From positions 1-64,000 of the forward strand of contig UYNY03000069.1 in the NCBI GenBank assembly GCA_900620265.3: a DNA stretch of 64,000 nt, given 5' to 3'. The stretch comes from Nitrosopumilaceae archaeon (GTDB lineage: Archaea; Thermoproteota; Nitrososphaeria; Nitrososphaerales; Nitrosopumilaceae). The notes under the pieces are model-generated. The model searched no databases and was not told the origin of the DNA. It worked only from the letters and a program-made list of their open reading frames with translations. Shown here one piece after another: positions 1-64,000 of the stretch. Every line of letters begins with the position of its first letter. Within the stretch, counting starts at the first letter, position 1. The translations under genes and the position numbers were made by a program.

Positions 1-1958
1 TACCAGAGCCAGAGGTGGACCGCGGCAGGCACCTCGTGACCTACTCGTGCACCGACTCTGCGGGCAACGCGGCCGAGCCTGCCAACGCCACCATCCACGT
101 GGGCCGCGCCGGCGACACGCTGCCGCCCGTCATCACGATGGACGGGTACTCTGTAATCTACCATGTGCGGGGAACACCGTACGTTGACCGCGGCGCCACA
201 TGCTATGACGACAACTACGGCGAGCTGCCCGTGGCCGTATCCGCCCCCGACGGCCCCGTCGACTATAACAGGATCGGCACCTACCGGGTCGTCTACACCT
301 GCGACGACCCGAGGGACGGCGAGGTGGCGGCCACGAGGCACGTCCGCGTCGTGGCCTCCCTCCCCGGCGACACGAACCCGCCGATGGTGGAGCTGCCGCC
401 GGAGGTGGAGGGGATCGTATCGGGCGCGGCGGCCGGCGCCCCGTCCACGGGGATCATCGACCGGGACGGGACGGTAACGCGCGTGCCGGCGCCGGATCCG
501 GGCGGCGAGCCGGCGCACGAGGCGGCCATCCGGCACGCGGCCGGCACGCCGTTCACGCCGCCGCGCGGCATCTGCAACGACGGGTCCGACGAGGACGGCA
601 ACGGCATCTACGCCCTTGCCAATTACACCCACTCGATAACGGAATCGACGCCGGCAGGATCGACCGAGGATGTAACCTACACCTGCAGGGATCCGGCCGG
701 CAACACGTCCACCAGGACGCTGCACGTGATGATCGAGGAAGACGGGTCCGCCCCGCGGATAACCCTGCTGGGGCCGGGGACGGTGACGATGAGGCCGGGC
801 GCCCAGTACATGGAGCTTGGCGCCTCGTGCGCCGACGGGTTCACCCCGCCGGGCACGCAGCTCCTCCCGAGGATATCAGGCGACCGCGTGCTGTCCAAGC
901 CGGGCATCTACGAGCTCGACTATGTCTGTGAGGACGCCTCCGGGCACATCTCACCGGTGATCGGCAGGACGATCATCGTCCGCTCCGACGGATCCGGCGA
1001 GGAGGACTGGCTGCTGAACCCGACGTTCGGCAGGTCGTGGATATCTGACGGGCAGCAGGTCCGCGGCGGGTTCGCGTTCAACGGCAGGGCCATCGACATC
1101 ACGGACAACTTCCACACCGGGCTGGACCGTAGGACCGTCCAGGTGGGCAGCGACAATACGATCACGATGAAGGCCTACTCGGAGCGCGACCTGGAGCGGT
1201 TTACGATATATCTTGGCGTGCCGGACGTATCAAGGGCGACCACCGCCGATGCGGCCATCCATGTGGACCTGCAGCGCGACTATATGGTGCCCGCCCAGTA
1301 TGTCATCGCCTCCGTATCGCATGACCAGGCAATGCCGCTGGTCCAGGAGAACTCGACGACGGCGTCAGTCTCTGCCTCCAAGTGCGGCACCGGCGATGAA
1401 ATGTGCACCACCGTCGAGGTCTCGTTCAGGGTGATGGCCCCGCTCTCCTCCGACATTGTGGCAATAGCGGCGATGGACACGGAGCGCAGGTTCACCGTCT
1501 CATACGTCAACGACGGGGTCAGGTTCGACGGGACATCCATGCTCCCCGCCGAGACGGCCTCGTTCGTCATAAAGCGCGGCAACCAGCACCCCGCCGAGTG
1601 GGTGCACCTCGTGCGCGAGGACTGGAGGTACAACCTCTGGGAGGACCAGCACGGGTTCGCCTGGGTGCGCAACTCCTACGGGTCGTGGGAGCAGGTGACG
1701 CGCGCCGGCTTTGAGAGGCTGGCAGATCCGGAGGTGTCCATAGTGACGCGCAACCACGACCGGTTCGCCGACATGCTAGAGCGCGAGCGGGATCGCGCCG
1801 CCCTGGTATTCAACGCCACCGCCCTAGAGCGCGAGGTCGGCGGGTCGTTCTCACACGACGCGCCCGTCAGGGTCGAGAAGCTAAAGGATCCGGCCATACT
1901 CGAGAGGCTGAAGATCGAGGAGCTGTCGGCGCTAGAGTACCTTGAAAGGGCAAGATAG
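1..1958 (+). CDS. Secreted Ig-like repeat surface protein (5' partial)
   Basis: Open from the left edge; the frame reads PEPEVDRGRHLVTYSCTDSA before any needed start, so the gene begins outside the window and the GTG at 15 is probably internal. At least three Ig-like modules of the bacterial-surface/HYR (DUF5011-like) type occur in the first 340 residues, each with an L-G-x-x-Y-x-D-x-G-A-x-C pattern and a closing V-x-Y-x-C-x-D strand. Cysteines recur in pairs, suggesting disulfides outside the cell. The remaining C-terminal half (from LLNPTFGRSW on) is not an Ig repeat and is typical in style of large thaumarchaeal exported proteins, but I cannot name it. No membrane anchor is seen at the C-terminus. 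A role at the cell surface is inferred. Confidence 0.7.
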   Translation, partial: PEPEVDRGRHLVTYSCTDSAGNAAEPANATIHVGRAGDTLPPVITMDGYSVIYHVRGTPYVDRGATCYDDNYGELPVAVSAPDGPVDYNRIGTYRVVYTCDDPRDGEVAATRHVRVVASLPGDTNPPMVELPPEVEGIVSGAAAGAPSTGIIDRDGTVTRVPAPDPGGEPAHEAAIRHAAGTPFTPPRGICNDGSDEDGNGIYALANYTHSITESTPAGSTEDVTYTCRDPAGNTSTRTLHVMIEEDGSAPRITLLGPGTVTMRPGAQYMELGASCADGFTPPGTQLLPRISGDRVLSKPGIYELDYVCEDASGHISPVIGRTIIVRSDGSGEEDWLLNPTFGRSWISDGQQVRGGFAFNGRAIDITDNFHTGLDRRTVQVGSDNTITMKAYSERDLERFTIYLGVPDVSRATTADAAIHVDLQRDYMVPAQYVIASVSHDQAMPLVQENSTTASVSASKCGTGDEMCTTVEVSFRVMAPLSSDIVAIAAMDTERRFTVSYVNDGVRFDGTSMLPAETASFVIKRGNQHPAEWVHLVREDWRYNLWEDQHGFAWVRNSYGSWEQVTRAGFERLADPEVSIVTRNHDRFADMLERERDRAALVFNATALEREVGGSFSHDAPVRVEKLKDPAILERLKIEELSALEYLERAR

Positions 1959-2000
1959 GCCCCAAACGGGTTAAATAGGAGGCGGCGCCGTCCCCCCGGC

Positions 2001-2654
2001 ATGGCACTATATCTGGAGACGGACGAGGCGAGGCGGCACATGTACCTGCTGCTCCGGGCCCCAGAGTTCAGGCGGGGTTTAGAGGGGATCCCCGCCGCAG
2101 AGAGGATCCACGAGGCTCTCTTTGTATTCAGGAGCATCAGGCGGCTGCCCGCGGGCGACCTTGTGATAAAAAAGGACGGCTGTTACAGCCCGTCCCTGGA
2201 TCTGGCGCTAAAAGAGGCCGTCGAGTCGGGCGAGGTCGCGCGTGAGGCGGCCGGCGGCGTCGAGCGCTACTCGCTGACAGACGGGGGGCTTGCAGAGTCG
2301 AGGGGGCCGTGGGACGCCGCCGAGGAGGACGAGAGGATAGAGGCCGCCGAGGCAAAGGACCAGGTGAACGAGATAACCGACAGGGAGCTAGTCTCGTTCC
2401 TGTATGCCGAGTTCCCAGAGACGTGGACGGATCCGGACATGAAGAAAAAGGCAAGGGAGTGGGGGTTCGAGGCGGCCTGCTCCATGTACGACCGTGCAAA
2501 GGTGTCGATTACCACCGGCTCTTGGATGGCCGGCATGGACTATGAGGGGTTCATGAAGGCGCTCATGGCGGGCGGGTACATGAAGTGCAGGGAGAGCGCG
2601 GAGGAGATGCGAAAAAATGTCGATGAGATCATTAATCATAGTAATGCTAATTGA
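2001..2654 (+). CDS. Antitoxin-like winged-helix protein paired with PIN gene
   Basis: 217 aa. A TATA-like ttaaata near 1971 lies about 25 nt before this ATG, giving a leaderless start. The N-terminal half looks like a winged helix ending in a wing (DGCYSPSLDLALKEA, then YSLTDGG), matching the Panacea/YwgA-style GPYS position. The C-terminal half has SFLYAEFP followed by a helix-turn-helix-like stretch (KVSITTGSWMAGMDYEGFMK) that resembles UPF0175 antitoxins. The same two-part layout recurs at 11412-12078 and 58318-58920, and a truncated copy of the N-terminus follows at 3210-3380. The next gene, a PIN protein, overlaps the 3' end, so an antitoxin role is inferred from pairing. No catalytic residues are evident. 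Confidence 0.6.
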   Translation: MALYLETDEARRHMYLLLRAPEFRRGLEGIPAAERIHEALFVFRSIRRLPAGDLVIKKDGCYSPSLDLALKEAVESGEVAREAAGGVERYSLTDGGLAESRGPWDAAEEDERIEAAEAKDQVNEITDRELVSFLYAEFPETWTDPDMKKKAREWGFEAACSMYDRAKVSITTGSWMAGMDYEGFMKALMAGGYMKCRESAEEMRKNVDEIINHSNAN

Positions 2655-3207
2655 CACCAATATCTGGATCCACCTGTATGAGGCGGGACTGACGTGGGTG
2701 ATCCGTGAGATCGTCAAGCTGCCCGGGCACGAGGTGTGGATAACCGGTTGTGTGCGGCGCGAGCTTGACAAGCCGGAGCACGGGGGGGTCCACGCCAGGA
2801 CGGACGGGATGCTTGATGACGGGACGGTCGTCACAGCCGCGGTTCCCGGGCAGGATCCGTCCAAGCCGTCCGCCTACAAAAAAGCCGAGTATGAGCTGAT
2901 CGCACTAGTGGAAGGGCTACTGGGCAAGGAATCAGGCTTGATCGTCACGAATGACGATCGGGCACTAGACAAATGCAATGCCAAAGGTATCAGATCGCTT
3001 GACATGGCCAAGTTTCTCATATGGTGCTGCGAGCAGTGCGTACTTGGGCGCGCCGACGCCGTGGACGGATTTGATGATCTTACAAAGGGCGGCCTCGTGT
3101 TAAAGACATCCAGACAAGAGTTTATCGACGAGATTTCACGATCTCCCGCGCCGTCCAGGCGCGGCCGCGCGGGCGGGGACAGGGGGGACGGCTCCCGTGG
3201 ATCCTGA
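2644..3207 (+). CDS. PIN-domain ribonuclease (VapC-like toxin)
   Basis: 187 aa from the ATG at 2644, which opens with the PIN signature MLIDTNIWIHLYE; an earlier in-frame ATG at 2617 would add nine residues. The first acidic residue (D of DTN), a second in VRRELDK, and a last in LIVTNDDRALD are visible; the third usual Asp position reads KAEYELIAL, so it may be a Glu or be divergent. The gene overlaps its partner by 11 nt, a typical toxin-antitoxin arrangement. PIN toxins cut RNA, often tRNA or rRNA. The last ~25 residues are Arg/Gly/Ser-rich and much more GC-rich than the rest, then the relic at 3210 begins, suggesting the original C-terminus was replaced at a recombination junction. Confidence 0.75.
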   Translation: MLIDTNIWIHLYEAGLTWVIREIVKLPGHEVWITGCVRRELDKPEHGGVHARTDGMLDDGTVVTAAVPGQDPSKPSAYKKAEYELIALVEGLLGKESGLIVTNDDRALDKCNAKGIRSLDMAKFLIWCCEQCVLGRADAVDGFDDLTKGGLVLKTSRQEFIDEISRSPAPSRRGRAGGDRGDGSRGS

Positions 3208-3209
3208 CT

Positions 3210-3380
3210 AGGCGAGGCGGCACATGTACCTGCTGCTCCGGGCCCCAGATTTCATGCGGGACTCCGAGGAGATCCCAAAGACCGAGAGGATCCACGAGGC
3301 GCTCTTTGTGCTCAGGAGCGCCATGAGGCTGCCGCCCGGCGGCCTTGTGATAAAAGGGGACGGCTGCCACGGCCCGTCCC
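3210..3380 (+). pseudogene. Truncated paralogue of the antitoxin-like gene at 2001
   Basis: About 170 bp match 2030-2198 closely: both read gcgaggcggcacatgtacct, share RIHEALF and LVIK-GDG, and stop matching just after the GPS codons. In frame it gives MYLLLRAPDFMRD and then ERIHEALFVLRSAMRLPP; differences from the first copy are mostly conservative, so the copy diverged as a working gene before it was cut. Sequence then runs into the promoter of the next gene. No start or stop of its own. Confidence 0.75.
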
Positions 3381-3428
3381 CCCCCGGGCCCCGCATGACT
3401 TATTTTTGGCGCGCGCACGCGGGCCCCC

Positions 3429-3962
3429 ATGGGAAAGGCCTTTTACGCGGTGCTCATAGCCATACCCGTGGTGATAGCCCTGCTGGTCACCAGCCCGCTG
3501 CTGCTCCGGAACGAGATACCCGTGGCGGCCACCAGCCCGGCCGACCACGTCGAGATCGAGTATACAAAGCACCAGCTGAGGACCGTATCGCACGGGGTGG
3601 CCGGGAGGACCGCCTCCGAAAAGACGGAGATCCTCTACATAAAGGACGACGGCGAGGCAAAGTACACGGTCACCGAGCAGGGGTACCTCCGCCCCGACGC
3701 CCGCAAGGTGCTCGACCGGGCCACGCTCGACTCGCTCAAGGCGATAATAAAGGAGACGGGGTTCATCAACATACCGTCAGAGTCGTTCCCGGTGGTCGAG
3801 GGGGCCGCCGAGTACCAAAAGTCCAACGTAAAGGTGACGCTCAACGGGCAGGTCAACCAGGTCCACTGGCCCGAGCAGAACGCCACCACCGCCAAGATAC
3901 CCGTCATAATAACGGCCATCGAGCAGAAGCTTGACGCCGTGATAGACGGGTTCGCCGAATAG
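3429..3962 (+). CDS. N-terminally anchored extracytoplasmic protein, unknown function
   Basis: 177 aa. ATG start about 25 nt after a ttattttt box near 3400. Residues 6-26 form one hydrophobic segment (signal anchor or signal peptide) after a short basic start; the rest is a soluble domain with alternating strands and charged helices, ending ITAIEQKLDAVIDG. There are no cysteines in the mature part and no recognised catalytic motif. It stands alone between the toxin relic and pdxS and does not overlap either. I do not recognise the family; it has the look of the small anchored proteins common in Thaumarchaeota. Confidence 0.6.
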   Translation: MGKAFYAVLIAIPVVIALLVTSPLLLRNEIPVAATSPADHVEIEYTKHQLRTVSHGVAGRTASEKTEILYIKDDGEAKYTVTEQGYLRPDARKVLDRATLDSLKAIIKETGFINIPSESFPVVEGAAEYQKSNVKVTLNGQVNQVHWPEQNATTAKIPVIITAIEQKLDAVIDGFAE

Positions 3963-3995
3963 ATACAAATAGCTGGCCCCGCCGGCCCCCGGCCG

Positions 3996-4946
3996 TTGAT
4001 CTCGACCCACGGGAACCGGCCCGACGCCCCCGGGCTGGTCCGCACGGCGGACTCCGTCCGGGGCAGCGCCCTCGTAAAGCGCGGCATGGCCCACATGCTC
4101 AAGGGGGGCGTGGTGATGGACGTGACGAGCGCCGAGCAGGCCCGCATCGCCGAGGAGGCCGGCGCCGTCGCCGTCATGGTGCTTGACAAGCTCCCCTCCG
4201 AGGTGCGCAGGGCCGGCGGCGTGGCAAGGACGGCCGGCGTCGGCGTCATCGAGGAGGTCAAGAAGGCAGTCACCATACCGGTCATGGCAAAGTGCCGCAT
4301 CGGGCACTGGGCCGAGGCGCGCGTCCTCGAGCAGTCCGACGTCGACATGATAGACGAGTCCGAGGTGCTGACGCCGGCCGATCCAAAGGCGCACATCTGG
4401 AAGTGGGACTATACCATCCCGTTCGTCTGCGGCGCAAGGTCGCTAGGCGAGGCGCTCAGGCGCGTCGAGGAGGGCGCGTCCATGATCCGCACAAAGGGCG
4501 AGCCGGGCACCGGCAACGTGGCCGAGGCCATCACGCATGTCAAGGCGGTCAACGACATGATACGGCACGCAAGGTCGCTGCGCGACGCCGGCGACATGCA
4601 GGGGCTGGCGCTCGCCGCCAGGTCGATGGGGGCCCCGCTGCACCTGGTGGAGGAGGTGGCCCGCTCTGGGCGCCTGCCCGTGGTGAACTTTGCGGCCGGC
4701 GGGATCGCGACGCCGGCGGACGCGGCCCAGATGATGTCGCTCGGCTGCGACGGGATATTCGTGGGGTCGGGGATATTCGACTCGTCGGACCCTGCCGCGC
4801 GGGCGCGCGCCGTCGTGCTTGCCACGTCCTCGTGGCGCGACCACGCGGCCGTGCGCAGGGCCCAGGGGATGGTGGACGAGCGCGGCTCGATGGGCGGCAT
4901 CGGGGGCGAGCCTGATCTCCGGATGCAGGAGCAGGGGCCGCAATGA
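3996..4946 (+). CDS. pdxS: Pyridoxal 5'-phosphate synthase, PdxS subunit
   Basis: 316 aa, the usual length. PdxS makes PLP from ribose 5-phosphate, glyceraldehyde 3-phosphate and ammonia supplied by PdxT. The family's (beta/alpha)8 landmarks are all present: [20 protein letters not shown], the lysine-bearing [24 protein letters not shown], the phosphate loop [14 protein letters not shown] and VGSGIF. The start is TTG, chosen because a TATA-like atacaaata near 3963 sits about 25-30 nt upstream. pdxT overlaps its stop by 4 nt (ATGA), so the two subunits are made from one mRNA. Confidence 0.95.
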
Positions 4947-5536
4947 GGGTCGGCGTGCTGGACGCGCAGGGAGACGTCTATGAGAACCTGCGCGCGGTCC
5001 GCTCCGCGCTAAAGCCGGCCGGCAAGAAGGCCGACGTCGTGCGCGTGTCCGGGGCGGCCGTAAAGGACGTCGACGCGCTCGTGATACCGGGCGGCGAGAG
5101 CACCGCGATGGGGCGCCTCTGCTCCGGGGACGGCTCGCTGGACCTGATACGATCCAGGATAGAGTCCGGCATGCCCGTGCTGGGCGTCTGCGCCGGCCTC
5201 GTGCTGCTCTCAAAGGGTGTGACTGACAGCACGGCCGGCAGCACGGGGCAGCCGCTGGTCGGGGCACTTGACGTGGATATAGTGCGCAACGCGTTCGGCC
5301 GCCAGTCCCAGTCCTTCGAGGCCGCCATATCCATGGAGGAGATCGGGATAAAGAGGTACAACGGCGTCTTTATCAGGGCCCCGTACGTCTCGAGGACCGG
5401 GGACGGCGTAAAGGGGATAGCCTCCCTTGGGGGCAGGGTCGTCGCGGTCAAAAAGGGCGCCATACTCGGGACGGCATTCCACCCGGAGCTATCCGGCGAC
5501 CACTCGCTGCACGCCCACTTTCTAGGGCTTCTCTAG
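4943..5536 (+). CDS. pdxT: PLP synthase glutaminase subunit PdxT
   Basis: 197 aa class I glutamine amidotransferase that feeds ammonia to PdxS. The catalytic Cys lies in LGVCAGL and the His-Glu pair in FHPELSGD; the PGGEST loop that closes the glutaminase site is intact. Overlaps pdxS by 4 nt. Its last 15 nt overlap the 3' end of the convergent valS gene. Confidence 0.95.
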
Positions 5537-7804
5537 CCTGTGCATGGCCTCAAGGTCCGGCGCGAACCCCTCGAGCCCCGCCGGTATCCCCGCGCGCACG
5601 GGATCCCGCAGCGAGAGCCCGGAGGACTTTTTCCTGTTCCATATCTCGGAGTTAAAGTCAAGCAGGCCGCCCCTCGGCGGATAGTCGCCCTCCTCGGGCT
5701 CCGGCAGCCGCTCAGAGTGCACGCTGCCCCCGTACATGCGCCCCCACAGCCCGTCCGTGATGAACGGGATCACGGGGGCCAGCAGGCGCAGCAGGGCGCG
5801 CAGCACGCGGTGGATGGTCCCGCGCGCAGAGTCGCGCGCCGCATCATCAAAGCCCTCCCCGGCGGCCCTCTGCTTTGCCATCTCGACATAGTGGGCCGCG
5901 AACACGTTCCACATGAACTCGCGCACGGACGTGGCGACGGTGAAAAAGTCGTACCTCGAGTACGCGTCCTGGCACGAGCGCACCAGCGCGTCAAGCTCGC
6001 CTAGTATCCACCGGTCCGTGTGCGTCCCGCCCGAAGTCCCCGGGTCCTCCATGCCTGATGCGAACCTCGATACGTTCCACAGCTTTGTGAGGAACTTTCT
6101 GGCGGACTCCATCCTCTCCTCGCTGCACCTAAAGTCGTCCCCCTGGCCGGCCTCGCCGGCGCTCCAGAACCTGAACGCGTCGGCGCCGATCCTGCGTATG
6201 ACCGGCAGCGGGTCCATCGCGTTGCCGCGGCTCTTGCTCATCTTGTGGCCGCGCCCGTCAAGCCCGTACCCCATTATCCAGGCCTCCGACCACGGCGTCC
6301 TCCCGTCAAGCTGCCTGCACCGCAGCATCGTATAGTACAGCCAGGTCCTCACGATATCCTTGGCCTGCGGCCGCAGGGCGGCCGGGTAGGCCGACCTGAA
6401 GAGCTCCTCGTCCCTGTTCCAGCCTGATATGTAGAGCGGCGAGATGCTAGAGTCCATCCACGTGTCAAGCGTCCTCTCCTCGCCGCGGAACTTTGTGCCG
6501 CCGCACCCGCACGGCCCGCCGGGCCACTCCTCCGCCCACGGCCTGCGGTACTCGCCGGGCTCGGGGACGTGCGCCATCCCGCACGACTCGCAGTACCAGA
6601 CGGGGATCTCCGTCCCGTAGAACCTGCGCCTCGAGACGGGCCAGTCCATCCCGACGGAGTCAAGCCAGTTGAGCAGTATCTGCCGGTGCTTTTCGGGGTG
6701 GAACGCGATATCCGCAGAGGCGCCGCGCACGTCACCCACCATGTCAGTCTGCCTCACATAGTACTCCTCCATCGGGATTATCTCGACCGCGTTGCCGCTC
6801 CTCTCAGAGACGGGCGTCATGTGCCTTATCTCGTCGATCTCCTCGACGAATCCGGCCTCCTCAAGATCCGCTATGATCTTCTCGCGCGCCTGGGACGGGC
6901 GCAGCCCCGCGTACGCGCCGGCCGCCTCCGTCATCCTGCCGTCGGGGCCTATGGCGGCCACCTCCTCGAGCCCCAGCTCGCGGAAGAGCGCCACGTCGTT
7001 CTGGTCCCCATAGCTGCACACCATCACGGCGCCCGACCCAAAGTCGGGCCTTGCCGACCTGTGGTACCTTATCGGGACCCTCCTGCCGGTGATGGGCACG
7101 ACCGCCTCTGCGCCCTCCATGCCCGCGTACCTCTCGTCGCCGGGGTTGACGATGACGGCCCGGCACGCGCAGAGCAGCTCGGGCCTCGTGCTCGCTATGG
7201 TGATCGATCCCTCCCCGAGGCCGAACCGCATGTGGACGAGCCTTGACTCGCGCTCCTCGTGCGTTATCTCGGCGTCCGCTATCACGGTGCCCGACTTCCA
7301 GTCATAGTTGTTGGGCCGGGTCGACACGTAGACCCTCCCCTCCCTCCACAGCCTGATGAACGTGGCCTGCGTGACGGCCCTGTACTCGGCGGAGTCGGTC
7401 CTGTAGATGTTCCCAAAGTCGCAGCTCATCCCGAGGGACCTCATCACCTCTAGCATCTCTGACTCTAGCTCGTCAAGCGACTGGCGGCAGAGGTCGAGGA
7501 ACTCCTGCCTCGGCGTCGCGTGCATCCTGATCTTGCGCTTTTTCTCTGTATACAGCTCGACGGGCAGGCCGTTGCGGTCGATCCCGACCGGAAAGTAGAC
7601 GTTCATGCCGCGCATCCGGGCCGTCCTCGCTATCATGTCTATCTGCGCATAGTGGGCGGCGGCCCCGATGTGCCATGGCCTGCCGGACGGGTACGGCGGG
7701 GGCGTGTCTATCGTGTATGCGCGCCTAGACCTGTCAAACCCGTGCCTCCATCCCGCGGCGATCCCGGGCTCGAGCCCCGGATCCCACGCCTTTTCGGGTA
7801 TCAT
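5522..7804 (-). CDS. valS: Valyl-tRNA synthetase
   Basis: 760 aa class I synthetase charging tRNA-Val. The HIGH motif appears as PWHIG after TIDTPPPYPSGR, and KMSKS is exact in GHKMSKSRGN. The ValRS-type LDTWMDSSISPLYISGW separates it from IleRS and LeuRS. An editing CP1 domain lies between (about 190-330), and a zinc-knuckle-like CESCG...CGCGG falls near 410-440. The anticodon-binding domain follows KMSKS. It is shorter than most ValRS and lacks the long coiled-coil C-terminus. Its ATG overlaps the stop of the upstream pterin synthase-like gene (ATGA), so they are cotranscribed. Confidence 0.93.
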   Translation of the reverse strand: MIPEKAWDPGLEPGIAAGWRHGFDRSRRAYTIDTPPPYPSGRPWHIGAAAHYAQIDMIARTARMRGMNVYFPVGIDRNGLPVELYTEKKRKIRMHATPRQEFLDLCRQSLDELESEMLEVMRSLGMSCDFGNIYRTDSAEYRAVTQATFIRLWREGRVYVSTRPNNYDWKSGTVIADAEITHEERESRLVHMRFGLGEGSITIASTRPELLCACRAVIVNPGDERYAGMEGAEAVVPITGRRVPIRYHRSARPDFGSGAVMVCSYGDQNDVALFRELGLEEVAAIGPDGRMTEAAGAYAGLRPSQAREKIIADLEEAGFVEEIDEIRHMTPVSERSGNAVEIIPMEEYYVRQTDMVGDVRGASADIAFHPEKHRQILLNWLDSVGMDWPVSRRRFYGTEIPVWYCESCGMAHVPEPGEYRRPWAEEWPGGPCGCGGTKFRGEERTLDTWMDSSISPLYISGWNRDEELFRSAYPAALRPQAKDIVRTWLYYTMLRCRQLDGRTPWSEAWIMGYGLDGRGHKMSKSRGNAMDPLPVIRRIGADAFRFWSAGEAGQGDDFRCSEERMESARKFLTKLWNVSRFASGMEDPGTSGGTHTDRWILGELDALVRSCQDAYSRYDFFTVATSVREFMWNVFAAHYVEMAKQRAAGEGFDDAARDSARGTIHRVLRALLRLLAPVIPFITDGLWGRMYGGSVHSERLPEPEEGDYPPRGGLLDFNSEIWNRKKSSGLSLRDPVRAGIPAGLEGFAPDLEAMHRLEKP

Positions 7805-8571
7805 CTCACCTTGGAGACGACGTGCGACCCCTTGTTGTACCCCTCGTAGATGTGCACCCCGACCGCCTCGATGTTCCCCGGCATCATGGGGACCAGGATC
7901 CTGACCAGCTCCTCGGAGAGGTTCTCGACGGTCGCCTCGCCCTCCAGCATGTAGGCGGTGTCCCTCGGGACCCTGATGTCGAACCTGCCGCGCGGGCCCT
8001 CGAACCTTACCATGTAGTGGTCCCCGTCCTCCTCCGAGTACCTCGAGTTTATGAAGAACTTGTGGTCGAACCTGCCGACGGCCTCCCTGATTATCCGCTT
8101 TGCCTCCCCAAAGTCAAGCAGCAGGTTGTCCGACGTCCTGCCGACCAGCTCGACCATCACCCTCGACGTGTGGCCGTGCAATATCGAGCACTTTTCGACC
8201 AGCGGCAGCACGTGCGCATAGTCAAAGGCGAACGACGGGTCGTCGAGGAATATCGAGCCCGTCTGCCCGCCGGATCCCATCTCACCGAGCTCGCCGGCCT
8301 TTGCGGCGCGCCCCGGCGGCCCGACGGAGATCGCCCTGCATGCGGAGCTTATCCTCTCAAACCTTGCCTCGTCCTCGGGGCCGTCGACCACCTGGATGAC
8401 CCCGGCGTCCGTCTTAAAGTCGGCCTTTTCGCCGCCCACCTCGGCCCCGCGCTCGTAACTTATGCCCAGAAAGTCAAGCAGCCTCGAGACCGTCAGCTCC
8501 GTCCTCGTCCCCATCATGTTGCCGTCCTTGTCCACGTACCTGAAGGTCGAGTCCAGAACCGGTTCCGCCAT
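7801..8571 (-). CDS. 6-pyruvoyl-tetrahydropterin synthase/QueD family protein with N-terminal extension
   Basis: 256 aa. The C-terminal ~150 residues show the PTPS/QueD fold markers: FDYAHVLP as the first zinc-His strand, the HGHTSR zinc pair, DFGEAKRIIREAVGRFDHK with the conserved FDHK, and a final VGVHIYEG strand with the substrate-binding Glu. Family members make 6-carboxytetrahydropterin (queuosine/archaeosine route) or 6-pyruvoyl-tetrahydropterin; the sequence does not decide between them. The first ~100 residues are an unusual extra domain (starts MAEPVLDSTFRYVDKDGN, with SRLLDFLGISYERGAE) resembling nothing I can name. Promoter: tatatgtattg near 8600. The dehydratase at 12169 also acts on pterins. 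Confidence 0.8.
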   Translation of the reverse strand: MAEPVLDSTFRYVDKDGNMMGTRTELTVSRLLDFLGISYERGAEVGGEKADFKTDAGVIQVVDGPEDEARFERISSACRAISVGPPGRAAKAGELGEMGSGGQTGSIFLDDPSFAFDYAHVLPLVEKCSILHGHTSRVMVELVGRTSDNLLLDFGEAKRIIREAVGRFDHKFFINSRYSEEDGDHYMVRFEGPRGRFDIRVPRDTAYMLEGEATVENLSEELVRILVPMMPGNIEAVGVHIYEGYNKGSHVVSKVR

Positions 8572-8701
8572 GCCCGCCGGCGCGGCCCCGTTTCAATATA
8601 TGTATTGGCGGGCCTGCGCGGGATGCCGTCCGCCCGGATCGCTGCCCGGATCGCCCCCCGGGCCCCGTGATCCTTAAATTGATGAATCCCCGACCGCCGG
8701 C

Positions 8702-10933
8702 GTGAACCGGAGGTACGCCACCATCGGGGCCGTCGCGGCGGCCGTCGCGGTGGCGTCGGTGTGGGCCGCGGGCGAGGCGCTCGACGGGGACCGGGACCAC
8801 GCGGTTGCCGGGATGGAGGGGCGCGATGCCTGGGGCAACGGCTGGGATGACAGTTGGGATGACGGCGGGGATTACGGCCGGGATTACGGCATGCGGGACG
8901 GCGGCCGGGACGACTATGGCGGCGATGCGCAGGGCGGCTATGAGATGCGGGACGGCTATCGCGACGACTACCACGGCGGCCAGGATCGCGGTGAGATGCA
9001 GGGCGGCTATGGTGATGAGCGCCGCGGCGGCTATGAGATGCGGGACTATCACCGGGGCGACTATCGCGACGGACACGGGGACTATCACGGGGATTATTAC
9101 AGCGACGACCGGGACAGGATGCACGGCGGCTATGGCGACTACCACCGCGGCGATCACGGCATGCGGGGCGGCGACCATGGCAGTTATCATGACGGCATGA
9201 GGTATGGTGACGGACACGGCTACCACGACAGGGATCATGGCGGGTACGGCCACGGTGATCACAACGGGACCGGCATGCACCACGGCAGGATGCACGGCCA
9301 CGGTGATCACAACGGCACCGGCATGCACCACGGCGGCATGCACCACCACATGGACCGCCACATGGACCGCCACCATGATAACGGCGGCTCGTACCACGAC
9401 GGTATGCGCGGCCACGGCGGCGCCCGCCACGCGGAGCCCGTCCAGGGCACCGTCTCGTACTATGTCGAGCCGCTGCCCGGATACTCTACATACGACGCGG
9501 CGGATCTCGAGGGGTTCATAGCGGGGTTCGAGCACGATATGATCACCCTCGAGCGGGCGGGGTCGGCGGGCGAGGCGGACGTCGTAGTCGTGTGGGCCAG
9601 GGACCACCCGGTCATAGCTGACGGCGGGCGCGTGGTGGTGGGCCTCGGCGGCACGTCGTGCGGGGAGTGGCAGCACTATGACTCGTGGAGCGTCACAAAG
9701 CTGGCGTGGCACGGCATCGGGCACGCCCTCGGGTTCCGGCACAGCGGCGACCAGTCCAACATCATGCACCGCCACGTGTACACCCAGTACGAGCGGGACA
9801 GCTCGTTTGACGGCGAGATACCGCCGGGCGCGTACGTCTCTTGGGACTTTTGCACCTCCGGATCCCAGCATATCGAGTACTCGGCGGCGGGCGGGGACGA
9901 CGTCTTTGAGATCTTCGTGCTGGTACCGTCAGACGATCCGGACTCTGACGGCTCCGGCATGTACCACCCGGGGTGCGGCGGGCGCGGCAAGACGTGGCAG
10001 ACGGACTCCGAGACGTGCCAGATAGCCGAGGGCTCGGTGATGGTAATCGACAACATGATGGACCGCCCCGTCCAGGTGTCCGGCCACACGCGCAACGCCA
10101 ACGAGCACCCCGACGTTGACATGGTGTGGGACGCGGGGGAGGCCCGCGCGCGCGGCGGGGACGGCCCGGCGGGCGACCGCGCCGGCATAACCGCCGCCAT
10201 CGACTCGGGCTCCGTCTCCTACTATGTCAGGCCGCTCCCCGAGTACTCTACGTACGATCCGGCCGGCCTTGACGGGCTCATAGCGGGCCTCGGCGGGGAC
10301 GGGTTCTCGCTAGAGCGCGCCGGGACGGGGGACTCTGCCGACATTGTAATCGGGTGGGCGAGGGAGCACGGCGGGTACCATGGGCGCGCCGGCGATGTCA
10401 CCGTCCCGCTCGGCGACTATGAGTGCGGCAGGTGGCTCCACTTTGACGCCGCGGCCGTCACGATGCTGGCGTGGCACCGGATCGGCCACGCGCTGGGGTT
10501 CGCCCACAGCGACGACGCCTCGAACGTCATGCACCGCGACGTGCACACAAGGTACGAGCGGGACCTTGAGTTTGACGGCGTGATGGATCCCGGCTGGTAC
10601 CTCTCGGAGCCGTTCTGCGGCGGCGGGACGCGCCTTGTCGACTTTGAGGCCGACGGCCCCTTTGAGGTCTTCGTGGTGGTGCCCGGCGGCCCCGGCGACG
10701 GAGTCTACCACGGCGGGTGCGGCGCGCGCGGGGAGGCGTGGACGGGCGGCCCGCTCACGTGCGAGGTGAGCGCCGGCTCCGTCCTCATAGTTGCCAGCAT
10801 GGCAGACCGCCCAATCAGGATCAGCGGGCACGTGCAGGACCTTGACGAGGCGCCGGCCGCCGACGTCGCGTGGGACGGCGCGTACGCGCACGGGGAGGAG
10901 CGGCTCGCCCTTGTGCGCGGGCTCTTTGGGTGA
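8702..10933 (+). CDS. Secreted protein with His/Asp/Gly-rich region and two matrixin-like domains lacking the catalytic Glu
   Basis: 743 aa; GTG start 25 nt after cttaaatt (8673). Residues 1-24 look like a signal peptide. Residues ~35-240 are a low-complexity stretch of Gly, Asp, His, Tyr and Arg with repeats such as GHGDHNGTGMHHG, likely to bind metal. Two homologous domains follow (about 250-490 and 500-740), each starting SYYV-PLP-YSTYD. Each has a matrixin-type motif: LAWHGIGHALGFRHS with NIMH, then LAWHRIGHALGFAHS with NVMH. The three zinc His and the Met-turn are kept, but the catalytic Glu of HExxH is Gly in the first and Arg in the second. Proteolysis therefore seems unlikely; zinc or surface binding is inferred. 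Cysteines are paired within each domain. Confidence 0.75.
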   Translation: MNRRYATIGAVAAAVAVASVWAAGEALDGDRDHAVAGMEGRDAWGNGWDDSWDDGGDYGRDYGMRDGGRDDYGGDAQGGYEMRDGYRDDYHGGQDRGEMQGGYGDERRGGYEMRDYHRGDYRDGHGDYHGDYYSDDRDRMHGGYGDYHRGDHGMRGGDHGSYHDGMRYGDGHGYHDRDHGGYGHGDHNGTGMHHGRMHGHGDHNGTGMHHGGMHHHMDRHMDRHHDNGGSYHDGMRGHGGARHAEPVQGTVSYYVEPLPGYSTYDAADLEGFIAGFEHDMITLERAGSAGEADVVVVWARDHPVIADGGRVVVGLGGTSCGEWQHYDSWSVTKLAWHGIGHALGFRHSGDQSNIMHRHVYTQYERDSSFDGEIPPGAYVSWDFCTSGSQHIEYSAAGGDDVFEIFVLVPSDDPDSDGSGMYHPGCGGRGKTWQTDSETCQIAEGSVMVIDNMMDRPVQVSGHTRNANEHPDVDMVWDAGEARARGGDGPAGDRAGITAAIDSGSVSYYVRPLPEYSTYDPAGLDGLIAGLGGDGFSLERAGTGDSADIVIGWAREHGGYHGRAGDVTVPLGDYECGRWLHFDAAAVTMLAWHRIGHALGFAHSDDASNVMHRDVHTRYERDLEFDGVMDPGWYLSEPFCGGGTRLVDFEADGPFEVFVVVPGGPGDGVYHGGCGARGEAWTGGPLTCEVSAGSVLIVASMADRPIRISGHVQDLDEAPAADVAWDGAYAHGEERLALVRGLFG

Positions 10934-10934
10934 C

Positions 10935-11315
10935 ATGCGCGGCGCGGTGACGTCGTTCCTCAGGTGCTCCGGCAGGTTCCTCATACTGCGCCGCAGCGAC
11001 ATGGTGGACATGCCGGGCCTCTGGGCCGGGGTGAGCGGGGGCCTTGAGGGGTGCGAGGAACCGCTGCACAGGGCCAGGACGGAGATACTAGAGGAGACCG
11101 GCAAGGAGGACGTGCGGCTTGCGGGCCGTGCAGACCCGTGCACGGTGGAGGCCGGCGGCGGCACGTGGCTCATACACCCGTTCCTCTTTGAGGCGGCCGG
11201 CACGGGCGTGCGCCTGAACTGGGAGAACGACGAGTACAGGTGGGTGCGCCGTGAGGAGATCAACTCGTACGAGACGGTCCCGCGCCTGGCCGAGATCCTT
11301 GGGACCCTCCTCTAG
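10935..11315 (+). CDS. Nudix hydrolase
   Basis: 126 aa. The Nudix box runs GGLEGCEEPLHRARTEILEETG; the metal-binding Glu cluster EILEETG is intact, though the canonical Arg before it is Thr. Such enzymes split nucleoside diphosphates linked to another group; the substrate cannot be read. The ATG lies 2 nt after the stop of the large secreted-protein gene, so it is probably cotranscribed with it. Its end faces the decayed antitoxin-like gene on the other strand. Confidence 0.8.
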   Translation: MRGAVTSFLRCSGRFLILRRSDMVDMPGLWAGVSGGLEGCEEPLHRARTEILEETGKEDVRLAGRADPCTVEAGGGTWLIHPFLFEAAGTGVRLNWENDEYRWVRREEINSYETVPRLAEILGTLL

Positions 11316-11411
11316 CCCCGCGGACGCGCCCGCCGGGCGGGGGAACCCACATGCGTACCCGCGGCAGGGCCGCGCGGCATCCGCCCGGCCCCGGCAGGGC
11401 CCGTAAACCGG

Positions 11412-12078
11412 GCCGCCCCGCGGCCACGTCCGTTTTTCCCCAGATGCGATCTCCCGGACCAGCGACGACAGCCCGCCGGCATGCTCGATGTATTCGGGGA
11501 TCTCCCCGTCACGGACCATGTCCACAAAGTCCACGTATGGCATGCAGGCCACGGTCGCCGACTGCGCAAGCGTGGTCTTTCTCTTTGGCAGGAGGGAGCA
11601 CGCCGCCTCCACCCTGTACTTGCAATAATCCTCGTACGTTTCTGATTTCTTTGTAAATTCAGGATATATTGAGTAAATATATGAGGCGGCCTCCCTGTAA
11701 TCCATGTCGTTCATGAACCCCTTTACGGCGACCATGTGCCCCCTAGTCGATTCGTCCACACTCCCCCATAAGGACTTCGCCTCGTTGATCTTTTTATCCG
11801 CTAGTGCCAGACCGAATTTTTTTTTCGGGTATGCGTACAAGGTTTTCCTGCTTCTTGTTGATATTCATGGCGTCGAACAGCGCCTTGCTGAACGGGCCGT
11901 ATTTCCAGCTTGTGAACCTGAGCCCGGTCTCCTGGCGCCTAGACAGCATGAACATCTGCTTTTGAAACAGCGTATCGCTCGGCACGGGCACGTTGTATGA
12001 GCCGTCCACCGGGGCATATACTAACATGTACGCCATCCTCTCTGCCCCCCTGACGTCCTCCGGTTCCAGCTTCCTCAC
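11412..12078 (-). pseudogene. Frameshifted winged-helix/UPF0175-like antitoxin relative
   Basis: A leaderless GTG at 12078 lies 25 nt from gattttaacc (near 12104). The first frame gives a Panacea/YwgA-like winged helix: LFQKQMFMLSRRQETGLRF then WKYGPFSKALFDAM. At a run of nine A (minus strand, about 11817-11825) the frame must shift to continue as KKKFGLALADKKINEAKSLW, then YIYSIYPEF, RVEAACSLL and AQSATVACMPYVDFVDMV, the same C-terminal layout as the gene at 2001. Removing one A would fuse them. The 3' end runs into GC-rich sequence without a proper stop and has no PIN partner. Base composition is clearly AT-richer than the flanks. Programmed slippage at A9 is possible but decay is likelier. 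Confidence 0.6.
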
Positions 12079-12168
12079 CGATCACGCCCGGGCGCAAGAG
12101 GTTAAAATCCCCGTGCCCGGGCTCCGACGATCCCCCTGCCCCTTGGAGAAAAGCGCGGCTGCCCGTGG

Positions 12169-12447
12169 TCACGCCAGCCCGTCGAGCCTGCGCGCAAGCT
12201 CAAAGTCCCGGGACGTGAGCCCGCCGGCGTCGTGGGTGGACAGGCGCACCGTGATCCTGTTGTAGACGTTGGTCCACTCTGCGTGGTGGTTCATCTCCTC
12301 CATCTCAAAGGCCGCCCTCGACATGAACGCAAAAGCGTCCCTGAACCCGTCGAACTTGAACTCCTTTATGATGGCCGACCCGTCAAGGCCCCAGCCGTCA
12401 AGCCCGGCGAGCGCCTCTGCCGCCTGCCCCTCCGTCATCCTCTCCAT
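12169..12447 (-). CDS. Pterin-4a-carbinolamine dehydratase (PCD/DCoH family)
   Basis: 92 aa. The family signature is clear: FKFDGFRDAFAFMSRAA, then the active-site MNHHAEWTNVYNRITVRLST and the terminal H-D-A-G-G-L-T-x-R-D motif. The enzyme dehydrates 4a-hydroxy-tetrahydropterins; in archaea its true substrate is often unclear. The start at 12447 is 25-30 nt from the shared box at 12469-12484, from which the divergent gene at 12506 is also read. Confidence 0.9.
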   Translation of the reverse strand: MERMTEGQAAEALAGLDGWGLDGSAIIKEFKFDGFRDAFAFMSRAAFEMEEMNHHAEWTNVYNRITVRLSTHDAGGLTSRDFELARRLDGLA

Positions 12448-12468
12448 GCCGCGCCCCCGCGCCCCGCC

Positions 12469-12484
12469 CCGTATAATATATTCG
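12469..12484. promoter_or_regulatory. Bidirectional TATA-like promoter
   Basis: The run cgtataatatattcg is nearly symmetrical and lies about 25 nt from both the ATG at 12447 (minus) and the ATG at 12506 (plus), so one AT-rich core probably serves both leaderless transcripts. Confidence 0.6.
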
Positions 12485-12505
12485 CCCCCGCGCCGCCCGC
12501 GACAC

Positions 12506-13342
12506 ATGGTGGACGCGAGGGCCCACCCCGCGTGGGACTGGGACCTGGGATCCGGGGACCCGCCGCTGGCCGGCCCCCTGCTCGGGGCGGCGCGTGATGC
12601 AGTGTCGTGCGCCTCCCCCGGCGTCGCCGTCGCGTTCTCGGGCGGCGTCGACAGCGCCCTGCTCGCCGTCCTGTGCAGGGACGCGGGGCTGCGGCCCGTG
12701 CTGGTCACGGTCGGGTTCCCCGGATCGCGCGACATGCGGGCCGCCGAGGGCGCCGGCCGCCTGCTTGGCTGCCCGCACGTCTTTGGGAGGATGACCCCGG
12801 GCTCGCTGGCAGAGGCGGCCCGGGGCGCCGGCGATCCCACCACGGTATACAGCCGCGCCGCGTTCGCGCACGTGGCGCGCGCCGCGTCCGGCGCGGGCGC
12901 CGGGGAGATCATCACCGCCAACGGGATCGACGAGCTCTTTTGCGGGTACGACGCGTTCCGGCGTGAGCACCACCTCGGCGGGGCGCACCTGGAGCGCATG
13001 ATGGCGTCCCGGCTCGGGCGCGAGAGGGCGATGCTCGCGGCCGCCTGCGGGGCGCTCGACGTGCCGGCGCTCCACCCTTTCATGTCGGCGCGGTTCGAGG
13101 AGCGCGCCATGCAGGTGCCGGTACACGAGAAGATAACCGGCGGGGACGACGCGTACCGCAAGCACCCTGCCAGGTACGTGGCAATGAGGGCCGGCGTCCC
13201 GCGCACCTACTATACGAGGCTCAAGATCGCGCTCCAGTACGGGACCCGGATATCGGCCGAGCTCAGGAGAGGGCGCGGCGCGCCCTCCGGCACGCCGACC
13301 TGGCAAGGGCGGGGCCCGCGCCAAGGTGCGCCCCCGGCCTGA
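12506..13342 (+). CDS. Asparagine-synthase-like ATP pyrophosphatase
   Basis: 278 aa. The PP-loop AFSGGVDSALLAVL binds ATP, and NGIDELFCGYDAF is the asparagine-synthase DE-E-F-xGY-D motif. There is no N-terminal glutaminase domain, so it would use free ammonia or another amine; family members without the glutaminase domain perform varied amidation or adenylation steps. The last ~25 residues are Arg/Gly/Pro-rich and overlap the 3' end of purB on the other strand by 80 nt, so the C-terminus may be a recent extension. Confidence 0.8.
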   Translation: MVDARAHPAWDWDLGSGDPPLAGPLLGAARDAVSCASPGVAVAFSGGVDSALLAVLCRDAGLRPVLVTVGFPGSRDMRAAEGAGRLLGCPHVFGRMTPGSLAEAARGAGDPTTVYSRAAFAHVARAASGAGAGEIITANGIDELFCGYDAFRREHHLGGAHLERMMASRLGRERAMLAAACGALDVPALHPFMSARFEERAMQVPVHEKITGGDDAYRKHPARYVAMRAGVPRTYYTRLKIALQYGTRISAELRRGRGAPSGTPTWQGRGPRQGAPPA

Positions 13343-14612
13343 ATATCCGCGATATGCCGGCCCTGCCGAGCCCCGCGAACGCGGCATCGGCCGCCAGCGC
13401 GTCGGCAAACGCGGTGCCGGATCTTGACGCCTCGAACGCCACGCGCTGCACGTCCCTGTAGGCCTCCATCCTCGGCACGCCCCTCTTTATCATGGCCTCC
13501 AGGACGAACTCTGCGAATATCTGGCCGCCCGTGGCCCAGATGTTCGAGGCGATCCTCCCGTCGTGGATGCTCATCCCTGCCACGACGGCCGCCATCGTGT
13601 TTGCCATGTCGTCAAGCAGTATCGAGGCGGTGGGTATGGTGAACCTCTCGTTGGCCGAGTTTGAGAGGTCGCGCTCGTGCCATAGCGGCACGTTCTCAAG
13701 GGATACCTGGACCTGGGCGCGCAGCAGCCTCGAGAGCGACGTGACGCGCTCGCTCTTTATGGGGTTGCGCTTTACCGGGACGGCGCTGCTCCCCATCTGC
13801 CCCCTCGCGAACCTCTCTGACACCTCTGCGATCTCTGTCCTCTGCAGGTTCCTCACCTCGGTGGCGATCCTCTCTAGCGTGGATCCGGCGAGCGCCAGGC
13901 AAAAGACGTACTCTGCGTGCCTCTCGCGCGGGACGACCTGGGTAGCGGCGTCGGCCGGTGACAGCCCCAGCTCGGCGGCCGCCAGCGACTGGACGCGCGG
14001 CGCGGCCGCGCCCATCAGCGAGCCGGTCCCCACGACGCCGAGCGTCTTGCATACGAGCGACCTCCTTCCCATCTGGGCCATCCTCTCGACGTGCGCCGCG
14101 CACTCTGTCGCCCAGTTTGCGAACCGGAGCCCGAACGGCACGATGCTGGCGTGCTGCCCGTGCGTCCTCCCGACCGCGGGGACGGCGGCATACCTCTCGG
14201 CAATGTCTGCTAGCGCGAGCCCGAGGCGCGAGATCCTCCCGGTGATGACTGCGAGCGCGTCGCGCATCTGCATCGACGTGGCAGTGTCCACGAGGTCGGC
14301 GCTCGTCAGCCCGTAGTGGACCCACGGCCTGGCCGGCGCCGGGCACGCCATTGACAGCGCCTCCACGAGCGCCGCCGTGTCGTGCCCGCTCCTCTCCTCT
14401 AGCTTTTTTATCCTGGCCGCGGTCACCCTTCCCGACGCGGCGGCCCTCCTGATCGACGCGGCCGCGCCCCTCGGTATCATGCCGATCCTGCCCTGGGCCC
14501 GGGCGACTGCCCCCTCGACGCGCAGCTGGCAGTCGACCCTGGCCTGCTCGCCGAATATCCTCGTCATCTCCGGCGTGCCGTACCTGCCGCCGTCTATGGG
14601 GAGTATCGCCAA
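13263..14612 (-). CDS. purB: Adenylosuccinate lyase
   Basis: 449 aa. Catalyses two steps of purine synthesis: release of fumarate from SAICAR and from adenylosuccinate. Landmarks are the N-terminal DGGRYGTPEM, the general-acid region GRTHGQHASIVPFG, and the fumarase-superfamily signature GSSAVPVKRNPIKSERV with its flexible catalytic Ser. Start is TTG, 25 nt from a ttattt box near 14640. purA, the preceding step in AMP formation, is at 38541. The C-terminal ~15 residues are Arg/Ala-rich and overlap the convergent gene. Confidence 0.93.
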   Translation of the reverse strand: MAILPIDGGRYGTPEMTRIFGEQARVDCQLRVEGAVARAQGRIGMIPRGAAASIRRAAASGRVTAARIKKLEERSGHDTAALVEALSMACPAPARPWVHYGLTSADLVDTATSMQMRDALAVITGRISRLGLALADIAERYAAVPAVGRTHGQHASIVPFGLRFANWATECAAHVERMAQMGRRSLVCKTLGVVGTGSLMGAAAPRVQSLAAAELGLSPADAATQVVPRERHAEYVFCLALAGSTLERIATEVRNLQRTEIAEVSERFARGQMGSSAVPVKRNPIKSERVTSLSRLLRAQVQVSLENVPLWHERDLSNSANERFTIPTASILLDDMANTMAAVVAGMSIHDGRIASNIWATGGQIFAEFVLEAMIKRGVPRMEAYRDVQRVAFEASRSGTAFADALAADAAFAGLGRAGISRIFRPGAHLGAGPALARSACRRARRALS

Positions 14613-14685
14613 CTTGGGGGCGCGCGCCCCCGGTTGGCAAATAAACCTAGCCCCGCGCGCAGGTATGCCGGATCCGTCCCGACGA

Positions 14686-14859
14686 TCAGAACGGAAGGGA
14701 CTCGTGCAGGGCCTTGATCTCGGCGTATGTCACGGGCCTCGTCTTTTCGTTCATTGCCCTGAACGCGTTCATCATCTCGGTGTCAGCATCAGTCCAGACC
14801 AGCTCCTCGGCAGTCCAGCCCACGCCGTCGTCCCAGCCCCTGTGCGCCGCCGTCTCCAT
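14686..14859 (-). CDS. Small conserved-looking protein, unknown function
   Basis: 57 aa starting METAAHRGWDDG. An in-frame ATG lies eight codons earlier, but it falls inside the TATA-like cttaaat (14881-14888), whose spacing predicts a leaderless start at 14859. Composition is acidic with Trp-rich GWDDGVGWTAEELVW and a helical end (TYAEIKALHESLPF). No motif recognised. It has its own promoter and lies 73 nt upstream of purB on the same strand. Confidence 0.5.
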   Translation of the reverse strand: METAAHRGWDDGVGWTAEELVWTDADTEMMNAFRAMNEKTRPVTYAEIKALHESLPF

Positions 14860-14944
14860 GGCGGGCTCCCGCGGGATCTCCATTTAAGCCTTGGTCGGAT
14901 CCGTGCCCCGCCCCGGGGATCCCCCGCGGCGGCCTGACGCGCCA

Positions 14945-16078
14945 CTATCCGAGCACGGCCGCCATCTCCGGGGCCCTGTAGGCCTTTTTGCCCCTGACCT
15001 GGCCGATCGCCTCCAGTATCCCCGCGTCAAGCAGCGCCTGCACGGCGTTCCTGGCCGTCGGGTACGACGTGCCAAGGTACGACTGCGCCCTCGGGATCGT
15101 GACGAACGGGTTCTCCACGAGGCAGCCGGCCAGCCGTACCGGCCTGGCACCTGCCCCCCTCCGCTCCAGCAGGACCCTGTATCCCCTGTGGATCTCCCGC
15201 ATCCTGCCGATGCTCCTTATCGTGGAGCACGCCCGCGCGGCGAACGCCTCGAGGAAGAACGATATCCAGCCCTCCCAGTCGCCCCTCTGGCTCACGGCCA
15301 AAAGCCCGCCATAGTACCGCGGCAGGTTCTCCTCAAAGTATGCGCTCAGGTACAGCAGCGGTACCGGCATGAGCCCCGCCTCGCGCAGGATCAGCGGGAG
15401 CAGCAGCCTCCCCGTCCTCCCGTTCCCGTCGCGGAACGGGTGTATCGCCTCGAACTGGTAGTGCGCCACGGCGCACTTTACGAGCGGCGATATGTCGTGC
15501 TCTTTTCCGACAAACTCCTCCAGATCCGCCAGCAGGCCCGGCACGCGGTCCGGGGGCGGCGGCGTATACACGATCCTTCGGCCGGAGACGATCCAGTTCT
15601 GCACGTCGCGCAGCCTGCCCGGCGTCCTGTCCCCGCCGCGCACCCCCGTCATGATCTCCCGGTGCGCGCCAAGTACCAGCCCCGTGCCGATCCTGCCGCC
15701 GGCCCCGACCCTCTCCAGCGCCGCGTCCTGCGCCCGTGCGCAGTTTGCCACCTCGCGCAGCCGTATCTCCTCTGCCTCCTCCGGCTCGCCGGCGACCTCG
15801 CTCCTGTCCAGGTCCCCAAGTGACGCGGCGGTCCCCTCGATCCTCGAGCTGTGCACGGCCTCCGCCTTTAGGTGGGCCCGGACGAGCGGGCGGGGGTCGG
15901 CAAGCGCCTCCCCGATCCCGCCCAGGCGCGCCACGTTCCTCTCCGCCACCACTGCCAGCCCCACCAGCTCCCTGTCAAGATTGATGCTGGGCGGGAGCCT
16001 TCTTGGGACGAACGCAAGCCTGCCGTCCCCGATCTCCTCGAGACTGCCGTTCGGGCTTGTAAACTCCTTCCTGTCCAC
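14945..16078 (-). CDS. Fic-domain protein with N-terminal inhibitory helix and C-terminal winged helix
   Basis: 377 aa from the GTG at 16078, about 26 nt after a ttaataatt box. The Fic core motif is perfect: HPFRDGNGRTGR, so AMP transfer to a protein hydroxyl is plausible. Upstream, SSRIEGT fits the class II (S/T)xxxE(G/N) inhibitory helix that blocks ATP binding in cis, implying the enzyme is normally off. The last ~60 residues form a winged-helix (IPRAQSYLGTSYPTARNAVQ), typical of stand-alone Fic proteins that may read DNA or partners. No FicA-like antitoxin gene adjoins it. The AT-rich upstream region holds a strong inverted repeat. Confidence 0.88.
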   Translation of the reverse strand: MDRKEFTSPNGSLEEIGDGRLAFVPRRLPPSINLDRELVGLAVVAERNVARLGGIGEALADPRPLVRAHLKAEAVHSSRIEGTAASLGDLDRSEVAGEPEEAEEIRLREVANCARAQDAALERVGAGGRIGTGLVLGAHREIMTGVRGGDRTPGRLRDVQNWIVSGRRIVYTPPPPDRVPGLLADLEEFVGKEHDISPLVKCAVAHYQFEAIHPFRDGNGRTGRLLLPLILREAGLMPVPLLYLSAYFEENLPRYYGGLLAVSQRGDWEGWISFFLEAFAARACSTIRSIGRMREIHRGYRVLLERRGAGARPVRLAGCLVENPFVTIPRAQSYLGTSYPTARNAVQALLDAGILEAIGQVRGKKAYRAPEMAAVLG

Positions 16079-16442
16079 GGGCAGCCCCCGTGCCAAAATT
16101 ATTAAAGTTTTTGTGGTATTTTTTAATAAAACCCATGAAATCCATGCCTGTTAAATACAAGGCGCGATTCTTTAATTGATTGCCGGTCCATTAAAGTTTC
16201 TTTAATGGTCCTGGCCCCGATTAAAAAAATGGCCGTCTTCTTAACATCCCGGTACGCCCGGGCACGGGCGGCCCCGCCACGGATCCATGGGTGGGTGGCA
16301 GGGGCGCGGCACCGGCCCGGCCGCGGCCGGCGGGGCCCGGGGGATGGAACGGATCCGGGGGCTCAAGACCGCCCGGATCCCCGCCGGATCCGCCGGATCC
16401 GCCATAATTGGTTTAAATTGGAACCCGGGGCCGCGCGGCAAA
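16079..16442. other. AT-rich intergenic region between divergent fic and rtcB
   Basis: 364 bp without a gene. The left part (16098-16250) is strikingly AT-rich and repeats the words ttaaag and ttaaat several times; it holds the fic promoter and the inverted repeat at 16188-16208. The right part is GC-rich, with repeated gccggatccg words around 16376-16400, and ends with the rtcB TATA-like gtttaaatt near 16411. Confidence 0.6.
16188..16208. promoter_or_regulatory. Perfect inverted repeat, possible operator
   Basis: Two perfect 9-nt arms, ccattaaag and ctttaatgg, are separated by ttt. It lies about 110 nt upstream of the fic start and far from rtcB. The arms are AT-rich and there is no T-tract after the hairpin, so a protein-binding operator is favoured over a terminator. 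Confidence 0.45.
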
Positions 16443-17885
16443 ATGGAGCCCCCGCGCCAGATATCGGAGAACCAGTACCAGATTGATCCCGTGGCGGGAT
16501 CCGGGATGCAGGTGCCCGTCCGCATCTATGCCGATCCCGCGCTGCTAGCCAAGATGCTCACCGACCGCACCATCTCGCAGGCAAGGAACGTGGCGTGCAT
16601 ACCCGGGACGGTCGGCCACAGCATCGTGCTGCCGGACGGGCACGAGGGGTACGGGTTCCCCGTCGGCGGGGTGGCCGCGATGGACGCCGAGGAGGGGATG
16701 ATAAGCCCCGGCGGCGTCGGGTACGACATCAACTGCGGCGTGCGCCTCGTGCGCACAAACCTAGAGGCAAAGGACGTCCGCCCGAGGCTGGCAGGACTCG
16801 TTGACGACCTCTTTAACTCCGTGCCGACCGGCGTGGGTTCAAAGGGGTCGGTGCGCCTGTCCGGCTCCGACCTTGACGAGGCGCTCGTGGGCGGCGCCTC
16901 GTGGGCCGTCGAGAACGGGTACGGGACGCGCCGCGACGCAGAGTCGTGCGAGGAGGGCGGCAGCATCGAGGGCGCGGAGCCGGGGCTGCTCTCCGAGCGC
17001 GCAAGAAAGCGCGGCGCGCCGCAGCTTGGCAGCCTCGGATCGGGGAACCACTTCCTCGAGGTGCAGGTGGTCGACCAGGTGCATGACGAGGAGGCCGCAT
17101 CCCGCATGGGCCTCTCCCTCGGGACGGTGGCCGTCCTCATACACTGCGGCTCGAGGGGGCTCGGGCACCAGGTCTGCAGCGACCACCTGCGCGCGGCCGA
17201 GGCGGCCATGCCAAAGTACGGGATTGACCTTCCGGACCGCGAGCTTGCATGCGTCCCGGCAGCGTCCGAGGAGGGCAGCTCGTACAGGGGCGCCATGTTC
17301 GCCGCGCTCAACTTTGCGTGGTGCAACCGCCAGATGCTGACCCACGGGGCGAGGCGCTCCTTTGAGCGCGTCTTTGGAATGTCCGAGGCCGACCTCGGGA
17401 TGGACCTGGTCTATGACGTGGCGCACAACATTGCAAAGGTGGAGCGGCACGAGGTCGGCGGGTCCATGCGCGACCTTGTGGTGCACCGCAAGGGCGCCAC
17501 GCGGGCGTTCCCGGCAGGCCGCGACGAGCTGCCCGCCAGGTACCGGGACATCGGGCAGCCGGTGCTCGTCCCCGGATCCATGGGGACGGCAAGCTGGGTG
17601 CTGCTCGGCCAGCCCGGCTCGATGGGGCTCAGCTTTGGGTCCACCGCGCACGGGGCGGGCCGCATGATGTCAAGGTCAAAGGCGAGGCGCAACTATACGG
17701 AGGAGGGCGTCAAGAGGTCGCTCAGCGAGAGGGGCGTGGTGGTACGATCCCTTACGCGGGACGGGGTCGTGGAGGAGACTCCCGAGGCGTACAAGGATGT
17801 GGACGCGGTGGTCGAGGTGTCACACTCGCTCGGGATCGCAACAAAGGTGGCCCGGCTGGTGCCGGCGGGGGTGATAAAGGGCTGA
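16443..17885 (+). CDS. rtcB: RNA-splicing ligase RtcB
   Basis: 480 aa, standard length. RtcB joins 2',3'-cyclic phosphate and 5'-OH RNA ends using GTP and Mn2+, and in archaea ligates tRNA exons. Key residues are in place: SPGGVGYDINCGVRL with the metal-binding Cys, LIHCGSRGLGHQ, and the guanylylated His in STAHGAGRMMSR. ATG start 28-30 nt after gtttaaatt. The downstream PDCD5 gene overlaps its stop codon. Confidence 0.95.
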   Translation: MEPPRQISENQYQIDPVAGSGMQVPVRIYADPALLAKMLTDRTISQARNVACIPGTVGHSIVLPDGHEGYGFPVGGVAAMDAEEGMISPGGVGYDINCGVRLVRTNLEAKDVRPRLAGLVDDLFNSVPTGVGSKGSVRLSGSDLDEALVGGASWAVENGYGTRRDAESCEEGGSIEGAEPGLLSERARKRGAPQLGSLGSGNHFLEVQVVDQVHDEEAASRMGLSLGTVAVLIHCGSRGLGHQVCSDHLRAAEAAMPKYGIDLPDRELACVPAASEEGSSYRGAMFAALNFAWCNRQMLTHGARRSFERVFGMSEADLGMDLVYDVAHNIAKVERHEVGGSMRDLVVHRKGATRAFPAGRDELPARYRDIGQPVLVPGSMGTASWVLLGQPGSMGLSFGSTAHGAGRMMSRSKARRNYTEEGVKRSLSERGVVVRSLTRDGVVEETPEAYKDVDAVVEVSHSLGIATKVARLVPAGVIKG

Positions 17886-18313
17886 GCGACGAGGAGCTGG
17901 AGCGGCTAAAGGCGCGGCGCCTAGAGGAGATGAAGCGTAACGCGTCGGGCCGCGCGGCAGGCGGGCAGGCAGGCGGGCAGGCAGGCGGCCAGTCAGGCGG
18001 CCAGGACGGCGGGCAGGACGGCGGGCCGGATGCCCGGCAGGACCCCCGCCGCCTGCTGGTCTCCAGGCTGGGGTTCCGGGGTGAGGAGGTGCTGCGCAAC
18101 GCAGAGGCCCAGTTCCCGTCCCAGACGCGCGTCCTCGTCGAGCAGCTTGCGGCGCTCGCCGCAACGGGCGAGCTGCCGGCCGTGATAGACGGGGGGCGCC
18201 TGCTTGCCTTCTTCCGGGCCGTCGGGCTGAACGTGCGGATGGATACCACGATAAAGGTCGAAAAGGACGGCGAGCTGGTCTCGCTTGCCGACAAGATGAG
18301 GTCGGAGGGGTGA
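17882..18313 (+). CDS. PDCD5-family DNA-binding protein, apparent CTG start
   Basis: 143 aa if it starts at 17882. The PDCD5 N-terminal helix SDEELERLKARRLEEMKR is encoded in frame upstream of the first ATG (17930), but the only codon available at its head is CTG, overlapping the rtcB stop (cTGA). The core is typical: RGEEVLRNAEAQFP, VLVEQLAAL, and the C-terminal EKDGELVSLADKM. A Gly/Gln/Ala spacer of tandem GGQA/GGQD units (17950-18035) sits between helix and core, longer than in most homologues. PDCD5 proteins bind nucleic acid or chaperonin in archaea. Either CTG initiation or a shorter ATG form is possible. Confidence 0.75.
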   Translation: MSDEELERLKARRLEEMKRNASGRAAGGQAGGQAGGQSGGQDGGQDGGPDARQDPRRLLVSRLGFRGEEVLRNAEAQFPSQTRVLVEQLAALAATGELPAVIDGGRLLAFFRAVGLNVRMDTTIKVEKDGELVSLADKMRSEG

Positions 18314-18615
18314 TAACGCTCGAGGTGGGGTCGACCGATCCCGGCTCGTCCGTCCTCTGCATAAAGCGGGCCCTCTCCCACATGGAGACGCTGCTCGGGC
18401 AGCCCGGCGGGTACTCGCTCGGGCCGTCCTCGTCGCGCGCCGGGTGGACGTTCTTCCCGCTCGCCATCGGCGACGGGTTTGAAGAGGCGATACGCGCAAG
18501 GTTCGGCGACATGATATCAAGGTACAGGAGGTCGAGCAACGACGAAAAGCTCGCCCGGTTCATGTCCGACTATCTCGAGTCGCGCGGGTGCGGCGCGCGC
18601 GTGCGCCTCGCCTAG
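18310..18615 (+). CDS. Small protein of unknown function downstream of PDCD5
   Basis: 101 aa with a GTG start overlapping the PDCD5 stop (GTGA). It has a compact alpha/beta look ([20 protein letters not shown], then [21 protein letters not shown]), a single Cys in each half and a basic end. Translational coupling ties it to rtcB-PDCD5. No family recognised. Its stop faces the rps11 stop on the other strand with a 4-nt overlap. Confidence 0.6.
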
Positions 18616-19325
18616 ACGCGCCTTCCCCTCTTGCCGCCCTTCTTCCTGGTCGTGTCGTGCGGTATCGGCGTGACGTCGTCTATCCTGCCGATGTTAAAGC
18701 CGCCCCTGGCCAGCGCCCTGATGGCCGCCTGCGCCCCGGGCCCCGGCACGCGCGAGCCCACCCCGCCGACCGCCCTGACCCTTATGTGGAACTTTGAGAA
18801 CCCCTTTGACCTTGCCGACTCGACGACCGCGTTGGCCGCCTTCATCGCGGCGAACGGCGATGACTCGTACCTGTCGGCCGTGACGTGTATGCCGCCGGAG
18901 CTTATCGCGACGGTCTCGGCGCCGGTAAGATCCGTCATGTGGATTATCGTGTTGTTATAGCTGCTATAGATGTGCACGATGCCGATCTTTTGGTCCTTTT
19001 CCTCCTCGGGCTCCCCGGATCCGGCCCCCGTCCCGGGCTCGGCCGGCTTTTCATCCCCGGTACCTGCCGGCGCCTCTGCCGGCTTTTCATCCCCGGTACC
19101 TGCCGGCGCCTCTGCCGGCTTTTCATCACCGGCCGGCGCCTCTGCCGGCTTTACATCACCGGCCGGCGCCTCTGCCGGCCTGTCGTCGACTGCCGGCGCC
19201 CCTGCAGGCCCGGCACCCGCACCAGGTCCCGCCCCGCCATCACCGCTTGGAGGCGCCGCCTCCGGGACCTGCGCCGCTCCCGGCGCGTCCTCCGGCCTTG
19301 GGGCCGTCCCGTCCTGCTCTGACAA
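18612..19325 (-). CDS. rps11: Ribosomal protein S11 with long Ala/Pro/Glu-rich N-terminal extension
   Basis: 237 aa from a TTG at 19325, placed 27 nt after the TATA-like ggttttttaagc (19345-19357). The C-terminal ~128 residues are an ordinary archaeal S11 ([20 protein letters not shown] through [12 protein letters not shown] and [17 protein letters not shown]). The first ~105 residues are an extension built from tandem units such as [12 protein letters not shown], encoded by 36- and 30-bp DNA repeats. Typical archaeal S11 has only a few residues before the core. The extension is acidic, unlike the rRNA-binding core, and likely projects from the 30S platform; function unknown. Confidence 0.88.
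19043..19174. repeat. In-frame tandem repeats in rps11 extension
   Basis: Two 36-bp units (19043-19078 and 19079-19114) are followed by two 30-bp units (19115-19144 and 19145-19174) that lack six bases (ggtacc-type segment), then a degenerate fifth unit. All lengths are multiples of three, so the reading frame is kept. Confidence 0.85.
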
Positions 19326-19359
19326 CTGGGCGGCTGTCAACCGGGGGCTTAAAAAACCA

Positions 19360-20226
19360 TTATCTGCGCCGCCGCCCGAGGTGCCTCCACCCCCGGTCGG
19401 CAAGCGGCCTGCCCCCCAGCCTGACGCCGGATCCGCGCGATGCCGCCCCGATCCTGGCCACCGGGACCCCCATCCTCGAGGCCCCCGCCCGTATCGACCT
19501 CCCGGCCGAGCCGGGCGCCGTAAAGACGATCTCGTACTCCTCGCCGCCCTGGAAGACCAGCCGCTCAAGATCGAGGCCCCGCCTGCCGGCGTACGCGGCG
19601 ACCCCGCGCGCCGCCGGCACGTCATCCACGTCGATCCGGACGCCGGACGCGCCGGCTATCCCGTGGAGCGTGGCGGCCAGCCCGTCGCTCGAGTCCATCG
19701 CGGCAGTCGCGTATCTTGCGTTCCACACCCCGAACTCTAGCCTAGCTGCCGGCGCCATGACGTACCTCCTGAACCTCGATCCCCCCGACATTGCAGAGTC
19801 AAGCCCGGCCGCGGCCCCCCCGAACGGCCCCGTCACGTAGACGTCGTCGCCGGGCCTCGCGCCCCCCCTCGGGATCATCCCGGACGTCCTGCCGACGAGG
19901 CATATCGTGACCGACGCCTCGCCCTCGCCGGTATCGCCCGCTACCATCCTGACCCCGTACCTGCGGCAGGCGCGCCCGACCCCGCCGGCCATCCTCCGCG
20001 CGTAGGACGCGGTGGTGCCCTCCGGCAGGCTGACCGATATCGTCCCGAACTCGGGCCTCACCCCCTTTGCCGCAAGGTCGCTGACGCAGGCGACGACGGC
20101 CTTTGCGCCGGCCTCCCCCGGGCCCATTCCGGGCGGCGCGTCCGTCCGGAGTACCAGCGTGTCGGTGCACGCGGCAAGCACCTGCCCGCCGGCCCTGAAC
20201 GATCCGGCGTCCTCCGGCGGCCCCAC
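19360..20226 (-). CDS. thiL: Thiamine-monophosphate kinase
   Basis: 288 aa as given from a GTG. ThiL phosphorylates TMP to thiamine diphosphate. Motifs: LRTDAPPG with the metal-binding Asp, [17 protein letters not shown], the VAGDTGEG loop, [11 protein letters not shown] and the terminal GGEEYEIVF. The family N-terminus (ERRIAGIFAAALG before GPPEDAG) is encoded in frame upstream to about 20265 but holds no ATG, GTG or TTG, so the true start is either non-canonical near the glmM stop or the protein is shorter than its relatives. Follows the phosphohexomutase gene on the same strand. Confidence 0.85.
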
Positions 20227-20266
20227 CCCGAGCGCGGCCGCAAATATCCCTGCTATGCGCCGCTCG

Positions 20267-21526
20267 TCAGGCGCTAATGTCCCTCACCATGCCCTCCGCG
20301 CCGCCTGCCATCCTTGCGCACCGCGCCGCGTCGCGCGCCTCGGCCGACACCCTGATGACGTCCTCCGTGTTCGAGCCGCGCACGAGCACCCATCCGTCCC
20401 CGTCCGACGCCCTGAGCCCGTGCTCCGTCCCGACCTCGCCGTACTCTTTCCTGAACGCCGCCTCCATCCCCTCCAGTATGCGCCCGTGCATGGCGGCCGG
20501 CGCGCGCACGGACCTCCTGACCTGCGTGTACCGCGCGGCGCACCCTGCCGCCTCGTCAAACTCTGGGGTCCCGTGCATCGCCGCTATCATCGCGCCGGCC
20601 AGCATGCCGTCGCGGCACCAGTTGAACGAGGGCAGTATGAAGCCGCCGCTGCTCCCCTCGCCGCCCGCGTCGGCGCCCCTCCTTGATATCTCGGCCGCCA
20701 CGTTGGCCTCGCCCACGCCGGCCATGTACGCCCTGCCGCCGGCCCCCTCCACGTACTCGCGCGCCGCCTGGCTCGTATCGGCGCTGAACACAAAGTCCCT
20801 GCACCCCGATCTTACGGCGGCGGCCACCCCGAGCACCAGCGTCGCGTCAGGCGACAGCCTCCTGCCCCCTATGACCAGCACCAGCCTGTCCCCGTCAAGG
20901 TCAAACGCCATCCCGATGTCGCCGCCGGCCCCGGCCAGCTCCCGGAGGCCCGAGGCCGTCGGGTCCGGCCCCCGGTCTGACGGCACGTCGCGGACGGCGC
21001 ACCCTATCCCCCTCATGATGTCGTGGGCATAGCCGGCGGCCGCCCCGCCGCCCGCGTCTATCGCGACGCTCGGCCTGCCCCGCGCCCGCCCCGCCGCCGC
21101 GGCCGCCTCCTCCGCGTATCTTGTCTCGAGCTTTTCCAGCCTGCCGGCGCCGTCGCCGGCCCCCTCCACCCCCAGCATCTCCCGGAGCTCCTCCCCCCCG
21201 AGCCCCCTGCCCCCTATGACGAACTTTAGCCCGTTCCACTCGAGCGGGTTGTGCGACGACGTCACGATTACCCCGGCCCCGTGCGTCCTTGACTCCCTGA
21301 ATACCGCCGGCGTCGGGGCCACCCCCATGTCCAGCACGTCGGTGCCGCCGGCCATCAGCGCGGCCGCTGCCGCGTCGGCGAGCGCCGCCCCGCTCGGCCT
21401 CGTGTCCCTGCCGAGGACGCACCTCCCGCCGGCAAGGCGCGAAAAGCTCCCGCAGAAACCCATCACCTCGGCGGGACCGATCTCCGTCCCGGCGATCCCG
21501 CGTATCCCGGATACGGTCTTTCTCAT
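20267..21526 (-). CDS. glmM: Alpha-D-phosphohexomutase (phosphoglucosamine/phosphomannomutase)
   Basis: 419 aa. The phosphoserine loop is VTSSHNPLEWNG, the metal loop MAFDLDGDRLVLV, and the C-terminal phosphate-binding loop LVRGSNTEDVIRVSAEA. N-terminus SGIRGIAG is also typical. The family interconverts hexose 1- and 6-phosphates for sugar nucleotides used in surface glycans; which sugar cannot be read from the sequence, so the symbol is provisional. ATG 25 nt from the AT-rich box shared with the divergent tRNA-Thr. Confidence 0.85.
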   Translation of the reverse strand: MRKTVSGIRGIAGTEIGPAEVMGFCGSFSRLAGGRCVLGRDTRPSGAALADAAAAALMAGGTDVLDMGVAPTPAVFRESRTHGAGVIVTSSHNPLEWNGLKFVIGGRGLGGEELREMLGVEGAGDGAGRLEKLETRYAEEAAAAAGRARGRPSVAIDAGGGAAAGYAHDIMRGIGCAVRDVPSDRGPDPTASGLRELAGAGGDIGMAFDLDGDRLVLVIGGRRLSPDATLVLGVAAAVRSGCRDFVFSADTSQAAREYVEGAGGRAYMAGVGEANVAAEISRRGADAGGEGSSGGFILPSFNWCRDGMLAGAMIAAMHGTPEFDEAAGCAARYTQVRRSVRAPAAMHGRILEGMEAAFRKEYGEVGTEHGLRASDGDGWVLVRGSNTEDVIRVSAEARDAARCARMAGGAEGMVRDISA

Positions 21527-21543
21527 GGCGCCGCCACTGAAAG

Positions 21544-21556
21544 GCTTTTTATTAAC
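21544..21556. promoter_or_regulatory. Shared AT-rich promoter for glmM and tRNA-Thr
   Basis: The word gctttttattaac lies about 25 nt upstream of both the glmM ATG (21526, minus) and the first base of the tRNA (21578, plus). Confidence 0.5.
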
Positions 21557-21577
21557 TCTAGTAGGGGGGCCGCCCGC

Positions 21578-21651
21578 GCCTCGGTAGCTCAGCCTGGTAG
21601 AGCGAACGCCTCGTAAGCGTTAGGTCGCGGGTTCAGATCCCGTCCGAGGCT
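21578..21651 (+). tRNA. tRNA-Thr(CGT)
   Basis: Complete cloverleaf read by eye: acceptor gcctcgg pairs with ccgaggc, D-stem gctc/gagc, anticodon stem aacgc/gcgtt with loop ctcgtaa (anticodon CGT), T-stem gcggg/cccgt with loop ttcagat. Discriminator T, no encoded CCA, no intron. Confidence 0.95.
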
Positions 21652-21652
21652 C

Positions 21653-21733
21653 TCACACTTCACGCAGGCCCGCATCCTCGATGTCCTTCTCCAGCTCCTT
21701 GCCGAGCCCGACCCACCACTTGCCCGCGTCCAT
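21653..21733 (-). CDS. Possible 26-aa small protein
   Basis: Very short frame beginning MDAGKWWVGLGKELEKDIED and ending GLREV. It has its own TATA-like ctataag 25-27 nt upstream (around 21757-21763), matching the leaderless pattern of real genes here. The predicted product is one amphipathic helix with two Trp. Its stop touches the 3' end of tRNA-Thr. Function unknown; only the promoter spacing and sensible composition argue for it. Confidence 0.45.
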   Translation of the reverse strand: MDAGKWWVGLGKELEKDIEDAGLREV

Positions 21734-21803
21734 CCGCGGCGCCCCCGGGATCCTCCCTTATAGATCTGTCGGATGGCGCGCCGGATCCCCCGGCCCGGAT
21801 TCC

Positions 21804-22001
21804 CTACCCCGCGGCCCCCGGCTGCTCGTCCCGCCTCGCCCTGATCCTGTTCCTGGCTATTATCACGGCCAGGGCCCCCGCCGCGCACGCCAGGAAGACG
21901 GGCGACATGCCCGGCTCGACGGCCGGCACCAGCAGCCCCATGAAAGAGACTGCCGTCACGCCGACCAGCGCAAACCCGGCAGCCTCGAGCGCCCGCAGCA
22001 T
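21804..22001 (-). CDS. Small membrane protein with two hydrophobic segments
   Basis: 65 aa. Two hydrophobic stretches (about residues 7-28 and 32-50) are followed by a basic tail NRIRARRDEQPG, giving a hairpin with the C-terminus in the cytoplasm by the positive-inside rule. Divergent from the small membrane protein at 22056, with AT-rich sequence (aaaagatatatgg) between. No family recognised. Confidence 0.5.
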   Translation of the reverse strand: MLRALEAAGFALVGVTAVSFMGLLVPAVEPGMSPVFLACAAGALAVIIARNRIRARRDEQPGAAG

Positions 22002-22055
22002 GGCCCCCCGGGCGGCGTCAAAAAGATATATGGTTTTGCCACGGGCCCCTCCCGC

Positions 22056-22271
22056 ATGGGCCCGTACAGCTCCGTGATACTCGCTGCCATGGCAGTCGGG
22101 ATCCCGATCGCGTTCCTCGACCCCTCGACGGGCGCCCTCCGCGACCCCCCCTTCTACCTGCTCTTCTGGTCCTCGATAGCGGGCATCTCGGCGATCATCA
22201 TATACGGCTCGTACAGGGGCCGGCAGGAGAGGAGGCGGGAGAATGCAAGGCGGAAGAGGCCCAGAAAGTGA
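22056..22271 (+). CDS. Small membrane protein with basic C-terminal tail
   Basis: 71 aa; ATG 25 nt after agatatatgg (22024-22033). Two hydrophobic segments (about 6-23 and 34-52) precede a strongly basic tail, YRGRQERRRENARRKRPRK. Length and layout resemble small hairpin proteins found near regulators in Thaumarchaeota. Function unknown. Ends 2 nt before the stop of the facing regulator gene. Confidence 0.55.
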   Translation: MGPYSSVILAAMAVGIPIAFLDPSTGALRDPPFYLLFWSSIAGISAIIIYGSYRGRQERRRENARRKRPRK

Positions 22272-22273
22272 TC

Positions 22274-22552
22274 CTAGAGCTCGAGCCCGAATGACTCTGC
22301 GATCTCTGAGAACCTGGAATACGACTCGAGGTACTGCCTCCCCTTTGCCGTTATCACGAATGTGTTCTTGCCGTCGTACTCGATCTTGTTTATCAGCCCG
22401 GCCCCCGTCAGGTTGGAGAGGAACTTTGAGAGCCTCGTATACGAGACGTTGGCCTTTGAGATCAGGTGGGTCGTCTTTATCCCCTGTGCCCCCGACTCGC
22501 TGGTGGCTACCAGGACGTCTGCCATTATCTGCATGCTGGTCCTGTATGGCAT
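22274..22552 (-). CDS. Winged-helix transcriptional regulator
   Basis: 92 aa beginning MPYRTSMQIMADVLVA. ATG lies about 25 nt from gcttataacc. Body is a winged helix: ISKANVSYTRLSKFLSNLTGAGLI as recognition helix, then the wing YDGKNTFVITAKGRQYLE. It ends SEIAESFGLEL, almost the same as the paralogue at 29700 (AESFGLSI). This kind of ~95-aa single-domain regulator is expanded in Thaumarchaeota. A long palindrome (22597-22617) lies upstream and may be its operator. Confidence 0.8.
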   Translation of the reverse strand: MPYRTSMQIMADVLVATSESGAQGIKTTHLISKANVSYTRLSKFLSNLTGAGLINKIEYDGKNTFVITAKGRQYLESYSRFSEIAESFGLEL

Positions 22553-22596
22553 GTCCGGGCCCCGGCCGTCTACGGTTATAAGCCTATCAGGCGGGC

Positions 22597-22617
22597 AGCG
22601 ATCAGATTCTGATCGCT
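22597..22617. promoter_or_regulatory. Perfect palindrome between divergent genes
   Basis: The core gcgatcagattctgatcgc is a perfect 19-nt palindrome, extended to 21 by flanking a and t. It lies between the TATA-like elements of the regulator gene (start 22552) and the gene at 22653, which fits an operator for either or both. Confidence 0.55.
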
Positions 22618-22652
22618 CAGACACAAATACGGCCCCGATCGCCCCCCGGGCC

Positions 22653-23237
22653 GTGCCAGAGCATCCAGTCCCGTGGTACGGCGGCCTCGAGGGGGTGGCG
22701 TACCGGTACTATGACCTCCGGATGAACATCGTCCCGCTCGTCGGGTCCCTCAAGGAGGCCTCGAGCATCTGGTACGAGACGGCCCACTGGTGGGTCGACC
22801 CGAGCATCCGCGTCCGGTTCGTCGAGGCCGGGGAGAGGTACTGGTTCGTGATGGGGTCCGAGTCCCGCAAGCCGGCCTCCAACAGGGGCTTCTTCAAGGA
22901 GCTTGCAAGGTCGGAGCACTATGAGCGCTTCAAGCGCGGGCACGGCGGCGAGGCATACTTGCGCTTTGGGACGTACGACCGGCTTGATCTTGCCGCCGCC
23001 AAAAAGCGCGACGTCTGCGACTGCGGCCACGAGGCGGGCGACCACGACGAGGGCGACGGCGACGCCTGCCTATTCTACGAGTGCTCCTGCCGTAGGTTCT
23101 CCAGCCTGCAGGTGCGCCTCTTCAAGCGCCGCAAGACGATCACGGACATACTCTTCCTTGACGAGGGGTCTGCGCGCGGCGACCAGCTGGCGTGGAACTG
23201 CCTCGAGTCAAACAAGTACTCGCTCAGCCGCGGTTGA
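22653..23237 (+). CDS. Unknown protein with C-terminal Cys/His cluster
   Basis: 194 aa from a GTG 25 nt after acaaatac. The N-terminal ~120 residues are Trp/Tyr/Arg-rich (WYGGLEGVAYRYYDLRMN, WYETAHWWVDPSIRVRF). Near 120-150 lies CDCGHEAGDHDEGDGDACLF then CSC, a compact Cys/His group likely to bind zinc or iron. The end is basic, KRRKTITDILFLDEG. I do not recognise the family. Divergent from the regulator across the palindrome; its 3' end overlaps the small zinc protein on the other strand. Confidence 0.6.
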   Translation: MPEHPVPWYGGLEGVAYRYYDLRMNIVPLVGSLKEASSIWYETAHWWVDPSIRVRFVEAGERYWFVMGSESRKPASNRGFFKELARSEHYERFKRGHGGEAYLRFGTYDRLDLAAAKKRDVCDCGHEAGDHDEGDGDACLFYECSCRRFSSLQVRLFKRRKTITDILFLDEGSARGDQLAWNCLESNKYSLSRG

Positions 23238-23379
23238 TCCTGACGTGGTCCCCCGGATAGTGCTCGTCAAGCCCGGCCGAGTAGCACGCCCCGCAGACGG
23301 GGCCCTCCATCCCCCACTCCTTCATCGGGACGTACCTCTGCTGCATCTCCTTCCCGCACCTGGCGCACTTTGGCCTCAA
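23224..23379 (-). CDS. Small zinc-ribbon protein
   Basis: 51 aa from a TTG about 27 nt after gcttttttac. Two Cys pairs, KCARCGKEM near the N-terminus and PVCGACYSAGL about 20 residues later, form a zinc ribbon. The rest is MQQRYVPMKEWGMEG between them and a short tail. Possible nucleic-acid or protein binding; no family named. Overlaps the 3' end of the gene at 22653 by 14 nt. Confidence 0.6.
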   Translation of the reverse strand: MRPKCARCGKEMQQRYVPMKEWGMEGPVCGACYSAGLDEHYPGDHVRINRG

Positions 23380-23422
23380 CGGGCCGCCGCCCCGCGCCCG
23401 GCGTAAAAAAGCCTTTGCTCCG

Positions 23423-25168
23423 TTAAATACGGCCCCCGCGCACGGCCTCCCTGAGGGCCGCGATGCCGTCCTCCTCCTGCCTCATCTTCTTCTGGACCAC
23501 CCGCAGCATCGAGTCGCTCCAGACGTGCCTTGAGAAAAAGTTGTGCTTTGTGTTGGCGCGCTCCATCTCGTCCTCGACCGTCGTATCCTCGAGGAACTTT
23601 GTCACTATGGTGTCGGCAAGCCCGAGCACCCCCGAGTTGAGCTGGTGGTCCCTGAACAGCGGCTCCATGTTCCGCACCTCGGCCCTGAACTCGCCGCCTG
23701 CCCCGAGCACCCCCCCGCAGAGCAGCCTAAAGTAGACGGCCACGAAGAAGAGCGTCGCGTACCTCTTGGTGCGGTGCCCGCCGTGCTTGCCGTACCCGAG
23801 GGCCGCCTTTGCGTGCTCCTTTGCCAGGTACGGGTACAGCAGCAGGCGGTGGTCGTCCCTGAGGCCCTCGTTGAAGACGTCCCCGTACTTGCGGCCCCTC
23901 GGCAGGAACTGGGCCGGCGAGCTGTACGCCTCGGCAGGCCTCTGCTCTATCCCGGCGACGAGCGCCTGTATGGCGTCCTTTGCGACTATGACCTTCCTGT
24001 GGGAGGCCGGCAGGTACGGGTTGTACGCGGGGTCGCCGCCGTACTGGGACTGCTTTGACCTTGACATGGTGTCAAACGAGCCGGCCTGTATCTCGTAAAA
24101 GTAGCCGCAGCCGGCCAGCTGCGACTGGACCGACTTGTGAAAGTCCATCAGTGATACCAGGTCCTTGCCGCGCACGGAGTTCTGCGAGTTCCTGTACTTT
24201 GTAATGTTGTTCTGCTCCTCCTCGCCGGCCCTGATGATCGTGACGGTCATCTCCCCGTCCATGTTCTTGGACCTCCTCGACTGGTCCAGTATCGAGTTTG
24301 ACGTCTGGGCGCCGTTGACTATCTGCGGCGAGTCAAGCTCCACGAGGTTGCCGCCGATCTCCTCAAAGTCGGCCACCACGATCGTGATCCCGTTGTTATA
24401 GTAGAAGAACCTCGACGGGTGCCCCTGCAGCGTGTCGCGCATGCCCTTGTTCACGGTCGTCTTGAACTGGAGCCACTGCCTGATGTTCGAGTCAAAGACA
24501 TAGTCGCGGTTCCTCGCCACGAACTCTGCCAGGTCCCGCAGCCTTATCACGCCGAGTATCGTGTTCTTGTAGGTGAGCATCTTCTCCAGCCGTATCTGGG
24601 ACCTCTTGCCCTCGGCCGGCTTTTTGATCCTGTCCCAGAGCATCTGCACCATGCGCCTGCCGTCTATGACCTCTATCCCGCCGCCCGGATAGTCGGCGTC
24701 CTGGTCGGTCACGTAGCAGCACTTTACGCGGAGCCTCTTGTCCCGTATGGTGGTGACAAGGTGGGCCAGCTCGGGCCTCAGGCCCGAAGCGTCCCGCCGC
24801 TGGAGGGCGGCCGCGTCGTCCCGCAGCTTTGAGATGGCGGCATCCGAGTGGGACGAGCCGTACTTTGACTGGAAGAGCCGGATCGTGTCGTCCGAAAAGT
24901 CGACCGGCAGGTAGGCGTCTATCCCGAGGTCGTTGGCCCCGTCTATTATGGCGTCAGTCGCGTCGTCCTCGGTCGCCTCGAATACCCGGGTCAGCACCCA
25001 GTGGAGGAAGCGGTGCCCCTTCTCGGTCTCGCTCGCAGAGTCCTCGGCGTACGCCCTGGCGTTCTCCAGTATGTTCTCGGCGAACCCCTCGAGGGGCGGC
25101 GTGCTGCCCGCCTGGAGCGTCCCCGATCCGGGGATGTATTCGAGCAGCCCGCCCTCTTCCTGGTCCAC
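23423..25168 (-). CDS. AIPR-family (abortive phage infection) protein
   Basis: 581 aa from a GTG at 25168. The centre matches the AIPR domain: NIRQWLQFKTTVNKGMRDTL, FFYYNNGITIVVADFEEIGG, and the hallmark SPQIVNGAQTSNSILDQSRR, followed by IIRAGEEEQNNITKYRNSQN. The N-terminal ~200 residues resemble a restriction-endonuclease-like fold (GANDLGIDAYLPVDFSD, then FQSKYG as a D-x-QxK-type active site), so a nuclease is plausible. AIPR proteins were named from phage abortive-infection genes and occur near restriction systems. The start is uncertain: a TATA-like tatata at 25231 is 65 nt away and no canonical codon lies at leaderless distance. Confidence 0.8.
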   Translation of the reverse strand: MDQEEGGLLEYIPGSGTLQAGSTPPLEGFAENILENARAYAEDSASETEKGHRFLHWVLTRVFEATEDDATDAIIDGANDLGIDAYLPVDFSDDTIRLFQSKYGSSHSDAAISKLRDDAAALQRRDASGLRPELAHLVTTIRDKRLRVKCCYVTDQDADYPGGGIEVIDGRRMVQMLWDRIKKPAEGKRSQIRLEKMLTYKNTILGVIRLRDLAEFVARNRDYVFDSNIRQWLQFKTTVNKGMRDTLQGHPSRFFYYNNGITIVVADFEEIGGNLVELDSPQIVNGAQTSNSILDQSRRSKNMDGEMTVTIIRAGEEEQNNITKYRNSQNSVRGKDLVSLMDFHKSVQSQLAGCGYFYEIQAGSFDTMSRSKQSQYGGDPAYNPYLPASHRKVIVAKDAIQALVAGIEQRPAEAYSSPAQFLPRGRKYGDVFNEGLRDDHRLLLYPYLAKEHAKAALGYGKHGGHRTKRYATLFFVAVYFRLLCGGVLGAGGEFRAEVRNMEPLFRDHQLNSGVLGLADTIVTKFLEDTTVEDEMERANTKHNFFSRHVWSDSMLRVVQKKMRQEEDGIAALREAVRGGRI

Positions 25169-25698
25169 TGCGCCGGCCCCCGGATCTTGGAATTTGAAGC
25201 TATTGGCGGCGCGGTTCTGCAGAGTCGGTGGTATATAGGCACGAATCAGGCAGGGTAATGGGATGGGCCGGATCGGCCAAAATGCCAAAAACCGCTCTGG
25301 GCAGTGGGGTCTTGGAAGGCGGCGTTCTGGAGGGTATGGGGCGTGTATGATTGAGTACAGGTACCTGTATTGTAATATACGGTAATAGGGACGGAGGGCC
25401 CCGATCCCCCATCTCACAACCCCGTCGGAGGGATTTCGCGTTCGTAAAACACGGGCTCTGTCCGATTGAGCTACGCCCCCACATGGTATATAACGGGGCA
25501 TAATATATGCCACGACGGCTGCGTTTGGGAAACCAAAAACCCGTCGGAGGGTCGCCGCTCTCGGCAGCACCGGAAGGTTCTGCCTAGGGAAATTTTTAAT
25601 CAGGAATATGGATGAATCCACAGTAGGGACTATGTTCCACCAACTTTGCAGAACCGGCGGCGCCACCGTATAATAACCCCCGCGGCCCCCTGCATGCC
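25169..25698. other. 530-bp non-coding stretch bounded by inverted repeats
   Basis: No convincing gene. A 20-nt inverted repeat (18 of 20 match) lies at 25211-25230 (minus reading ccaccgactctgcagaaccg) and 25637-25656 (plus reading ccaccaactttgcagaaccg). Inside are a 14-nt palindrome tacaggtacctgta (25356-25369), a degenerate tRNA (25425-25480), the motif ccgtcggaggg twice (near 25424 and 25541), and AT-rich boxes facing both ways. The right end carries the cupredoxin promoter (gtataataac near 25668). Confidence 0.55.
25425..25480 (-). pseudogene. Degenerate tRNA (Val TAC-like 5' two-thirds)
   Basis: Minus strand: gggggcg acceptor half, TA, D-arm gctc...gagc, then a 5-bp anticodon stem cgtgt/acgcg around loop tttacga (anticodon TAC). 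The T-arm (ttcra) and the 3' acceptor strand cgccccc are absent downstream; the sequence instead continues into ccctccgacggg. A promoter-like atatatta lies about 23 nt upstream. Either a broken tRNA or a split/intron-rich one whose 3' part I cannot find. Confidence 0.4.
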
Positions 25699-26085
25699 AT
25701 GCGCACCGCCGCGGCCGTGTCAGTCGCCGTGTGCGCCGCCGCATGCGGGGCCGCCCTCTACGCCGGATGGGTCCCCGGTTCGCCCGACGCGGACGTCCCG
25801 GCGCACGACGTGCTGATATCCCTGGGGGCCGCGCGCCCCGGCTGCGGCGGGGACTGCTACGACCCGCCCATCATCGAGGCGGGGGCCGGCGCCGAGGTCC
25901 TCTGGTTCAACGCCGACACCGGGTTCCACACCGTCACGTCGGGCCCGTACGGCGGCCACGACGGCGCCTTTGACAGCGGGCGCATCGGGCCCGGGGGGTC
26001 GTACTCGGCGCTGCTGGAGCCAGGCCGCCATGCCTACCACTGCGCGCTGCACCCGTGGATGCACGGCATCGTCGTGGTGGGATAA
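25699..26085 (+). CDS. Exported blue-copper (plastocyanin-like) protein
   Basis: 128 aa. N-terminal hydrophobic signal (residues 5-23) then a cupredoxin domain. Type 1 copper ligands are visible: His in TGFHTVTSG, and the C-terminal YHCALHPWMHG supplying Cys, His and Met. An extra Cys pair (GCGGDCYD) near residue 50 may form a disulfide. Thaumarchaeota use many such proteins as electron carriers linked to ammonia oxidation; that role here is inferred. ATG about 27 nt after gtataataac. Confidence 0.9.
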   Translation: MRTAAAVSVAVCAAACGAALYAGWVPGSPDADVPAHDVLISLGAARPGCGGDCYDPPIIEAGAGAEVLWFNADTGFHTVTSGPYGGHDGAFDSGRIGPGGSYSALLEPGRHAYHCALHPWMHGIVVVG

Positions 26086-26156
26086 GGTACGAGAGGGAGT
26101 CGAACCCCCTTGTATAGGCTTTGCAGGCCCACGCATGACCGTTCTGCCACCGTACC
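26085..26156 (-). tRNA. tRNA-Cys(GCA)
   Basis: Acceptor ggtacgg pairs with tcgtacc (one G-T), D-arm gcag...tgc, anticodon stem tgggc/gccta around ctgcaaa (anticodon GCA), T-stem ggggg/ccctc around ttcgact. Discriminator T; no CCA encoded; no intron. It abuts the cupredoxin stop codon on the other strand. Confidence 0.93.
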
Positions 26157-26189
26157 GTGGCGCCGGCCCGGCCCTTCAAATTAAACTCT

Positions 26190-26405
26190 TTAGGATCCTC
26201 GGTCCCTTGAGGCCATCCTCACGTCCTCGGCCCTCACCGTCTTGCGCCCGGCATGCGAGGCCATCCTGACGGCGTCGCCGGCGATCACCTCGGCGGCCCC
26301 CTCGACCACGCGCCGGAGCTCCGCGGCCGACTCCTCGCTGACCCTCTCGGCCCCCGCCTTCTTCAGTATGCGGTACATCGCCGCGATGCCGACCTCGTAC
26401 TTCAC
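26190..26405 (-). CDS. Archaeal histone
   Basis: 71 aa from a GTG 25 nt after tttattc. Histone-fold landmarks: MYRILKKAGAERVSEESAAELRR, VIAGDAVRMASHAGRKTV with the basic loop, and RAEDVRMA. The N-terminus is VKYEVGIAAM, a few residues longer than HMf-like histones, and there is no long tail. It wraps DNA as a dimer or longer hypernucleosome; only one histone gene is seen in the window. Divergent from tatD. Confidence 0.9.
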   Translation of the reverse strand: MKYEVGIAAMYRILKKAGAERVSEESAAELRRVVEGAAEVIAGDAVRMASHAGRKTVRAEDVRMASRDRGS

Positions 26406-26497
26406 GGCCCCGGATGCGCCGCGCGCGAATAAAGGGCGGCGCGTGGGAAAATTCCACAAGCGGATCGATTTATACAGACCACGGGCATGCCGGCGCG

Positions 26498-27406
26498 GTG
26501 GATTTGCCGCACGATCAGCCGCGCGACGCGCCGGACGGCCGTATGCCCGGCCGTATGCCCGGCCGGACGCACGGCCGGACGCACGGCCGGACGCACGGCC
26601 GGATGTACGACTGGATGTACGACTCGCACGTGCACCTGTCGGACCCGGAGTTCGCCCCCGTGATCGGCGGCATGCTGCGCTGCATGTCGCGCACGCGCGT
26701 CATGTCTTGCTGCGTCTCGACGGACGCGGCAAGCTCGGCCCGGACCCTGGCCCTTGCCAGGTCCAGCCCGCTGGTGATCCCGTTCGTCGGGGTGCACCCT
26801 GACAGCGCCGCGGAGGGGCCGGACGGCGCCCTGGAGATCGCCGCCGACCCGCTGGTCGCCGGCATCGGCGAGGTGGGCCTTGATCCGGCGTACCCGCGGG
26901 ACGGGCAGCTTGCCACGTTCCGCGCGATGCTCGAGGCGGCCGCCCGCCTCGACGTCCCCGTGTCGGTGCACTCGCGCAACAGCCTTGACGAGGTGCTGGA
27001 CGTCGCGGCATCGTACGGCGTGCGCGTCCTGCTGCACTGGTTCGACGGGAGCAGGAGGCAGCTTGCGCGGGCGATGGAGCTTGGCATGTACGTCTCGTAC
27101 GGGCCGGCCTCCGTCCGTGCCGCCGGCAGGATGTCCACGGCGCGCCGCGCCGACCCGGGCCTGATCCTTGCCGAGACCGACGGGCCGGTCCGGTTCCGCG
27201 GCTGCTTCGGGGGGCGCCCGGGCGGCCCGCACCTGGTCCCGAGCGTCATAGCGGGCCTCGCCGGGGCCCTCGGGCGCGGCTTTGCCGACGCGGCGGCCCT
27301 GCTCGGGCGCAACACGCGCCGGTATCTCGGGGCTAGGTATAATACACCCCCGCCGGCCACCCCGCGGAGTGAACAGGATCCGCCGGCTCTCGGACGAGGT
27401 GCTTGA
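26498..27406 (+). CDS. tatD: TatD-family metal-dependent hydrolase
   Basis: 302 aa. Start is GTG, 25 nt after atttatacag (26468-26477). TatD motifs in order: YDSHVHLSDPEF (metal His pair), FVGVHPDS, IGEVGLDPAY, VSVHSRNS, LLHWFDGS and LAETDGP. Members are 3'-exonucleases acting in DNA repair or degradation. Before the catalytic domain lies a ~40-residue stretch of GRMP and GRTH units encoded by 12-bp tandem repeats (26535-26600), absent from usual TatD. Its 3' end overlaps the start of rps17e. Confidence 0.88.
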   Translation: MDLPHDQPRDAPDGRMPGRMPGRTHGRTHGRTHGRMYDWMYDSHVHLSDPEFAPVIGGMLRCMSRTRVMSCCVSTDAASSARTLALARSSPLVIPFVGVHPDSAAEGPDGALEIAADPLVAGIGEVGLDPAYPRDGQLATFRAMLEAAARLDVPVSVHSRNSLDEVLDVAASYGVRVLLHWFDGSRRQLARAMELGMYVSYGPASVRAAGRMSTARRADPGLILAETDGPVRFRGCFGGRPGGPHLVPSVIAGLAGALGRGFADAAALLGRNTRRYLGARYNTPPPATPRSEQDPPALGRGA

Positions 27407-27839
27407 AAGGCACCCCGGGATATTCGGGTGCGGCTTTGCCAGAAACAAGGAGATCCTTGACGGCGTGGCAGTCGTCCGGTCAAAGGAGCTAAAGAACGAG
27501 ATAACCGGCTATATCACTAGGAGGCTCGTAAGGGACGTCCGCGCCCTCGCGGGGGAGGTTCTGGAGGCGCACCCCGGGATATTCGGGTGCGACCTTGAGG
27601 AGAACGTAAAGGCGCTCAACTCCGTGGCCGACGTCCGCCCGGAGAAGCTGGGGGACGAGATAGCCGGGTACATCACCGGAAAGCTCGAGAGGGAGCGGGA
27701 CAAGAGGACGGTGGAGCCAAAGGCCGCCGAGGAGCCCGAGGGGGAGCCCCAGGAGCAGACGGCAAAAAAGCCCCCGCAGGAGGCCGACAGGCTGATCCTG
27801 CAGTCATCTTACTGGCCGGACCCGCTGACGGGCCCGTGA
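27369..27839 (+). CDS. rps17e: Ribosomal protein S17e with two tandem S17e-like domains
   Basis: 156 aa. GTG start about 27 nt after gtataatac (27340). Residues 1-54 are an S17e domain ending LKNEITGYITRRL; residues ~55-110 repeat it (EVLEAHPGIFGC, then LGDEIAGYITGKL). Both copies share HPGIFGC and the E-I-x-GYIT end. The C-terminus (110-156) is Glu/Pro/Gln-rich and ends in a hydrophobic SSYWPDPL. S17e is normally one such domain, so this is an internal duplication. The next gene overlaps its stop (GTGA). Confidence 0.8.
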   Translation: MNRIRRLSDEVLERHPGIFGCGFARNKEILDGVAVVRSKELKNEITGYITRRLVRDVRALAGEVLEAHPGIFGCDLEENVKALNSVADVRPEKLGDEIAGYITGKLERERDKRTVEPKAAEEPEGEPQEQTAKKPPQEADRLILQSSYWPDPLTGP

Positions 27840-28582
27840 TAACCGTCCGCGCGCTGGGCGGCGCCAAAAAGTCCCTCGGGGGCGGCGACCTGAGGATGCG
27901 GCACGGGATCACCATATCGGAGCTGCTTCGCGACCTTGAGCGGATGGTGCCCGAGGGCTCGCCGCCGCTTGACACGTCGTCGGTGATCGTGGCAGTCAAC
28001 GGGGCCGACTCGTCGGCGCTCGGCGGCAGGGGGGCCGTCCTTGCAGACGGCGACGTGGTGCAGATAGTCCCCGTGGTGCACGGCGGGTCCGGCGCCCACG
28101 AGTACCTCCGCGTTGCCGGCAGGCGCGTGCTCGTGGCGAGCGCGGCGGGCCCCGACATCGACGCCCTGCGCAGGTCCCACCGCGGGCTTGCCATCCAGGC
28201 CGTCTCTGACAGGTACGTGCTTGGCAGGTACCACCTCGGCCGGATAATCGGGCTCTCGATCCACTGCAAGAGGCGCGGCCTGATGCTCGCATCCAGGCTG
28301 GAGACGGACCTGCTGATGCGCCTTGCGCTCACCTCCCAGATCTCAGAGGCGATCTCAGAGGCCGGCGCGCGCCCCGGCATGCCGTGCGTCGTGATATCCA
28401 TGGGGGCGTCGCGCGGGCTCGGGCGCCTCTTGCGCTCGCTGGAGCCGGCCGGCCCGCTCTACTCGCGCGACAACGGCCGGTTCCTTGCGCGGCGCGCCGG
28501 CATAACGCGGCGCCAGGTGTCCGCGTGCCGGTCCCGCAGGCCGCTTGACGACCTACTGGCCGAGCGCGCCGCCCTCCTCTGA
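27836..28582 (+). CDS. cgi121: Fusion of MoaD/ThiS-like ubiquitin fold with KEOPS subunit Cgi121
   Basis: 248 aa. Residues 1-86 form a MoaD/ThiS-type beta-grasp domain: ITISELLRDLE, then LADGDVVQIVPVVHGGSG with a Gly-Gly near the usual C-terminal end. Residues 90-248 match Cgi121: HLGRIIGLSIHCKRR, LETDLLMRLALTSQISEAIS and the closing GITRRQVSACRSRRPLDDLL. Cgi121 binds tRNA ends and Bud32 in KEOPS, which completes t6A on ANN-decoding tRNAs. Cotranscribed with rps17e; Sua5, which supplies threonylcarbamoyl-AMP, lies just beyond on the other strand. Whether the Gly-Gly is exposed or used for conjugation or sulfur transfer is unknown. Confidence 0.8.
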   Translation: MITVRALGGAKKSLGGGDLRMRHGITISELLRDLERMVPEGSPPLDTSSVIVAVNGADSSALGGRGAVLADGDVVQIVPVVHGGSGAHEYLRVAGRRVLVASAAGPDIDALRRSHRGLAIQAVSDRYVLGRYHLGRIIGLSIHCKRRGLMLASRLETDLLMRLALTSQISEAISEAGARPGMPCVVISMGASRGLGRLLRSLEPAGPLYSRDNGRFLARRAGITRRQVSACRSRRPLDDLLAERAALL

Positions 28583-29068
28583 GGCGCGCCTCTTCTCATC
28601 GTGGACGGACAGGGCCCCGCCCTCGAGCACCGATATGCCGGCCGTCCCGCCTATTATCTCGACCAGGACGTCCCTGTCGGGGCGCTCGAGGTCCACCCCC
28701 CTCGGTATCCCGGAGGCCAGCCCCCTTATCAGGGCGGTGGTGGATACCTTGGAGCCGCGCCTCTTTACCCGTATCCTGTACGTGCACCCCTCCGGTATCA
28801 TGCCGGCCACATAGCCGGCCTCGGCAGTTATCGCCTCCTCGGTGGCCCGGACCGCCCTCTGGACGGGTATGATCCTCAGGCAGTACCTGACGCTCCACGG
28901 CTCGTCCCGGATCATCGCGGCGATCCGCGAGACGGCCTCGACGGGGTCCAGCGACGTCCGGGCCGTGATGATCCCCGTAAAGCCGGCCGGCCTGGCCGAG
29001 GCGCCATCGTCGCCGAGCCCGTCCAAAAGCCCCGCGATCTCCTCGCAGGCCCTCTCCTCAAAGTGCAT
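28553..29068 (-). CDS. THUMP-domain protein (Tan1-like)
   Basis: 171 aa from the first ATG (MHFEERACEE). The THUMP fold is suggested by GFTGIITARTSLDPVEAVSR, the MIRDEPWSVRYCLRIIPVQ strand-turn and YRIRVKRRGSKVS. Tan1-type THUMP proteins present tRNA for acetylcytidine formation. The usual family opening (DIIATCAM) is encoded in frame just upstream, overlapping the sua5 stop, but without a canonical start codon. It follows sua5 on the same strand, consistent with a tRNA-modification operon. Convergent with cgi121, overlapping by 30 nt. Confidence 0.7.
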   Translation of the reverse strand: MHFEERACEEIAGLLDGLGDDGASARPAGFTGIITARTSLDPVEAVSRIAAMIRDEPWSVRYCLRIIPVQRAVRATEEAITAEAGYVAGMIPEGCTYRIRVKRRGSKVSTTALIRGLASGIPRGVDLERPDRDVLVEIIGGTAGISVLEGGALSVHDEKRRASEEGGALGQ

Positions 29069-29079
29069 CGCGCACGTGG

Positions 29080-29673
29080 CTATGATATCCGTAGTATCTC
29101 GCCCCCGGGGACCGCCCCCTCGCGCAGTATCGCCGGCTCCGGGCCGGACACGTCCACGATCGTAGACTCCGTGCCGCCGGACTCGCCGCCGTCGACGAGC
29201 AGGTCGCAGCCTGGCAGCCTCACGGCGCCGGCCGACGATGGCGCCGGCTCGCCTGACACGTTGGCGCTCGTCCCGGCAAGCGGGCCGCACGCGCCGAGGA
29301 TCCCCGATATGCACCCCCCGGCCGGCACCCTGACGGCGACCGTGCCGCCAAGGCGCATCGACTCTTGCAGGCGCGCGTCCCGGACGGGCAGCACCATCGT
29401 CACGGCACCCGGCCAGAACCTGCCCGCGATCCTTCCGGCGGCCGGCCCCATCTCCGCCATCCCCGCCGCCGCCTCGACGGACGGCGCCAGCACCGGCAGC
29501 GGCTCGGACCTGCTCCTTGACTTTATCCTGTATATGGCGTCGACCGCGCCCGCGTCGTACGGGTCGCAGCCCACCCCGTAGACGGTATCGGTCGGGAAGA
29601 TTATCACGCGGCCCGACCCGGCGGCGCGCGCCGCCTCTTGGATTCCCGCCGCGTCGCACGCCACCCTGATCAA
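29080..29673 (-). CDS. sua5: Threonylcarbamoyl-AMP synthase (Sua5/TsaC)
   Basis: 197 aa from a TTG 26 nt after ctaaatta. YrdC-domain motifs: VIIFPTDTVYGVGCDPYD, IYRIKSRSRSEPLPVLAP, RFWPGAVTMVLP, AVRVPAG, LAGTSANVSGEP and GGTESTIVDVSG. Makes threonylcarbamoyl-AMP from Thr, bicarbonate and ATP, the first step of t6A synthesis. It lacks the extra Sua5 C-terminal domain, so by length it is TsaC-like. Its TATA box overlaps the stop of the upstream regulator gene. Confidence 0.92.
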   Translation of the reverse strand: MIRVACDAAGIQEAARAAGSGRVIIFPTDTVYGVGCDPYDAGAVDAIYRIKSRSRSEPLPVLAPSVEAAAGMAEMGPAAGRIAGRFWPGAVTMVLPVRDARLQESMRLGGTVAVRVPAGGCISGILGACGPLAGTSANVSGEPAPSSAGAVRLPGCDLLVDGGESGGTESTIVDVSGPEPAILREGAVPGGEILRIS

Positions 29674-29699
29674 CGGCCCGCCCCCGCCCGGCGCGTAAT

Positions 29700-29984
29700 T
29701 TAGATGCTCAGCCCAAAGCTCTCGGCAAACCCGGCGAACGAATAGTACGCCCTGAGGAACTCGCGGCCCGACATGCTGATCTTGTACCTCTGGGCCCCGG
29801 CGTACTCGCTCCTCTCTAGCAGCCCCTGCGAGACGAGCGTTCCGAGGAGCCCCCGGAGGCGCTGGTGCGGCACGTTGGCCTTTCTTATCAGGTAGGTGAC
29901 CGAGGCCCCGTTGCCGTCCTGCTGGTTCTCCTGGGCCGTCTCCAGTATCTGGCCTATTATCCTCATCTGGGTCCTGTATGCCAC
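29700..29984 (-). CDS. Winged-helix transcriptional regulator
   Basis: 94 aa, GTG start 20-25 nt from cttatgat. Paralogue of the protein at 22274: MAYRTQMRIIGQILET versus MPYRTSMQIMADVLVA, similar recognition helix (LIRKANVPHQRLRGLLGTLV), wing and C-terminus (FAESFGLSI). Lies directly upstream of sua5 but with a separate promoter for it. Confidence 0.8.
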   Translation of the reverse strand: MAYRTQMRIIGQILETAQENQQDGNGASVTYLIRKANVPHQRLRGLLGTLVSQGLLERSEYAGAQRYKISMSGREFLRAYYSFAGFAESFGLSI

Positions 29985-30079
29985 GCGTCCCCGGTATACC
30001 TCCCCTTATGATAACCCGGCGCTGTCCGGCGGTAAACAAACCGGGCAAAATAACTTGACCCCGTGCGTGGCGGCCCCCG

Positions 30080-30712
30080 CTAGCGGCCCAGCCTGGCCAG
30101 CCCCAGGGGCACCCTGCTCACCGGCACGAAGAGGGCCGCCAGCCCCGCTATCTTGCAGGACATCGAGGCGGCATACAGCAGCGAGCCCGGAAAGACGAAC
30201 GAGTACCACCCGAGGAACTCGCCGAGCGCCAGCAGGGCCAGCCCCGCCGCGACCCAGGCGGCCCCCCTGCTCTTGTTCTCGATGCAGGAGAGGGCCGTCT
30301 CGATCGCCCCGTACGCCAGGAATATGAACGAGAGCGACCGGAAGACGTGCTCGAGCTGCACGGCCGACGTCAGCAGCAGCGGCAGCGGCACGACCCCCCT
30401 AAAGTGCGCCGACCGCGGAAGGAACGACTTGATGCTGTGCGAGAACGCGATGAAAAAGTATCCGGCCGCCTGCGCCCCTGCGCCCAGCGTGACGACCCAC
30501 CCGGCCGGGCCCCCCGTGCCGAGGACAAGCGCGTCTGCCACGTATGCCGCCCATATCACGAAGAAGCCGGCGCTTATCGAGAGGAACGCGATGGACAGGC
30601 GCAGCAGCGTCGGGCTGCCGGTGTTGCGGTAGCCTGCAAGCGACATGAGGCCTATGGCAAGACCCACGAGGAACCCTGCGATGTTGAGCGCTATCTCGAG
30701 CGGGAACTCCAA
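30080..30712 (-). CDS. Polytopic membrane protein, unknown function
   Basis: 210 aa, TTG start 25 nt after ttaagtag. Six to seven hydrophobic helices (roughly 6-25, 37-60, 70-92, 108-128, 133-150, 155-180, 185-200). There are few charged residues within helices and one ENKSRG loop. Layout resembles seven-helix sensory or MASE-like membrane modules, but no signature is visible and there is no soluble output domain. Monocistronic. Confidence 0.6.
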   Translation of the reverse strand: MEFPLEIALNIAGFLVGLAIGLMSLAGYRNTGSPTLLRLSIAFLSISAGFFVIWAAYVADALVLGTGGPAGWVVTLGAGAQAAGYFFIAFSHSIKSFLPRSAHFRGVVPLPLLLTSAVQLEHVFRSLSFIFLAYGAIETALSCIENKSRGAAWVAAGLALLALGEFLGWYSFVFPGSLLYAASMSCKIAGLAALFVPVSRVPLGLARLGR

Positions 30713-30751
30713 CCCCGCGGCATGCCCCGCGCCTCTACTTAACCTGTATGG

Positions 30752-30955
30752 TCAGTCCCAGTCGTCGGACTGCTCGGGCCTCCTGCCGCCGCCCGCATAG
30801 TCCCCGAGTATGTCCGAGTAGGCGGGGTCCTCGTGCGCCACGAGCCTCACGTACTCGCCGTAGCTCATGCTGGTCCCGCACGAGTCGCACCTGACCTCGG
30901 CGAACCCCGGCGTGAGCTCGGCGCCGGCCCCGCATTTTGGGCACCTTATCTTCAC
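30752..30955 (-). CDS. Small zinc-ribbon protein
   Basis: 67 aa from a GTG that overlaps the stop of the preceding gene (GTGA). N-terminal ribbon: IRCPKCGAGAEL and VRCDSCGTSM, two Cys pairs 18 residues apart. Acidic C-terminal tail ends EQSDDWD. Translationally coupled to the Cys-rich protein upstream, so they likely act together. Probably binds nucleic acid or a partner; not identified further. Confidence 0.65.
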   Translation of the reverse strand: MKIRCPKCGAGAELTPGFAEVRCDSCGTSMSYGEYVRLVAHEDPAYSDILGDYAGGGRRPEQSDDWD

Positions 30956-31575
30956 CGCGCCCTCCTCCGGACCGCCCTGCCGTACCACGGGTCGTACCCG
31001 AGGCGGTTGAGCATGTGCCCTATCGAGCCGAACTCCGACTCGTACTCGGCCGCCTTGAACCTTGAGAGCCTGTCAAGGTCCCGCGGCGTCGGCACCCTGC
31101 CGACCTCGGCCCTGAGGCGCTCAAACTCCACCACCATGGCCACCTTGCTGCGCCGGCCCGACTCTGCGATCCTCAGCAGGTCCTCCGCGCTGCACCCGAA
31201 CTCGGCCTCGATGGCCCCCGAGCCGTCCCGGATCTCGCCCGAGGCGAGCCTCTTTAGCAGCCTCGCGCGGTGGTTGTTAAAGTGGTCCGTGTCGATGTCC
31301 CCGCCGGGCCGCGGCCTCAGCATCGACTTGTACGCGACGTTCCTCGGGCGCCTCCGCACCCTGTAGTTGCAGCAGTTGCAGAACCAGCCCTCCGATCCCG
31401 GGACCGCGTCGACCCCGTCGCGCAGGTGGCAGCCCCTGTAGTCCAGCCAGATCTCGCATATCTGGCACCGGGCCTGGCCCGCCCAGTACCTCCTCCCGTC
31501 GACGGGCCTCCTGACCCTGAACTCCTTGCACTCCCCCTTGCAGGTCCTCTTGGGCCGCTTGGTGTCCCCAGCCAC
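30952..31575 (-). CDS. Cys-rich protein with homing-endonuclease-associated repeat-like end
   Basis: 207 aa from a GTG 25-27 nt after gttattgg. First half is a zinc-binding unit: CKGECKEF, RCQICEIWLDYRGCH and WFCNCCNYRVRRR, eight or more Cys. Second half has a helix pair ending VPTPRDLDRLSRFKAAEYES then FGSIGHMLNRLGY, the pattern of the short DNA-binding repeat often attached to HNH/homing nucleases. No HNH or LAGLIDADG nuclease motif is present, so a DNA-binding rather than cutting role is inferred. Divergent from the TPR gene at 31650. Confidence 0.65.
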   Translation of the reverse strand: MAGDTKRPKRTCKGECKEFRVRRPVDGRRYWAGQARCQICEIWLDYRGCHLRDGVDAVPGSEGWFCNCCNYRVRRRPRNVAYKSMLRPRPGGDIDTDHFNNHRARLLKRLASGEIRDGSGAIEAEFGCSAEDLLRIAESGRRSKVAMVVEFERLRAEVGRVPTPRDLDRLSRFKAAEYESEFGSIGHMLNRLGYDPWYGRAVRRRAR

Positions 31576-31649
31576 GGCCGGGCCGGGCGGCCGCCTCCAA
31601 TAACAGTTTTGCCACAAGGTTCAATAACTGAGCGCCCCCCGCGGCGGGC

Positions 31650-33863
31650 ATGGAGGATCCGGGGACGCTCGCGTACAGGGCGGGGGAGCTGCACAGGAGG
31701 GGCAGGCGCAAGGAGGCCCTTGCCCTCTACGACCGCGTCCTTGCCATAAAGCCGGACCACCTTGACGCGCTGGCCAGCAAGGCCGACGCCCTCTTTGAGA
31801 TGGACCGCCACAGGGAGGCGCTCGCCTGCTGCGCCCGGGCCCTCGAGATAGACCCCAACGACCTGCGCGTGCTTGCCAACAAGGGGCGCACGCTGAACAA
31901 GCTGGACCGCCACGACGAGGCGCTCGCCTGCTGCGACCGCGTCCTCGGGTGGGAGCCGGGCAACCCCGTCGCGCTCAACAACAAGGCGATCGCCCTCTAC
32001 GTGATGGGCCGCCACAGGGAGGCCCTAAAGTACTATGACCTTGCCCTCGAGGCCGACCCCACCTACATAAACGCCCTTGCCAACAAGGCGTCCGTCCTCT
32101 CCGAGATGGGCCGCCACGGCGAGGCCCTCGAGTACTGCGAGGAGGCGCTCGCCGGCGACCCCGGCAACGTCTACGCCCTTGCCAACAAGGCGTACGTCCT
32201 CTCAAAGCTGGGGCGCAACTCCGAGGCGGCGCCCGTCTTCGAGAGGGAGATGGCCTGCTGGGACCGCGCCCTCGAGGCGGACCCGAGGAACGTCTACGCG
32301 CTGGTCGGCAAGGCCCGATCGCTTGCCGTCACCGGGCGCCACGAGGACGCGCTCGACTGCTGCGACATGGCGCTCGACGCGGACCCCGAGTACGAGCCGG
32401 CCATCTACCACAAGGCGCGGATTCTCTCGGGGCTCGGGCGCCACGAGGAGGTCCTCGACTGCTGCGACGCGGCGCTCTCCATCGACCCGTCCAACCTGGC
32501 GGTGCTCGGCAGGAAGGCCGCGACCCTTGACAGGCTGCACAGGCACGCCGAGGCGCTCGACTGCCTCGAGAGGCACCTTGCGGCCGATCCCGAGGACCCC
32601 GTCGTGATGGACGACAAGGCGTCCGTGCTGATAAAGATGTCAAGGTATGCCGAGGCGCTAGAGTGCTCCGACGCGGCGCTCGAGCTTGACCGCGACCCGG
32701 CGCTCCTGTGCACCAGGTCGGCCGCGCTGACGGGGCTGCGCAGGCACGACGAGGCGCTAAAGTGCTGCAACGAGGCCATCGAGTACGACCCCGGGTACAT
32801 GTTCGCGTACGTAAAGGCCTCGTCGGTGCTCAACGAGATGCACAGGTACGCGGACGCGCTCGCCGTATGCGACCGGGCGCTGGCCCGCGACCCCTCGTAC
32901 GTGCCGGCGCTCGACGAAAAGGCGACAGTGCTTGCCAACATGGACAAGCACAGGGAGGCGCTAGCAGTCTGCGACCGGGCGCTGGGGCTCGAGCCGGGCA
33001 ACGCCTCGATACTTGACACGAGGGCCGCCTCGCTGAGGATGCTGCACAGGCACGACGAGGCGCTAGAGTGCTATGACCGGATCCTGGGGTCCGGATCGGG
33101 CGACATGTACGAGCTGCGCACGAGGGCGTCGGCGCTCTCGGAGCTCGGGCGCCACGCCGAGGCGCTCGCCTGCCTTGACCGCTTCCTTGCGGCGGACCCG
33201 AGGGACACGCTGGCACTCTGCTACAGGGCGTCGTCCCTCTTTGATCTCGGGCGCCACTCAGAGGCCCTCGCGTCGCTGGACAGGGCCCTCGTGGTCTGCC
33301 CGTCTGACACGTACACGCTCAACGAAAAGGCGCGCATGCTCAACGGGATGTGCCGCCACGCCGACGCGCTAGAGTGCTGCGACCGCGCGCTCGGCATAGA
33401 CCCCGGGTCGGTGCACGCCATGTACTACAAGGCGTTCGCGCTAGAGTCGCTCGGGAGGCACGCCGGGGCGCTTGCGTGCCTCGACGAGTCGCTAAAGCTG
33501 TCCCCCCGGGACACGTCGGCGCTCGGGGTAAAGGCGCACATACTGTCCGGGCTCGGCAGGCACGCCGAGGCGCTCGCCTGCATCGAGCGGGCGCTCGAGA
33601 TAGACCCGTCGCACGTGCAGCTGCTCGACGAGAGGGCCTCGGCGCTCTCGCACCTTGGCAGGCACGGCGAGGCGCTCGCGTGCTGCCAGGTGGCGCTCGA
33701 GATGGAGCCGGGCAACCCCGAGCTGCTCGTGCGGCAGGCCCTTGCGCTGTCGGAGCTTGACCGGCAGGACGAGGCGCTCGGATCCCTCGAGGAGGCGCTG
33801 CGCGTGGACCCCGGCAACGCCGAGGCGCTGCGCATGCGGGATGACATCAGGAACAGGCGCTGA
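31650..33863 (+). CDS. Protein made almost wholly of tetratricopeptide repeats
   Basis: 737 aa; ATG about 25 nt after ttcaataact. About 21 consecutive 34-residue TPR units run from end to end, each of the form GRHxEALACxDRALxIDPxxxxALxxKAxxLxxL. No signal peptide, catalytic domain or membrane segment. TPR superhelices bind peptides. The DNA reads as a tandem array at codon level, with units diverged enough that slippage is not recent. The shorter TPR proteins at 33944 and 36186 follow, and another at 53926 shares the unit style. Confidence 0.88.
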   Translation: MEDPGTLAYRAGELHRRGRRKEALALYDRVLAIKPDHLDALASKADALFEMDRHREALACCARALEIDPNDLRVLANKGRTLNKLDRHDEALACCDRVLGWEPGNPVALNNKAIALYVMGRHREALKYYDLALEADPTYINALANKASVLSEMGRHGEALEYCEEALAGDPGNVYALANKAYVLSKLGRNSEAAPVFEREMACWDRALEADPRNVYALVGKARSLAVTGRHEDALDCCDMALDADPEYEPAIYHKARILSGLGRHEEVLDCCDAALSIDPSNLAVLGRKAATLDRLHRHAEALDCLERHLAADPEDPVVMDDKASVLIKMSRYAEALECSDAALELDRDPALLCTRSAALTGLRRHDEALKCCNEAIEYDPGYMFAYVKASSVLNEMHRYADALAVCDRALARDPSYVPALDEKATVLANMDKHREALAVCDRALGLEPGNASILDTRAASLRMLHRHDEALECYDRILGSGSGDMYELRTRASALSELGRHAEALACLDRFLAADPRDTLALCYRASSLFDLGRHSEALASLDRALVVCPSDTYTLNEKARMLNGMCRHADALECCDRALGIDPGSVHAMYYKAFALESLGRHAGALACLDESLKLSPRDTSALGVKAHILSGLGRHAEALACIERALEIDPSHVQLLDERASALSHLGRHGEALACCQVALEMEPGNPELLVRQALALSELDRQDEALGSLEEALRVDPGNAEALRMRDDIRNRR

Positions 33864-33943
33864 TCCCGGCTCTGCCGGCCCGTGCGTGGCCGCGTGATCC
33901 GGCTCCCGGCAAGCATTATAACCCCGTGCCCCCGCGGGCGTGC

Positions 33944-35212
33944 ATGGCCCTGGATCTGGATGACGGGAGGGACGGCCCGGGGCACCGCAAGCTCCAAGAG
34001 GCGGACGTGTACAACGAGGAGGCCGAGCGCCTCATCCGGGGCGGCGAGTACGTGGCCGCAAGGCGGCGCCTCGAGCTCGCGTCCGGGACTGCGCCGGGCG
34101 ATGTCCGGACCGTGTACAACATGGCCGTGCTTGACGACGCGACCGGTAGATATTATGAGGCGGCTGACCATCTGGACTGGCTTTTGGAGGCGAGGCGCAG
34201 CTCAGGTGATGCTCACGGCGCGCCCAGTCTCGATGGCATACTCGTCCTCCGAGGCCTCGTCCACGCGCACGAGGGAGACCACGAGGCCGCCATAGAATGC
34301 TATGACAAGTTGTCCTGTGCGGGGGTTCGTACAGACGCGGCATATTACAGGGCCGACTCGCTGTACCGTCTGGGAAGGTACGACGAGGCGGCTGCCTGGT
34401 ACGAAAAGGCCGGTAGATTCAGGGACGCGGCAAAGAGGCAGGGCGAGATACATGGCATGCGTAAGGACATGCATGACAGGGTGTGGATTCCACTGATTGC
34501 GGCTGACACACCTGTCGGGATCCCAAGCATGCCGCACATTCAATATGTCGTATATCTTGCCCAGACTGAAAAAACCCGGAAATACCGCTTTGATTCATCC
34601 GCGCCCGGTCCGTATTCCGAGGATCTGGCACTGGACATTGCACGCAACACGGAGCTCTTCAAGGTGGATCGCGGGGACAGGTACAGCTTTTCACAGCGCC
34701 GTACATATACGCTTACGTCAAAAGGCAGGGATGTGCTAGGACATGCAAAGCTAGACGGTGATATCATAGCCGGTATCAAAAAGTACCGGGATATGGATGT
34801 GGTGGATCTTGCTAGGATGGCCCACGCTAGATTTTCTGAACATTTTGACGCCGTATACCTTGGGCAGATGATCCGAAAGATCATCGAAGACGCGGACGGC
34901 GATGACAAAATATCTGGATACCAACACGGCTCTGTCGGGATGGAGGCGCATCATGCCAAGCACGTATTGTCTGAAATTGCCGGAAATACAGGATCCGTGG
35001 ACAAAAAGGCCATTTATGGCATGGTGGGCATCATCGTGAACCGGTGTGAAAGAATCCGCCTGCTATCTGGCTCCCCGGTGGATCACTACGAGATACAGCG
35101 CATAATTGAGGATCTGGACGAATACGGCGGCCTTCTTCTCAAATACGCCAAGACGAACAAAATCGTTACATATCCTGCCATATTGAATCCTGTAAAAAAA
35201 ACAGCGGGTTAG
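33944..35212 (+). CDS. TPR plus Panacea-like winged-helix protein, partner of PIN gene (copy 1)
   Basis: 422 aa. ATG chosen 25 nt after cattataacc (33912-33921). Residues ~10-190 are TPR-like helical pairs (YNEEAERLIRGGEYVAARRR, ADSLYRLGRYDEAAAWYEKA). From ~205, IQYVVYLAQ, then PGPYSEDLALDIAR (Gly-Pro-Tyr-Ser near residue 222) and YTLTSKGRDVL give a Panacea/DUF4065-like winged helix, a domain known as an antitoxin module. A helical C-terminus ends AKTNKIVTYPAI. From about 34450 on the DNA is plainly AT-richer than the host. The PIN gene starts 6 nt after its stop. A neutralising role is inferred. Near-identical copy at 36186. Confidence 0.7.
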   Translation: MALDLDDGRDGPGHRKLQEADVYNEEAERLIRGGEYVAARRRLELASGTAPGDVRTVYNMAVLDDATGRYYEAADHLDWLLEARRSSGDAHGAPSLDGILVLRGLVHAHEGDHEAAIECYDKLSCAGVRTDAAYYRADSLYRLGRYDEAAAWYEKAGRFRDAAKRQGEIHGMRKDMHDRVWIPLIAADTPVGIPSMPHIQYVVYLAQTEKTRKYRFDSSAPGPYSEDLALDIARNTELFKVDRGDRYSFSQRRTYTLTSKGRDVLGHAKLDGDIIAGIKKYRDMDVVDLARMAHARFSEHFDAVYLGQMIRKIIEDADGDDKISGYQHGSVGMEAHHAKHVLSEIAGNTGSVDKKAIYGMVGIIVNRCERIRLLSGSPVDHYEIQRIIEDLDEYGGLLLKYAKTNKIVTYPAILNPVKKTAG

Positions 35213-35218
35213 ATTGGC

Positions 35219-35989
35219 ATGTATGATCTCCCTGAAATAATTGGTGCAGATACAAACGCTTGTTGCCATGCCATGATATGCTTTGAACTGCCTGACGGCA
35301 CTAGCGTGCATAATGACGTCCATTCATTTTCAGCAAGGGAATTTATCATGGGAAATGTGGAAATAATAAGAGTCACGGAAATAGTAGCAAAGGAGTTTAA
35401 GGGACTTGTCGCCAAACGTAACAAAAGCAATCTGTTAAAGCAGGCATGCAAAAAAATCGGGATGCCAGAACTCGAGAGGCCCCTGCGTGATGATAATCAG
35501 GCTAGATGGGACAGTCTAACTGATAAATCAAATTGGCTGGAATTTGACGAGTGTATGGGATGTCTGGCCGATCCAAAAAAATATATTTTAAACGATGAAT
35601 ATAAAGCCGAACTAAAGCACGTTCGAGACTGCTTCTGGATTATGTATCGTGAAGTATTTTATTCCGACAAGAAGTTATATCACTGGTGGAGTGGCGGCAA
35701 ATTGCTCAAGCCTGGAAGAAAACCGCCGGATACCCCGGACGGTTATGCCCGTGATCCTGAATGGCCCCCGGAATACCCGCCAAGCAACAACGACCTTAAC
35801 ATACTTGCCACCGTGGCGATCTTTGCCAGACGGTGCAATCTCCGAGTAGGATTTTTCACATTCGACAAAGATGCCAAGCTCATATTTGACGCAGTCCGCA
35901 AGGGGCTGTTTGATAACCACGAGGGAGGGGATCTGATCCGCAACATCGACCTCATCTGGGGGGAGGATCTGTCCCGCTGGCTCCCGTGA
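35219..35989 (+). CDS. PIN-domain protein, putative toxin of the TPR/winged-helix module
   Basis: 256 aa, longer than a typical VapC. The N-terminus LPEIIGADTNACC carries the first catalytic Asp (D11) with the DTN signature; a second acid is likely E59 in VAKEF; the C-terminal NNDLNILATVAIFARR (D192) and VGFFTFDKDAK (D216) complete the four-acid PIN site. A ~110-residue insertion (Trp-rich, with CMGC) sits between the second and third acids. AT-rich composition contrasts with the flanks. The intact partner gene precedes it. RNA cleavage is inferred from the fold. Confidence 0.72.
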   Translation: MYDLPEIIGADTNACCHAMICFELPDGTSVHNDVHSFSAREFIMGNVEIIRVTEIVAKEFKGLVAKRNKSNLLKQACKKIGMPELERPLRDDNQARWDSLTDKSNWLEFDECMGCLADPKKYILNDEYKAELKHVRDCFWIMYREVFYSDKKLYHWWSGGKLLKPGRKPPDTPDGYARDPEWPPEYPPSNNDLNILATVAIFARRCNLRVGFFTFDKDAKLIFDAVRKGLFDNHEGGDLIRNIDLIWGEDLSRWLP

Positions 35990-36141
35990 ATGATCGTCCC
36001 GCGCCGTCCGGATCGCTCCCTCATACCGCGCCCGCATGGCGCCTGGCCGTGTCTTGGCACTCGGGAACCTGATGGGATCACGCGCATTCCACGAGGGGCG
36101 GTCCTGCAGCCGCTCCGGCCGCCCCCGCGGCCCCGTCTGGC
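35989..36141. repeat. Direct repeat following PIN, copy 1 of tandem duplication
   Basis: Begins aatgatcgtcccgcgccgtc and matches 37574-37711 over roughly 140 bp with scattered changes, marking the right end of each duplicated unit. It holds no convincing gene; the next unit's promoter (gcgttataatc near 36154) follows. Confidence 0.8.
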
Positions 36142-36185
36142 TCTCCCGGGCAAGCGTTATAATCCCGTGCCCCCCGCGGGCGTGC

Positions 36186-37451
36186 ATGGCCCTGGATCCG
36201 GACGAGCGGGGGGCGGCGCCCGGACATGGCAAGCTCCGCGAGGTAGAAATCCACAACGAGGAGGCCGAGCGTCTCATCCGGGGCGGCGAGTACGAGGCCG
36301 CAAGGCGGCTCCTCGAGCCCGCGTCCGGGACTGCGCCGGGCGGTGCCAGGACCGTGTACAACATGGCCGTGCTTGACGACGGGGCCGGGATGTATTACGA
36401 GGCGGCCGACCGGCTGGACCGGCTTTTGGAGTCGGGTAGGAACGCGGGGGACGCGCCGGGTGCTCCCGGCCTGGACGACATACTGGTGCTAAGGGGCCTC
36501 GTCCACGCGCACGAGGGCAACCACGAAAGTGCCATAGAGTGTTATGACAGGACAACCCGGGTGGGAAACCGTCCGGACGCCGCATATTACATGGCCGACT
36601 CGCTGTACCGTTTGGGAAGATACGAAGAGGCGGCGACCTGGTACGGGCGGGCCGGGGGCTTCAGGGACGCGGCAAAGAGGCGGGATGATATGAGCGGCAT
36701 GCGCACGGACGTGCCAGACCGGCTGTGGATTCCCCTTCTTGCGGCCGACGCGCCCGGCGGGATATCCAGCATGCCACGCATCCAATACATCACATATCTG
36801 TCCCAGGCAAAAAAAGCCTCGTATGACTTTGGAACCGCCACGCCCGGCCCGTACTCTGAGGATCTTGCCCTGGATATCGCGCGCAACACTGATCTCTTCA
36901 AGGTGGATAATGAAGACGGCGACGCCTCCTCGCCCCGACGCACGTATTCACTCACGTCCAGGGGCAGGGAGCTGCTAGGGATCTTGAGGCTTGACGCGGA
37001 TACCGCGGCCCGCGTCAGGAGATGCCGGGACATGGACGTGCTGGACCTTGCAAGGACGGCACACGCCATGTCCGACGAGCACCCGAACCCGGGCTCTCTT
37101 ACGAGGGAGATCAGGGAGATCATCGCATCCGCGGGCGACGAGGACGCATATCCCGGATACGGATACGGACTGGTGTTGATGGGTGCGCGACATGCAAGGC
37201 GCGTATTGTCCGAAATGCCCGAAGACTCAATGGATGCAGACAAAAGCGCGGTTCTTGGAATTTCCGGTATTATCACATACAAGTGCCTGGAGATCATCAG
37301 GCATCCGTGCTGCCCGATCGACCACTATGAGGCCCAGCGGATTATCGGCGATCTGGCAGAGTACGGCAGCCTTCTTCTCAAATACGCCAAGACGAACAAA
37401 ATCGTCACATATCCTGCCATATTGAATGCCGTAAAAAGAACACCGAGTTAG
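36186..37451 (+). CDS. TPR plus Panacea-like winged-helix protein (copy 2)
   Basis: 421 aa, paralogue of 33944 along its whole length, including the promoter (gcgttataatc) and start context gcgtgcatggccctgga. TPR part, then IQYITYLSQ, TPGPYSEDLALDIARN, YSLTSRGRELL and the same end AKTNKIVTYPAI. It is somewhat more GC-rich than copy 1, as if longer resident, and remains open. Its PIN partner is reduced to about 25 codons, so if copy 1 is an antitoxin this one could be an orphan that still protects. Confidence 0.7.
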   Translation: MALDPDERGAAPGHGKLREVEIHNEEAERLIRGGEYEAARRLLEPASGTAPGGARTVYNMAVLDDGAGMYYEAADRLDRLLESGRNAGDAPGAPGLDDILVLRGLVHAHEGNHESAIECYDRTTRVGNRPDAAYYMADSLYRLGRYEEAATWYGRAGGFRDAAKRRDDMSGMRTDVPDRLWIPLLAADAPGGISSMPRIQYITYLSQAKKASYDFGTATPGPYSEDLALDIARNTDLFKVDNEDGDASSPRRTYSLTSRGRELLGILRLDADTAARVRRCRDMDVLDLARTAHAMSDEHPNPGSLTREIREIIASAGDEDAYPGYGYGLVLMGARHARRVLSEMPEDSMDADKSAVLGISGIITYKCLEIIRHPCCPIDHYEAQRIIGDLAEYGSLLLKYAKTNKIVTYPAILNAVKRTPS

Positions 37452-37529
37452 ATGCGCATATATCACCTCCCTGAAATAATCGGTGCGGATGCAAACGCCT
37501 GCCGCCATGCCATGATGTGCTTTCAGCCG
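37452..37529 (+). pseudogene. Truncated PIN gene of module copy 2
   Basis: The start of the PIN gene is recognisable: LPEIIGADANACRHAMMCF aligns to LPEIIGADTNACCHAMICF in the intact copy, with the Thr of DTN changed to Ala. After about 75 bp the similarity ends at GC-rich sequence and the post-PIN repeat begins at 37574, so roughly 690 bp of the gene has been lost. Confidence 0.8.
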
Positions 37530-37573
37530 CCCGCCGGCCCCATCCGGGGGGATCCGGCCCGCCGGCCCCCGTC

Positions 37574-37711
37574 AATGATCGTCCCGCGCCGTCCGGATCG
37601 CCCCCCCGTGCCGCGCCCGCACGGCGCCCGGCCGTGTCACGACGCTGCAACCTTGTGGGATCACGTCCATTCGACGGGGGGCGGTCCCGCAGCCGCGGCC
37701 CCGCCTGTAAG
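37574..37711. repeat. Direct repeat, copy 2 of tandem duplication
   Basis: Matches 35989-36141 (starts aatgatcgtcccgcgccgtc, ends near cgcagccgcggccccg). With the promoter and gene matches this defines two tandem units of about 2.1 kb and 1.5 kb, the second shortened by the PIN deletion. Confidence 0.8.
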
Positions 37712-37743
37712 AGATAAAAGGGCCCTCCCCGCCGCCCCCGCGC

Positions 37744-38016
37744 ATGGCAAAGTGCACAAAGTGCGGCGAGGAGGTTCCGGCCGGAGCCGACCTGCCGCCC
37801 CAGGCCGCCTCGTACCCGGCGTGCCCAAAGTGCTGGGCCGGGTGGAAGGAGTACCAGGTGATCGTGATGAACGAGATGCGCCTTGACATGTCGATGCCGG
37901 AGCACCGCAAGCTGCTCAAAAAGCACGAAAAGGTCTTCCTCGGCGTCCTAAAGCCCGACGGCGGCGTCTCTGACTATACGGACGAGGACAACCGCAAGCC
38001 CGACGAGCAGGCCTAG
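37744..38016 (+). CDS. YggX-like (Fe(2+)-trafficking) protein with N-terminal zinc knuckle
   Basis: 90 aa; ATG about 27 nt after agataaaagg. N-terminal CTKCGEEV with a second pair CPKC makes a zinc knuckle. The rest, WAGWKEYQVIVMNEMRLDMS and PEHRKLLKKHEKVFLG, follows the YggX pattern (W-x-E-W, Q-x-x-x-INE-x-RL, R-x-x-L-x-x-x-x-x-x-F). Bacterial YggX protects iron-sulfur proteins from oxidative damage; the same role here is inferred. Last 4 nt overlap the convergent gene. Confidence 0.7.
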   Translation: MAKCTKCGEEVPAGADLPPQAASYPACPKCWAGWKEYQVIVMNEMRLDMSMPEHRKLLKKHEKVFLGVLKPDGGVSDYTDEDNRKPDEQA

Positions 38017-38468
38017 ATGCCGAGCGCCTCGGACGCGGCATCCGGCACGACCAGGCGCAGCACCCTCCTCTGCTCGGGGTCCAGCCGGGCCGCGACCGCC
38101 GCGACCGTTCCGGCCAGCGCCTCCCTGTGCTCCTCCCCGATCCCCGCAAAGACCCCCATCATCCCGTCCATGTTGTAGGGGGCCAGCAGCCCGGGGCGCG
38201 CGGCGGCCTGCCTGACGTACTCTGCAAAGAGCTCCTCCCTCCGGGCCGGCGGCATGGCGGCCATCGCCTCAAGCCACGTCCCAAGCAGCCTCGCAAAGTC
38301 CGGAAACGGCACCCTGTGGCCCGCCTCGAGGGCGTCAGATACCACTTGGGACCTCTCCTCGGGCCCCATCTCGAAGAACTCGGCCAGGCGCCTTGAGAGC
38401 GCCGGCCTCCTGAGGAAGTCGGGCATCCCGGCCAGGCTCGATATTATCTCGGCCGCAAAGTTCTGCAC
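38013..38468 (-). CDS. Helical protein of unknown function
   Basis: 151 aa from a GTG about 28 nt after tttttatccg. All-alpha, rich in Ala, Glu and Arg: FAAEIISSLAGMPDFLRRPA, RRLAEFFEMGPEERSQVV, LLGTWLEAMAAMPPARREEL. One YNMDGMMGVFAGIGEEHREA segment is Met-rich. No motif recognised; looks like a conserved cytosolic protein with its own promoter, divergent from purA. Confidence 0.55.
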   Translation of the reverse strand: MQNFAAEIISSLAGMPDFLRRPALSRRLAEFFEMGPEERSQVVSDALEAGHRVPFPDFARLLGTWLEAMAAMPPARREELFAEYVRQAAARPGLLAPYNMDGMMGVFAGIGEEHREALAGTVAAVAARLDPEQRRVLRLVVPDAASEALGI

Positions 38469-38540
38469 GATCCCCCCCGGCGCGCCGTCCGGATAAAAAC
38501 CGTGCAGGGCTTTAAATAAACGCGCGGGGGCGGGCCCGGC

Positions 38541-39536
38541 ATGTCGGTGACCGTGGTGGTGGGCGGCTTTTACGGGGACGAGGGCAAGGGGAAGATAATC
38601 TCCTACATGGCCCGGAGGGACTCTCCGGAGATCGCCGTGCGCGGGGGCGCGGGGCCCAACGCGGGCCACACGATCCGGGACGCGGGGCGGACGTACAAGG
38701 TGCGGATGCTCCCGTGCGGCTTTCTGAACCCCGGTTGCCGCGTGATGGTCGGCCCCGGCGTGCAGGTGGATCCCGGCGTGCTGCTCTCCGAGGTGGACGA
38801 GTTCGGGGCGCGCGGGCGCGCCTTTGTGGACCGGATGTGCGGGATAATCACGCCGGATCACAGGTCGCGCGACTCTGGGCTCGTCTCGCGCATCGGCAGC
38901 ACCGGCTCCGGCACGGGCCCTGCCAACGCGGACCGCGCCATGCGCGTGCAGGGGCTGGCGCGCGACTGCGCCCCGCTCGACGGGATGGCGCTCGACGTGC
39001 CGGCGGAGATATCGTCGGCGATGCGGTCAGGCGGCGGCGTCCTCGTCGAGGGGACGCAGGGCACGTTCCTCTCGCTGTGGCACGGGACGTACCCGCACTG
39101 CACGTCAAAGGACGTGACGGCCTCCGCGATATGCGCCGACGTCGGCATCGGGCCGACTGCGGTCGACGACGTGCTGGTCGTCTTCAAGTCGTATGTCACG
39201 CGCGTCGGCGACGGGGACCTCGAGGGCGAGCTTGACGGCGCAGAGTCCGAGAGGCGCGGCTGGTCGGAGAGGGGGACCGTCACGGGCAGGCAGAGGCGCG
39301 CCGCCCCGTTCGACTATGCGCTGGCCAGGCGCGCCGTCATGCTCAACGGCGCCACGCAGGCGTCCCTGACAAAGATGGACGTGCTGTACCCGGCGTGCGC
39401 CGGCGCCACCAGCTATGCGGACCTGCCCGGCGAGGCCCGCGCCTTTGTGGAGAGGACGGAGTCGGAGCTGGGCGTGCCCGTCACGCTCATAGGCACGGGG
39501 CCGTGCGTGGACGACGTGGTGGACAGGCGCGGATAG
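38541..39536 (+). CDS. purA: Adenylosuccinate synthetase, short archaeal form
   Basis: 331 aa, about 100 residues shorter than bacterial PurA, as in other archaea. Links IMP and aspartate using GTP, the first committed step to AMP. GTP loop GGFYGDEGKGK and its catalytic Asp, the IMP loop GGAGPNAGHT, STGSGTGPA, VEGTQGTFLS, and the base-binding TKMDVLYPA are clear. ATG 25 nt after tttaaataaac. purB is at 13263. Confidence 0.93.
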   Translation: MSVTVVVGGFYGDEGKGKIISYMARRDSPEIAVRGGAGPNAGHTIRDAGRTYKVRMLPCGFLNPGCRVMVGPGVQVDPGVLLSEVDEFGARGRAFVDRMCGIITPDHRSRDSGLVSRIGSTGSGTGPANADRAMRVQGLARDCAPLDGMALDVPAEISSAMRSGGGVLVEGTQGTFLSLWHGTYPHCTSKDVTASAICADVGIGPTAVDDVLVVFKSYVTRVGDGDLEGELDGAESERRGWSERGTVTGRQRRAAPFDYALARRAVMLNGATQASLTKMDVLYPACAGATSYADLPGEARAFVERTESELGVPVTLIGTGPCVDDVVDRRG

Positions 39537-39568
39537 GTTTAATTTCCCGGGATATTTGGGGCGCGCGC

Positions 39569-40243
39569 ATGCCTGATGCAAAGGACACCCTCCCGCGGTA
39601 CGTGCAGCTGGGCTCGCCGCTCGAGTTCTCGCGGCTGGTATGCGCCCTCGAGCACCCCCCGCGCGTCTCGTTCATGCACGAGCACGAGGGGCGCAAGGTG
39701 CTCTCGGTCCAGATGGACGTCCTGAGCAAAAAGCCCATCGTGTATTATGTCCCGCACGACGACGGCGGGGACTATATCTGCTACGGGATGCGCTCGGGGC
39801 GCGAGGAGTCGCAGGTCGTGCGCTCGGCCACCGATCCGAGCATGCTGTACTCGCCGATAATCCGGATAAAGTCGCTGCCAAGCGGCCTGCGCCCGGGCAA
39901 CGGCACCGCCGACAGGTACCAGCCCATCGAGCTCGAGGACGTCTCGAGCCTCGCAAAGCTGTCGTGGGGGATGGAGGAGACGGCGTTCCCGCTGTTCCTG
40001 TTCCCGCGCGGCGGCTCGTGGCTGCTCGGCGCGTTCCTCAACTTTGCCGAGGACGGCCCGTCATACTTTTGCCACGTCTCGCTCGGCGAGGACCCCGGCA
40101 GGCCGTTCGTGCGCTTTTCGCCGGCGGAGGGCTCGGAGCCGGAGTTCGTCGACGGCCCGTCCGGCCACGGCTATACCTACCTCAAGATAATACGGATAAT
40201 GGGGACCCACCCGCTGGTCGGGGATGGCGGGGTTCCGGTCTAG
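39569..40243 (+). CDS. Protein of unknown function upstream of pyrF
   Basis: 224 aa; ATG 25-28 nt after ggtttaattt. A beta-rich soluble protein: SVQMDVLSKKPIVYYVPHDD, YSPIIRIKSLPSGLRPGN, FPLFLFPRGGSWLLGAFLNF. No signal peptide or catalytic pattern. It overlaps the start of pyrF by 20 nt, so they share an mRNA. Probably a Thaumarchaeota-specific protein. Confidence 0.6.
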   Translation: MPDAKDTLPRYVQLGSPLEFSRLVCALEHPPRVSFMHEHEGRKVLSVQMDVLSKKPIVYYVPHDDGGDYICYGMRSGREESQVVRSATDPSMLYSPIIRIKSLPSGLRPGNGTADRYQPIELEDVSSLAKLSWGMEETAFPLFLFPRGGSWLLGAFLNFAEDGPSYFCHVSLGEDPGRPFVRFSPAEGSEPEFVDGPSGHGYTYLKIIRIMGTHPLVGDGGVPV

Positions 40244-40955
40244 GATCGCCGCGTCGGCGCGGCGCCGCGGCAGCCTGGTGCTCGCGCTCGACCTGCCGCC
40301 CGCCGCGCCCGCGTCCCTGGCAAGGGGCGCGATATCGCACGTGCGCCGGCTCTCGCCGCGGATATGCGCCATAAAGCTGAACATGCACCTGCTGCTCCCG
40401 CTCGGCGCCGCGCAGGTCGCCCGTATAACGGCGGCGGCCCACGACGAGGGGCTCGAGGCGATAGCGGACATCAAGCTCAACGACATACCGTCCACCAACG
40501 CGGCGGCAGCCGCGGCCCTCTGGGACGCGGGGTTTGACGCCGTGATTGCAAACCCCGTGATGGGGCCGGCCGCCCTCGAGGCGCTCGCCGCGTCGGCGCA
40601 CTCCGCGGGGAGGGGCCTCATCGCGCTCTGCCACATGAGCTCGCCCGAGGCCGCCGTATCATACGAGCTCCGGGCGGGCCGCTCCGCCCTGTACTCGCGG
40701 TTCCTGGGGTGGGCCCTGCGGGCAGGGGCCGACGGGGTGGTGGCCGGCGCCACGTATCCTGAGATGGTGAGGTACTGCGCCCGCCGTGCCCGCGGGCGCC
40801 TTGACATCTACTCGCCGGGCGTGGGCGCCCAGGGCGGGGATCCGGCGGAGGCGTACTCTGCGGGCACCACGTACGTCATCGCCGGGAGGAGCGTGCTCTC
40901 CGCCCGGGATCCGGCCGCTGCCGCGGCCGCGCTCTCCCGGCCGGCTCGCGCCTGA
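40224..40955 (+). CDS. pyrF: Orotidine 5'-phosphate decarboxylase
   Basis: 243 aa. Converts OMP to UMP. The catalytic Lys-Asp array is in ADIKLNDIPSTN; the substrate Asp in LVLALDLPP; the phosphate end is YSPGVGAQGGDP with VIAGRSVLS. This belongs to the longer OMPDC type with IKLNMHLLLPLG. Its 3' end overlaps the repetitive tail of the convergent Nudix gene by 80 nt. Confidence 0.9.
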   Translation: MAGFRSRIAASARRRGSLVLALDLPPAAPASLARGAISHVRRLSPRICAIKLNMHLLLPLGAAQVARITAAAHDEGLEAIADIKLNDIPSTNAAAAAALWDAGFDAVIANPVMGPAALEALAASAHSAGRGLIALCHMSSPEAAVSYELRAGRSALYSRFLGWALRAGADGVVAGATYPEMVRYCARRARGRLDIYSPGVGAQGGDPAEAYSAGTTYVIAGRSVLSARDPAAAAAALSRPARA

Positions 40956-41859
40956 GCCTCTCCGTGGCCCGGCGCTCCCTCTCGGCGCTGCCCGAATCGT
41001 CCCGGCGCCCCGATCTCACGGCGCCGCCGCGCATCAAGCCGCGCGCAGTATTGCGCACAGTATTGCGCCCCGGTCCCGCCGCCTTGCGCCCCTGATTGCC
41101 CCCGCGCCCCGATCTCACGCCGCCGCGCATCGAGCCGCGCCCCTGATTGCCCCCGCGCCGCGATCTCCTGGCGCCGGCCCCCTTTCGCCCCTGTCCCGCG
41201 CCGCGGCCGTCCCTGCGCCCCGCGCCGTCCCCCCTGCGCCCAGATCCCGCCGCCTTGCGCCTATGATCATCACCGCGCCGCGATCCCCCGGCGCCGCCCC
41301 CCCTGCGCCCAGATCCCGCCGCCTTTCGTCTCTGCTGATCACCGCGCCCCGGCCCCGCGCCGCCCCCGCCACCGCGCCCGGCGCCGCCCCGGGAGCCCCT
41401 CTTGCGCCCCGGTGCCTTGCGCCCCCGGTGATCCCCGCGCCCCGGCACGGCGCCTGCCACCCTCCCCATGGCGCCGGCCAGGACCCTCCTCGCGTTGGCG
41501 AACGTCGCGCGCCCGCGCGCCTCCTCGTACGTGAGCCACTCGTACTCGACGTGCTCCTCGGAGAGCCTGACGCGGCCCGTCCGCGCCTCTGCCATGAAGA
41601 AGACGACCGTCTTGCGGACGCGCCTGCCCGCGTGGTAATAGCTGTACCTGATGCGCTCCTCGAACCCCTCGTCGAGGCCGCGCAGCCTCATGCCGGTCTC
41701 CTCCTCGGCCTCCCGGAGCGCCGCCTCCTGCTCCGTCTCGCCCTCCTCGACGTGCCCCTTTGCAAAGTCCCAGTGGCCGCCCGGGTACTGCAGCAGCAGG
41801 AACCTCTCGCCGCCGCGCCCGCGCCTGTATATCACCACGCCGGCGGACCTGACGCTCAC
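40876..41859 (-). CDS. Nudix hydrolase (Ap4A-type) with long Arg/Gly-rich tail
   Basis: 327 aa. Residues 1-135 are a complete Nudix domain: FAKGHVEEGETEQEAALREA followed by EEETGM (perfect Nudix box), with GERFLLLQYPGGHWDF as in diadenosine-tetraphosphate hydrolases. Residues ~140-327 are low-complexity, built of units like RRKAAGSGRRGGGAG and RGGNQGR, strongly basic. DNA of the tail (40960-41440) is a set of imperfect repeats. Such RGG-like tails bind RNA in other proteins. GTG start overlaps the uppS stop (GTGA). A stop codon earlier in an ancestor may have been lost. Confidence 0.75.
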   Translation of the reverse strand: MSVRSAGVVIYRRGRGGERFLLLQYPGGHWDFAKGHVEEGETEQEAALREAEEETGMRLRGLDEGFEERIRYSYYHAGRRVRKTVVFFMAEARTGRVRLSEEHVEYEWLTYEEARGRATFANARRVLAGAMGRVAGAVPGRGDHRGRKAPGRKRGSRGGAGRGGGGGAGPGRGDQQRRKAAGSGRRGGGAGGSRRGDDHRRKAAGSGRRGDGAGRRDGRGAGQGRKGAGARRSRRGGNQGRGSMRGGVRSGRGGNQGRKAAGPGRNTVRNTARGLMRGGAVRSGRRDDSGSAERERRATERLRREPAGRARPRQRPDPGRRARSSRR

Positions 41860-42644
41860 CTGCCCATCCTCCTCTTCCTCTTCTGGTACGTGCGGATCGC
41901 GCGCATCAGGTCTATCTTGCGGAACTCGGGCCAGAAGACGTCCATGAAGACAAGCTCGCTGTAGGCGCTCTGCCACATCAGGAACCCGCTCAGCCTCTTC
42001 TCCCCGGACGTGCGCAGTATGAGGTCGGGCGCCGGCTGCGGCAGGTGCGACGTGTACAGGTTCGACTCGATGGCCGACTTGTCGATGTCATCGACGCGCA
42101 TCCGGCCGTCCCTGACCTGCGCCGCTATCTTTCTCACCGCGTCCACCATCTCGTTCTGCCCGCCGTACGCGAGCGCTATGTTCAGGAACCTCGAGTCGTA
42201 CGAGCCGGTCGCCTCGTCCAGCCTGGCAAGCGCGTCCCTGACCGGCCCCGGCAGCAGCTCCGTCCTCCCTATCCCCTTTACGCGCATCCTCCTCTGGTGT
42301 ATCCGCGGGTCGGCGAGCAGCTTTTCAAGGCGCATCCTTATCAGCTCGTAGAGCTCCCCGAGCTCGGCGCCCCCGCGCCCGAGGTTCTCGGCCGAGAGCG
42401 CGTATATGGTGACGGTCCTGATCCCGAACTCCTCGCACCAGTCGACCAGGTTCTCGACGGCGTCGGCGCCCCTCCTGTGGCCGGCCGCCGGCACCGCCAG
42501 GTGCCCCCTGGCCCACCTCCTGTTGCCGTCCAGTATGACGGCCACGTGCCCCGGTATGTCGCCGCCCCTGACCTCGGCCTCGAGCCGCCTCCCGTACGCC
42601 CCGTACAGCCCGGTGAGGCGCCAGGCGTCCCTTACAAGGCCCAT
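41856..42644 (-). CDS. uppS: cis-Prenyltransferase (undecaprenyl/polyprenyl diphosphate synthase)
   Basis: 262 aa. Extends isoprenyl diphosphates to the polyprenyl carrier used for glycan assembly. Motifs: AVILDGNRRWARG (catalytic Asp), GHRRGADAVENLVDW, TIYALSAENLGR, FLNIALAYGGQNE, LILRTSGEKRLSGFLMWQSA and YSELVF. ATG about 28 nt after ggttgataac. The Nudix gene is coupled downstream. Confidence 0.92.
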   Translation of the reverse strand: MGLVRDAWRLTGLYGAYGRRLEAEVRGGDIPGHVAVILDGNRRWARGHLAVPAAGHRRGADAVENLVDWCEEFGIRTVTIYALSAENLGRGGAELGELYELIRMRLEKLLADPRIHQRRMRVKGIGRTELLPGPVRDALARLDEATGSYDSRFLNIALAYGGQNEMVDAVRKIAAQVRDGRMRVDDIDKSAIESNLYTSHLPQPAPDLILRTSGEKRLSGFLMWQSAYSELVFMDVFWPEFRKIDLMRAIRTYQKRKRRMGR

Positions 42645-42672
42645 CCGTGGCTGCGGCCCCCCACGCTTGTTA

Positions 42673-43800
42673 TCAACCTTGGCCCGACGCCTGCTGCCCC
42701 TGCCTCCGCCTCGTGTACCTGAAGAGGATCGCGGCGGCCACCAGGGTGGCGGCCAGCCCGCCCAGCAGGGGGGGCACCAGCGAGAAGGCGCTCTGCCCGT
42801 TGAGCAGGACGCCGGCGAACTGGAACACTATGGGGTAGAGGGCCGCCAGCACGATCATCCGGAGCGCGTCGATCGCCTGCACCTGTGACCCGCCGAGCCA
42901 GTTGCCCAGCAGGACGCCGGCCAGGACCACCCCCATCCCGGTCCAGAGGACGGGAAGGGCGCCCTCCATCATGCTGCCGAGCGTCGGGCCGTCGGAGAGC
43001 GCCGCGGTGATGTCGGCTCCCGGGCCCGCGGCCGCTATCCCGGCCGGCACCGAGGCCACTATCACGACTGCGCCCGCCACCATCGTGAACGTCCTTACGA
43101 AACCTGCCGGCGTCGGCTTTGACCAGCCGGCCCACGCCTTGTCGATGTCAAACGCCCTCACGATGAACGCGCCGCCCAGCACGCTTACCAGCACGGCCGT
43201 TATCTCCTTTGTGAACCCGAATATGCTCGCAAAGCCGCCGATCAGCAGCAGCATCCCCGGCACGCCGAGGAAGAACTTGGAGTACCTCGGGTCGTACGCC
43301 ACCATCTTCAGGTACTTGCCGAACACCGCGTACGAGTACTCGACGCTCCTGCTGACCTTCATCACGACGCGCTGCACCGATACCACCGGCACCACGTTCT
43401 GTATCACCGGTATGACGCTCTCGTCGTCCTCGCCGTCGGACACTATCACGACGCCGTCCGCGTCGAACCTGCCCAGCACGGAGCGCGCCTCTGCGAGTAT
43501 CTTCTCGTCGGCCTGCACGCCCCTCGCGCCGGATCCCGCCACCGTCGCGACCTCTGCCTCGTACCCGCGGCTCACAAGGTCCTCGTACGTCTTTACCGCC
43601 GAGAATATCGAGTTCGAGTCCGCGTCCTCGGGATCCTCGAGCGCCAGCCTCTGGGCCGCCTCGATGCACGCGTCCCTGCCGACCACCGGCGTCGGGATCC
43701 CCGCCTTCTCCCCGACGTCGTCGTCCCTGTCTATGCAGATGACCAGCAGCCTGCTTGCCGAGGACGACCCGACGTCCTTCTCCACCGCTCCCTGCGCCAT
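42673..43800 (-). CDS. DUF373-family membrane protein
   Basis: 375 aa. Cytosolic N-terminal ~190 residues start LLVICIDRDDDVGEKAGIPT and contain DADGVVIVSDGEDDESVIPV, characteristic of DUF373. Five to six membrane helices follow (about 192-215, 225, 235-262, 285-305, 318-340, 345-365). Found across archaea, function unknown. ATG about 27 nt after tttttaattt. Lies upstream of uppS on the same strand, suggesting an envelope link, which is inference. Confidence 0.8.
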   Translation of the reverse strand: MAQGAVEKDVGSSSASRLLVICIDRDDDVGEKAGIPTPVVGRDACIEAAQRLALEDPEDADSNSIFSAVKTYEDLVSRGYEAEVATVAGSGARGVQADEKILAEARSVLGRFDADGVVIVSDGEDDESVIPVIQNVVPVVSVQRVVMKVSRSVEYSYAVFGKYLKMVAYDPRYSKFFLGVPGMLLLIGGFASIFGFTKEITAVLVSVLGGAFIVRAFDIDKAWAGWSKPTPAGFVRTFTMVAGAVVIVASVPAGIAAAGPGADITAALSDGPTLGSMMEGALPVLWTGMGVVLAGVLLGNWLGGSQVQAIDALRMIVLAALYPIVFQFAGVLLNGQSAFSLVPPLLGGLAATLVAAAILFRYTRRRQGQQASGQG

Positions 43801-43831
43801 GCCGGGCCGGGCGCCCGCCTCCCTTTTTAAT

Positions 43832-44311
43832 TTAGGGTCTGAGGGCCATGGCCTCGGCCGCCAGCCTCTCTGACTCCTCGAGCAGCCCCGCGGCCCTGCC
43901 TGCGGCCTCGCCCGGGCCGCCGGCCTCGATCTCGGCTGCCGCTGCCATCGTCTCCACGATGTACGCGCCTAGCGCCCGCACGGCCCCCGCCTGGGCCGCA
44001 TAGCTTGCCTCCCACCCCGCCGGCGGCGAGGCTGAGAGCAGCTCGGCCATCTGCCCCCTGGCCTGCCGGGCGGCGGCCTGGGCCGACTCCTCGTACGGGC
44101 CCCTTGGCGCCCCCTCCAGCACCGCCCCGTACTCGGACCGGACGGACTCTGCAAGCACCGCGCGGACCGCCTCGATCCCGTCAAGGTGGTCCCCCGGATC
44201 CGAGACGACGAGGGTCGGTGTCGACGTCCCCGGCAGCCATATTGCAAAGCTTGCCGCCGTGATCGCCGCCAGCAGCCCCGCCGTGAGGACGAGGCCCCTT
44301 TTTGACGCCAT
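43832..44311 (-). CDS. Anchored extracytoplasmic helical protein
   Basis: 159 aa from ATG 44311, 26 nt after gttataagc. One N-terminal hydrophobic segment (residues 7-24) then an Ala/Glu-rich helical domain, probably coiled-coil (ESAQAAARQARGQMAELL, AGLLEESERLAAEAMAL). No cysteines. Unknown function; separate promoter from the DUF373 gene. Confidence 0.55.
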   Translation of the reverse strand: MASKRGLVLTAGLLAAITAASFAIWLPGTSTPTLVVSDPGDHLDGIEAVRAVLAESVRSEYGAVLEGAPRGPYEESAQAAARQARGQMAELLSASPPAGWEASYAAQAGAVRALGAYIVETMAAAAEIEAGGPGEAAGRAAGLLEESERLAAEAMALRP

Positions 44312-44430
44312 ATGGGGCCCCCGGGGGCCGGCGCTTATAACTGATCCCGGAAGCCGGCACCCTAGTAGCACGTATGGTTAAATTATTTACACATGTCCTT
44401 GCTAAATACGGGCCTCACGCCCAGTCAGGC

Positions 44431-44574
44431 ATGGTACAGGCGTACTGCGTAAAGTGCAGGGAGAAGCGGGATATCAAGGATCCCCAGGAGACGCAGCTCA
44501 AGAACGGCCGCCCGGCCGTAAAGGGCACATGCCCCGACTGCGGCACCAAAATGTTCCGCATAGGCAAGCCATAG
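44431..44574 (+). CDS. DUF5679-like small zinc protein
   Basis: 47 aa: MVQAYCVKCREKRDIKDPQ, KNGRPAVKGTCPDCGTKMF. Two Cys pairs form a ribbon. An ATG at 44374 would add 19 residues, but gctaaatacg (44401-44410) is a TATA-like box about 25 nt before 44431, so the shorter form is preferred. Widespread short archaeal protein of unknown function. Confidence 0.75.
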   Translation: MVQAYCVKCREKRDIKDPQETQLKNGRPAVKGTCPDCGTKMFRIGKP

Positions 44575-44633
44575 GCCGGCCTCGCGGCCCCTTTTTCAAA
44601 GCCACATATAGGGCGCCCCCCGCGCCCCCGCCC

Positions 44634-45044
44634 GTGGAGTACGAGGCCCTCCTTGAGAGGATACGCGGCGGCCTGGGGACGGCCCGGCCGGCGGCGGCCC
44701 GGTTCGAGCTGCCCCCCGTCGACGTCATGTGGGAGGGCCAGAAGACCTTCCTGCGCAACTTTGCCGAGTACCCAAAGGTGCTCCGCCGCGACCCCGACAA
44801 GCTCCTCCAGTACCTCTCAAAGGAGTTCGCCGTGCCGGCAGAGCGCCTCGGCGACAAGGCCATGTTCATCGGGAAGCGGGCCCCCGACGACTTTGCCCGC
44901 CTGCTCAAGATCTACGTCAAGGACTACCTCGAGTGCCCCACCTGCAAGAGCCCCGACACGAGGGCGGTGCGGGAGAACCGGATCCCGTTCCTGGTCTGCG
45001 AGGCGTGCGGCGCCAGGTCGGCCCTCAAGGGAAAGTACGCGTGA
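44634..45044 (+). CDS. Translation initiation factor aIF2 subunit beta
   Basis: 136 aa. Part of the aIF2 heterotrimer that brings initiator tRNA to the ribosome. The core FLRNFAEYPKVLRRDPDKLL and LQYLSKEFAVPAERLGD precede the zinc ribbon CPTCKSPDTRAV...CEACGARSALK. GTG start about 28 nt after acatatagg. First gene of a tight run: DUF424, RIO1 and KH protein overlap in series. Confidence 0.92.
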   Translation: MEYEALLERIRGGLGTARPAAARFELPPVDVMWEGQKTFLRNFAEYPKVLRRDPDKLLQYLSKEFAVPAERLGDKAMFIGKRAPDDFARLLKIYVKDYLECPTCKSPDTRAVRENRIPFLVCEACGARSALKGKYA

Positions 45045-45337
45045 TGTTCTCCGCCAGATCCTCCGTATATGACGGGAACCGGATGCTGAATATCTGCGAC
45101 CTCCGGATGCTCGGCTCCGAGGTCGCCGAGGGGGAGCTCGTCATGCGCATATCAGAGTCGTGCTACGGCGGGCAGCGCGTCGGGGAGGAGGAGGCGGCCG
45201 GGCTGCTCGAGGGGTCGTCCATAATCAACATGGCCGGCAGGGAGTGCGTCGAGCTCTCCATCCGGCTCGGGATAGGATCAAGGGACGCGGTGCGCCACAT
45301 TGACGGGGTGCCGTTCCTGCTGGTATTCAAGGCATGA
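45044..45337 (+). CDS. DUF424 protein
   Basis: 97 aa. Follows aIF2-beta with a 1-nt overlap, the usual archaeal neighbour of that gene. Typical stretches: ELVMRISESCYGGQRVGEEE, LLEGSSIINMAGRECVELSI and VPFLLVF. The small fold resembles an RNA-binding unit and a link to translation has been suggested from context. A GTG at 45041 is an alternative start. Confidence 0.8.
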   Translation: MFSARSSVYDGNRMLNICDLRMLGSEVAEGELVMRISESCYGGQRVGEEEAAGLLEGSSIINMAGRECVELSIRLGIGSRDAVRHIDGVPFLLVFKA

Positions 45338-46047
45338 GGGACACGCGCCTTGACGACGTGTTTGACGGCGACAAGGTGATCTCCGAGGTGCTCGACAGGA
45401 GCACCGTGATGACGCTGCACGGCATGCTGCGGCGCGGGACGATCTCGGGCGTCAACGGCCAGGTGGGCGCCGGCAAGGAGTCCGTCGTCTTCTGGGGCGG
45501 CTCGCCGGGCGGCGACGTTGCGATAAAGGTGTACCTGGTGTCCACGTCAAGCTTCAAGCGGCGCGCCATCTACGTGGACGGCGACCCGCGCTTTTCCCGG
45601 ATGAGGCGCGGCACGCGCAACATGGTCTACCAGTGGGCCCAGAAGGAGTTCCGGAACCTCTCGCGGTGCGCCGCGGCCGGCATCCCCTCGCCGGCCCCCG
45701 TCGGCGTCTCGCGGAACGTCCTAGTGATGGGGTTCATGGGGGAGGGGGGCAGGCCGCACCCCACCCTCCGCGAGTCCGAGGTAGGCGAGGCCGACTATCT
45801 CGAGTCCCTGCGGCTGCTGCGCCGCCTTCACGGGGCAGGCCTGGTCCACGGCGACTATTCCGAGTACAACATATTCAAGGCGGGGGAGGGGCTGGCCGTC
45901 TTTGACATGGGGTCGGCAGTCGACCTGAGGCACCCCGGGGCGGAGGCCCTGCTTCAAAGAGATATTAATAACATTACGAGGTTCTTTGCCAAAAGGGGTG
46001 TGGATGTCAAGGATGCTGGCGGGGTGCTCGGGGGGATTCTGGGATGA
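45334..46047 (+). CDS. rio1: RIO1-type serine protein kinase
   Basis: 237 aa. GQVGAGKESVVFWG is the RIO ATP loop, VAIKVYLVSTSSFKRR carries the catalytic Lys and RIO1-specific STSSF, HGDYSEYNIF is the catalytic loop and VFDMGSAV the metal loop. RIO1 acts in small-subunit maturation. The ATG overlaps the DUF424 stop; the next gene overlaps its stop. Confidence 0.92.
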   Translation: MRDTRLDDVFDGDKVISEVLDRSTVMTLHGMLRRGTISGVNGQVGAGKESVVFWGGSPGGDVAIKVYLVSTSSFKRRAIYVDGDPRFSRMRRGTRNMVYQWAQKEFRNLSRCAAAGIPSPAPVGVSRNVLVMGFMGEGGRPHPTLRESEVGEADYLESLRLLRRLHGAGLVHGDYSEYNIFKAGEGLAVFDMGSAVDLRHPGAEALLQRDINNITRFFAKRGVDVKDAGGVLGGILG

Positions 46048-46586
46048 TCTTTGAAAAGGCCGTCCGCATACCCGGGGACCGGGTGGCCGTCCTGATAGGC
46101 AGGTCCGGCTCGACCAAGGCGGCGATCGAGGAGTCGTGCGGGGTGGACCTTGACGTGGACGGGGAGACCGGCGAGGTGGCCATCCGGGGGGACGGCGGCG
46201 AGCCGTTCAAGGCAGTCGGGATAGTCAGCGCCATAGGTAGGGGGTTCTCCCCGGAGTCGGCCATGGACCTGCTTGACGACTCAAAGGCGCTCCACGTGAT
46301 AGACCTGCGCGAGTACGCTGGGCGGTCGCCGCGCGCGCTCGGGAGGATCCGCGCCAGGCTCATAGGCGAGCGCGGGCGCGCAAGGCGCAACCTCGAGGGG
46401 CTCAGCGGCACGCGCATATCAGTATATGGCAGGACCGTCTCGATCATCGGGGCGCACGCCGGGCTCAGGCTGGCGGCCGACGCAGTCGCGTCCCTCTCGA
46501 GCGGCAGCGTGCACGGGTCCGTCTACGGGAGGCTCGAGGCGGCCAACAGGCGCAAAAAGGCCGAGAGGATGAGGCTCTGGGAGTGA
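46044..46586 (+). CDS. KH-domain pre-rRNA processing protein (Dim2/Pno1/Krr1 family)
   Basis: 180 aa. Two KH units: RVAVLIGRSGSTKAAIEESC near the start and RARLIGERGRARRNLEGLSG in the second, with GRTVSIIG. Partner of RIO1 in 30S/40S assembly in archaea and eukaryotes, matching its overlap with rio1. Followed 4 nt later by top6B. Confidence 0.9.
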   Translation: MIFEKAVRIPGDRVAVLIGRSGSTKAAIEESCGVDLDVDGETGEVAIRGDGGEPFKAVGIVSAIGRGFSPESAMDLLDDSKALHVIDLREYAGRSPRALGRIRARLIGERGRARRNLEGLSGTRISVYGRTVSIIGAHAGLRLAADAVASLSSGSVHGSVYGRLEAANRRKKAERMRLWE

Positions 46587-46590
46587 GTGT

Positions 46591-48528
46591 ATGTCGCAGG
46601 AAAAGTTCAGCCAGATATCGCCAAGCGAGTTCTTTTACAGCAACCGGGACCTTGCCGGGTTCAGCAACCCGACCAGGTCGCTGTACACGGCCGTGCGCGA
46701 GTTCGTCGAGAACGCGCTCGACGCGTGCGACCACGCCGGCGTGCTGCCCGAGGTGAGGATGTCAATAAAGCCGTCAAACCCCGATGCGCGCGACCCGCGC
46801 CACTACGTGCTGACCGTGTCCGACAATGGGCCCGGCATGGACCCCGAGCAGGTGCCGAGCGCGTTCGGGACCGTCCTCTACGGGTCAAAGTTCGCGCTAA
46901 AGCAGGCGCGCGGCATGTTCGGGCTCGGCGCCACCATGGCGATCCTGTACGGGCAGATAACTACCAACAAGCCCGTCGTGGTGCGCAGCTGCACCGGCGG
47001 CGACACCGCCGAGGAGTTCGAGATGCTCATAGACATACAGAAGAACCGGCCCGTCATCCTCTCGAGGAAGACCGTCCCGGCAAAAAAGACGGGGCTCCGG
47101 GTCCGGATATCGCTCGAGGGCGACTATTCAAAGGCCGGCGCCAAGATACGCGACTATGTCGCCCAGACCTCGCTCATCACGCCGTACGCGTCGATCACCT
47201 TTGACGACCCAAAGGGGGAGAAGCGGAGCCACCCGAGGTTCGTCCGCAAGATACCCCCCGCCCCGACGGCCATCAGGCCCCACCCCCACGGGATAGACGT
47301 CGAGCGGATACGGCGCATGATAGCAGAGTCAAGGCCGGCCATACCGGCCGTCGACGACGCGGTGGCAAAAAAGGTGCGCCGCGAGCTGGGGCTGGCCGGC
47401 GCCGCCGGCCCTGACACCCTTGCAAAGAGGGCCGCCGGGGCCAAAAAGCTCACGGCCCAGTCGAGGCTGGTAGTCGCGCTCGCCTCGTTCATCGGGACGG
47501 ACCTTGCCGGCCTGTCCAGGGTGCGCATAGAGGACGTCGACATACCGAACTCAAAGATACACTACTGGGACTATGGGGCGTCAGAGTCGAGGACGGCCGA
47601 CCTTGATCCCGAGAGCCCCCACTATGCGGAGATAGCGGGGCTGGTGCGCGGCGAGCCGCTCGCCTCGTTCCTCACAAAGGGCTTCCAGCGGGTCGGGCCG
47701 TCGACGGCCTCAAAGTTCGCAGAGTTTGCAAAGATCCCCCCCGTAAAGCGGGTCGGGACGCTGACCAACGAGGAGCTGGTGCGGCTCAGCTCGTCCCTGC
47801 AGGGGTTCGAGGGGTTCCTCCCGCCGGACCCCAGCTGCCTTGCGCCGCTCGGCGAGGAGCCGCTCGAGAAGGGGATCCGCAAGTTCTTCGAGCCGGACTT
47901 TGCGGCGGTCGTGCAGCGCCCGGCGTCGGCCTACTCGGGGTTCCCGTTCGTGATCGAGATGGGGGTCGCCTACGGCGGCAGGGTGGCGGCCGGCGGCCCG
48001 CACGTCTACCGGTTCGCAAACCGCATACCTTTATTGTACGACGAGGGGAGCGACGTGGCGGTAAAGGTGGCGTCCGAGACTGACTGGGCAAGGTACAAGG
48101 TAAAGGGGGACGCCCCGCTGCTCATCGTCTCGCACATCTGCTCGACGAGGGTCCCGTACAAGACTGCCGGCAAGGAGAACGTGGCGGACAGGCCGGAGAT
48201 AGAGCGCGAGCTGCGGCTGGCCATCCAGTTCCTCTCGCGCAAGCTGGCCTCGTACATGTCCAAGAAGGGCCAGGCCGAGGCGGCCCGCAAGCGGGCCAAC
48301 CTGTACGCAAAGTACATGCCGATGATCGCCGAGTTCTGCACGGAGCTGGCGGGCAAGAAAAAGCAGCCCGATTATTCGTCGCTGGTCGGGGCGGCGGTGC
48401 CGGCCGGCCCGCCGGCCGGCGCGCAGGCGGGCGGGCAGGCTGGCGCGGAGGACGGCTCGGAGGCAGGCCCGGAGGCCGAGGCGGGCCGGAAGGCCGGCGC
48501 GACGGAGGGGGGGTCCGGTGGCAAATAG
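46591..48528 (+). CDS. top6B: DNA topoisomerase VI subunit B
   Basis: 645 aa. ATPase subunit of the type IIB topoisomerase. GHKL motifs: REFVENALDACDHAG (N box), VSDNGPGMDPEQVP (G1), GMFGLGATMAILYGQ (G2). The helix-two-turn-helix and transducer domains follow, including FVIEMGVAYGG. The C-terminal ~45 residues form an Ala/Gly/Glu-rich low-complexity tail. top6A overlaps by 11 nt. Confidence 0.95.
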   Translation: MSQEKFSQISPSEFFYSNRDLAGFSNPTRSLYTAVREFVENALDACDHAGVLPEVRMSIKPSNPDARDPRHYVLTVSDNGPGMDPEQVPSAFGTVLYGSKFALKQARGMFGLGATMAILYGQITTNKPVVVRSCTGGDTAEEFEMLIDIQKNRPVILSRKTVPAKKTGLRVRISLEGDYSKAGAKIRDYVAQTSLITPYASITFDDPKGEKRSHPRFVRKIPPAPTAIRPHPHGIDVERIRRMIAESRPAIPAVDDAVAKKVRRELGLAGAAGPDTLAKRAAGAKKLTAQSRLVVALASFIGTDLAGLSRVRIEDVDIPNSKIHYWDYGASESRTADLDPESPHYAEIAGLVRGEPLASFLTKGFQRVGPSTASKFAEFAKIPPVKRVGTLTNEELVRLSSSLQGFEGFLPPDPSCLAPLGEEPLEKGIRKFFEPDFAAVVQRPASAYSGFPFVIEMGVAYGGRVAAGGPHVYRFANRIPLLYDEGSDVAVKVASETDWARYKVKGDAPLLIVSHICSTRVPYKTAGKENVADRPEIERELRLAIQFLSRKLASYMSKKGQAEAARKRANLYAKYMPMIAEFCTELAGKKKQPDYSSLVGAAVPAGPPAGAQAGGQAGAEDGSEAGPEAEAGRKAGATEGGSGGK

Positions 48529-49600
48529 GCGCAAGGAGCGGCAGAAGGGGGCCCTCGGCTCGCTCAAAAAGCAGGGCGAGTCCGTCTACGGGGACCTTGC
48601 GGCGGGCCGCTTTCCGAGGTTCGTCATGCCGAGCAGGTCGGTCAACAACATCGTCTACGACCGCAAGACCCGGCAGTACGTGCTCGGGTCCTCCTCCTCG
48701 CAGAGGAGCTCGGGCAACTCGTCGCAGCTGAGGTCGTTCACGCAGCTGATGTGGCTTGCGTTCTTTGCAAACCGGCTCACAAAGGAGAAAAAGTCCTCGA
48801 CGCTGCGTGACGTCTACTATTCGTCCCAGGCGTTCGCAGTCGAGTTTGACGACCAGGCGGAGTCGGACAACATCATCGTGGACCTTGAGGCCGTCACGTC
48901 GAGGCCGCGCGAGGACTTTCAGATATTCCCAGAGGAGCGCAGCACCATCTTCGGGGACCTTGACGTCGAGTATACGATCCCGGGGTACGAGGGCAAGCGG
49001 ATGAACCTGGCAAACCACCCGGACGGGTACTCGATAGGGCCGAGCCTGACGACGGCCGACCTGGTCGGCACGAGCGCAGAGATGGTGATCGCCATAGAGA
49101 AGGGCGGGCTCTTTACTAGGTTCGTGGAGGAGCAGGTGGACAAGAAGTTCAAGTCGATCATCGTGAACACGGGCGGGCAGGCGCCGCGATCCACGAGGAC
49201 GCTCCTCAAGAGGCTGCACGAGGAGATGGGCCTGCCGGTGGTGGTCCTCACCGACGGGGACGTCTACGGGGAGCACATCGCGATGGTGATAAAGTCGGGA
49301 TCCGCCAACGCGGCGCACCTGCGCGAGCTGACGGTCCCGGACGCAAAGTGGGTCGGCGTCTGGGCGACGGACATTGAAAAGTACGACCTGCCGACCATCC
49401 CGATGACAGAGGCGGACATCAAGCGGTGCCACGACCTCAAGAAGGACCCCCGGTACGAGTCGGGCATCTGGCGCAAGGAGCTTGACGTCTTCCTGAGGAT
49501 CAAGAAGAAGGCGGAGCTGGAGGCGTTCTCAAAGTACGGCCTCACTAACATCACTGACAAGTACCTGCCCCCCAAGCTCGAGCTTGCAAAGAGCCTCTAG
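48518..49600 (+). CDS. top6A: DNA topoisomerase VI subunit A
   Basis: 360 aa, GTG start inside the end of top6B. DNA-cleaving subunit homologous to Spo11. The catalytic Tyr lies in STLRDVYYSSQAF (residue 100 or 101). The TOPRIM site shows AIEKGGLFTRFVE and VVVLTDGDVYGEHIAM with the acidic DxD. End sequence is KYLPPKLELAKSL. Confidence 0.95.
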   Translation: MANRRKERQKGALGSLKKQGESVYGDLAAGRFPRFVMPSRSVNNIVYDRKTRQYVLGSSSSQRSSGNSSQLRSFTQLMWLAFFANRLTKEKKSSTLRDVYYSSQAFAVEFDDQAESDNIIVDLEAVTSRPREDFQIFPEERSTIFGDLDVEYTIPGYEGKRMNLANHPDGYSIGPSLTTADLVGTSAEMVIAIEKGGLFTRFVEEQVDKKFKSIIVNTGGQAPRSTRTLLKRLHEEMGLPVVVLTDGDVYGEHIAMVIKSGSANAAHLRELTVPDAKWVGVWATDIEKYDLPTIPMTEADIKRCHDLKKDPRYESGIWRKELDVFLRIKKKAELEAFSKYGLTNITDKYLPPKLELAKSL

Positions 49601-50055
49601 CTGAACCGGAGGGTGAGGACGCCGTTCCTGTACTTGAAGTCCGTTATCTGCATGCTCCCCGACCCCTCGACGGGGACCTCCCTTGCGAACCCGCCCGAGC
49701 CGCGCACGTACAGCGTGCCGTCCACCAGCCTGACTGCCACCTTGTCCTCGGGGCCGGGCACCTCTGCGACGAAGACCACCTCCTTCTCGCCCTTTATGAG
49801 GTCGTACACCCAGTTCTTCGTCTCCTGCTCGCGGGCCTTTTGGTACACCGGCTTTGAGTCGCTGGCGATCTTCTTTAGGACGCCGGACCAGTATATCATG
49901 GTGACTGCCGCGGCCCCGACCAGTATGATTCCGGCGGAGCCGGCGCCGGTGCCGGCCACCATGGTATAGATGCCCGCCACGAAGATCACCAGTATCACGG
50001 GTATCACGATGCCGGTCGACCTGTTTCCCGAGTACTGGCCGCGATAGGATGACAA
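49597..50055 (-). CDS. Membrane-anchored Hsp20/CS-like domain protein
   Basis: 152 aa from a TTG 27 nt after attatatttg. Two hydrophobic helices (about 15-33 and 40-57) are followed by a cytosolic linker and an alpha-crystallin/CS-like beta-sandwich: VVFVAEVPGPEDKVAVRLVD, GTLYVRGSGGFAREVPV and a closing YRNGVLTLRF strand, as in small heat-shock proteins. It lacks the IxI tail. Possibly a membrane-surface chaperone. Confidence 0.7.
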   Translation of the reverse strand: MSSYRGQYSGNRSTGIVIPVILVIFVAGIYTMVAGTGAGSAGIILVGAAAVTMIYWSGVLKKIASDSKPVYQKAREQETKNWVYDLIKGEKEVVFVAEVPGPEDKVAVRLVDGTLYVRGSGGFAREVPVEGSGSMQITDFKYRNGVLTLRFS

Positions 50056-50189
50056 CGCCCGGCGTTCCTCCCGTCCAAATATAATTGGAGGCGTGGCCGG
50101 GGGACCGGATCCGGCAGGTTCTGCGGATCCCCGGTGCCCAAATTCGCGCCCTGCGGACTCTTTATATGCAGGCGGCGGCGATCCGGGCC

Positions 50190-50657
50190 ATGAACAAGCA
50201 GGCGATGGATCTTGGGTTCCTGCTGAAGCAGATTCCCGGGTACGACTTTTCGATGGCAGAGTTTGACGACAGGCTCAGGCTCCAAAAGATGGTGTACCTG
50301 CTCCAGGCGTTCGGGGTGTACCTGGGGTATGACTTTAACTGGTACCTGCGCGGCCCCTACTGCACCGTCCTGACGGCCAACGCCTTTGTGGTGGCAAAGT
50401 TCTATGGGGAGATACCCGACAGGCGCGTGACATTCAAGAGCTCGCTGGCGCAGGAAAGGTTTGAAAAGTTCCTCGAGTTCAACAGGGGCAAGAGCGTGGA
50501 TGATCTGGAGATCGCGGCGTCGCTCCACTACCAGAGCAGGGTACTCCACAAGGACGATGGGGAGTCAAAAAAGGCGGTCGTGGCCAAGAGGCCCAGCTTT
50601 ACGCCTGAGATGGTCGGGCGCGTGTGGGCCCAGATGGAGGGGTGCGGTCTGGTATGA
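50190..50657 (+). CDS. YwgA/Panacea-like winged-helix protein leading a three-gene operon
   Basis: 155 aa from ATG 50190, 26 nt after tttatatgc. RLRLQKMVYLLQAFGVYLGY then FNWYLRGPYCTVLTANAF is the YwgA/DUF4065 pattern, with GPYC in place of GPYS. The C-terminal part is helical and basic (SKKAVVAKRPSFTPEMVGRV). Such proteins are phage-associated or act as antitoxins. Two small genes follow with overlap or close spacing, the last a membrane protein, so a toxin-antitoxin or abortive-infection unit is a reasonable guess. Confidence 0.65.
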   Translation: MNKQAMDLGFLLKQIPGYDFSMAEFDDRLRLQKMVYLLQAFGVYLGYDFNWYLRGPYCTVLTANAFVVAKFYGEIPDRRVTFKSSLAQERFEKFLEFNRGKSVDDLEIAASLHYQSRVLHKDDGESKKAVVAKRPSFTPEMVGRVWAQMEGCGLV

Positions 50658-50875
50658 CCGAGCTCGTGGTGAACTCCAAGCTGGACATGGAGGACGTCGG
50701 CCTCATAGACAACAACCTTGACCGGGCCATACTGCAGATGCTTCTTGACTCGCGTGAGGACGGGGGAGGGATCGAGATGGTGAGGGTGCCGCCCTTTGAC
50801 AGCAAAAAACGGGTGGAGCGGCTGGATATACTGGACAGCGTTGCTCTGGACCTGATTGAAAAGTCCGGTGGTTAG
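50654..50875 (+). CDS. Small acidic protein of unknown function
   Basis: 73 aa; ATG overlaps the preceding stop by 4 nt. Sequence NNLDRAILQMLLDSREDGGG and RVERLDILDSVALDLIEKSG suggests short helices. No family recognised. Middle gene of the operon led by the YwgA-like protein. Confidence 0.6.
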   Translation: MTELVVNSKLDMEDVGLIDNNLDRAILQMLLDSREDGGGIEMVRVPPFDSKKRVERLDILDSVALDLIEKSGG

Positions 50876-50881
50876 GTCTCC

Positions 50882-51277
50882 ATGTCGGAGGATGCCGTCA
50901 TACCCTTTGTGCAGACCGTGATAGGGGGAGCGGTGGCAGGCGCCTCGGCCGTCATCACGTACAGGATCACAAGGCGCTGGTTCCGGAGCGGCGAAAAGAA
51001 GGATGTCTCGTCCATACTGCTTGACGAGGTGATGGCAATGCCTGACTTTGCGCAGTTCTTTGACAAGACCGTCTCGGGGAGGCGGCGTCCCAGGATCCCC
51101 TCCGATTCAATCTACCGGGGCCTCTTGCATACCGGGAACATCCGGTACCTTGATCCTGGGACGAGGGGTGATCTGGCACTGCTCTACGAGGACTTTGCAC
51201 ATGACAGGTTCAGTCTCGATATGGATCTGCTCAAAAAGGTCGTGGCAAGCCTTGAGGCGTCGGCCGGCAGATCCTAG
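50882..51277 (+). CDS. Small membrane protein with cytosolic domain
   Basis: 131 aa. One N-terminal hydrophobic helix (about 5-26: PFVQTVIGGAVAGASAVITY) followed by RITRRWFRSGEKKD and a helical soluble domain with RGDLALLYEDFAHDRF. Follows the previous gene by 6 nt. Single-helix membrane partners are a common effector form in abortive-infection pairs, but nothing in this sequence proves it. Confidence 0.6.
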   Translation: MSEDAVIPFVQTVIGGAVAGASAVITYRITRRWFRSGEKKDVSSILLDEVMAMPDFAQFFDKTVSGRRRPRIPSDSIYRGLLHTGNIRYLDPGTRGDLALLYEDFAHDRFSLDMDLLKKVVASLEASAGRS

Positions 51278-51383
51278 GATCTTGCGCGCAGGGGCCCAGC
51301 GGCACCTCCCACCGCGGCCCGATCCCGTCGGGCCCCCCGTCCGGATGCGCACCCTTATTTGGGGCCGGCAGGCCGCATCCCCC

Positions 51384-51737
51384 GTGCCTGATCTTGGCGG
51401 CCTGGAGGCGAGCCTGGTGGCAGAGGCGGGGCTTGATCCCCTGCAGGCCCGCGCCTTTGTGTCCGTGTGCACCGGGGGGATGGCCGACGCGGCCGAGCTT
51501 GCCCGCAGGCTCGGAGTTCCGGAGAGCGACGCGGGGGCGGCCGCCTCTGAGCTCGTGCGGCTTGGAGCGTTCATCAGCATGCCGGACGGGTACGAGTCGA
51601 CCCACCCGCGCTTTGCGGCCGTGCGCATGTACAGGGCGCACTGCGAGGGGAGGGGGGAGCGGGCCGGCAGGAACGACGCCATCGACGCGGTGGGGGCGGC
51701 GCTCGAGGGGCCGTACGACGCGGCGCGGACCGGCTGA
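51384..51737 (+). CDS. TrmB-like winged-helix protein
   Basis: 117 aa from a GTG about 28 nt after cttatttgg. LDPLQARAFVSVCTGGMADA and ELARRLGVPESDAGAAASEL form a helix-turn-helix of TrmB/MarR type, followed by LVRLGAFISMPDGYESTHPR as wing. A short helical end completes it. Probably a DNA-binding regulator; no sugar-binding TrmB domain. Confidence 0.65.
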   Translation: MPDLGGLEASLVAEAGLDPLQARAFVSVCTGGMADAAELARRLGVPESDAGAAASELVRLGAFISMPDGYESTHPRFAAVRMYRAHCEGRGERAGRNDAIDAVGAALEGPYDAARTG

Positions 51738-51895
51738 CGGCGGCTCCCGCGCGCCCCGTGGAACCTGCGCACGCGGGGCGGCATGCCGGCCCGGCGGACG
51801 ATCCCCGTGGCCGTCCCGGGATCAGGGCGCATGCGCCGGGCGCACGCGGCGCCCCCCTGCCAAGGGTTAAATCCCGGCCCCCTCGCGCCCCCGCC

Positions 51896-52282
51896 ATGGA
51901 AGGCTGCGACCACAGGCCCGTGTACTATGGCGTCATAAACGTCAACGACTCTGGGCGCACCATCGGGTCGGTGGACGTCTGGAGGTGCGCCGCCTGCAAG
52001 GGGCTCTTCTGCGAGGAGAAGCAGCTGGGGATAGAGGAGCTTGCCGACAAGGTGGGGATGCCGTCGATAGAGCCCGGCTCGAGGTGGGCCGTCGCCGTCT
52101 GCCGCCTGCAGAAGGGCAGGGACCGGTGGAGGCTCGTAAAGCTAAAGGAGTCGGGCCGCGTGAGGCACGAGTGCGCCGGCGGCAGGGAGGTGCACCTTGA
52201 CGTGGAGGGGCACGAGGTGCGCGGCGACGGGCACTGGAGCTTTCTTGTAGACGAGCACGTGAACAAGGCGGTGGAGATCTAG
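51896..52282 (+). CDS. Protein with CxxC pair, unknown function
   Basis: 128 aa; ATG 25-30 nt after ggttaaatcc. Single knuckle WRCAACKGLFCEEKQ, plus His/Cys scattered (GCDHRPVYYG, RHECAGGREVHL), could bind zinc. Otherwise beta-rich. The next gene starts within its stop codon (TAGTG), so the two are coupled. Confidence 0.55.
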   Translation: MEGCDHRPVYYGVINVNDSGRTIGSVDVWRCAACKGLFCEEKQLGIEELADKVGMPSIEPGSRWAVAVCRLQKGRDRWRLVKLKESGRVRHECAGGREVHLDVEGHEVRGDGHWSFLVDEHVNKAVEI

Positions 52283-52563
52283 TGGGGCTCGACGTGCGCG
52301 TCGACGACGTGGACGGCACGCAGATGGCCGCCCGCATATCCGGCACGTTCGAGGCCGGGGGGCGCAGGATGCCGTTCACGGCGGTCGCGTTCGGCAGGAT
52401 AGGCGGGCAGAACGTGGTGGCCTCGCTGGACGACGGCACCGCCTCTGAGATCCGCGGCATGGGGCTTGACCCGGACTCCGTGGTGGCGGGGCTGCAGCAG
52501 GATCTCATCCAGGGCAGCCTCGAGATCCCCGACGGCATCCGCAAGGAGTCGTTCCTCGACTAG
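52282..52563 (+). CDS. Small protein of unknown function
   Basis: 93 aa, GTG start sharing the last base of the preceding stop. Beta strands then helix: [60 protein letters not shown]. No recognised motif. Its stop overlaps that of convergent mtnP. Confidence 0.55.
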
Positions 52564-53345
52564 ATGTCCGCGTCGTCCATCGACGAGGCGCAACTGCACC
52601 GGCGCTCTGCCGGCATGCCCTCGACCGTGCGCGCCACGATCTCCCTGGCGCCCGCCGCGTTCCTCTCGAGCGTGCTGCGCACCTCCCTTGCTGTGACCGC
52701 CTCGCCCTTCCACGCGTCATAGTCTGTCACCGACGCGACCGTTACGTAGCATATCCGCGCCTCGCGGGCAAGCTGGCACTCTGGCACCAGGGTCATCCCG
52801 ATGATGTCGGCGCCGGCCGCCCTGAACAGGCGCGACTCTGCGCGGGTGGAAAAGCGCGGCCCCTCGATGCAGATGTACGTGCCGCCGTCGGTAACGCCGA
52901 GCCCCGCGCCGCCGGCCGCCGAGAGCGCCGCCGCCCTCGCCTCGGGGCAGAACGGGTCGGCCATCGAGACGTGCGAGACGCTGCCGCCGCCTGAGAACGT
53001 GCCCCTTCTGGTCCTTGTCATGTCGACGAACTGGTCGGGCACCACGAACCTGCCCGGCCCGAGCTCCTCCCTGAGGCTGCCGACTGCCGACGGCGCTATG
53101 ATCCTCGAGACGCCGAGGGATCTCATCGCCGCTATGTTGGCCCGGTAGTTTATCTCGTGCGGGGCGATGGTGTGCCCCCTGCCGTGCCTCGGGAGGAACG
53201 CGACCCTCCTGCCGCGCAGCGTGCCGAGCACGACCGGGCCCGACGGGCTCCCGTACTCTGTCTCTATCTCGGCCTCGGTTGCGCCCTCGAGCGCGCCCGG
53301 ATCATACATGCCGGTCCCCCCGATGATCCCTATCTCGGCCTCCAT
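52560..53345 (-). CDS. mtnP: S-methyl-5'-thioadenosine phosphorylase
   Basis: 261 aa. [12 protein letters not shown] is the phosphate loop of the MTAP/PNP family; [20 protein letters not shown] and [20 protein letters not shown] with the following IGMT (substrate Met) are MTAP-like. Releases adenine and 5-methylthioribose 1-phosphate from MTA. Directly downstream of apt on the same strand, so adenine is made and reused by one operon. The end, [11 protein letters not shown], carries two Cys as in some thermostable relatives. Confidence 0.92.
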
Positions 53346-53346
53346 C

Positions 53347-53859
53347 CTAGTATACCGCCAGCGACCTTCTCCTGTACTTTGCGACGGCCTTGCCGCCGCC
53401 GAGCCCCGACAGCTCTATGAGGAACGCCAGCCCCGCCACCTCGCCGCCGGCCTTTTTGACCAGGCTGGCCGCCGCCTTTGCGGTGCCGCCGGTCGCCAGC
53501 AGGTCGTCGCAGACAAGGACGCGCTGCCCCTTCTTCACTGCCGCCTTTTGGATCTCCATCGTGTCGGTGCTGTACTCTGTCTTGTATGATATCCTCGCTG
53601 TGGGGCCCGGGGTCTTGCCGGCCTTTCTTATCATTACCATCCCCTTGCCGTACCTGGCTGCCAGCAGGGCGGCCAGTATGAACCCCCTTGACTCGATGCC
53701 GGCCACTAGGTCGACGTCCCGCGGGTGGTAGTGCCTGTAAAACTCGTCGGTGGCAAGCGACAGCAGGGCCGGATCGCGCAGCACGGGCCCAAAGTCGCGG
53801 AACAGCACCCCCTTCTTTGGAAAGTCCGGGTACTCTGCGATCGCGTCCTTTACCTCCAT
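53347..53859 (-). CDS. apt: Adenine phosphoribosyltransferase
   Basis: 170 aa. Converts adenine and PRPP to AMP. The PRPP motif [19 protein letters not shown] is perfect; [18 protein letters not shown] and [18 protein letters not shown] are family marks. ATG 25 nt after ggttttatcc. Only 1 nt separates it from mtnP. Confidence 0.93.
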
Positions 53860-53925
53860 GGCGCGGGGCGGCGATACTGCCGGATAAAACCGTTGCCGGG
53901 GGCCGCAGGCACGGGCCGCGATATC

Positions 53926-55314
53926 TCAGGCCCGGATCCCGGATTCCGGCATCACCGGGCGCAGCTCGCGGGCGGACGCGGCGGATCCGCCCCTTACCGC
54001 GGCGGATATCTCCAGGGCCCTCCGGGCCACGTCGTCCAGCTTCGTGCCCAGCGCCGCCCTGAAGGACGCCTCTGCCTCCTCGTGGCGGCCGAGCCACGAG
54101 AGCGAGTTGCCCATGTTGATGAGCGCCTCCGGCTGGCCGGGGGCCGCCCGGAGCGCCCTCTCGTAGCATTCAAGCGCCTTTTCATGGTCCTTCGACTCCG
54201 CGTATGATATGCCGGTGTTGACCAGTATTCCGGGATGGCCCGGGGCCGCCCTGAGCGCCCTCTCGTAGTATCCCAGCGCCTCCTTGTGCCTGCCAAGGTT
54301 CGTAAGCGAGACTCCTGCGTTTGCAAGGGCGCGCATGTCGTCGGGGTTGGTGTCCAGTACCTTCTCGTAGCACTCCAGCGCCCTCTCGTGCCTTTGCATC
54401 TTTGAATTCAAGATTCCCGCGTTATATAATATGGTCGTATTGCCCGGATCTATCTTGAGCGCCCTGTCATAATACACCATGGCCTCCTTGTGCTCTGATA
54501 TCTCTGCAAGCTCCGCCCCGATGTTGTTGAGGGCATTGAGATTTCCGGGATCCTCCAAGAGTATCTTGTAATAGCAGTCTGCCGAGTCTTCGTGACGACC
54601 AAGCTTTGAAAGTGACAGTGCCTTTAGCATGAGTGTTGAATTGTCTTGTCTTTCATTTATTATTTTGTTGTAATACACCGCCGATTCCTCCCCACGCCCC
54701 AACTTCGATAATATGTGGGCCTTGTGTACAAGCGCCGTCGTCTTGGCTATCTCAGTATCTAAGGCGGCATCATAATGTCTTACTGCTTCCTCATGGTCTG
54801 CATTGCCCGCAAGTGTGGCTCCTTTGTCGACCGTCCTTTTGATGTCGTAATCAGCGCCGAGTATGCCATCATAACACTCTAGCGCATCATCATGCCTTTC
54901 AAGCGCGCTGAGAGACGCGCCCTTGCCCAAGAGAGCTTCGGTATTGGAGGGATCAGATTCTAGAACCGTATCATAGCAACCTGCCGCCCCCTCGTGGCGC
55001 CCCGCCGCGGCAAGGTGCCTGGCCTTTCCGCAGAGCAGTGCCGGGTCGCCTGGGGCATCCCTGAGCGCCTGCTCATAACGCTCCATGGTGTACTCCCGAT
55101 CCCCCATCCTCGTGACGGGGAATGGCGGAAAGTACTCCGGATATGCCTCCTGCAGGTCCCTCACCACGTGGGGCGGTATCCTGTCCTTGTGCCACATTCC
55201 GTGCCGCAGGCCGAACATTATGCCCGCCACGTCGAGCTCGTCGTGCCCCACGTGGCCCCTCTTGAACTGCCTCACGTCCACCACCTTCTTTCTCAGATCC
55301 GCCCTATCGGTCAA
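53926..55314 (-). CDS. TPR protein, second gene of a two-gene module
   Basis: 462 aa from a TTG overlapping the preceding gene by 11 nt. The first ~75 residues form a separate domain (VVDVRQFKRGHVGHDELDVA, FPPFPVTRMGDREYTMERYE); about eleven 34-residue TPRs follow, such as KEAMVYYDRALKIDPGNTTI. The 5' two-thirds (54380-55314) is AT-richer, while the last three repeats return to host composition and resemble the host-type units at 31650, as if the array end was exchanged by recombination. Confidence 0.75.
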   Translation of the reverse strand: MTDRADLRKKVVDVRQFKRGHVGHDELDVAGIMFGLRHGMWHKDRIPPHVVRDLQEAYPEYFPPFPVTRMGDREYTMERYEQALRDAPGDPALLCGKARHLAAAGRHEGAAGCYDTVLESDPSNTEALLGKGASLSALERHDDALECYDGILGADYDIKRTVDKGATLAGNADHEEAVRHYDAALDTEIAKTTALVHKAHILSKLGRGEESAVYYNKIINERQDNSTLMLKALSLSKLGRHEDSADCYYKILLEDPGNLNALNNIGAELAEISEHKEAMVYYDRALKIDPGNTTILYNAGILNSKMQRHERALECYEKVLDTNPDDMRALANAGVSLTNLGRHKEALGYYERALRAAPGHPGILVNTGISYAESKDHEKALECYERALRAAPGQPEALINMGNSLSWLGRHEEAEASFRAALGTKLDDVARRALEISAAVRGGSAASARELRPVMPESGIRA

Positions 55315-55792
55315 CGTTATCCACTCCCACGCCCACTATATTACCTTTTTTATATATCCCAGTAAGTTTGATGGCCCGCTTTTGCCTGTGCATAGTCAGA
55401 ATGTCCCTGATCTTCTCATCGCCGATGCCCTCATCTACCGCAAGGCTAACGTCTATGAATACCCTGCCCTTATCGTCCACCCACCTTCCAATATATGGCC
55501 GTAGTCCGATCTTGTCCAATTTTATATACGTGGATATTATTTCATGCGATATCCCAGAATCCCCATTAGTAACAGCATAGAAATATACGGCCTGTCCGTT
55601 CTTTGAATGCTTTTTAAATGCATCCAGAGCGTCGTGATGGTTATCGAAATCCCATATTTTATTCTCTACAAGATCCAATGTAAAATCACGGTATGTGTCT
55701 GACTTTAAAACATCTCTTAAAATACTAGTCATTCTGACTATGTCTATTTCCAACCCTTCCGAGCCCTTCTCCGACTCGTCTGGTACGGCCAT
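55304..55792 (-). CDS. Unknown protein, first gene of TPR module
   Basis: 162 aa; start 28 nt from gtaattaac. Alpha/beta protein: MTSILRDVLKSDTYRDFTLD, LDAFKKHSKNGQAVYFYAVT, IISTYIKLDKIGLRPYIGRW and a basic end (HRQKRAIKLTGIYKKGNIVG). AT-rich, unlike the flanks. The overlapping TPR gene and an inverted repeat around its TATA box recall autoregulated toxin-antitoxin pairs. I cannot name the domain. Confidence 0.6.
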   Translation of the reverse strand: MAVPDESEKGSEGLEIDIVRMTSILRDVLKSDTYRDFTLDLVENKIWDFDNHHDALDAFKKHSKNGQAVYFYAVTNGDSGISHEIISTYIKLDKIGLRPYIGRWVDDKGRVFIDVSLAVDEGIGDEKIRDILTMHRQKRAIKLTGIYKKGNIVGVGVDNVDR

Positions 55793-55800
55793 TGTTATGC

Positions 55801-55835
55801 CCCTATGGATCCCTGTTAATTACCTTTCCATAGGG
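55801..55835. promoter_or_regulatory. Inverted repeat flanking the TATA box of the TPR module
   Basis: Perfect 8-nt arms ccctatgg (55801-55808) and ccataggg (55828-55835) enclose the TATA-like gttaattacc (55815-55824) used for the gene starting at 55792. A dimer bound here would block TBP, fitting autorepression. A second, 6-nt pair cactaa/ttagtg lies just upstream (55842-55874). Confidence 0.55.
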
Positions 55836-55916
55836 TGCCGGCACTAATACGTAAAAGCACCGAGATCGTTAGTGGGACCATGGATCCCGGGTTCCAGCCG
55901 TTTTGAAACATTGCCT

Positions 55917-58100
55917 CTACCCCTCCAGCTCGTACGTGGCCGACGCCCCGTTCCTGGCGCCCTCCGTCACCGTGAACGTGTACGCGCCCGGCTCCGCGCC
56001 GGCAGGCACCAGCCACGGCGTGCTCACCTCGCCGTGCTCGTCCACCTGGTACCTGAGCGTGTCGACCACCTCGCCCCCGTGCGTCACCTCTATGGAGACC
56101 CTCGCCTCGGCGCCCGCCACGCTGACCAGCAGGCTCGGCCTGTTTGCCACCTCCTCCCCCTCCGTGACGGATATGGAGGTGGGGGCCTGGCCGCCCCTTG
56201 CCACCTCGATCTTGTACTCTGCGAGCCTGTGGCCGCTCTCGCCCCTGACCGTCCATATCCCGGGCCTCGCGTCCGTCGGTATCCTGAACGTCTCGTCGCT
56301 GAGCTGGCACTTTGTGTCGGCATACGAGTGCTTTGTCCTCGTCGCGTTGCCGCCCGGATCCACCAGCGATATCTCGACCAGGTACGCGGGGGTCCCCTGC
56401 TTGCAGCTGGGCGGCGGGGCCGACGCCTTGGGGCCGCTCTTTACGCCGGGCTCCATCGTGTTGCCCGTTATCACCATCTGCTCGCCGGCCGCGTACCTCT
56501 CCTTGGTGGCCTGGATGGCCAGGTTCGGCGGGTCCGTCTTCAGGTTCACCGCGAACTCCTCCTCGCTCTGCACGTTGCCCTTCCTTACCACGGCAGAGTA
56601 CACGGTGCTCTTGAACCCCTCGAGGTCGATCTCGTGGATCCCGATGCCGCCGGGCCCCACCTGCAGCGTCCCCTTGTGGACCTCCTTGTTGTTGGCCGTC
56701 TCCACTATGAGTAGCCCCAGCTCCGTGAACGCCCTGCCCGACACGGTGACCGACGCCGACGGCTCGTCCGTGTAGTGGAACCTGTCAAGCTCGACGTTGA
56801 TGGGGTCCCTCGGCAGCACCTGGTACCCCGCGTACGAGAACGACCTCTCGCCCCCGAGCGTGGAGACCAGGGTGTACACCCCCTCCGGCGTCGACTTTGT
56901 GGTGGGGAACTCGAACGAGATCTCCCCGCCGGGCCCGGCCCTCACATAGTCGGAGATGATCTCCCTGCCGCCCGGGTCCTCCAGCGTGACCTCGACCAGC
57001 TCGCCGGCCGGCGCCGTGCCCGTGAACCTCAGCGGATCCCCGAACCCGAACTTTACGCGGGCCGGCTCCATCACCACCCCCTCGCCCGAGACGACCCTCC
57101 AGCTCCTGCTTATGGTGTCCCTGCCGTCAGTTATCACGGCGCTGTACATGCCGAGCTGCGCGTCGTGCGGTATGGTGGTGCCCTCGTCGTCGCCCCACGT
57201 CCCGTCTGTCCCTATCTCCGCGATGCCGGACCTGACCGTGCTGCCGTCGGGGGCCGTTATCTCGGCGGTGACCGTCCCGCCCGGCCTGCCCGTCCCCGAC
57301 ACGTTGATCGTCTCGCCGCGCCTCAGGGTGTCCGGGGCGTTGCTGATCGTCAGCTGTATGGTGGCCGGGATCCTCTCCGCCGGCCCGCCGATGTTATAGC
57401 TTGCCTCCCTTTCGGCGTCCGGACCGGAGAGCACGAAGCCGGTCCTCCCCGGCTCGATGTCGGACGGTATCCTGGCCGTCCCCACGAACGAGCCGTCCCC
57501 GTCGCTCCTGAACGATCCGATCTCCCTGCCGCCGATGCTGAACTCGAACTGCTGCATTGGCCCGAGCCGCTCGCCCACCACCCTGATGGGGGATCCGACG
57601 CCGGGGCTCTTTGGGACTATCCTGAACTCAGAGTCGTCGGTGATCGACGGCTCTGGCGGCGCGGGCGGCTCTGCGGGCGTCTCGTCGCGCGGCTCTGGAT
57701 CAGGCTCCGGATCCGGATCAGGCTCGGGCTCTGCCGCGCCGCCGAGCCTGTGCGTGGACGGCCCCGCGTCGCCGCCCGGCCCCGACGAGCTCCAGTAGAA
57801 CTCTGGCACGGGTGCATCCGTAATTATTGCAATCTTTCCGCCTGACATCCCGGACGAGGCAAACTCTGCCGTCCCGCTGACCAGCGAGCACTCCCACCCG
57901 GCCACGGCCTTGCATCCGGTGAACGAGCTGCCCTCGGGCAGCCAGATCCTGACGCCGGTCGTCCCCGCCTCCACGTCCAGCAGGATGGCGCTCCCGCTGG
58001 CATCGGCCACCGAGACTGCCGCGTGCGCGGGGGTGATGCAGGCTGCCAGGGAGACGGCTAGCGCGGCGGCTAGCGCCGGCAGGAGGCGGGCATGCTCCAT
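55917..58100 (-). CDS. Secreted Ig-like surface protein (paralogue of 61831)
   Basis: 727 aa. Signal peptide at 5-27 (ALAAALAVSLAACITPAHA). An N-terminal domain with a Cys pair (FTGCKAVAGWECSL) leads to an Asp/Glu-Pro linker (PEPDPDPEPDPEP). About five Ig-like/MG2-like beta domains follow, with recurring sentences such as GETINVSGTGRPGGTVTAEI and EQMVITGNTMEPG. No C-terminal membrane helix is clear. Promoter aggtttatg plus start region match those of 61831 almost exactly on the opposite strand. Probably a surface or matrix protein. Confidence 0.8.
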   Translation of the reverse strand: MEHARLLPALAAALAVSLAACITPAHAAVSVADASGSAILLDVEAGTTGVRIWLPEGSSFTGCKAVAGWECSLVSGTAEFASSGMSGGKIAIITDAPVPEFYWSSSGPGGDAGPSTHRLGGAAEPEPDPDPEPDPEPRDETPAEPPAPPEPSITDDSEFRIVPKSPGVGSPIRVVGERLGPMQQFEFSIGGREIGSFRSDGDGSFVGTARIPSDIEPGRTGFVLSGPDAEREASYNIGGPAERIPATIQLTISNAPDTLRRGETINVSGTGRPGGTVTAEITAPDGSTVRSGIAEIGTDGTWGDDEGTTIPHDAQLGMYSAVITDGRDTISRSWRVVSGEGVVMEPARVKFGFGDPLRFTGTAPAGELVEVTLEDPGGREIISDYVRAGPGGEISFEFPTTKSTPEGVYTLVSTLGGERSFSYAGYQVLPRDPINVELDRFHYTDEPSASVTVSGRAFTELGLLIVETANNKEVHKGTLQVGPGGIGIHEIDLEGFKSTVYSAVVRKGNVQSEEEFAVNLKTDPPNLAIQATKERYAAGEQMVITGNTMEPGVKSGPKASAPPPSCKQGTPAYLVEISLVDPGGNATRTKHSYADTKCQLSDETFRIPTDARPGIWTVRGESGHRLAEYKIEVARGGQAPTSISVTEGEEVANRPSLLVSVAGAEARVSIEVTHGGEVVDTLRYQVDEHGEVSTPWLVPAGAEPGAYTFTVTEGARNGASATYELEG

Positions 58101-58135
58101 GCCGCGGGGGCCCCCGCCTCTAACATAAACCTAGG
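57740..58135. repeat. Left arm of inverted duplication (surface protein 5' ends)
   Basis: Promoter, signal peptide and first ~120 codons of the minus-strand gene. The reverse complement matches 61797-62225 at most positions, including cctaggtttatgtt before each start. The arms are about 3.7 kb apart. Confidence 0.8.
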
Positions 58136-58317
58136 GGGGGCCGGCCCGGGGCCGCCGCGTGCCGGGACGGGCGCGGGCGGCGCGCGGCCGGCTGCCTGCG
58201 GGCCCCCTGCTTCCCGATCACGCCGGGGCGGCGTCCGCTGCGCAACGCGATCCTGCCGGCCGCGGCGCGCGGCCCGTGAAAGTTAATATACGCAGACAGG
58301 AGATCTTGGCCACGGGA

Positions 58318-58920
58318 ATGGAGGCAAGCGCCCCTGTTGTGGACGCGGATTTGTTACGGGATGACGTGCACAGATACATAGTGGTGCTAGTCGGGATGGA
58401 TGGCAAACCGGTGCGCGGGAGGGCAAAGCTGCAAACCGTGCTGCTGCTGCTAGCCGAGGGCATACCGAAGGTCGGCATGGAACTGAGATACTCGGCGCAC
58501 AAGTCCGGGCCCTAGAGCAGCGTCGTCTCCGACGGGGTCGAGTACCTGAAGGAGAGGGGACTGCTGTCCGAATCCCCCGAGTGCCTGTCCCTAACCGATG
58601 ACGGCAAGATAATGAACAACAGGGTCTACGGCGAGATCGAGGACAGGATGCTGAAGGGGATTCAAAAGTGCAAGAAATTCATAAACGACATGCCGATCGA
58701 CGAGATGCCTGCATTCATATATTCGACGTTCCCCGGAAAATCAAAGCTATGTGAGGGATACGACTCGATAATGAGCATGCAAAAGTCCCACATAATGACG
58801 CTGGTGGAAATGGACAAGATCAGCATGGGGCGGGCTGCAGAGCTGCTGGGAATTACGATTAACGCCGTAATGGCAGAATACGCATCACGGCAAAGGTTGG
58901 GCACGTATACAAAATGCTAA
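58318..58920 (+). pseudogene. UPF0175-like antitoxin with winged helix, broken by an in-frame TAG
   Basis: Start ATG at 58318 (or TTG 58306), 27-30 nt after gttaatatac. N-terminal winged helix RAKLQTVLLLLAEGIPKVGM is cut by TAG at 58513-58515, and the same frame continues SSVVSDGVEYLKERGLLSES. The lost codon is the Tyr of the GPYS motif kept in related genes. The C-terminal half has AFIYSTFP and then MDKISMGRAAELLGITINAV, a good UPF0175 match. Unless the stop is read through, the antitoxin is lost or only the C-terminal part is made from internal starts (58612 ATG). Confidence 0.7.
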
Positions 58921-59405
58921 TATTCGACACATAGAGGTTGATCGGTATCGTGATGTCGATTTCATGGATTTAATGGACAGGATACTGATGTTGGACAAAC
59001 ACCTTGTTATTCCATCAAGCCTGCTTGAAATAGAGATATCCGTTCCCAAAACATTGGAGTGTGTAAACAGGCTCATATATGAAAAAAAGCCCAGAATATC
59101 TGCCATGAATACGTTGGCTGAAATCAATATGTTCAAATACAATTATGACTTGAACAACTCTCTTGCCAGTGGAGAATTAGATGTAATGCTTACATGTAAA
59201 AAATATGCACCTGGAATGAAAAATGTACGGCGTGTTCTGGATGAGTTCGCAGCGCGCAGGCGTGCAGCTGAACCGGGCATCGCATATATCGGCCTGCTAG
59301 GACTGTTGGAAGAAATGAGATCTGGCGGGATCACCAGCAAGGATGAATTTGAAGCAATCTGTAAAAAACTACATGAAAGCGGGTTCAGGATTACGGCCAA
59401 GTACA
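58914..59405 (+). pseudogene. Frameshifted PIN toxin of DUF3368 type
   Basis: The PIN start MLIFDT overlaps the antitoxin stop, but TAG follows at once; a frame two bases away continues IEVDRYRDVDFMDLMDRILM and SSLLEIEIS. The C-terminal DEFAARRRAAEPGIAYIGLL with LLEEMRSGGI and KKLHESGFRI is the DUF3368 ending, the usual toxin partner of UPF0175. The reading stays open to ~59405, where GC-rich unrelated sequence replaces the true C-terminus. AT-rich throughout. An internal ATG at 58964 could still start a shortened protein without the DTN Asp. Confidence 0.65.

Positions 59406-64000: not shown

Follow-up and report, generated by a model that had tools for sequence, protein, structure and literature searches.

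Proteins of the COG2886 family and PIN-domain proteins form an established type II toxin-antitoxin pair (PMC2701414), an example of which comes from Geobacillus (PMC6929052), and pairing of COG2886 with RelE is known from cyanobacteria (PMC2701414). A repetitive helix-turn-helix (HTH) family with PIN genes, paREP6, was described from Pyrobaculum, other Thermoproteales and Korarchaeum (Makarova et al. 2009, PMC2701414). Antitoxins of a different kind carry the SocA or Panacea domain (DUF4065), for which just five taxa were found to have more than five homologues (PMC8832971). PDC-S70 of PADLOC is a candidate defence gene with a putative antiviral role; it encodes a PIN nuclease and is thought to be archaeal in origin (PMC12988326).

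This study concerned a family of antitoxin-like genes recurring at three loci (2001, 11412 and 58318) in a 64,000-nucleotide stretch of DNA (the window) from a Nitrosopumilaceae archaeon. Like the COG2886/UPF0175-PIN systems, the family has a UPF0175-type HTH antitoxin, an overlapping DUF3368-type PIN gene directly behind it and an archaeal-rich distribution; an earlier note on this DNA had rightly taken UPF0175-DUF3368 to be an established pair, as COG2886-PIN is (PMC2701414). Unlike COG2886 proteins, described as small and consisting of a single HTH, it has an antitoxin-type domain of about 150 residues fused in front. The fusion was undescribed in the literature searched, except that the family may be paREP6 or its sister family: both lie next to PIN genes, are multi-copy in one lineage and have an HTH with a distant relationship to COG2886, although the paREP6 text describes the HTH only and the comparison is one of descriptions. 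With PanA and SocA (DUF4065, Panacea; PMC8832971) the family shares a related N-terminal domain and the exchange of partners between toxin types, but the HTH of PanA is N-terminal, whereas here it is C-terminal and of UPF0175 type, and the SocA_Panacea cut-off is not reached. The family's N-terminal domain is also matched by the C-terminal domain of DarG (PDB 7yk3). Unlike DarG, these proteins of 190-220 aa have no macrodomain and no DarT neighbour; UPF0175 stands where DarG has its macrodomain, and the partners are PIN or ParE/RelE. Lastly, PDC-S70 models match both the UPF0175 part and the PIN partner, but the PADLOC models that pick out the N-terminal antitoxin domain are others (PDC-M19A, DarG).

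Results

Recognition and domain make-up of the family

To avoid circularity, an antitoxin model was derived from 34 sequences, all taken from other genomes, and searched against the 806 open reading frames (ORFs) of the window. It clearly matched exactly three loci (2001, 11412 and 58318), whose main pieces had E-values of 1e-22 to 1e-25. Shuffled ORFs gave no match; the three loci are thus one family, as the earlier note had proposed. A marginal match to the N-domain model (50085-50657, +; E=0.006) may mark a further SocA-like gene or be fortuitous. Among the window ORFs, a PIN profile likewise derived from other genomes recognised only the PIN gene of the 2001 locus and the relic of the 58318 locus. 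None of the window proteins reaches a Pfam cut-off.

By sequence similarity, the C-terminal half is a UPF0175/COG2886 domain. Window copies score 18.2 and 17.3 bits against UPF0175, below the cut-off of 27.9, and align over their full length with homologues that pass it. Six such homologues from other genomes (L140, L141, L143, L149, L154 and L119) gave E-values of 5.5e-13, 2.2e-11, 1.1e-10, 2.2e-10, 6.3e-08 and 2.7e-07, and 12 of 13 paralogues in the same genome as the window matched UPF0175 weakly or better. The PADLOC PDC-S70 model matched this part as well (1.6e-8). Both the UPF0175 link and the alignability of the C-terminal halves, the points on which the earlier note could have failed, were confirmed.

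The N-terminal half is a SocA/Panacea-like antitoxin domain resembling the C-terminal domain of DarG. The best solved-structure match of the family profile was that DarG domain (PDB 7yk3, E=6e-7); DarG models responded to the family in PADLOC (1e-6) and also in NCBIfam, and the domain matched PADLOC PDC-M19A. Haloarchaeal proteins annotated as SocA/DUF4065 matched it by tblastn (E=4e-9 to 4e-6), among them WP_049938427.1, named archaeal PanA in PMC8832971, and the A2 profile matched haloarchaeal SocA-like proteins at 5e-20 to 6e-22, with only three sequences searched. No family member exceeded the Pfam cut-off of 25.7 for SocA_Panacea (PF13274), the best being the window ORF at 11794-12078 (20 bits, E=0.0014); the haloarchaeal PanA relative itself scores 25.4 against this cut-off. 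The haloarchaeal SocA-like proteins have no UPF0175, yet they carry the motif VYTSYPSFA, and the alignment runs through the Y..P motif. Because it is kept in proteins without UPF0175, the Y(S/A)x(F/Y)P motif, which the earlier note had set apart as an element of its own, forms the end of the SocA-like domain.

An AlphaFold model of the homologue L110 (three alignment rows, mean pLDDT 78) has a winged-helix core, additional helices and a C-terminal helix-turn-helix; none of the matches in a fold search with it was significant, and those listed were generic winged-helix proteins (PadR/MarR-like). A single-sequence AlphaFold prediction of the 2001 protein was set aside (pLDDT 43). The N-terminal half is more than the winged helix that the earlier note described: it is of SocA/Panacea-like and DarG-C-terminal-like type, a known kind of antitoxin domain.

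Loci in the window

The locus at 2001-3379 comprises an intact pair and a trailing stub. The antitoxin gene (2001-2654, +; E=9.5e-23 with the other-genome model) is intact and encodes 217 aa, the SocA/Panacea-like domain occupying approximately residues 1-150 and the UPF0175-like HTH approximately residues 151-204. About 30 bases 5' of its start is a TTAAATA box (1971-1977, +), a leaderless-type archaeal promoter; the surrounding sequence, CAAACGGGTTAAATA, recurs 5' of most paralogues of the 2001 subfamily. The adjoining PIN gene (2644-3207, +), a divergent DUF3368-type gene and the predicted toxin, was recognised by the other-genome PIN model (E=6.7e-10), although searched alone it had no Pfam or NCBIfam match, and the conserved acidic residues D, E, E and D(D) are all present. 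Its ORF was listed from 2617, but the natural start is the ATG at 2644, giving an 11-nt overlap with the antitoxin stop, so the locus is indeed intact with an overlapping PIN gene, as first described. Directly 3' of the PIN gene lies an antitoxin remnant (3200-3379, +) of the first ~60 codons with one TAG inside, a fourth family piece that the earlier note overlooked; the resulting order, antitoxin-toxin-antitoxin, is that of array copies elsewhere in the genome.

At 11412 the antitoxin is split between two ORFs of the minus strand. The N half (11794-12078, SocA/Panacea-like) covers model positions 10-85 (E=5.7e-10) and the C half (11412-11813, in an ORF covering 11412-11864) positions 84-188 (E=8.7e-22); since these positions adjoin, the locus is one gene, broken by a single frame change. 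The frame changes at an A9 run (11817-11825, -), the sole homopolymer of at least nine in the 64 kb window of 66% GC, where slippage, assembly error and decay are indistinguishable. In the C half the family match stops near 11499, and the frame continues beyond the family's usual end. A TTTTAA box lies 29 bases 5' of the GTG start, and the best matches of both pieces fall in the 2001 subfamily. With the other-genome PIN profile, applied to all window ORFs, no PIN was detected behind this antitoxin, in keeping with the original description of the locus as lacking a toxin.

At 58318 both genes of a pair have decayed. The antitoxin (58318-58920, +; C half E=1.6e-25, N half E=1.8e-7) belongs to a second old subfamily, and its frame is open save for one in-frame TAG (58513-58515) within the GPYS motif; a TTAATA box (58283-58288, +) lies 35 bases 5' of the start. 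The gene behind it (58914-59413, +) is a DUF3368-type PIN relic, as had been suspected, with E=8.1e-23 against the other-genome PIN model. Its ATG at 58914 overlaps the antitoxin stop and a stop and a frame change occur near its start; the body (58952-59401) is open and matches PIN profile positions 15-159.

Toxin partners

The PIN partners constitute one divergent DUF3368-type family, far from any characterised VapC. Columns D4 and E82 of the family alignment are invariant and D104 nearly so; five of the 12 members matched the DUF3368 profile, at 2.5e-6 in the best case, and against the PDB the PIN profile found only VapC6 (E=0.02) and a PIN domain (E=0.03). PADLOC PDC-S70 PIN models matched a close relative of the 58318 PIN (4.5e-11). 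In most full-length homologues checked from other genomes a PIN gene lies directly 3', and a check of pairing in the genome of the window found family PIN loci at 16 places, including 2001/2644 and 58318/58914, all of them directly 3' of an antitoxin copy or fused to one; about 12 of the PIN genes seem intact. Two fusions, on contigs C54 (L036, 2075-3136) and C23 (L040, 2559-3872), have the antitoxin and the C-terminal part of the PIN in one open frame, without the PIN N-terminus and its first catalytic Asp, and so resemble antitoxins to which a disarmed toxin is attached.

At L119 (1091-2091), L120 (1495-2486) and L144 (1076-2235), the genes behind the antitoxin are of ParE/RelE type, not PIN. 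These partners are above the Pfam cut-off, and their antitoxins form one strongly supported clade, which has exchanged PIN for ParE/RelE. This change of toxin speaks for an antitoxin role of the two-domain protein.

Related domains were seen in other settings. In the same genome (contig C6), a SocA-like gene with no UPF0175 match (L098, 2736-3524) overlaps a different PIN (PF01850, 3.1e-6), and may represent a second kind of SocA-like/PIN pair. In relatives, stand-alone SocA-like genes (L107, 4886-5380; L126, 1405-1929; L131, 1471-1923) are followed by an overlapping gene of ~189 residues, apparently a membrane protein, a possible unrecorded toxin-antitoxin pair. Other stand-alone SocA-like proteins (L130, L133, L136 and L138) are followed by a conserved protein of unknown kind (~390-417 aa) with the signature PTRxxEIKTRxGTIETPSRAATMFEYN.

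Copy number and distribution

The genome is a 2.0 Mb draft of 113 contigs. Its G+C content of 66% equals the published figure for 'Ca. Cenporiarchaeum stylissum', a sponge symbiont (PMC6697440), and the organism may be that symbiont or one like it. A family profile search of it found 37 nearly full-length copies plus fragments, ~40 in all, and the three loci first noticed are a small sample of these. As the 16 PIN loci are all beside or fused to copies, ~21 near-full-length copies are toxinless, and a PIN stands beside fewer than half of the copies; orphan status is uncertain near contig ends, and C47, which reaches a contig end, may have a PIN. Copies also lie near the ends of C55, C93, C110 and C37 and at the start of C69, where repeats perhaps broke the assembly, and the true copy number may be higher than counted. 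The largest array is on contig C113 and runs antitoxin-PIN-antitoxin, then antitoxin-PIN-antitoxin-PIN-antitoxin, then antitoxin and antitoxin-PIN, with another antitoxin-PIN further along.

In a tree of 70 sequences the copies of this genome form two clades. The 2001 clade has L118, L102 and L121 as neighbours in other genomes, while the sister group of the 58318 clade consists of single-copy Nitrosopumilaceae genes (L103, L104, L113-L115 and L161). Two clades with separate outside relatives indicate that two inherited modules expanded separately. The earlier picture of three decay states of one gene was dropped, since 58318 and 2001 belong to different old subfamilies.

A full-length copy was present in 3 of 60 relatives, 36 of which were from the same genus, and order- and phylum-wide scans revealed scattered single copies, relatives usually having none or one; after the genome of the window, the largest number was about seven, in G262. 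An A3 pattern scan of named genomes hit only two, both Nitrosopumilaceae. No viral genome matched in a scan with A3, giving no sign of virus carriage, and phage and plasmid collections contained SocA-like N-domain relatives only, the full fusion being absent. The idea that the fusion is private to this genome was abandoned after the order and phylum scans: it occurs across many families of the archaeal phylum, normally beside a PIN gene.

Discussion

The pair and each of its domains are known; what is surprising is the surplus of antitoxins in one genome. The reading we consider probable is that the family is a two-domain type II antitoxin with a DUF3368-type PIN partner, and that two such modules expanded and became toxin-poor in this lineage. 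Homology, domain make-up, pairing, copy number, promoter-like boxes and selection on the frames were computed. Beyond these, we infer that the SocA/Panacea-like N-domain would bind the toxin directly and block it, that the C-terminal UPF0175 helix-turn-helix would bind its own promoter (autoregulation), and that the PIN, a predicted Mg-dependent ribonuclease, would cut RNA when free. The toxin would be translated from the start codon within the antitoxin's stop region. Two ancestral antitoxin-PIN modules would each have been duplicated many times, partly as tandem arrays with gene conversion, and toxin genes lost more often than antitoxin genes, leaving the toxinless majority. The window would then sample several outcomes: an intact pair with an antitoxin stub, a frameshifted orphan and a doubly decayed pair. 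PIN toxins that remain in the genome or enter the cell may be countered by the orphan antitoxins, and such cross-protection would be the reason that the orphans persist.

The surplus copies could instead be decaying leftovers of a selfish module, produced by tandem duplication and toxin loss and having no present role. Visibly broken copies do occur (window 3200, 58318 and 11412, and stop codons at C31 and C93), as do toxin remnants (C25, C54 and C23). Most copies, however, are open over ~200 codons, and in the 2001 subfamily dN/dS is 0.26-0.60 across the 45 closest pairs, orphan-orphan pairs included, so that the frames are under purifying selection. Most copies, the orphans and both broken window genes among them, also keep a TATA-like box 27-35 bases before the start, mostly at 28-30, a spacing as expected for leaderless archaeal genes; three of the exceptions overlap a PIN gene at its end and are presumably co-transcribed with it. 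Decay thus fits a minority of copies, and as a general account it is unlikely. The nearest-relative pattern switches along the gene, and 0 of 1000 permutations reached the observed run lengths, a result that clustered constraint can inflate; gene conversion is the likeliest cause of this mosaic pattern.

It is also conceivable, if rather improbable, that the orphans are ordinary DNA-binding regulators, members of a transcription-factor family found occasionally beside a PIN, and that the expansion was regulatory and not neutralising. The protein has two domains of DNA-binding type, many PIN-less copies have their own promoter box, and the fold search leans, weakly, to PadR/MarR-like winged helices. 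Against this, distant homologues, the ParE/RelE clade among them, as a rule have a toxin gene as partner, no family PIN lies away from a copy in this genome, and the N-domain is of the type by which SocA/PanA and DarG neutralise. A chance fusion, in this lineage, that brought in an unrelated winged helix as the N-terminal half seems very improbable: the Pfam assignment of this half is above the cut-off in no member, but the same two-domain protein occurs in many families of the phylum, beside toxin genes, and its N-half matches SocA-like and DarG profiles.

The family joins in one phylum-wide protein two modules that have been studied separately, a SocA/Panacea/DarG-type neutraliser and the UPF0175 HTH, and surveys of genomes by Pfam cut-offs overlook its genes. 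The antitoxin expansion is very large for so small a genome, with antitoxins outnumbering toxins. A bolder proposal, which we regard as quite doubtful, is that the ~21 toxinless copies, with their recombining tandem arrays and, for the most part, promoters of their own, act as a varied set of antidotes to PIN-type toxins, whether resident or arriving from outside; if true, a sponge-type archaeal symbiont would possess antitoxin-only immunity, serving anti-addiction or protection from mobile elements. Natural paralogues would also offer a direct test of why antitoxins outlast their toxins, should the orphans be able to cross-neutralise.
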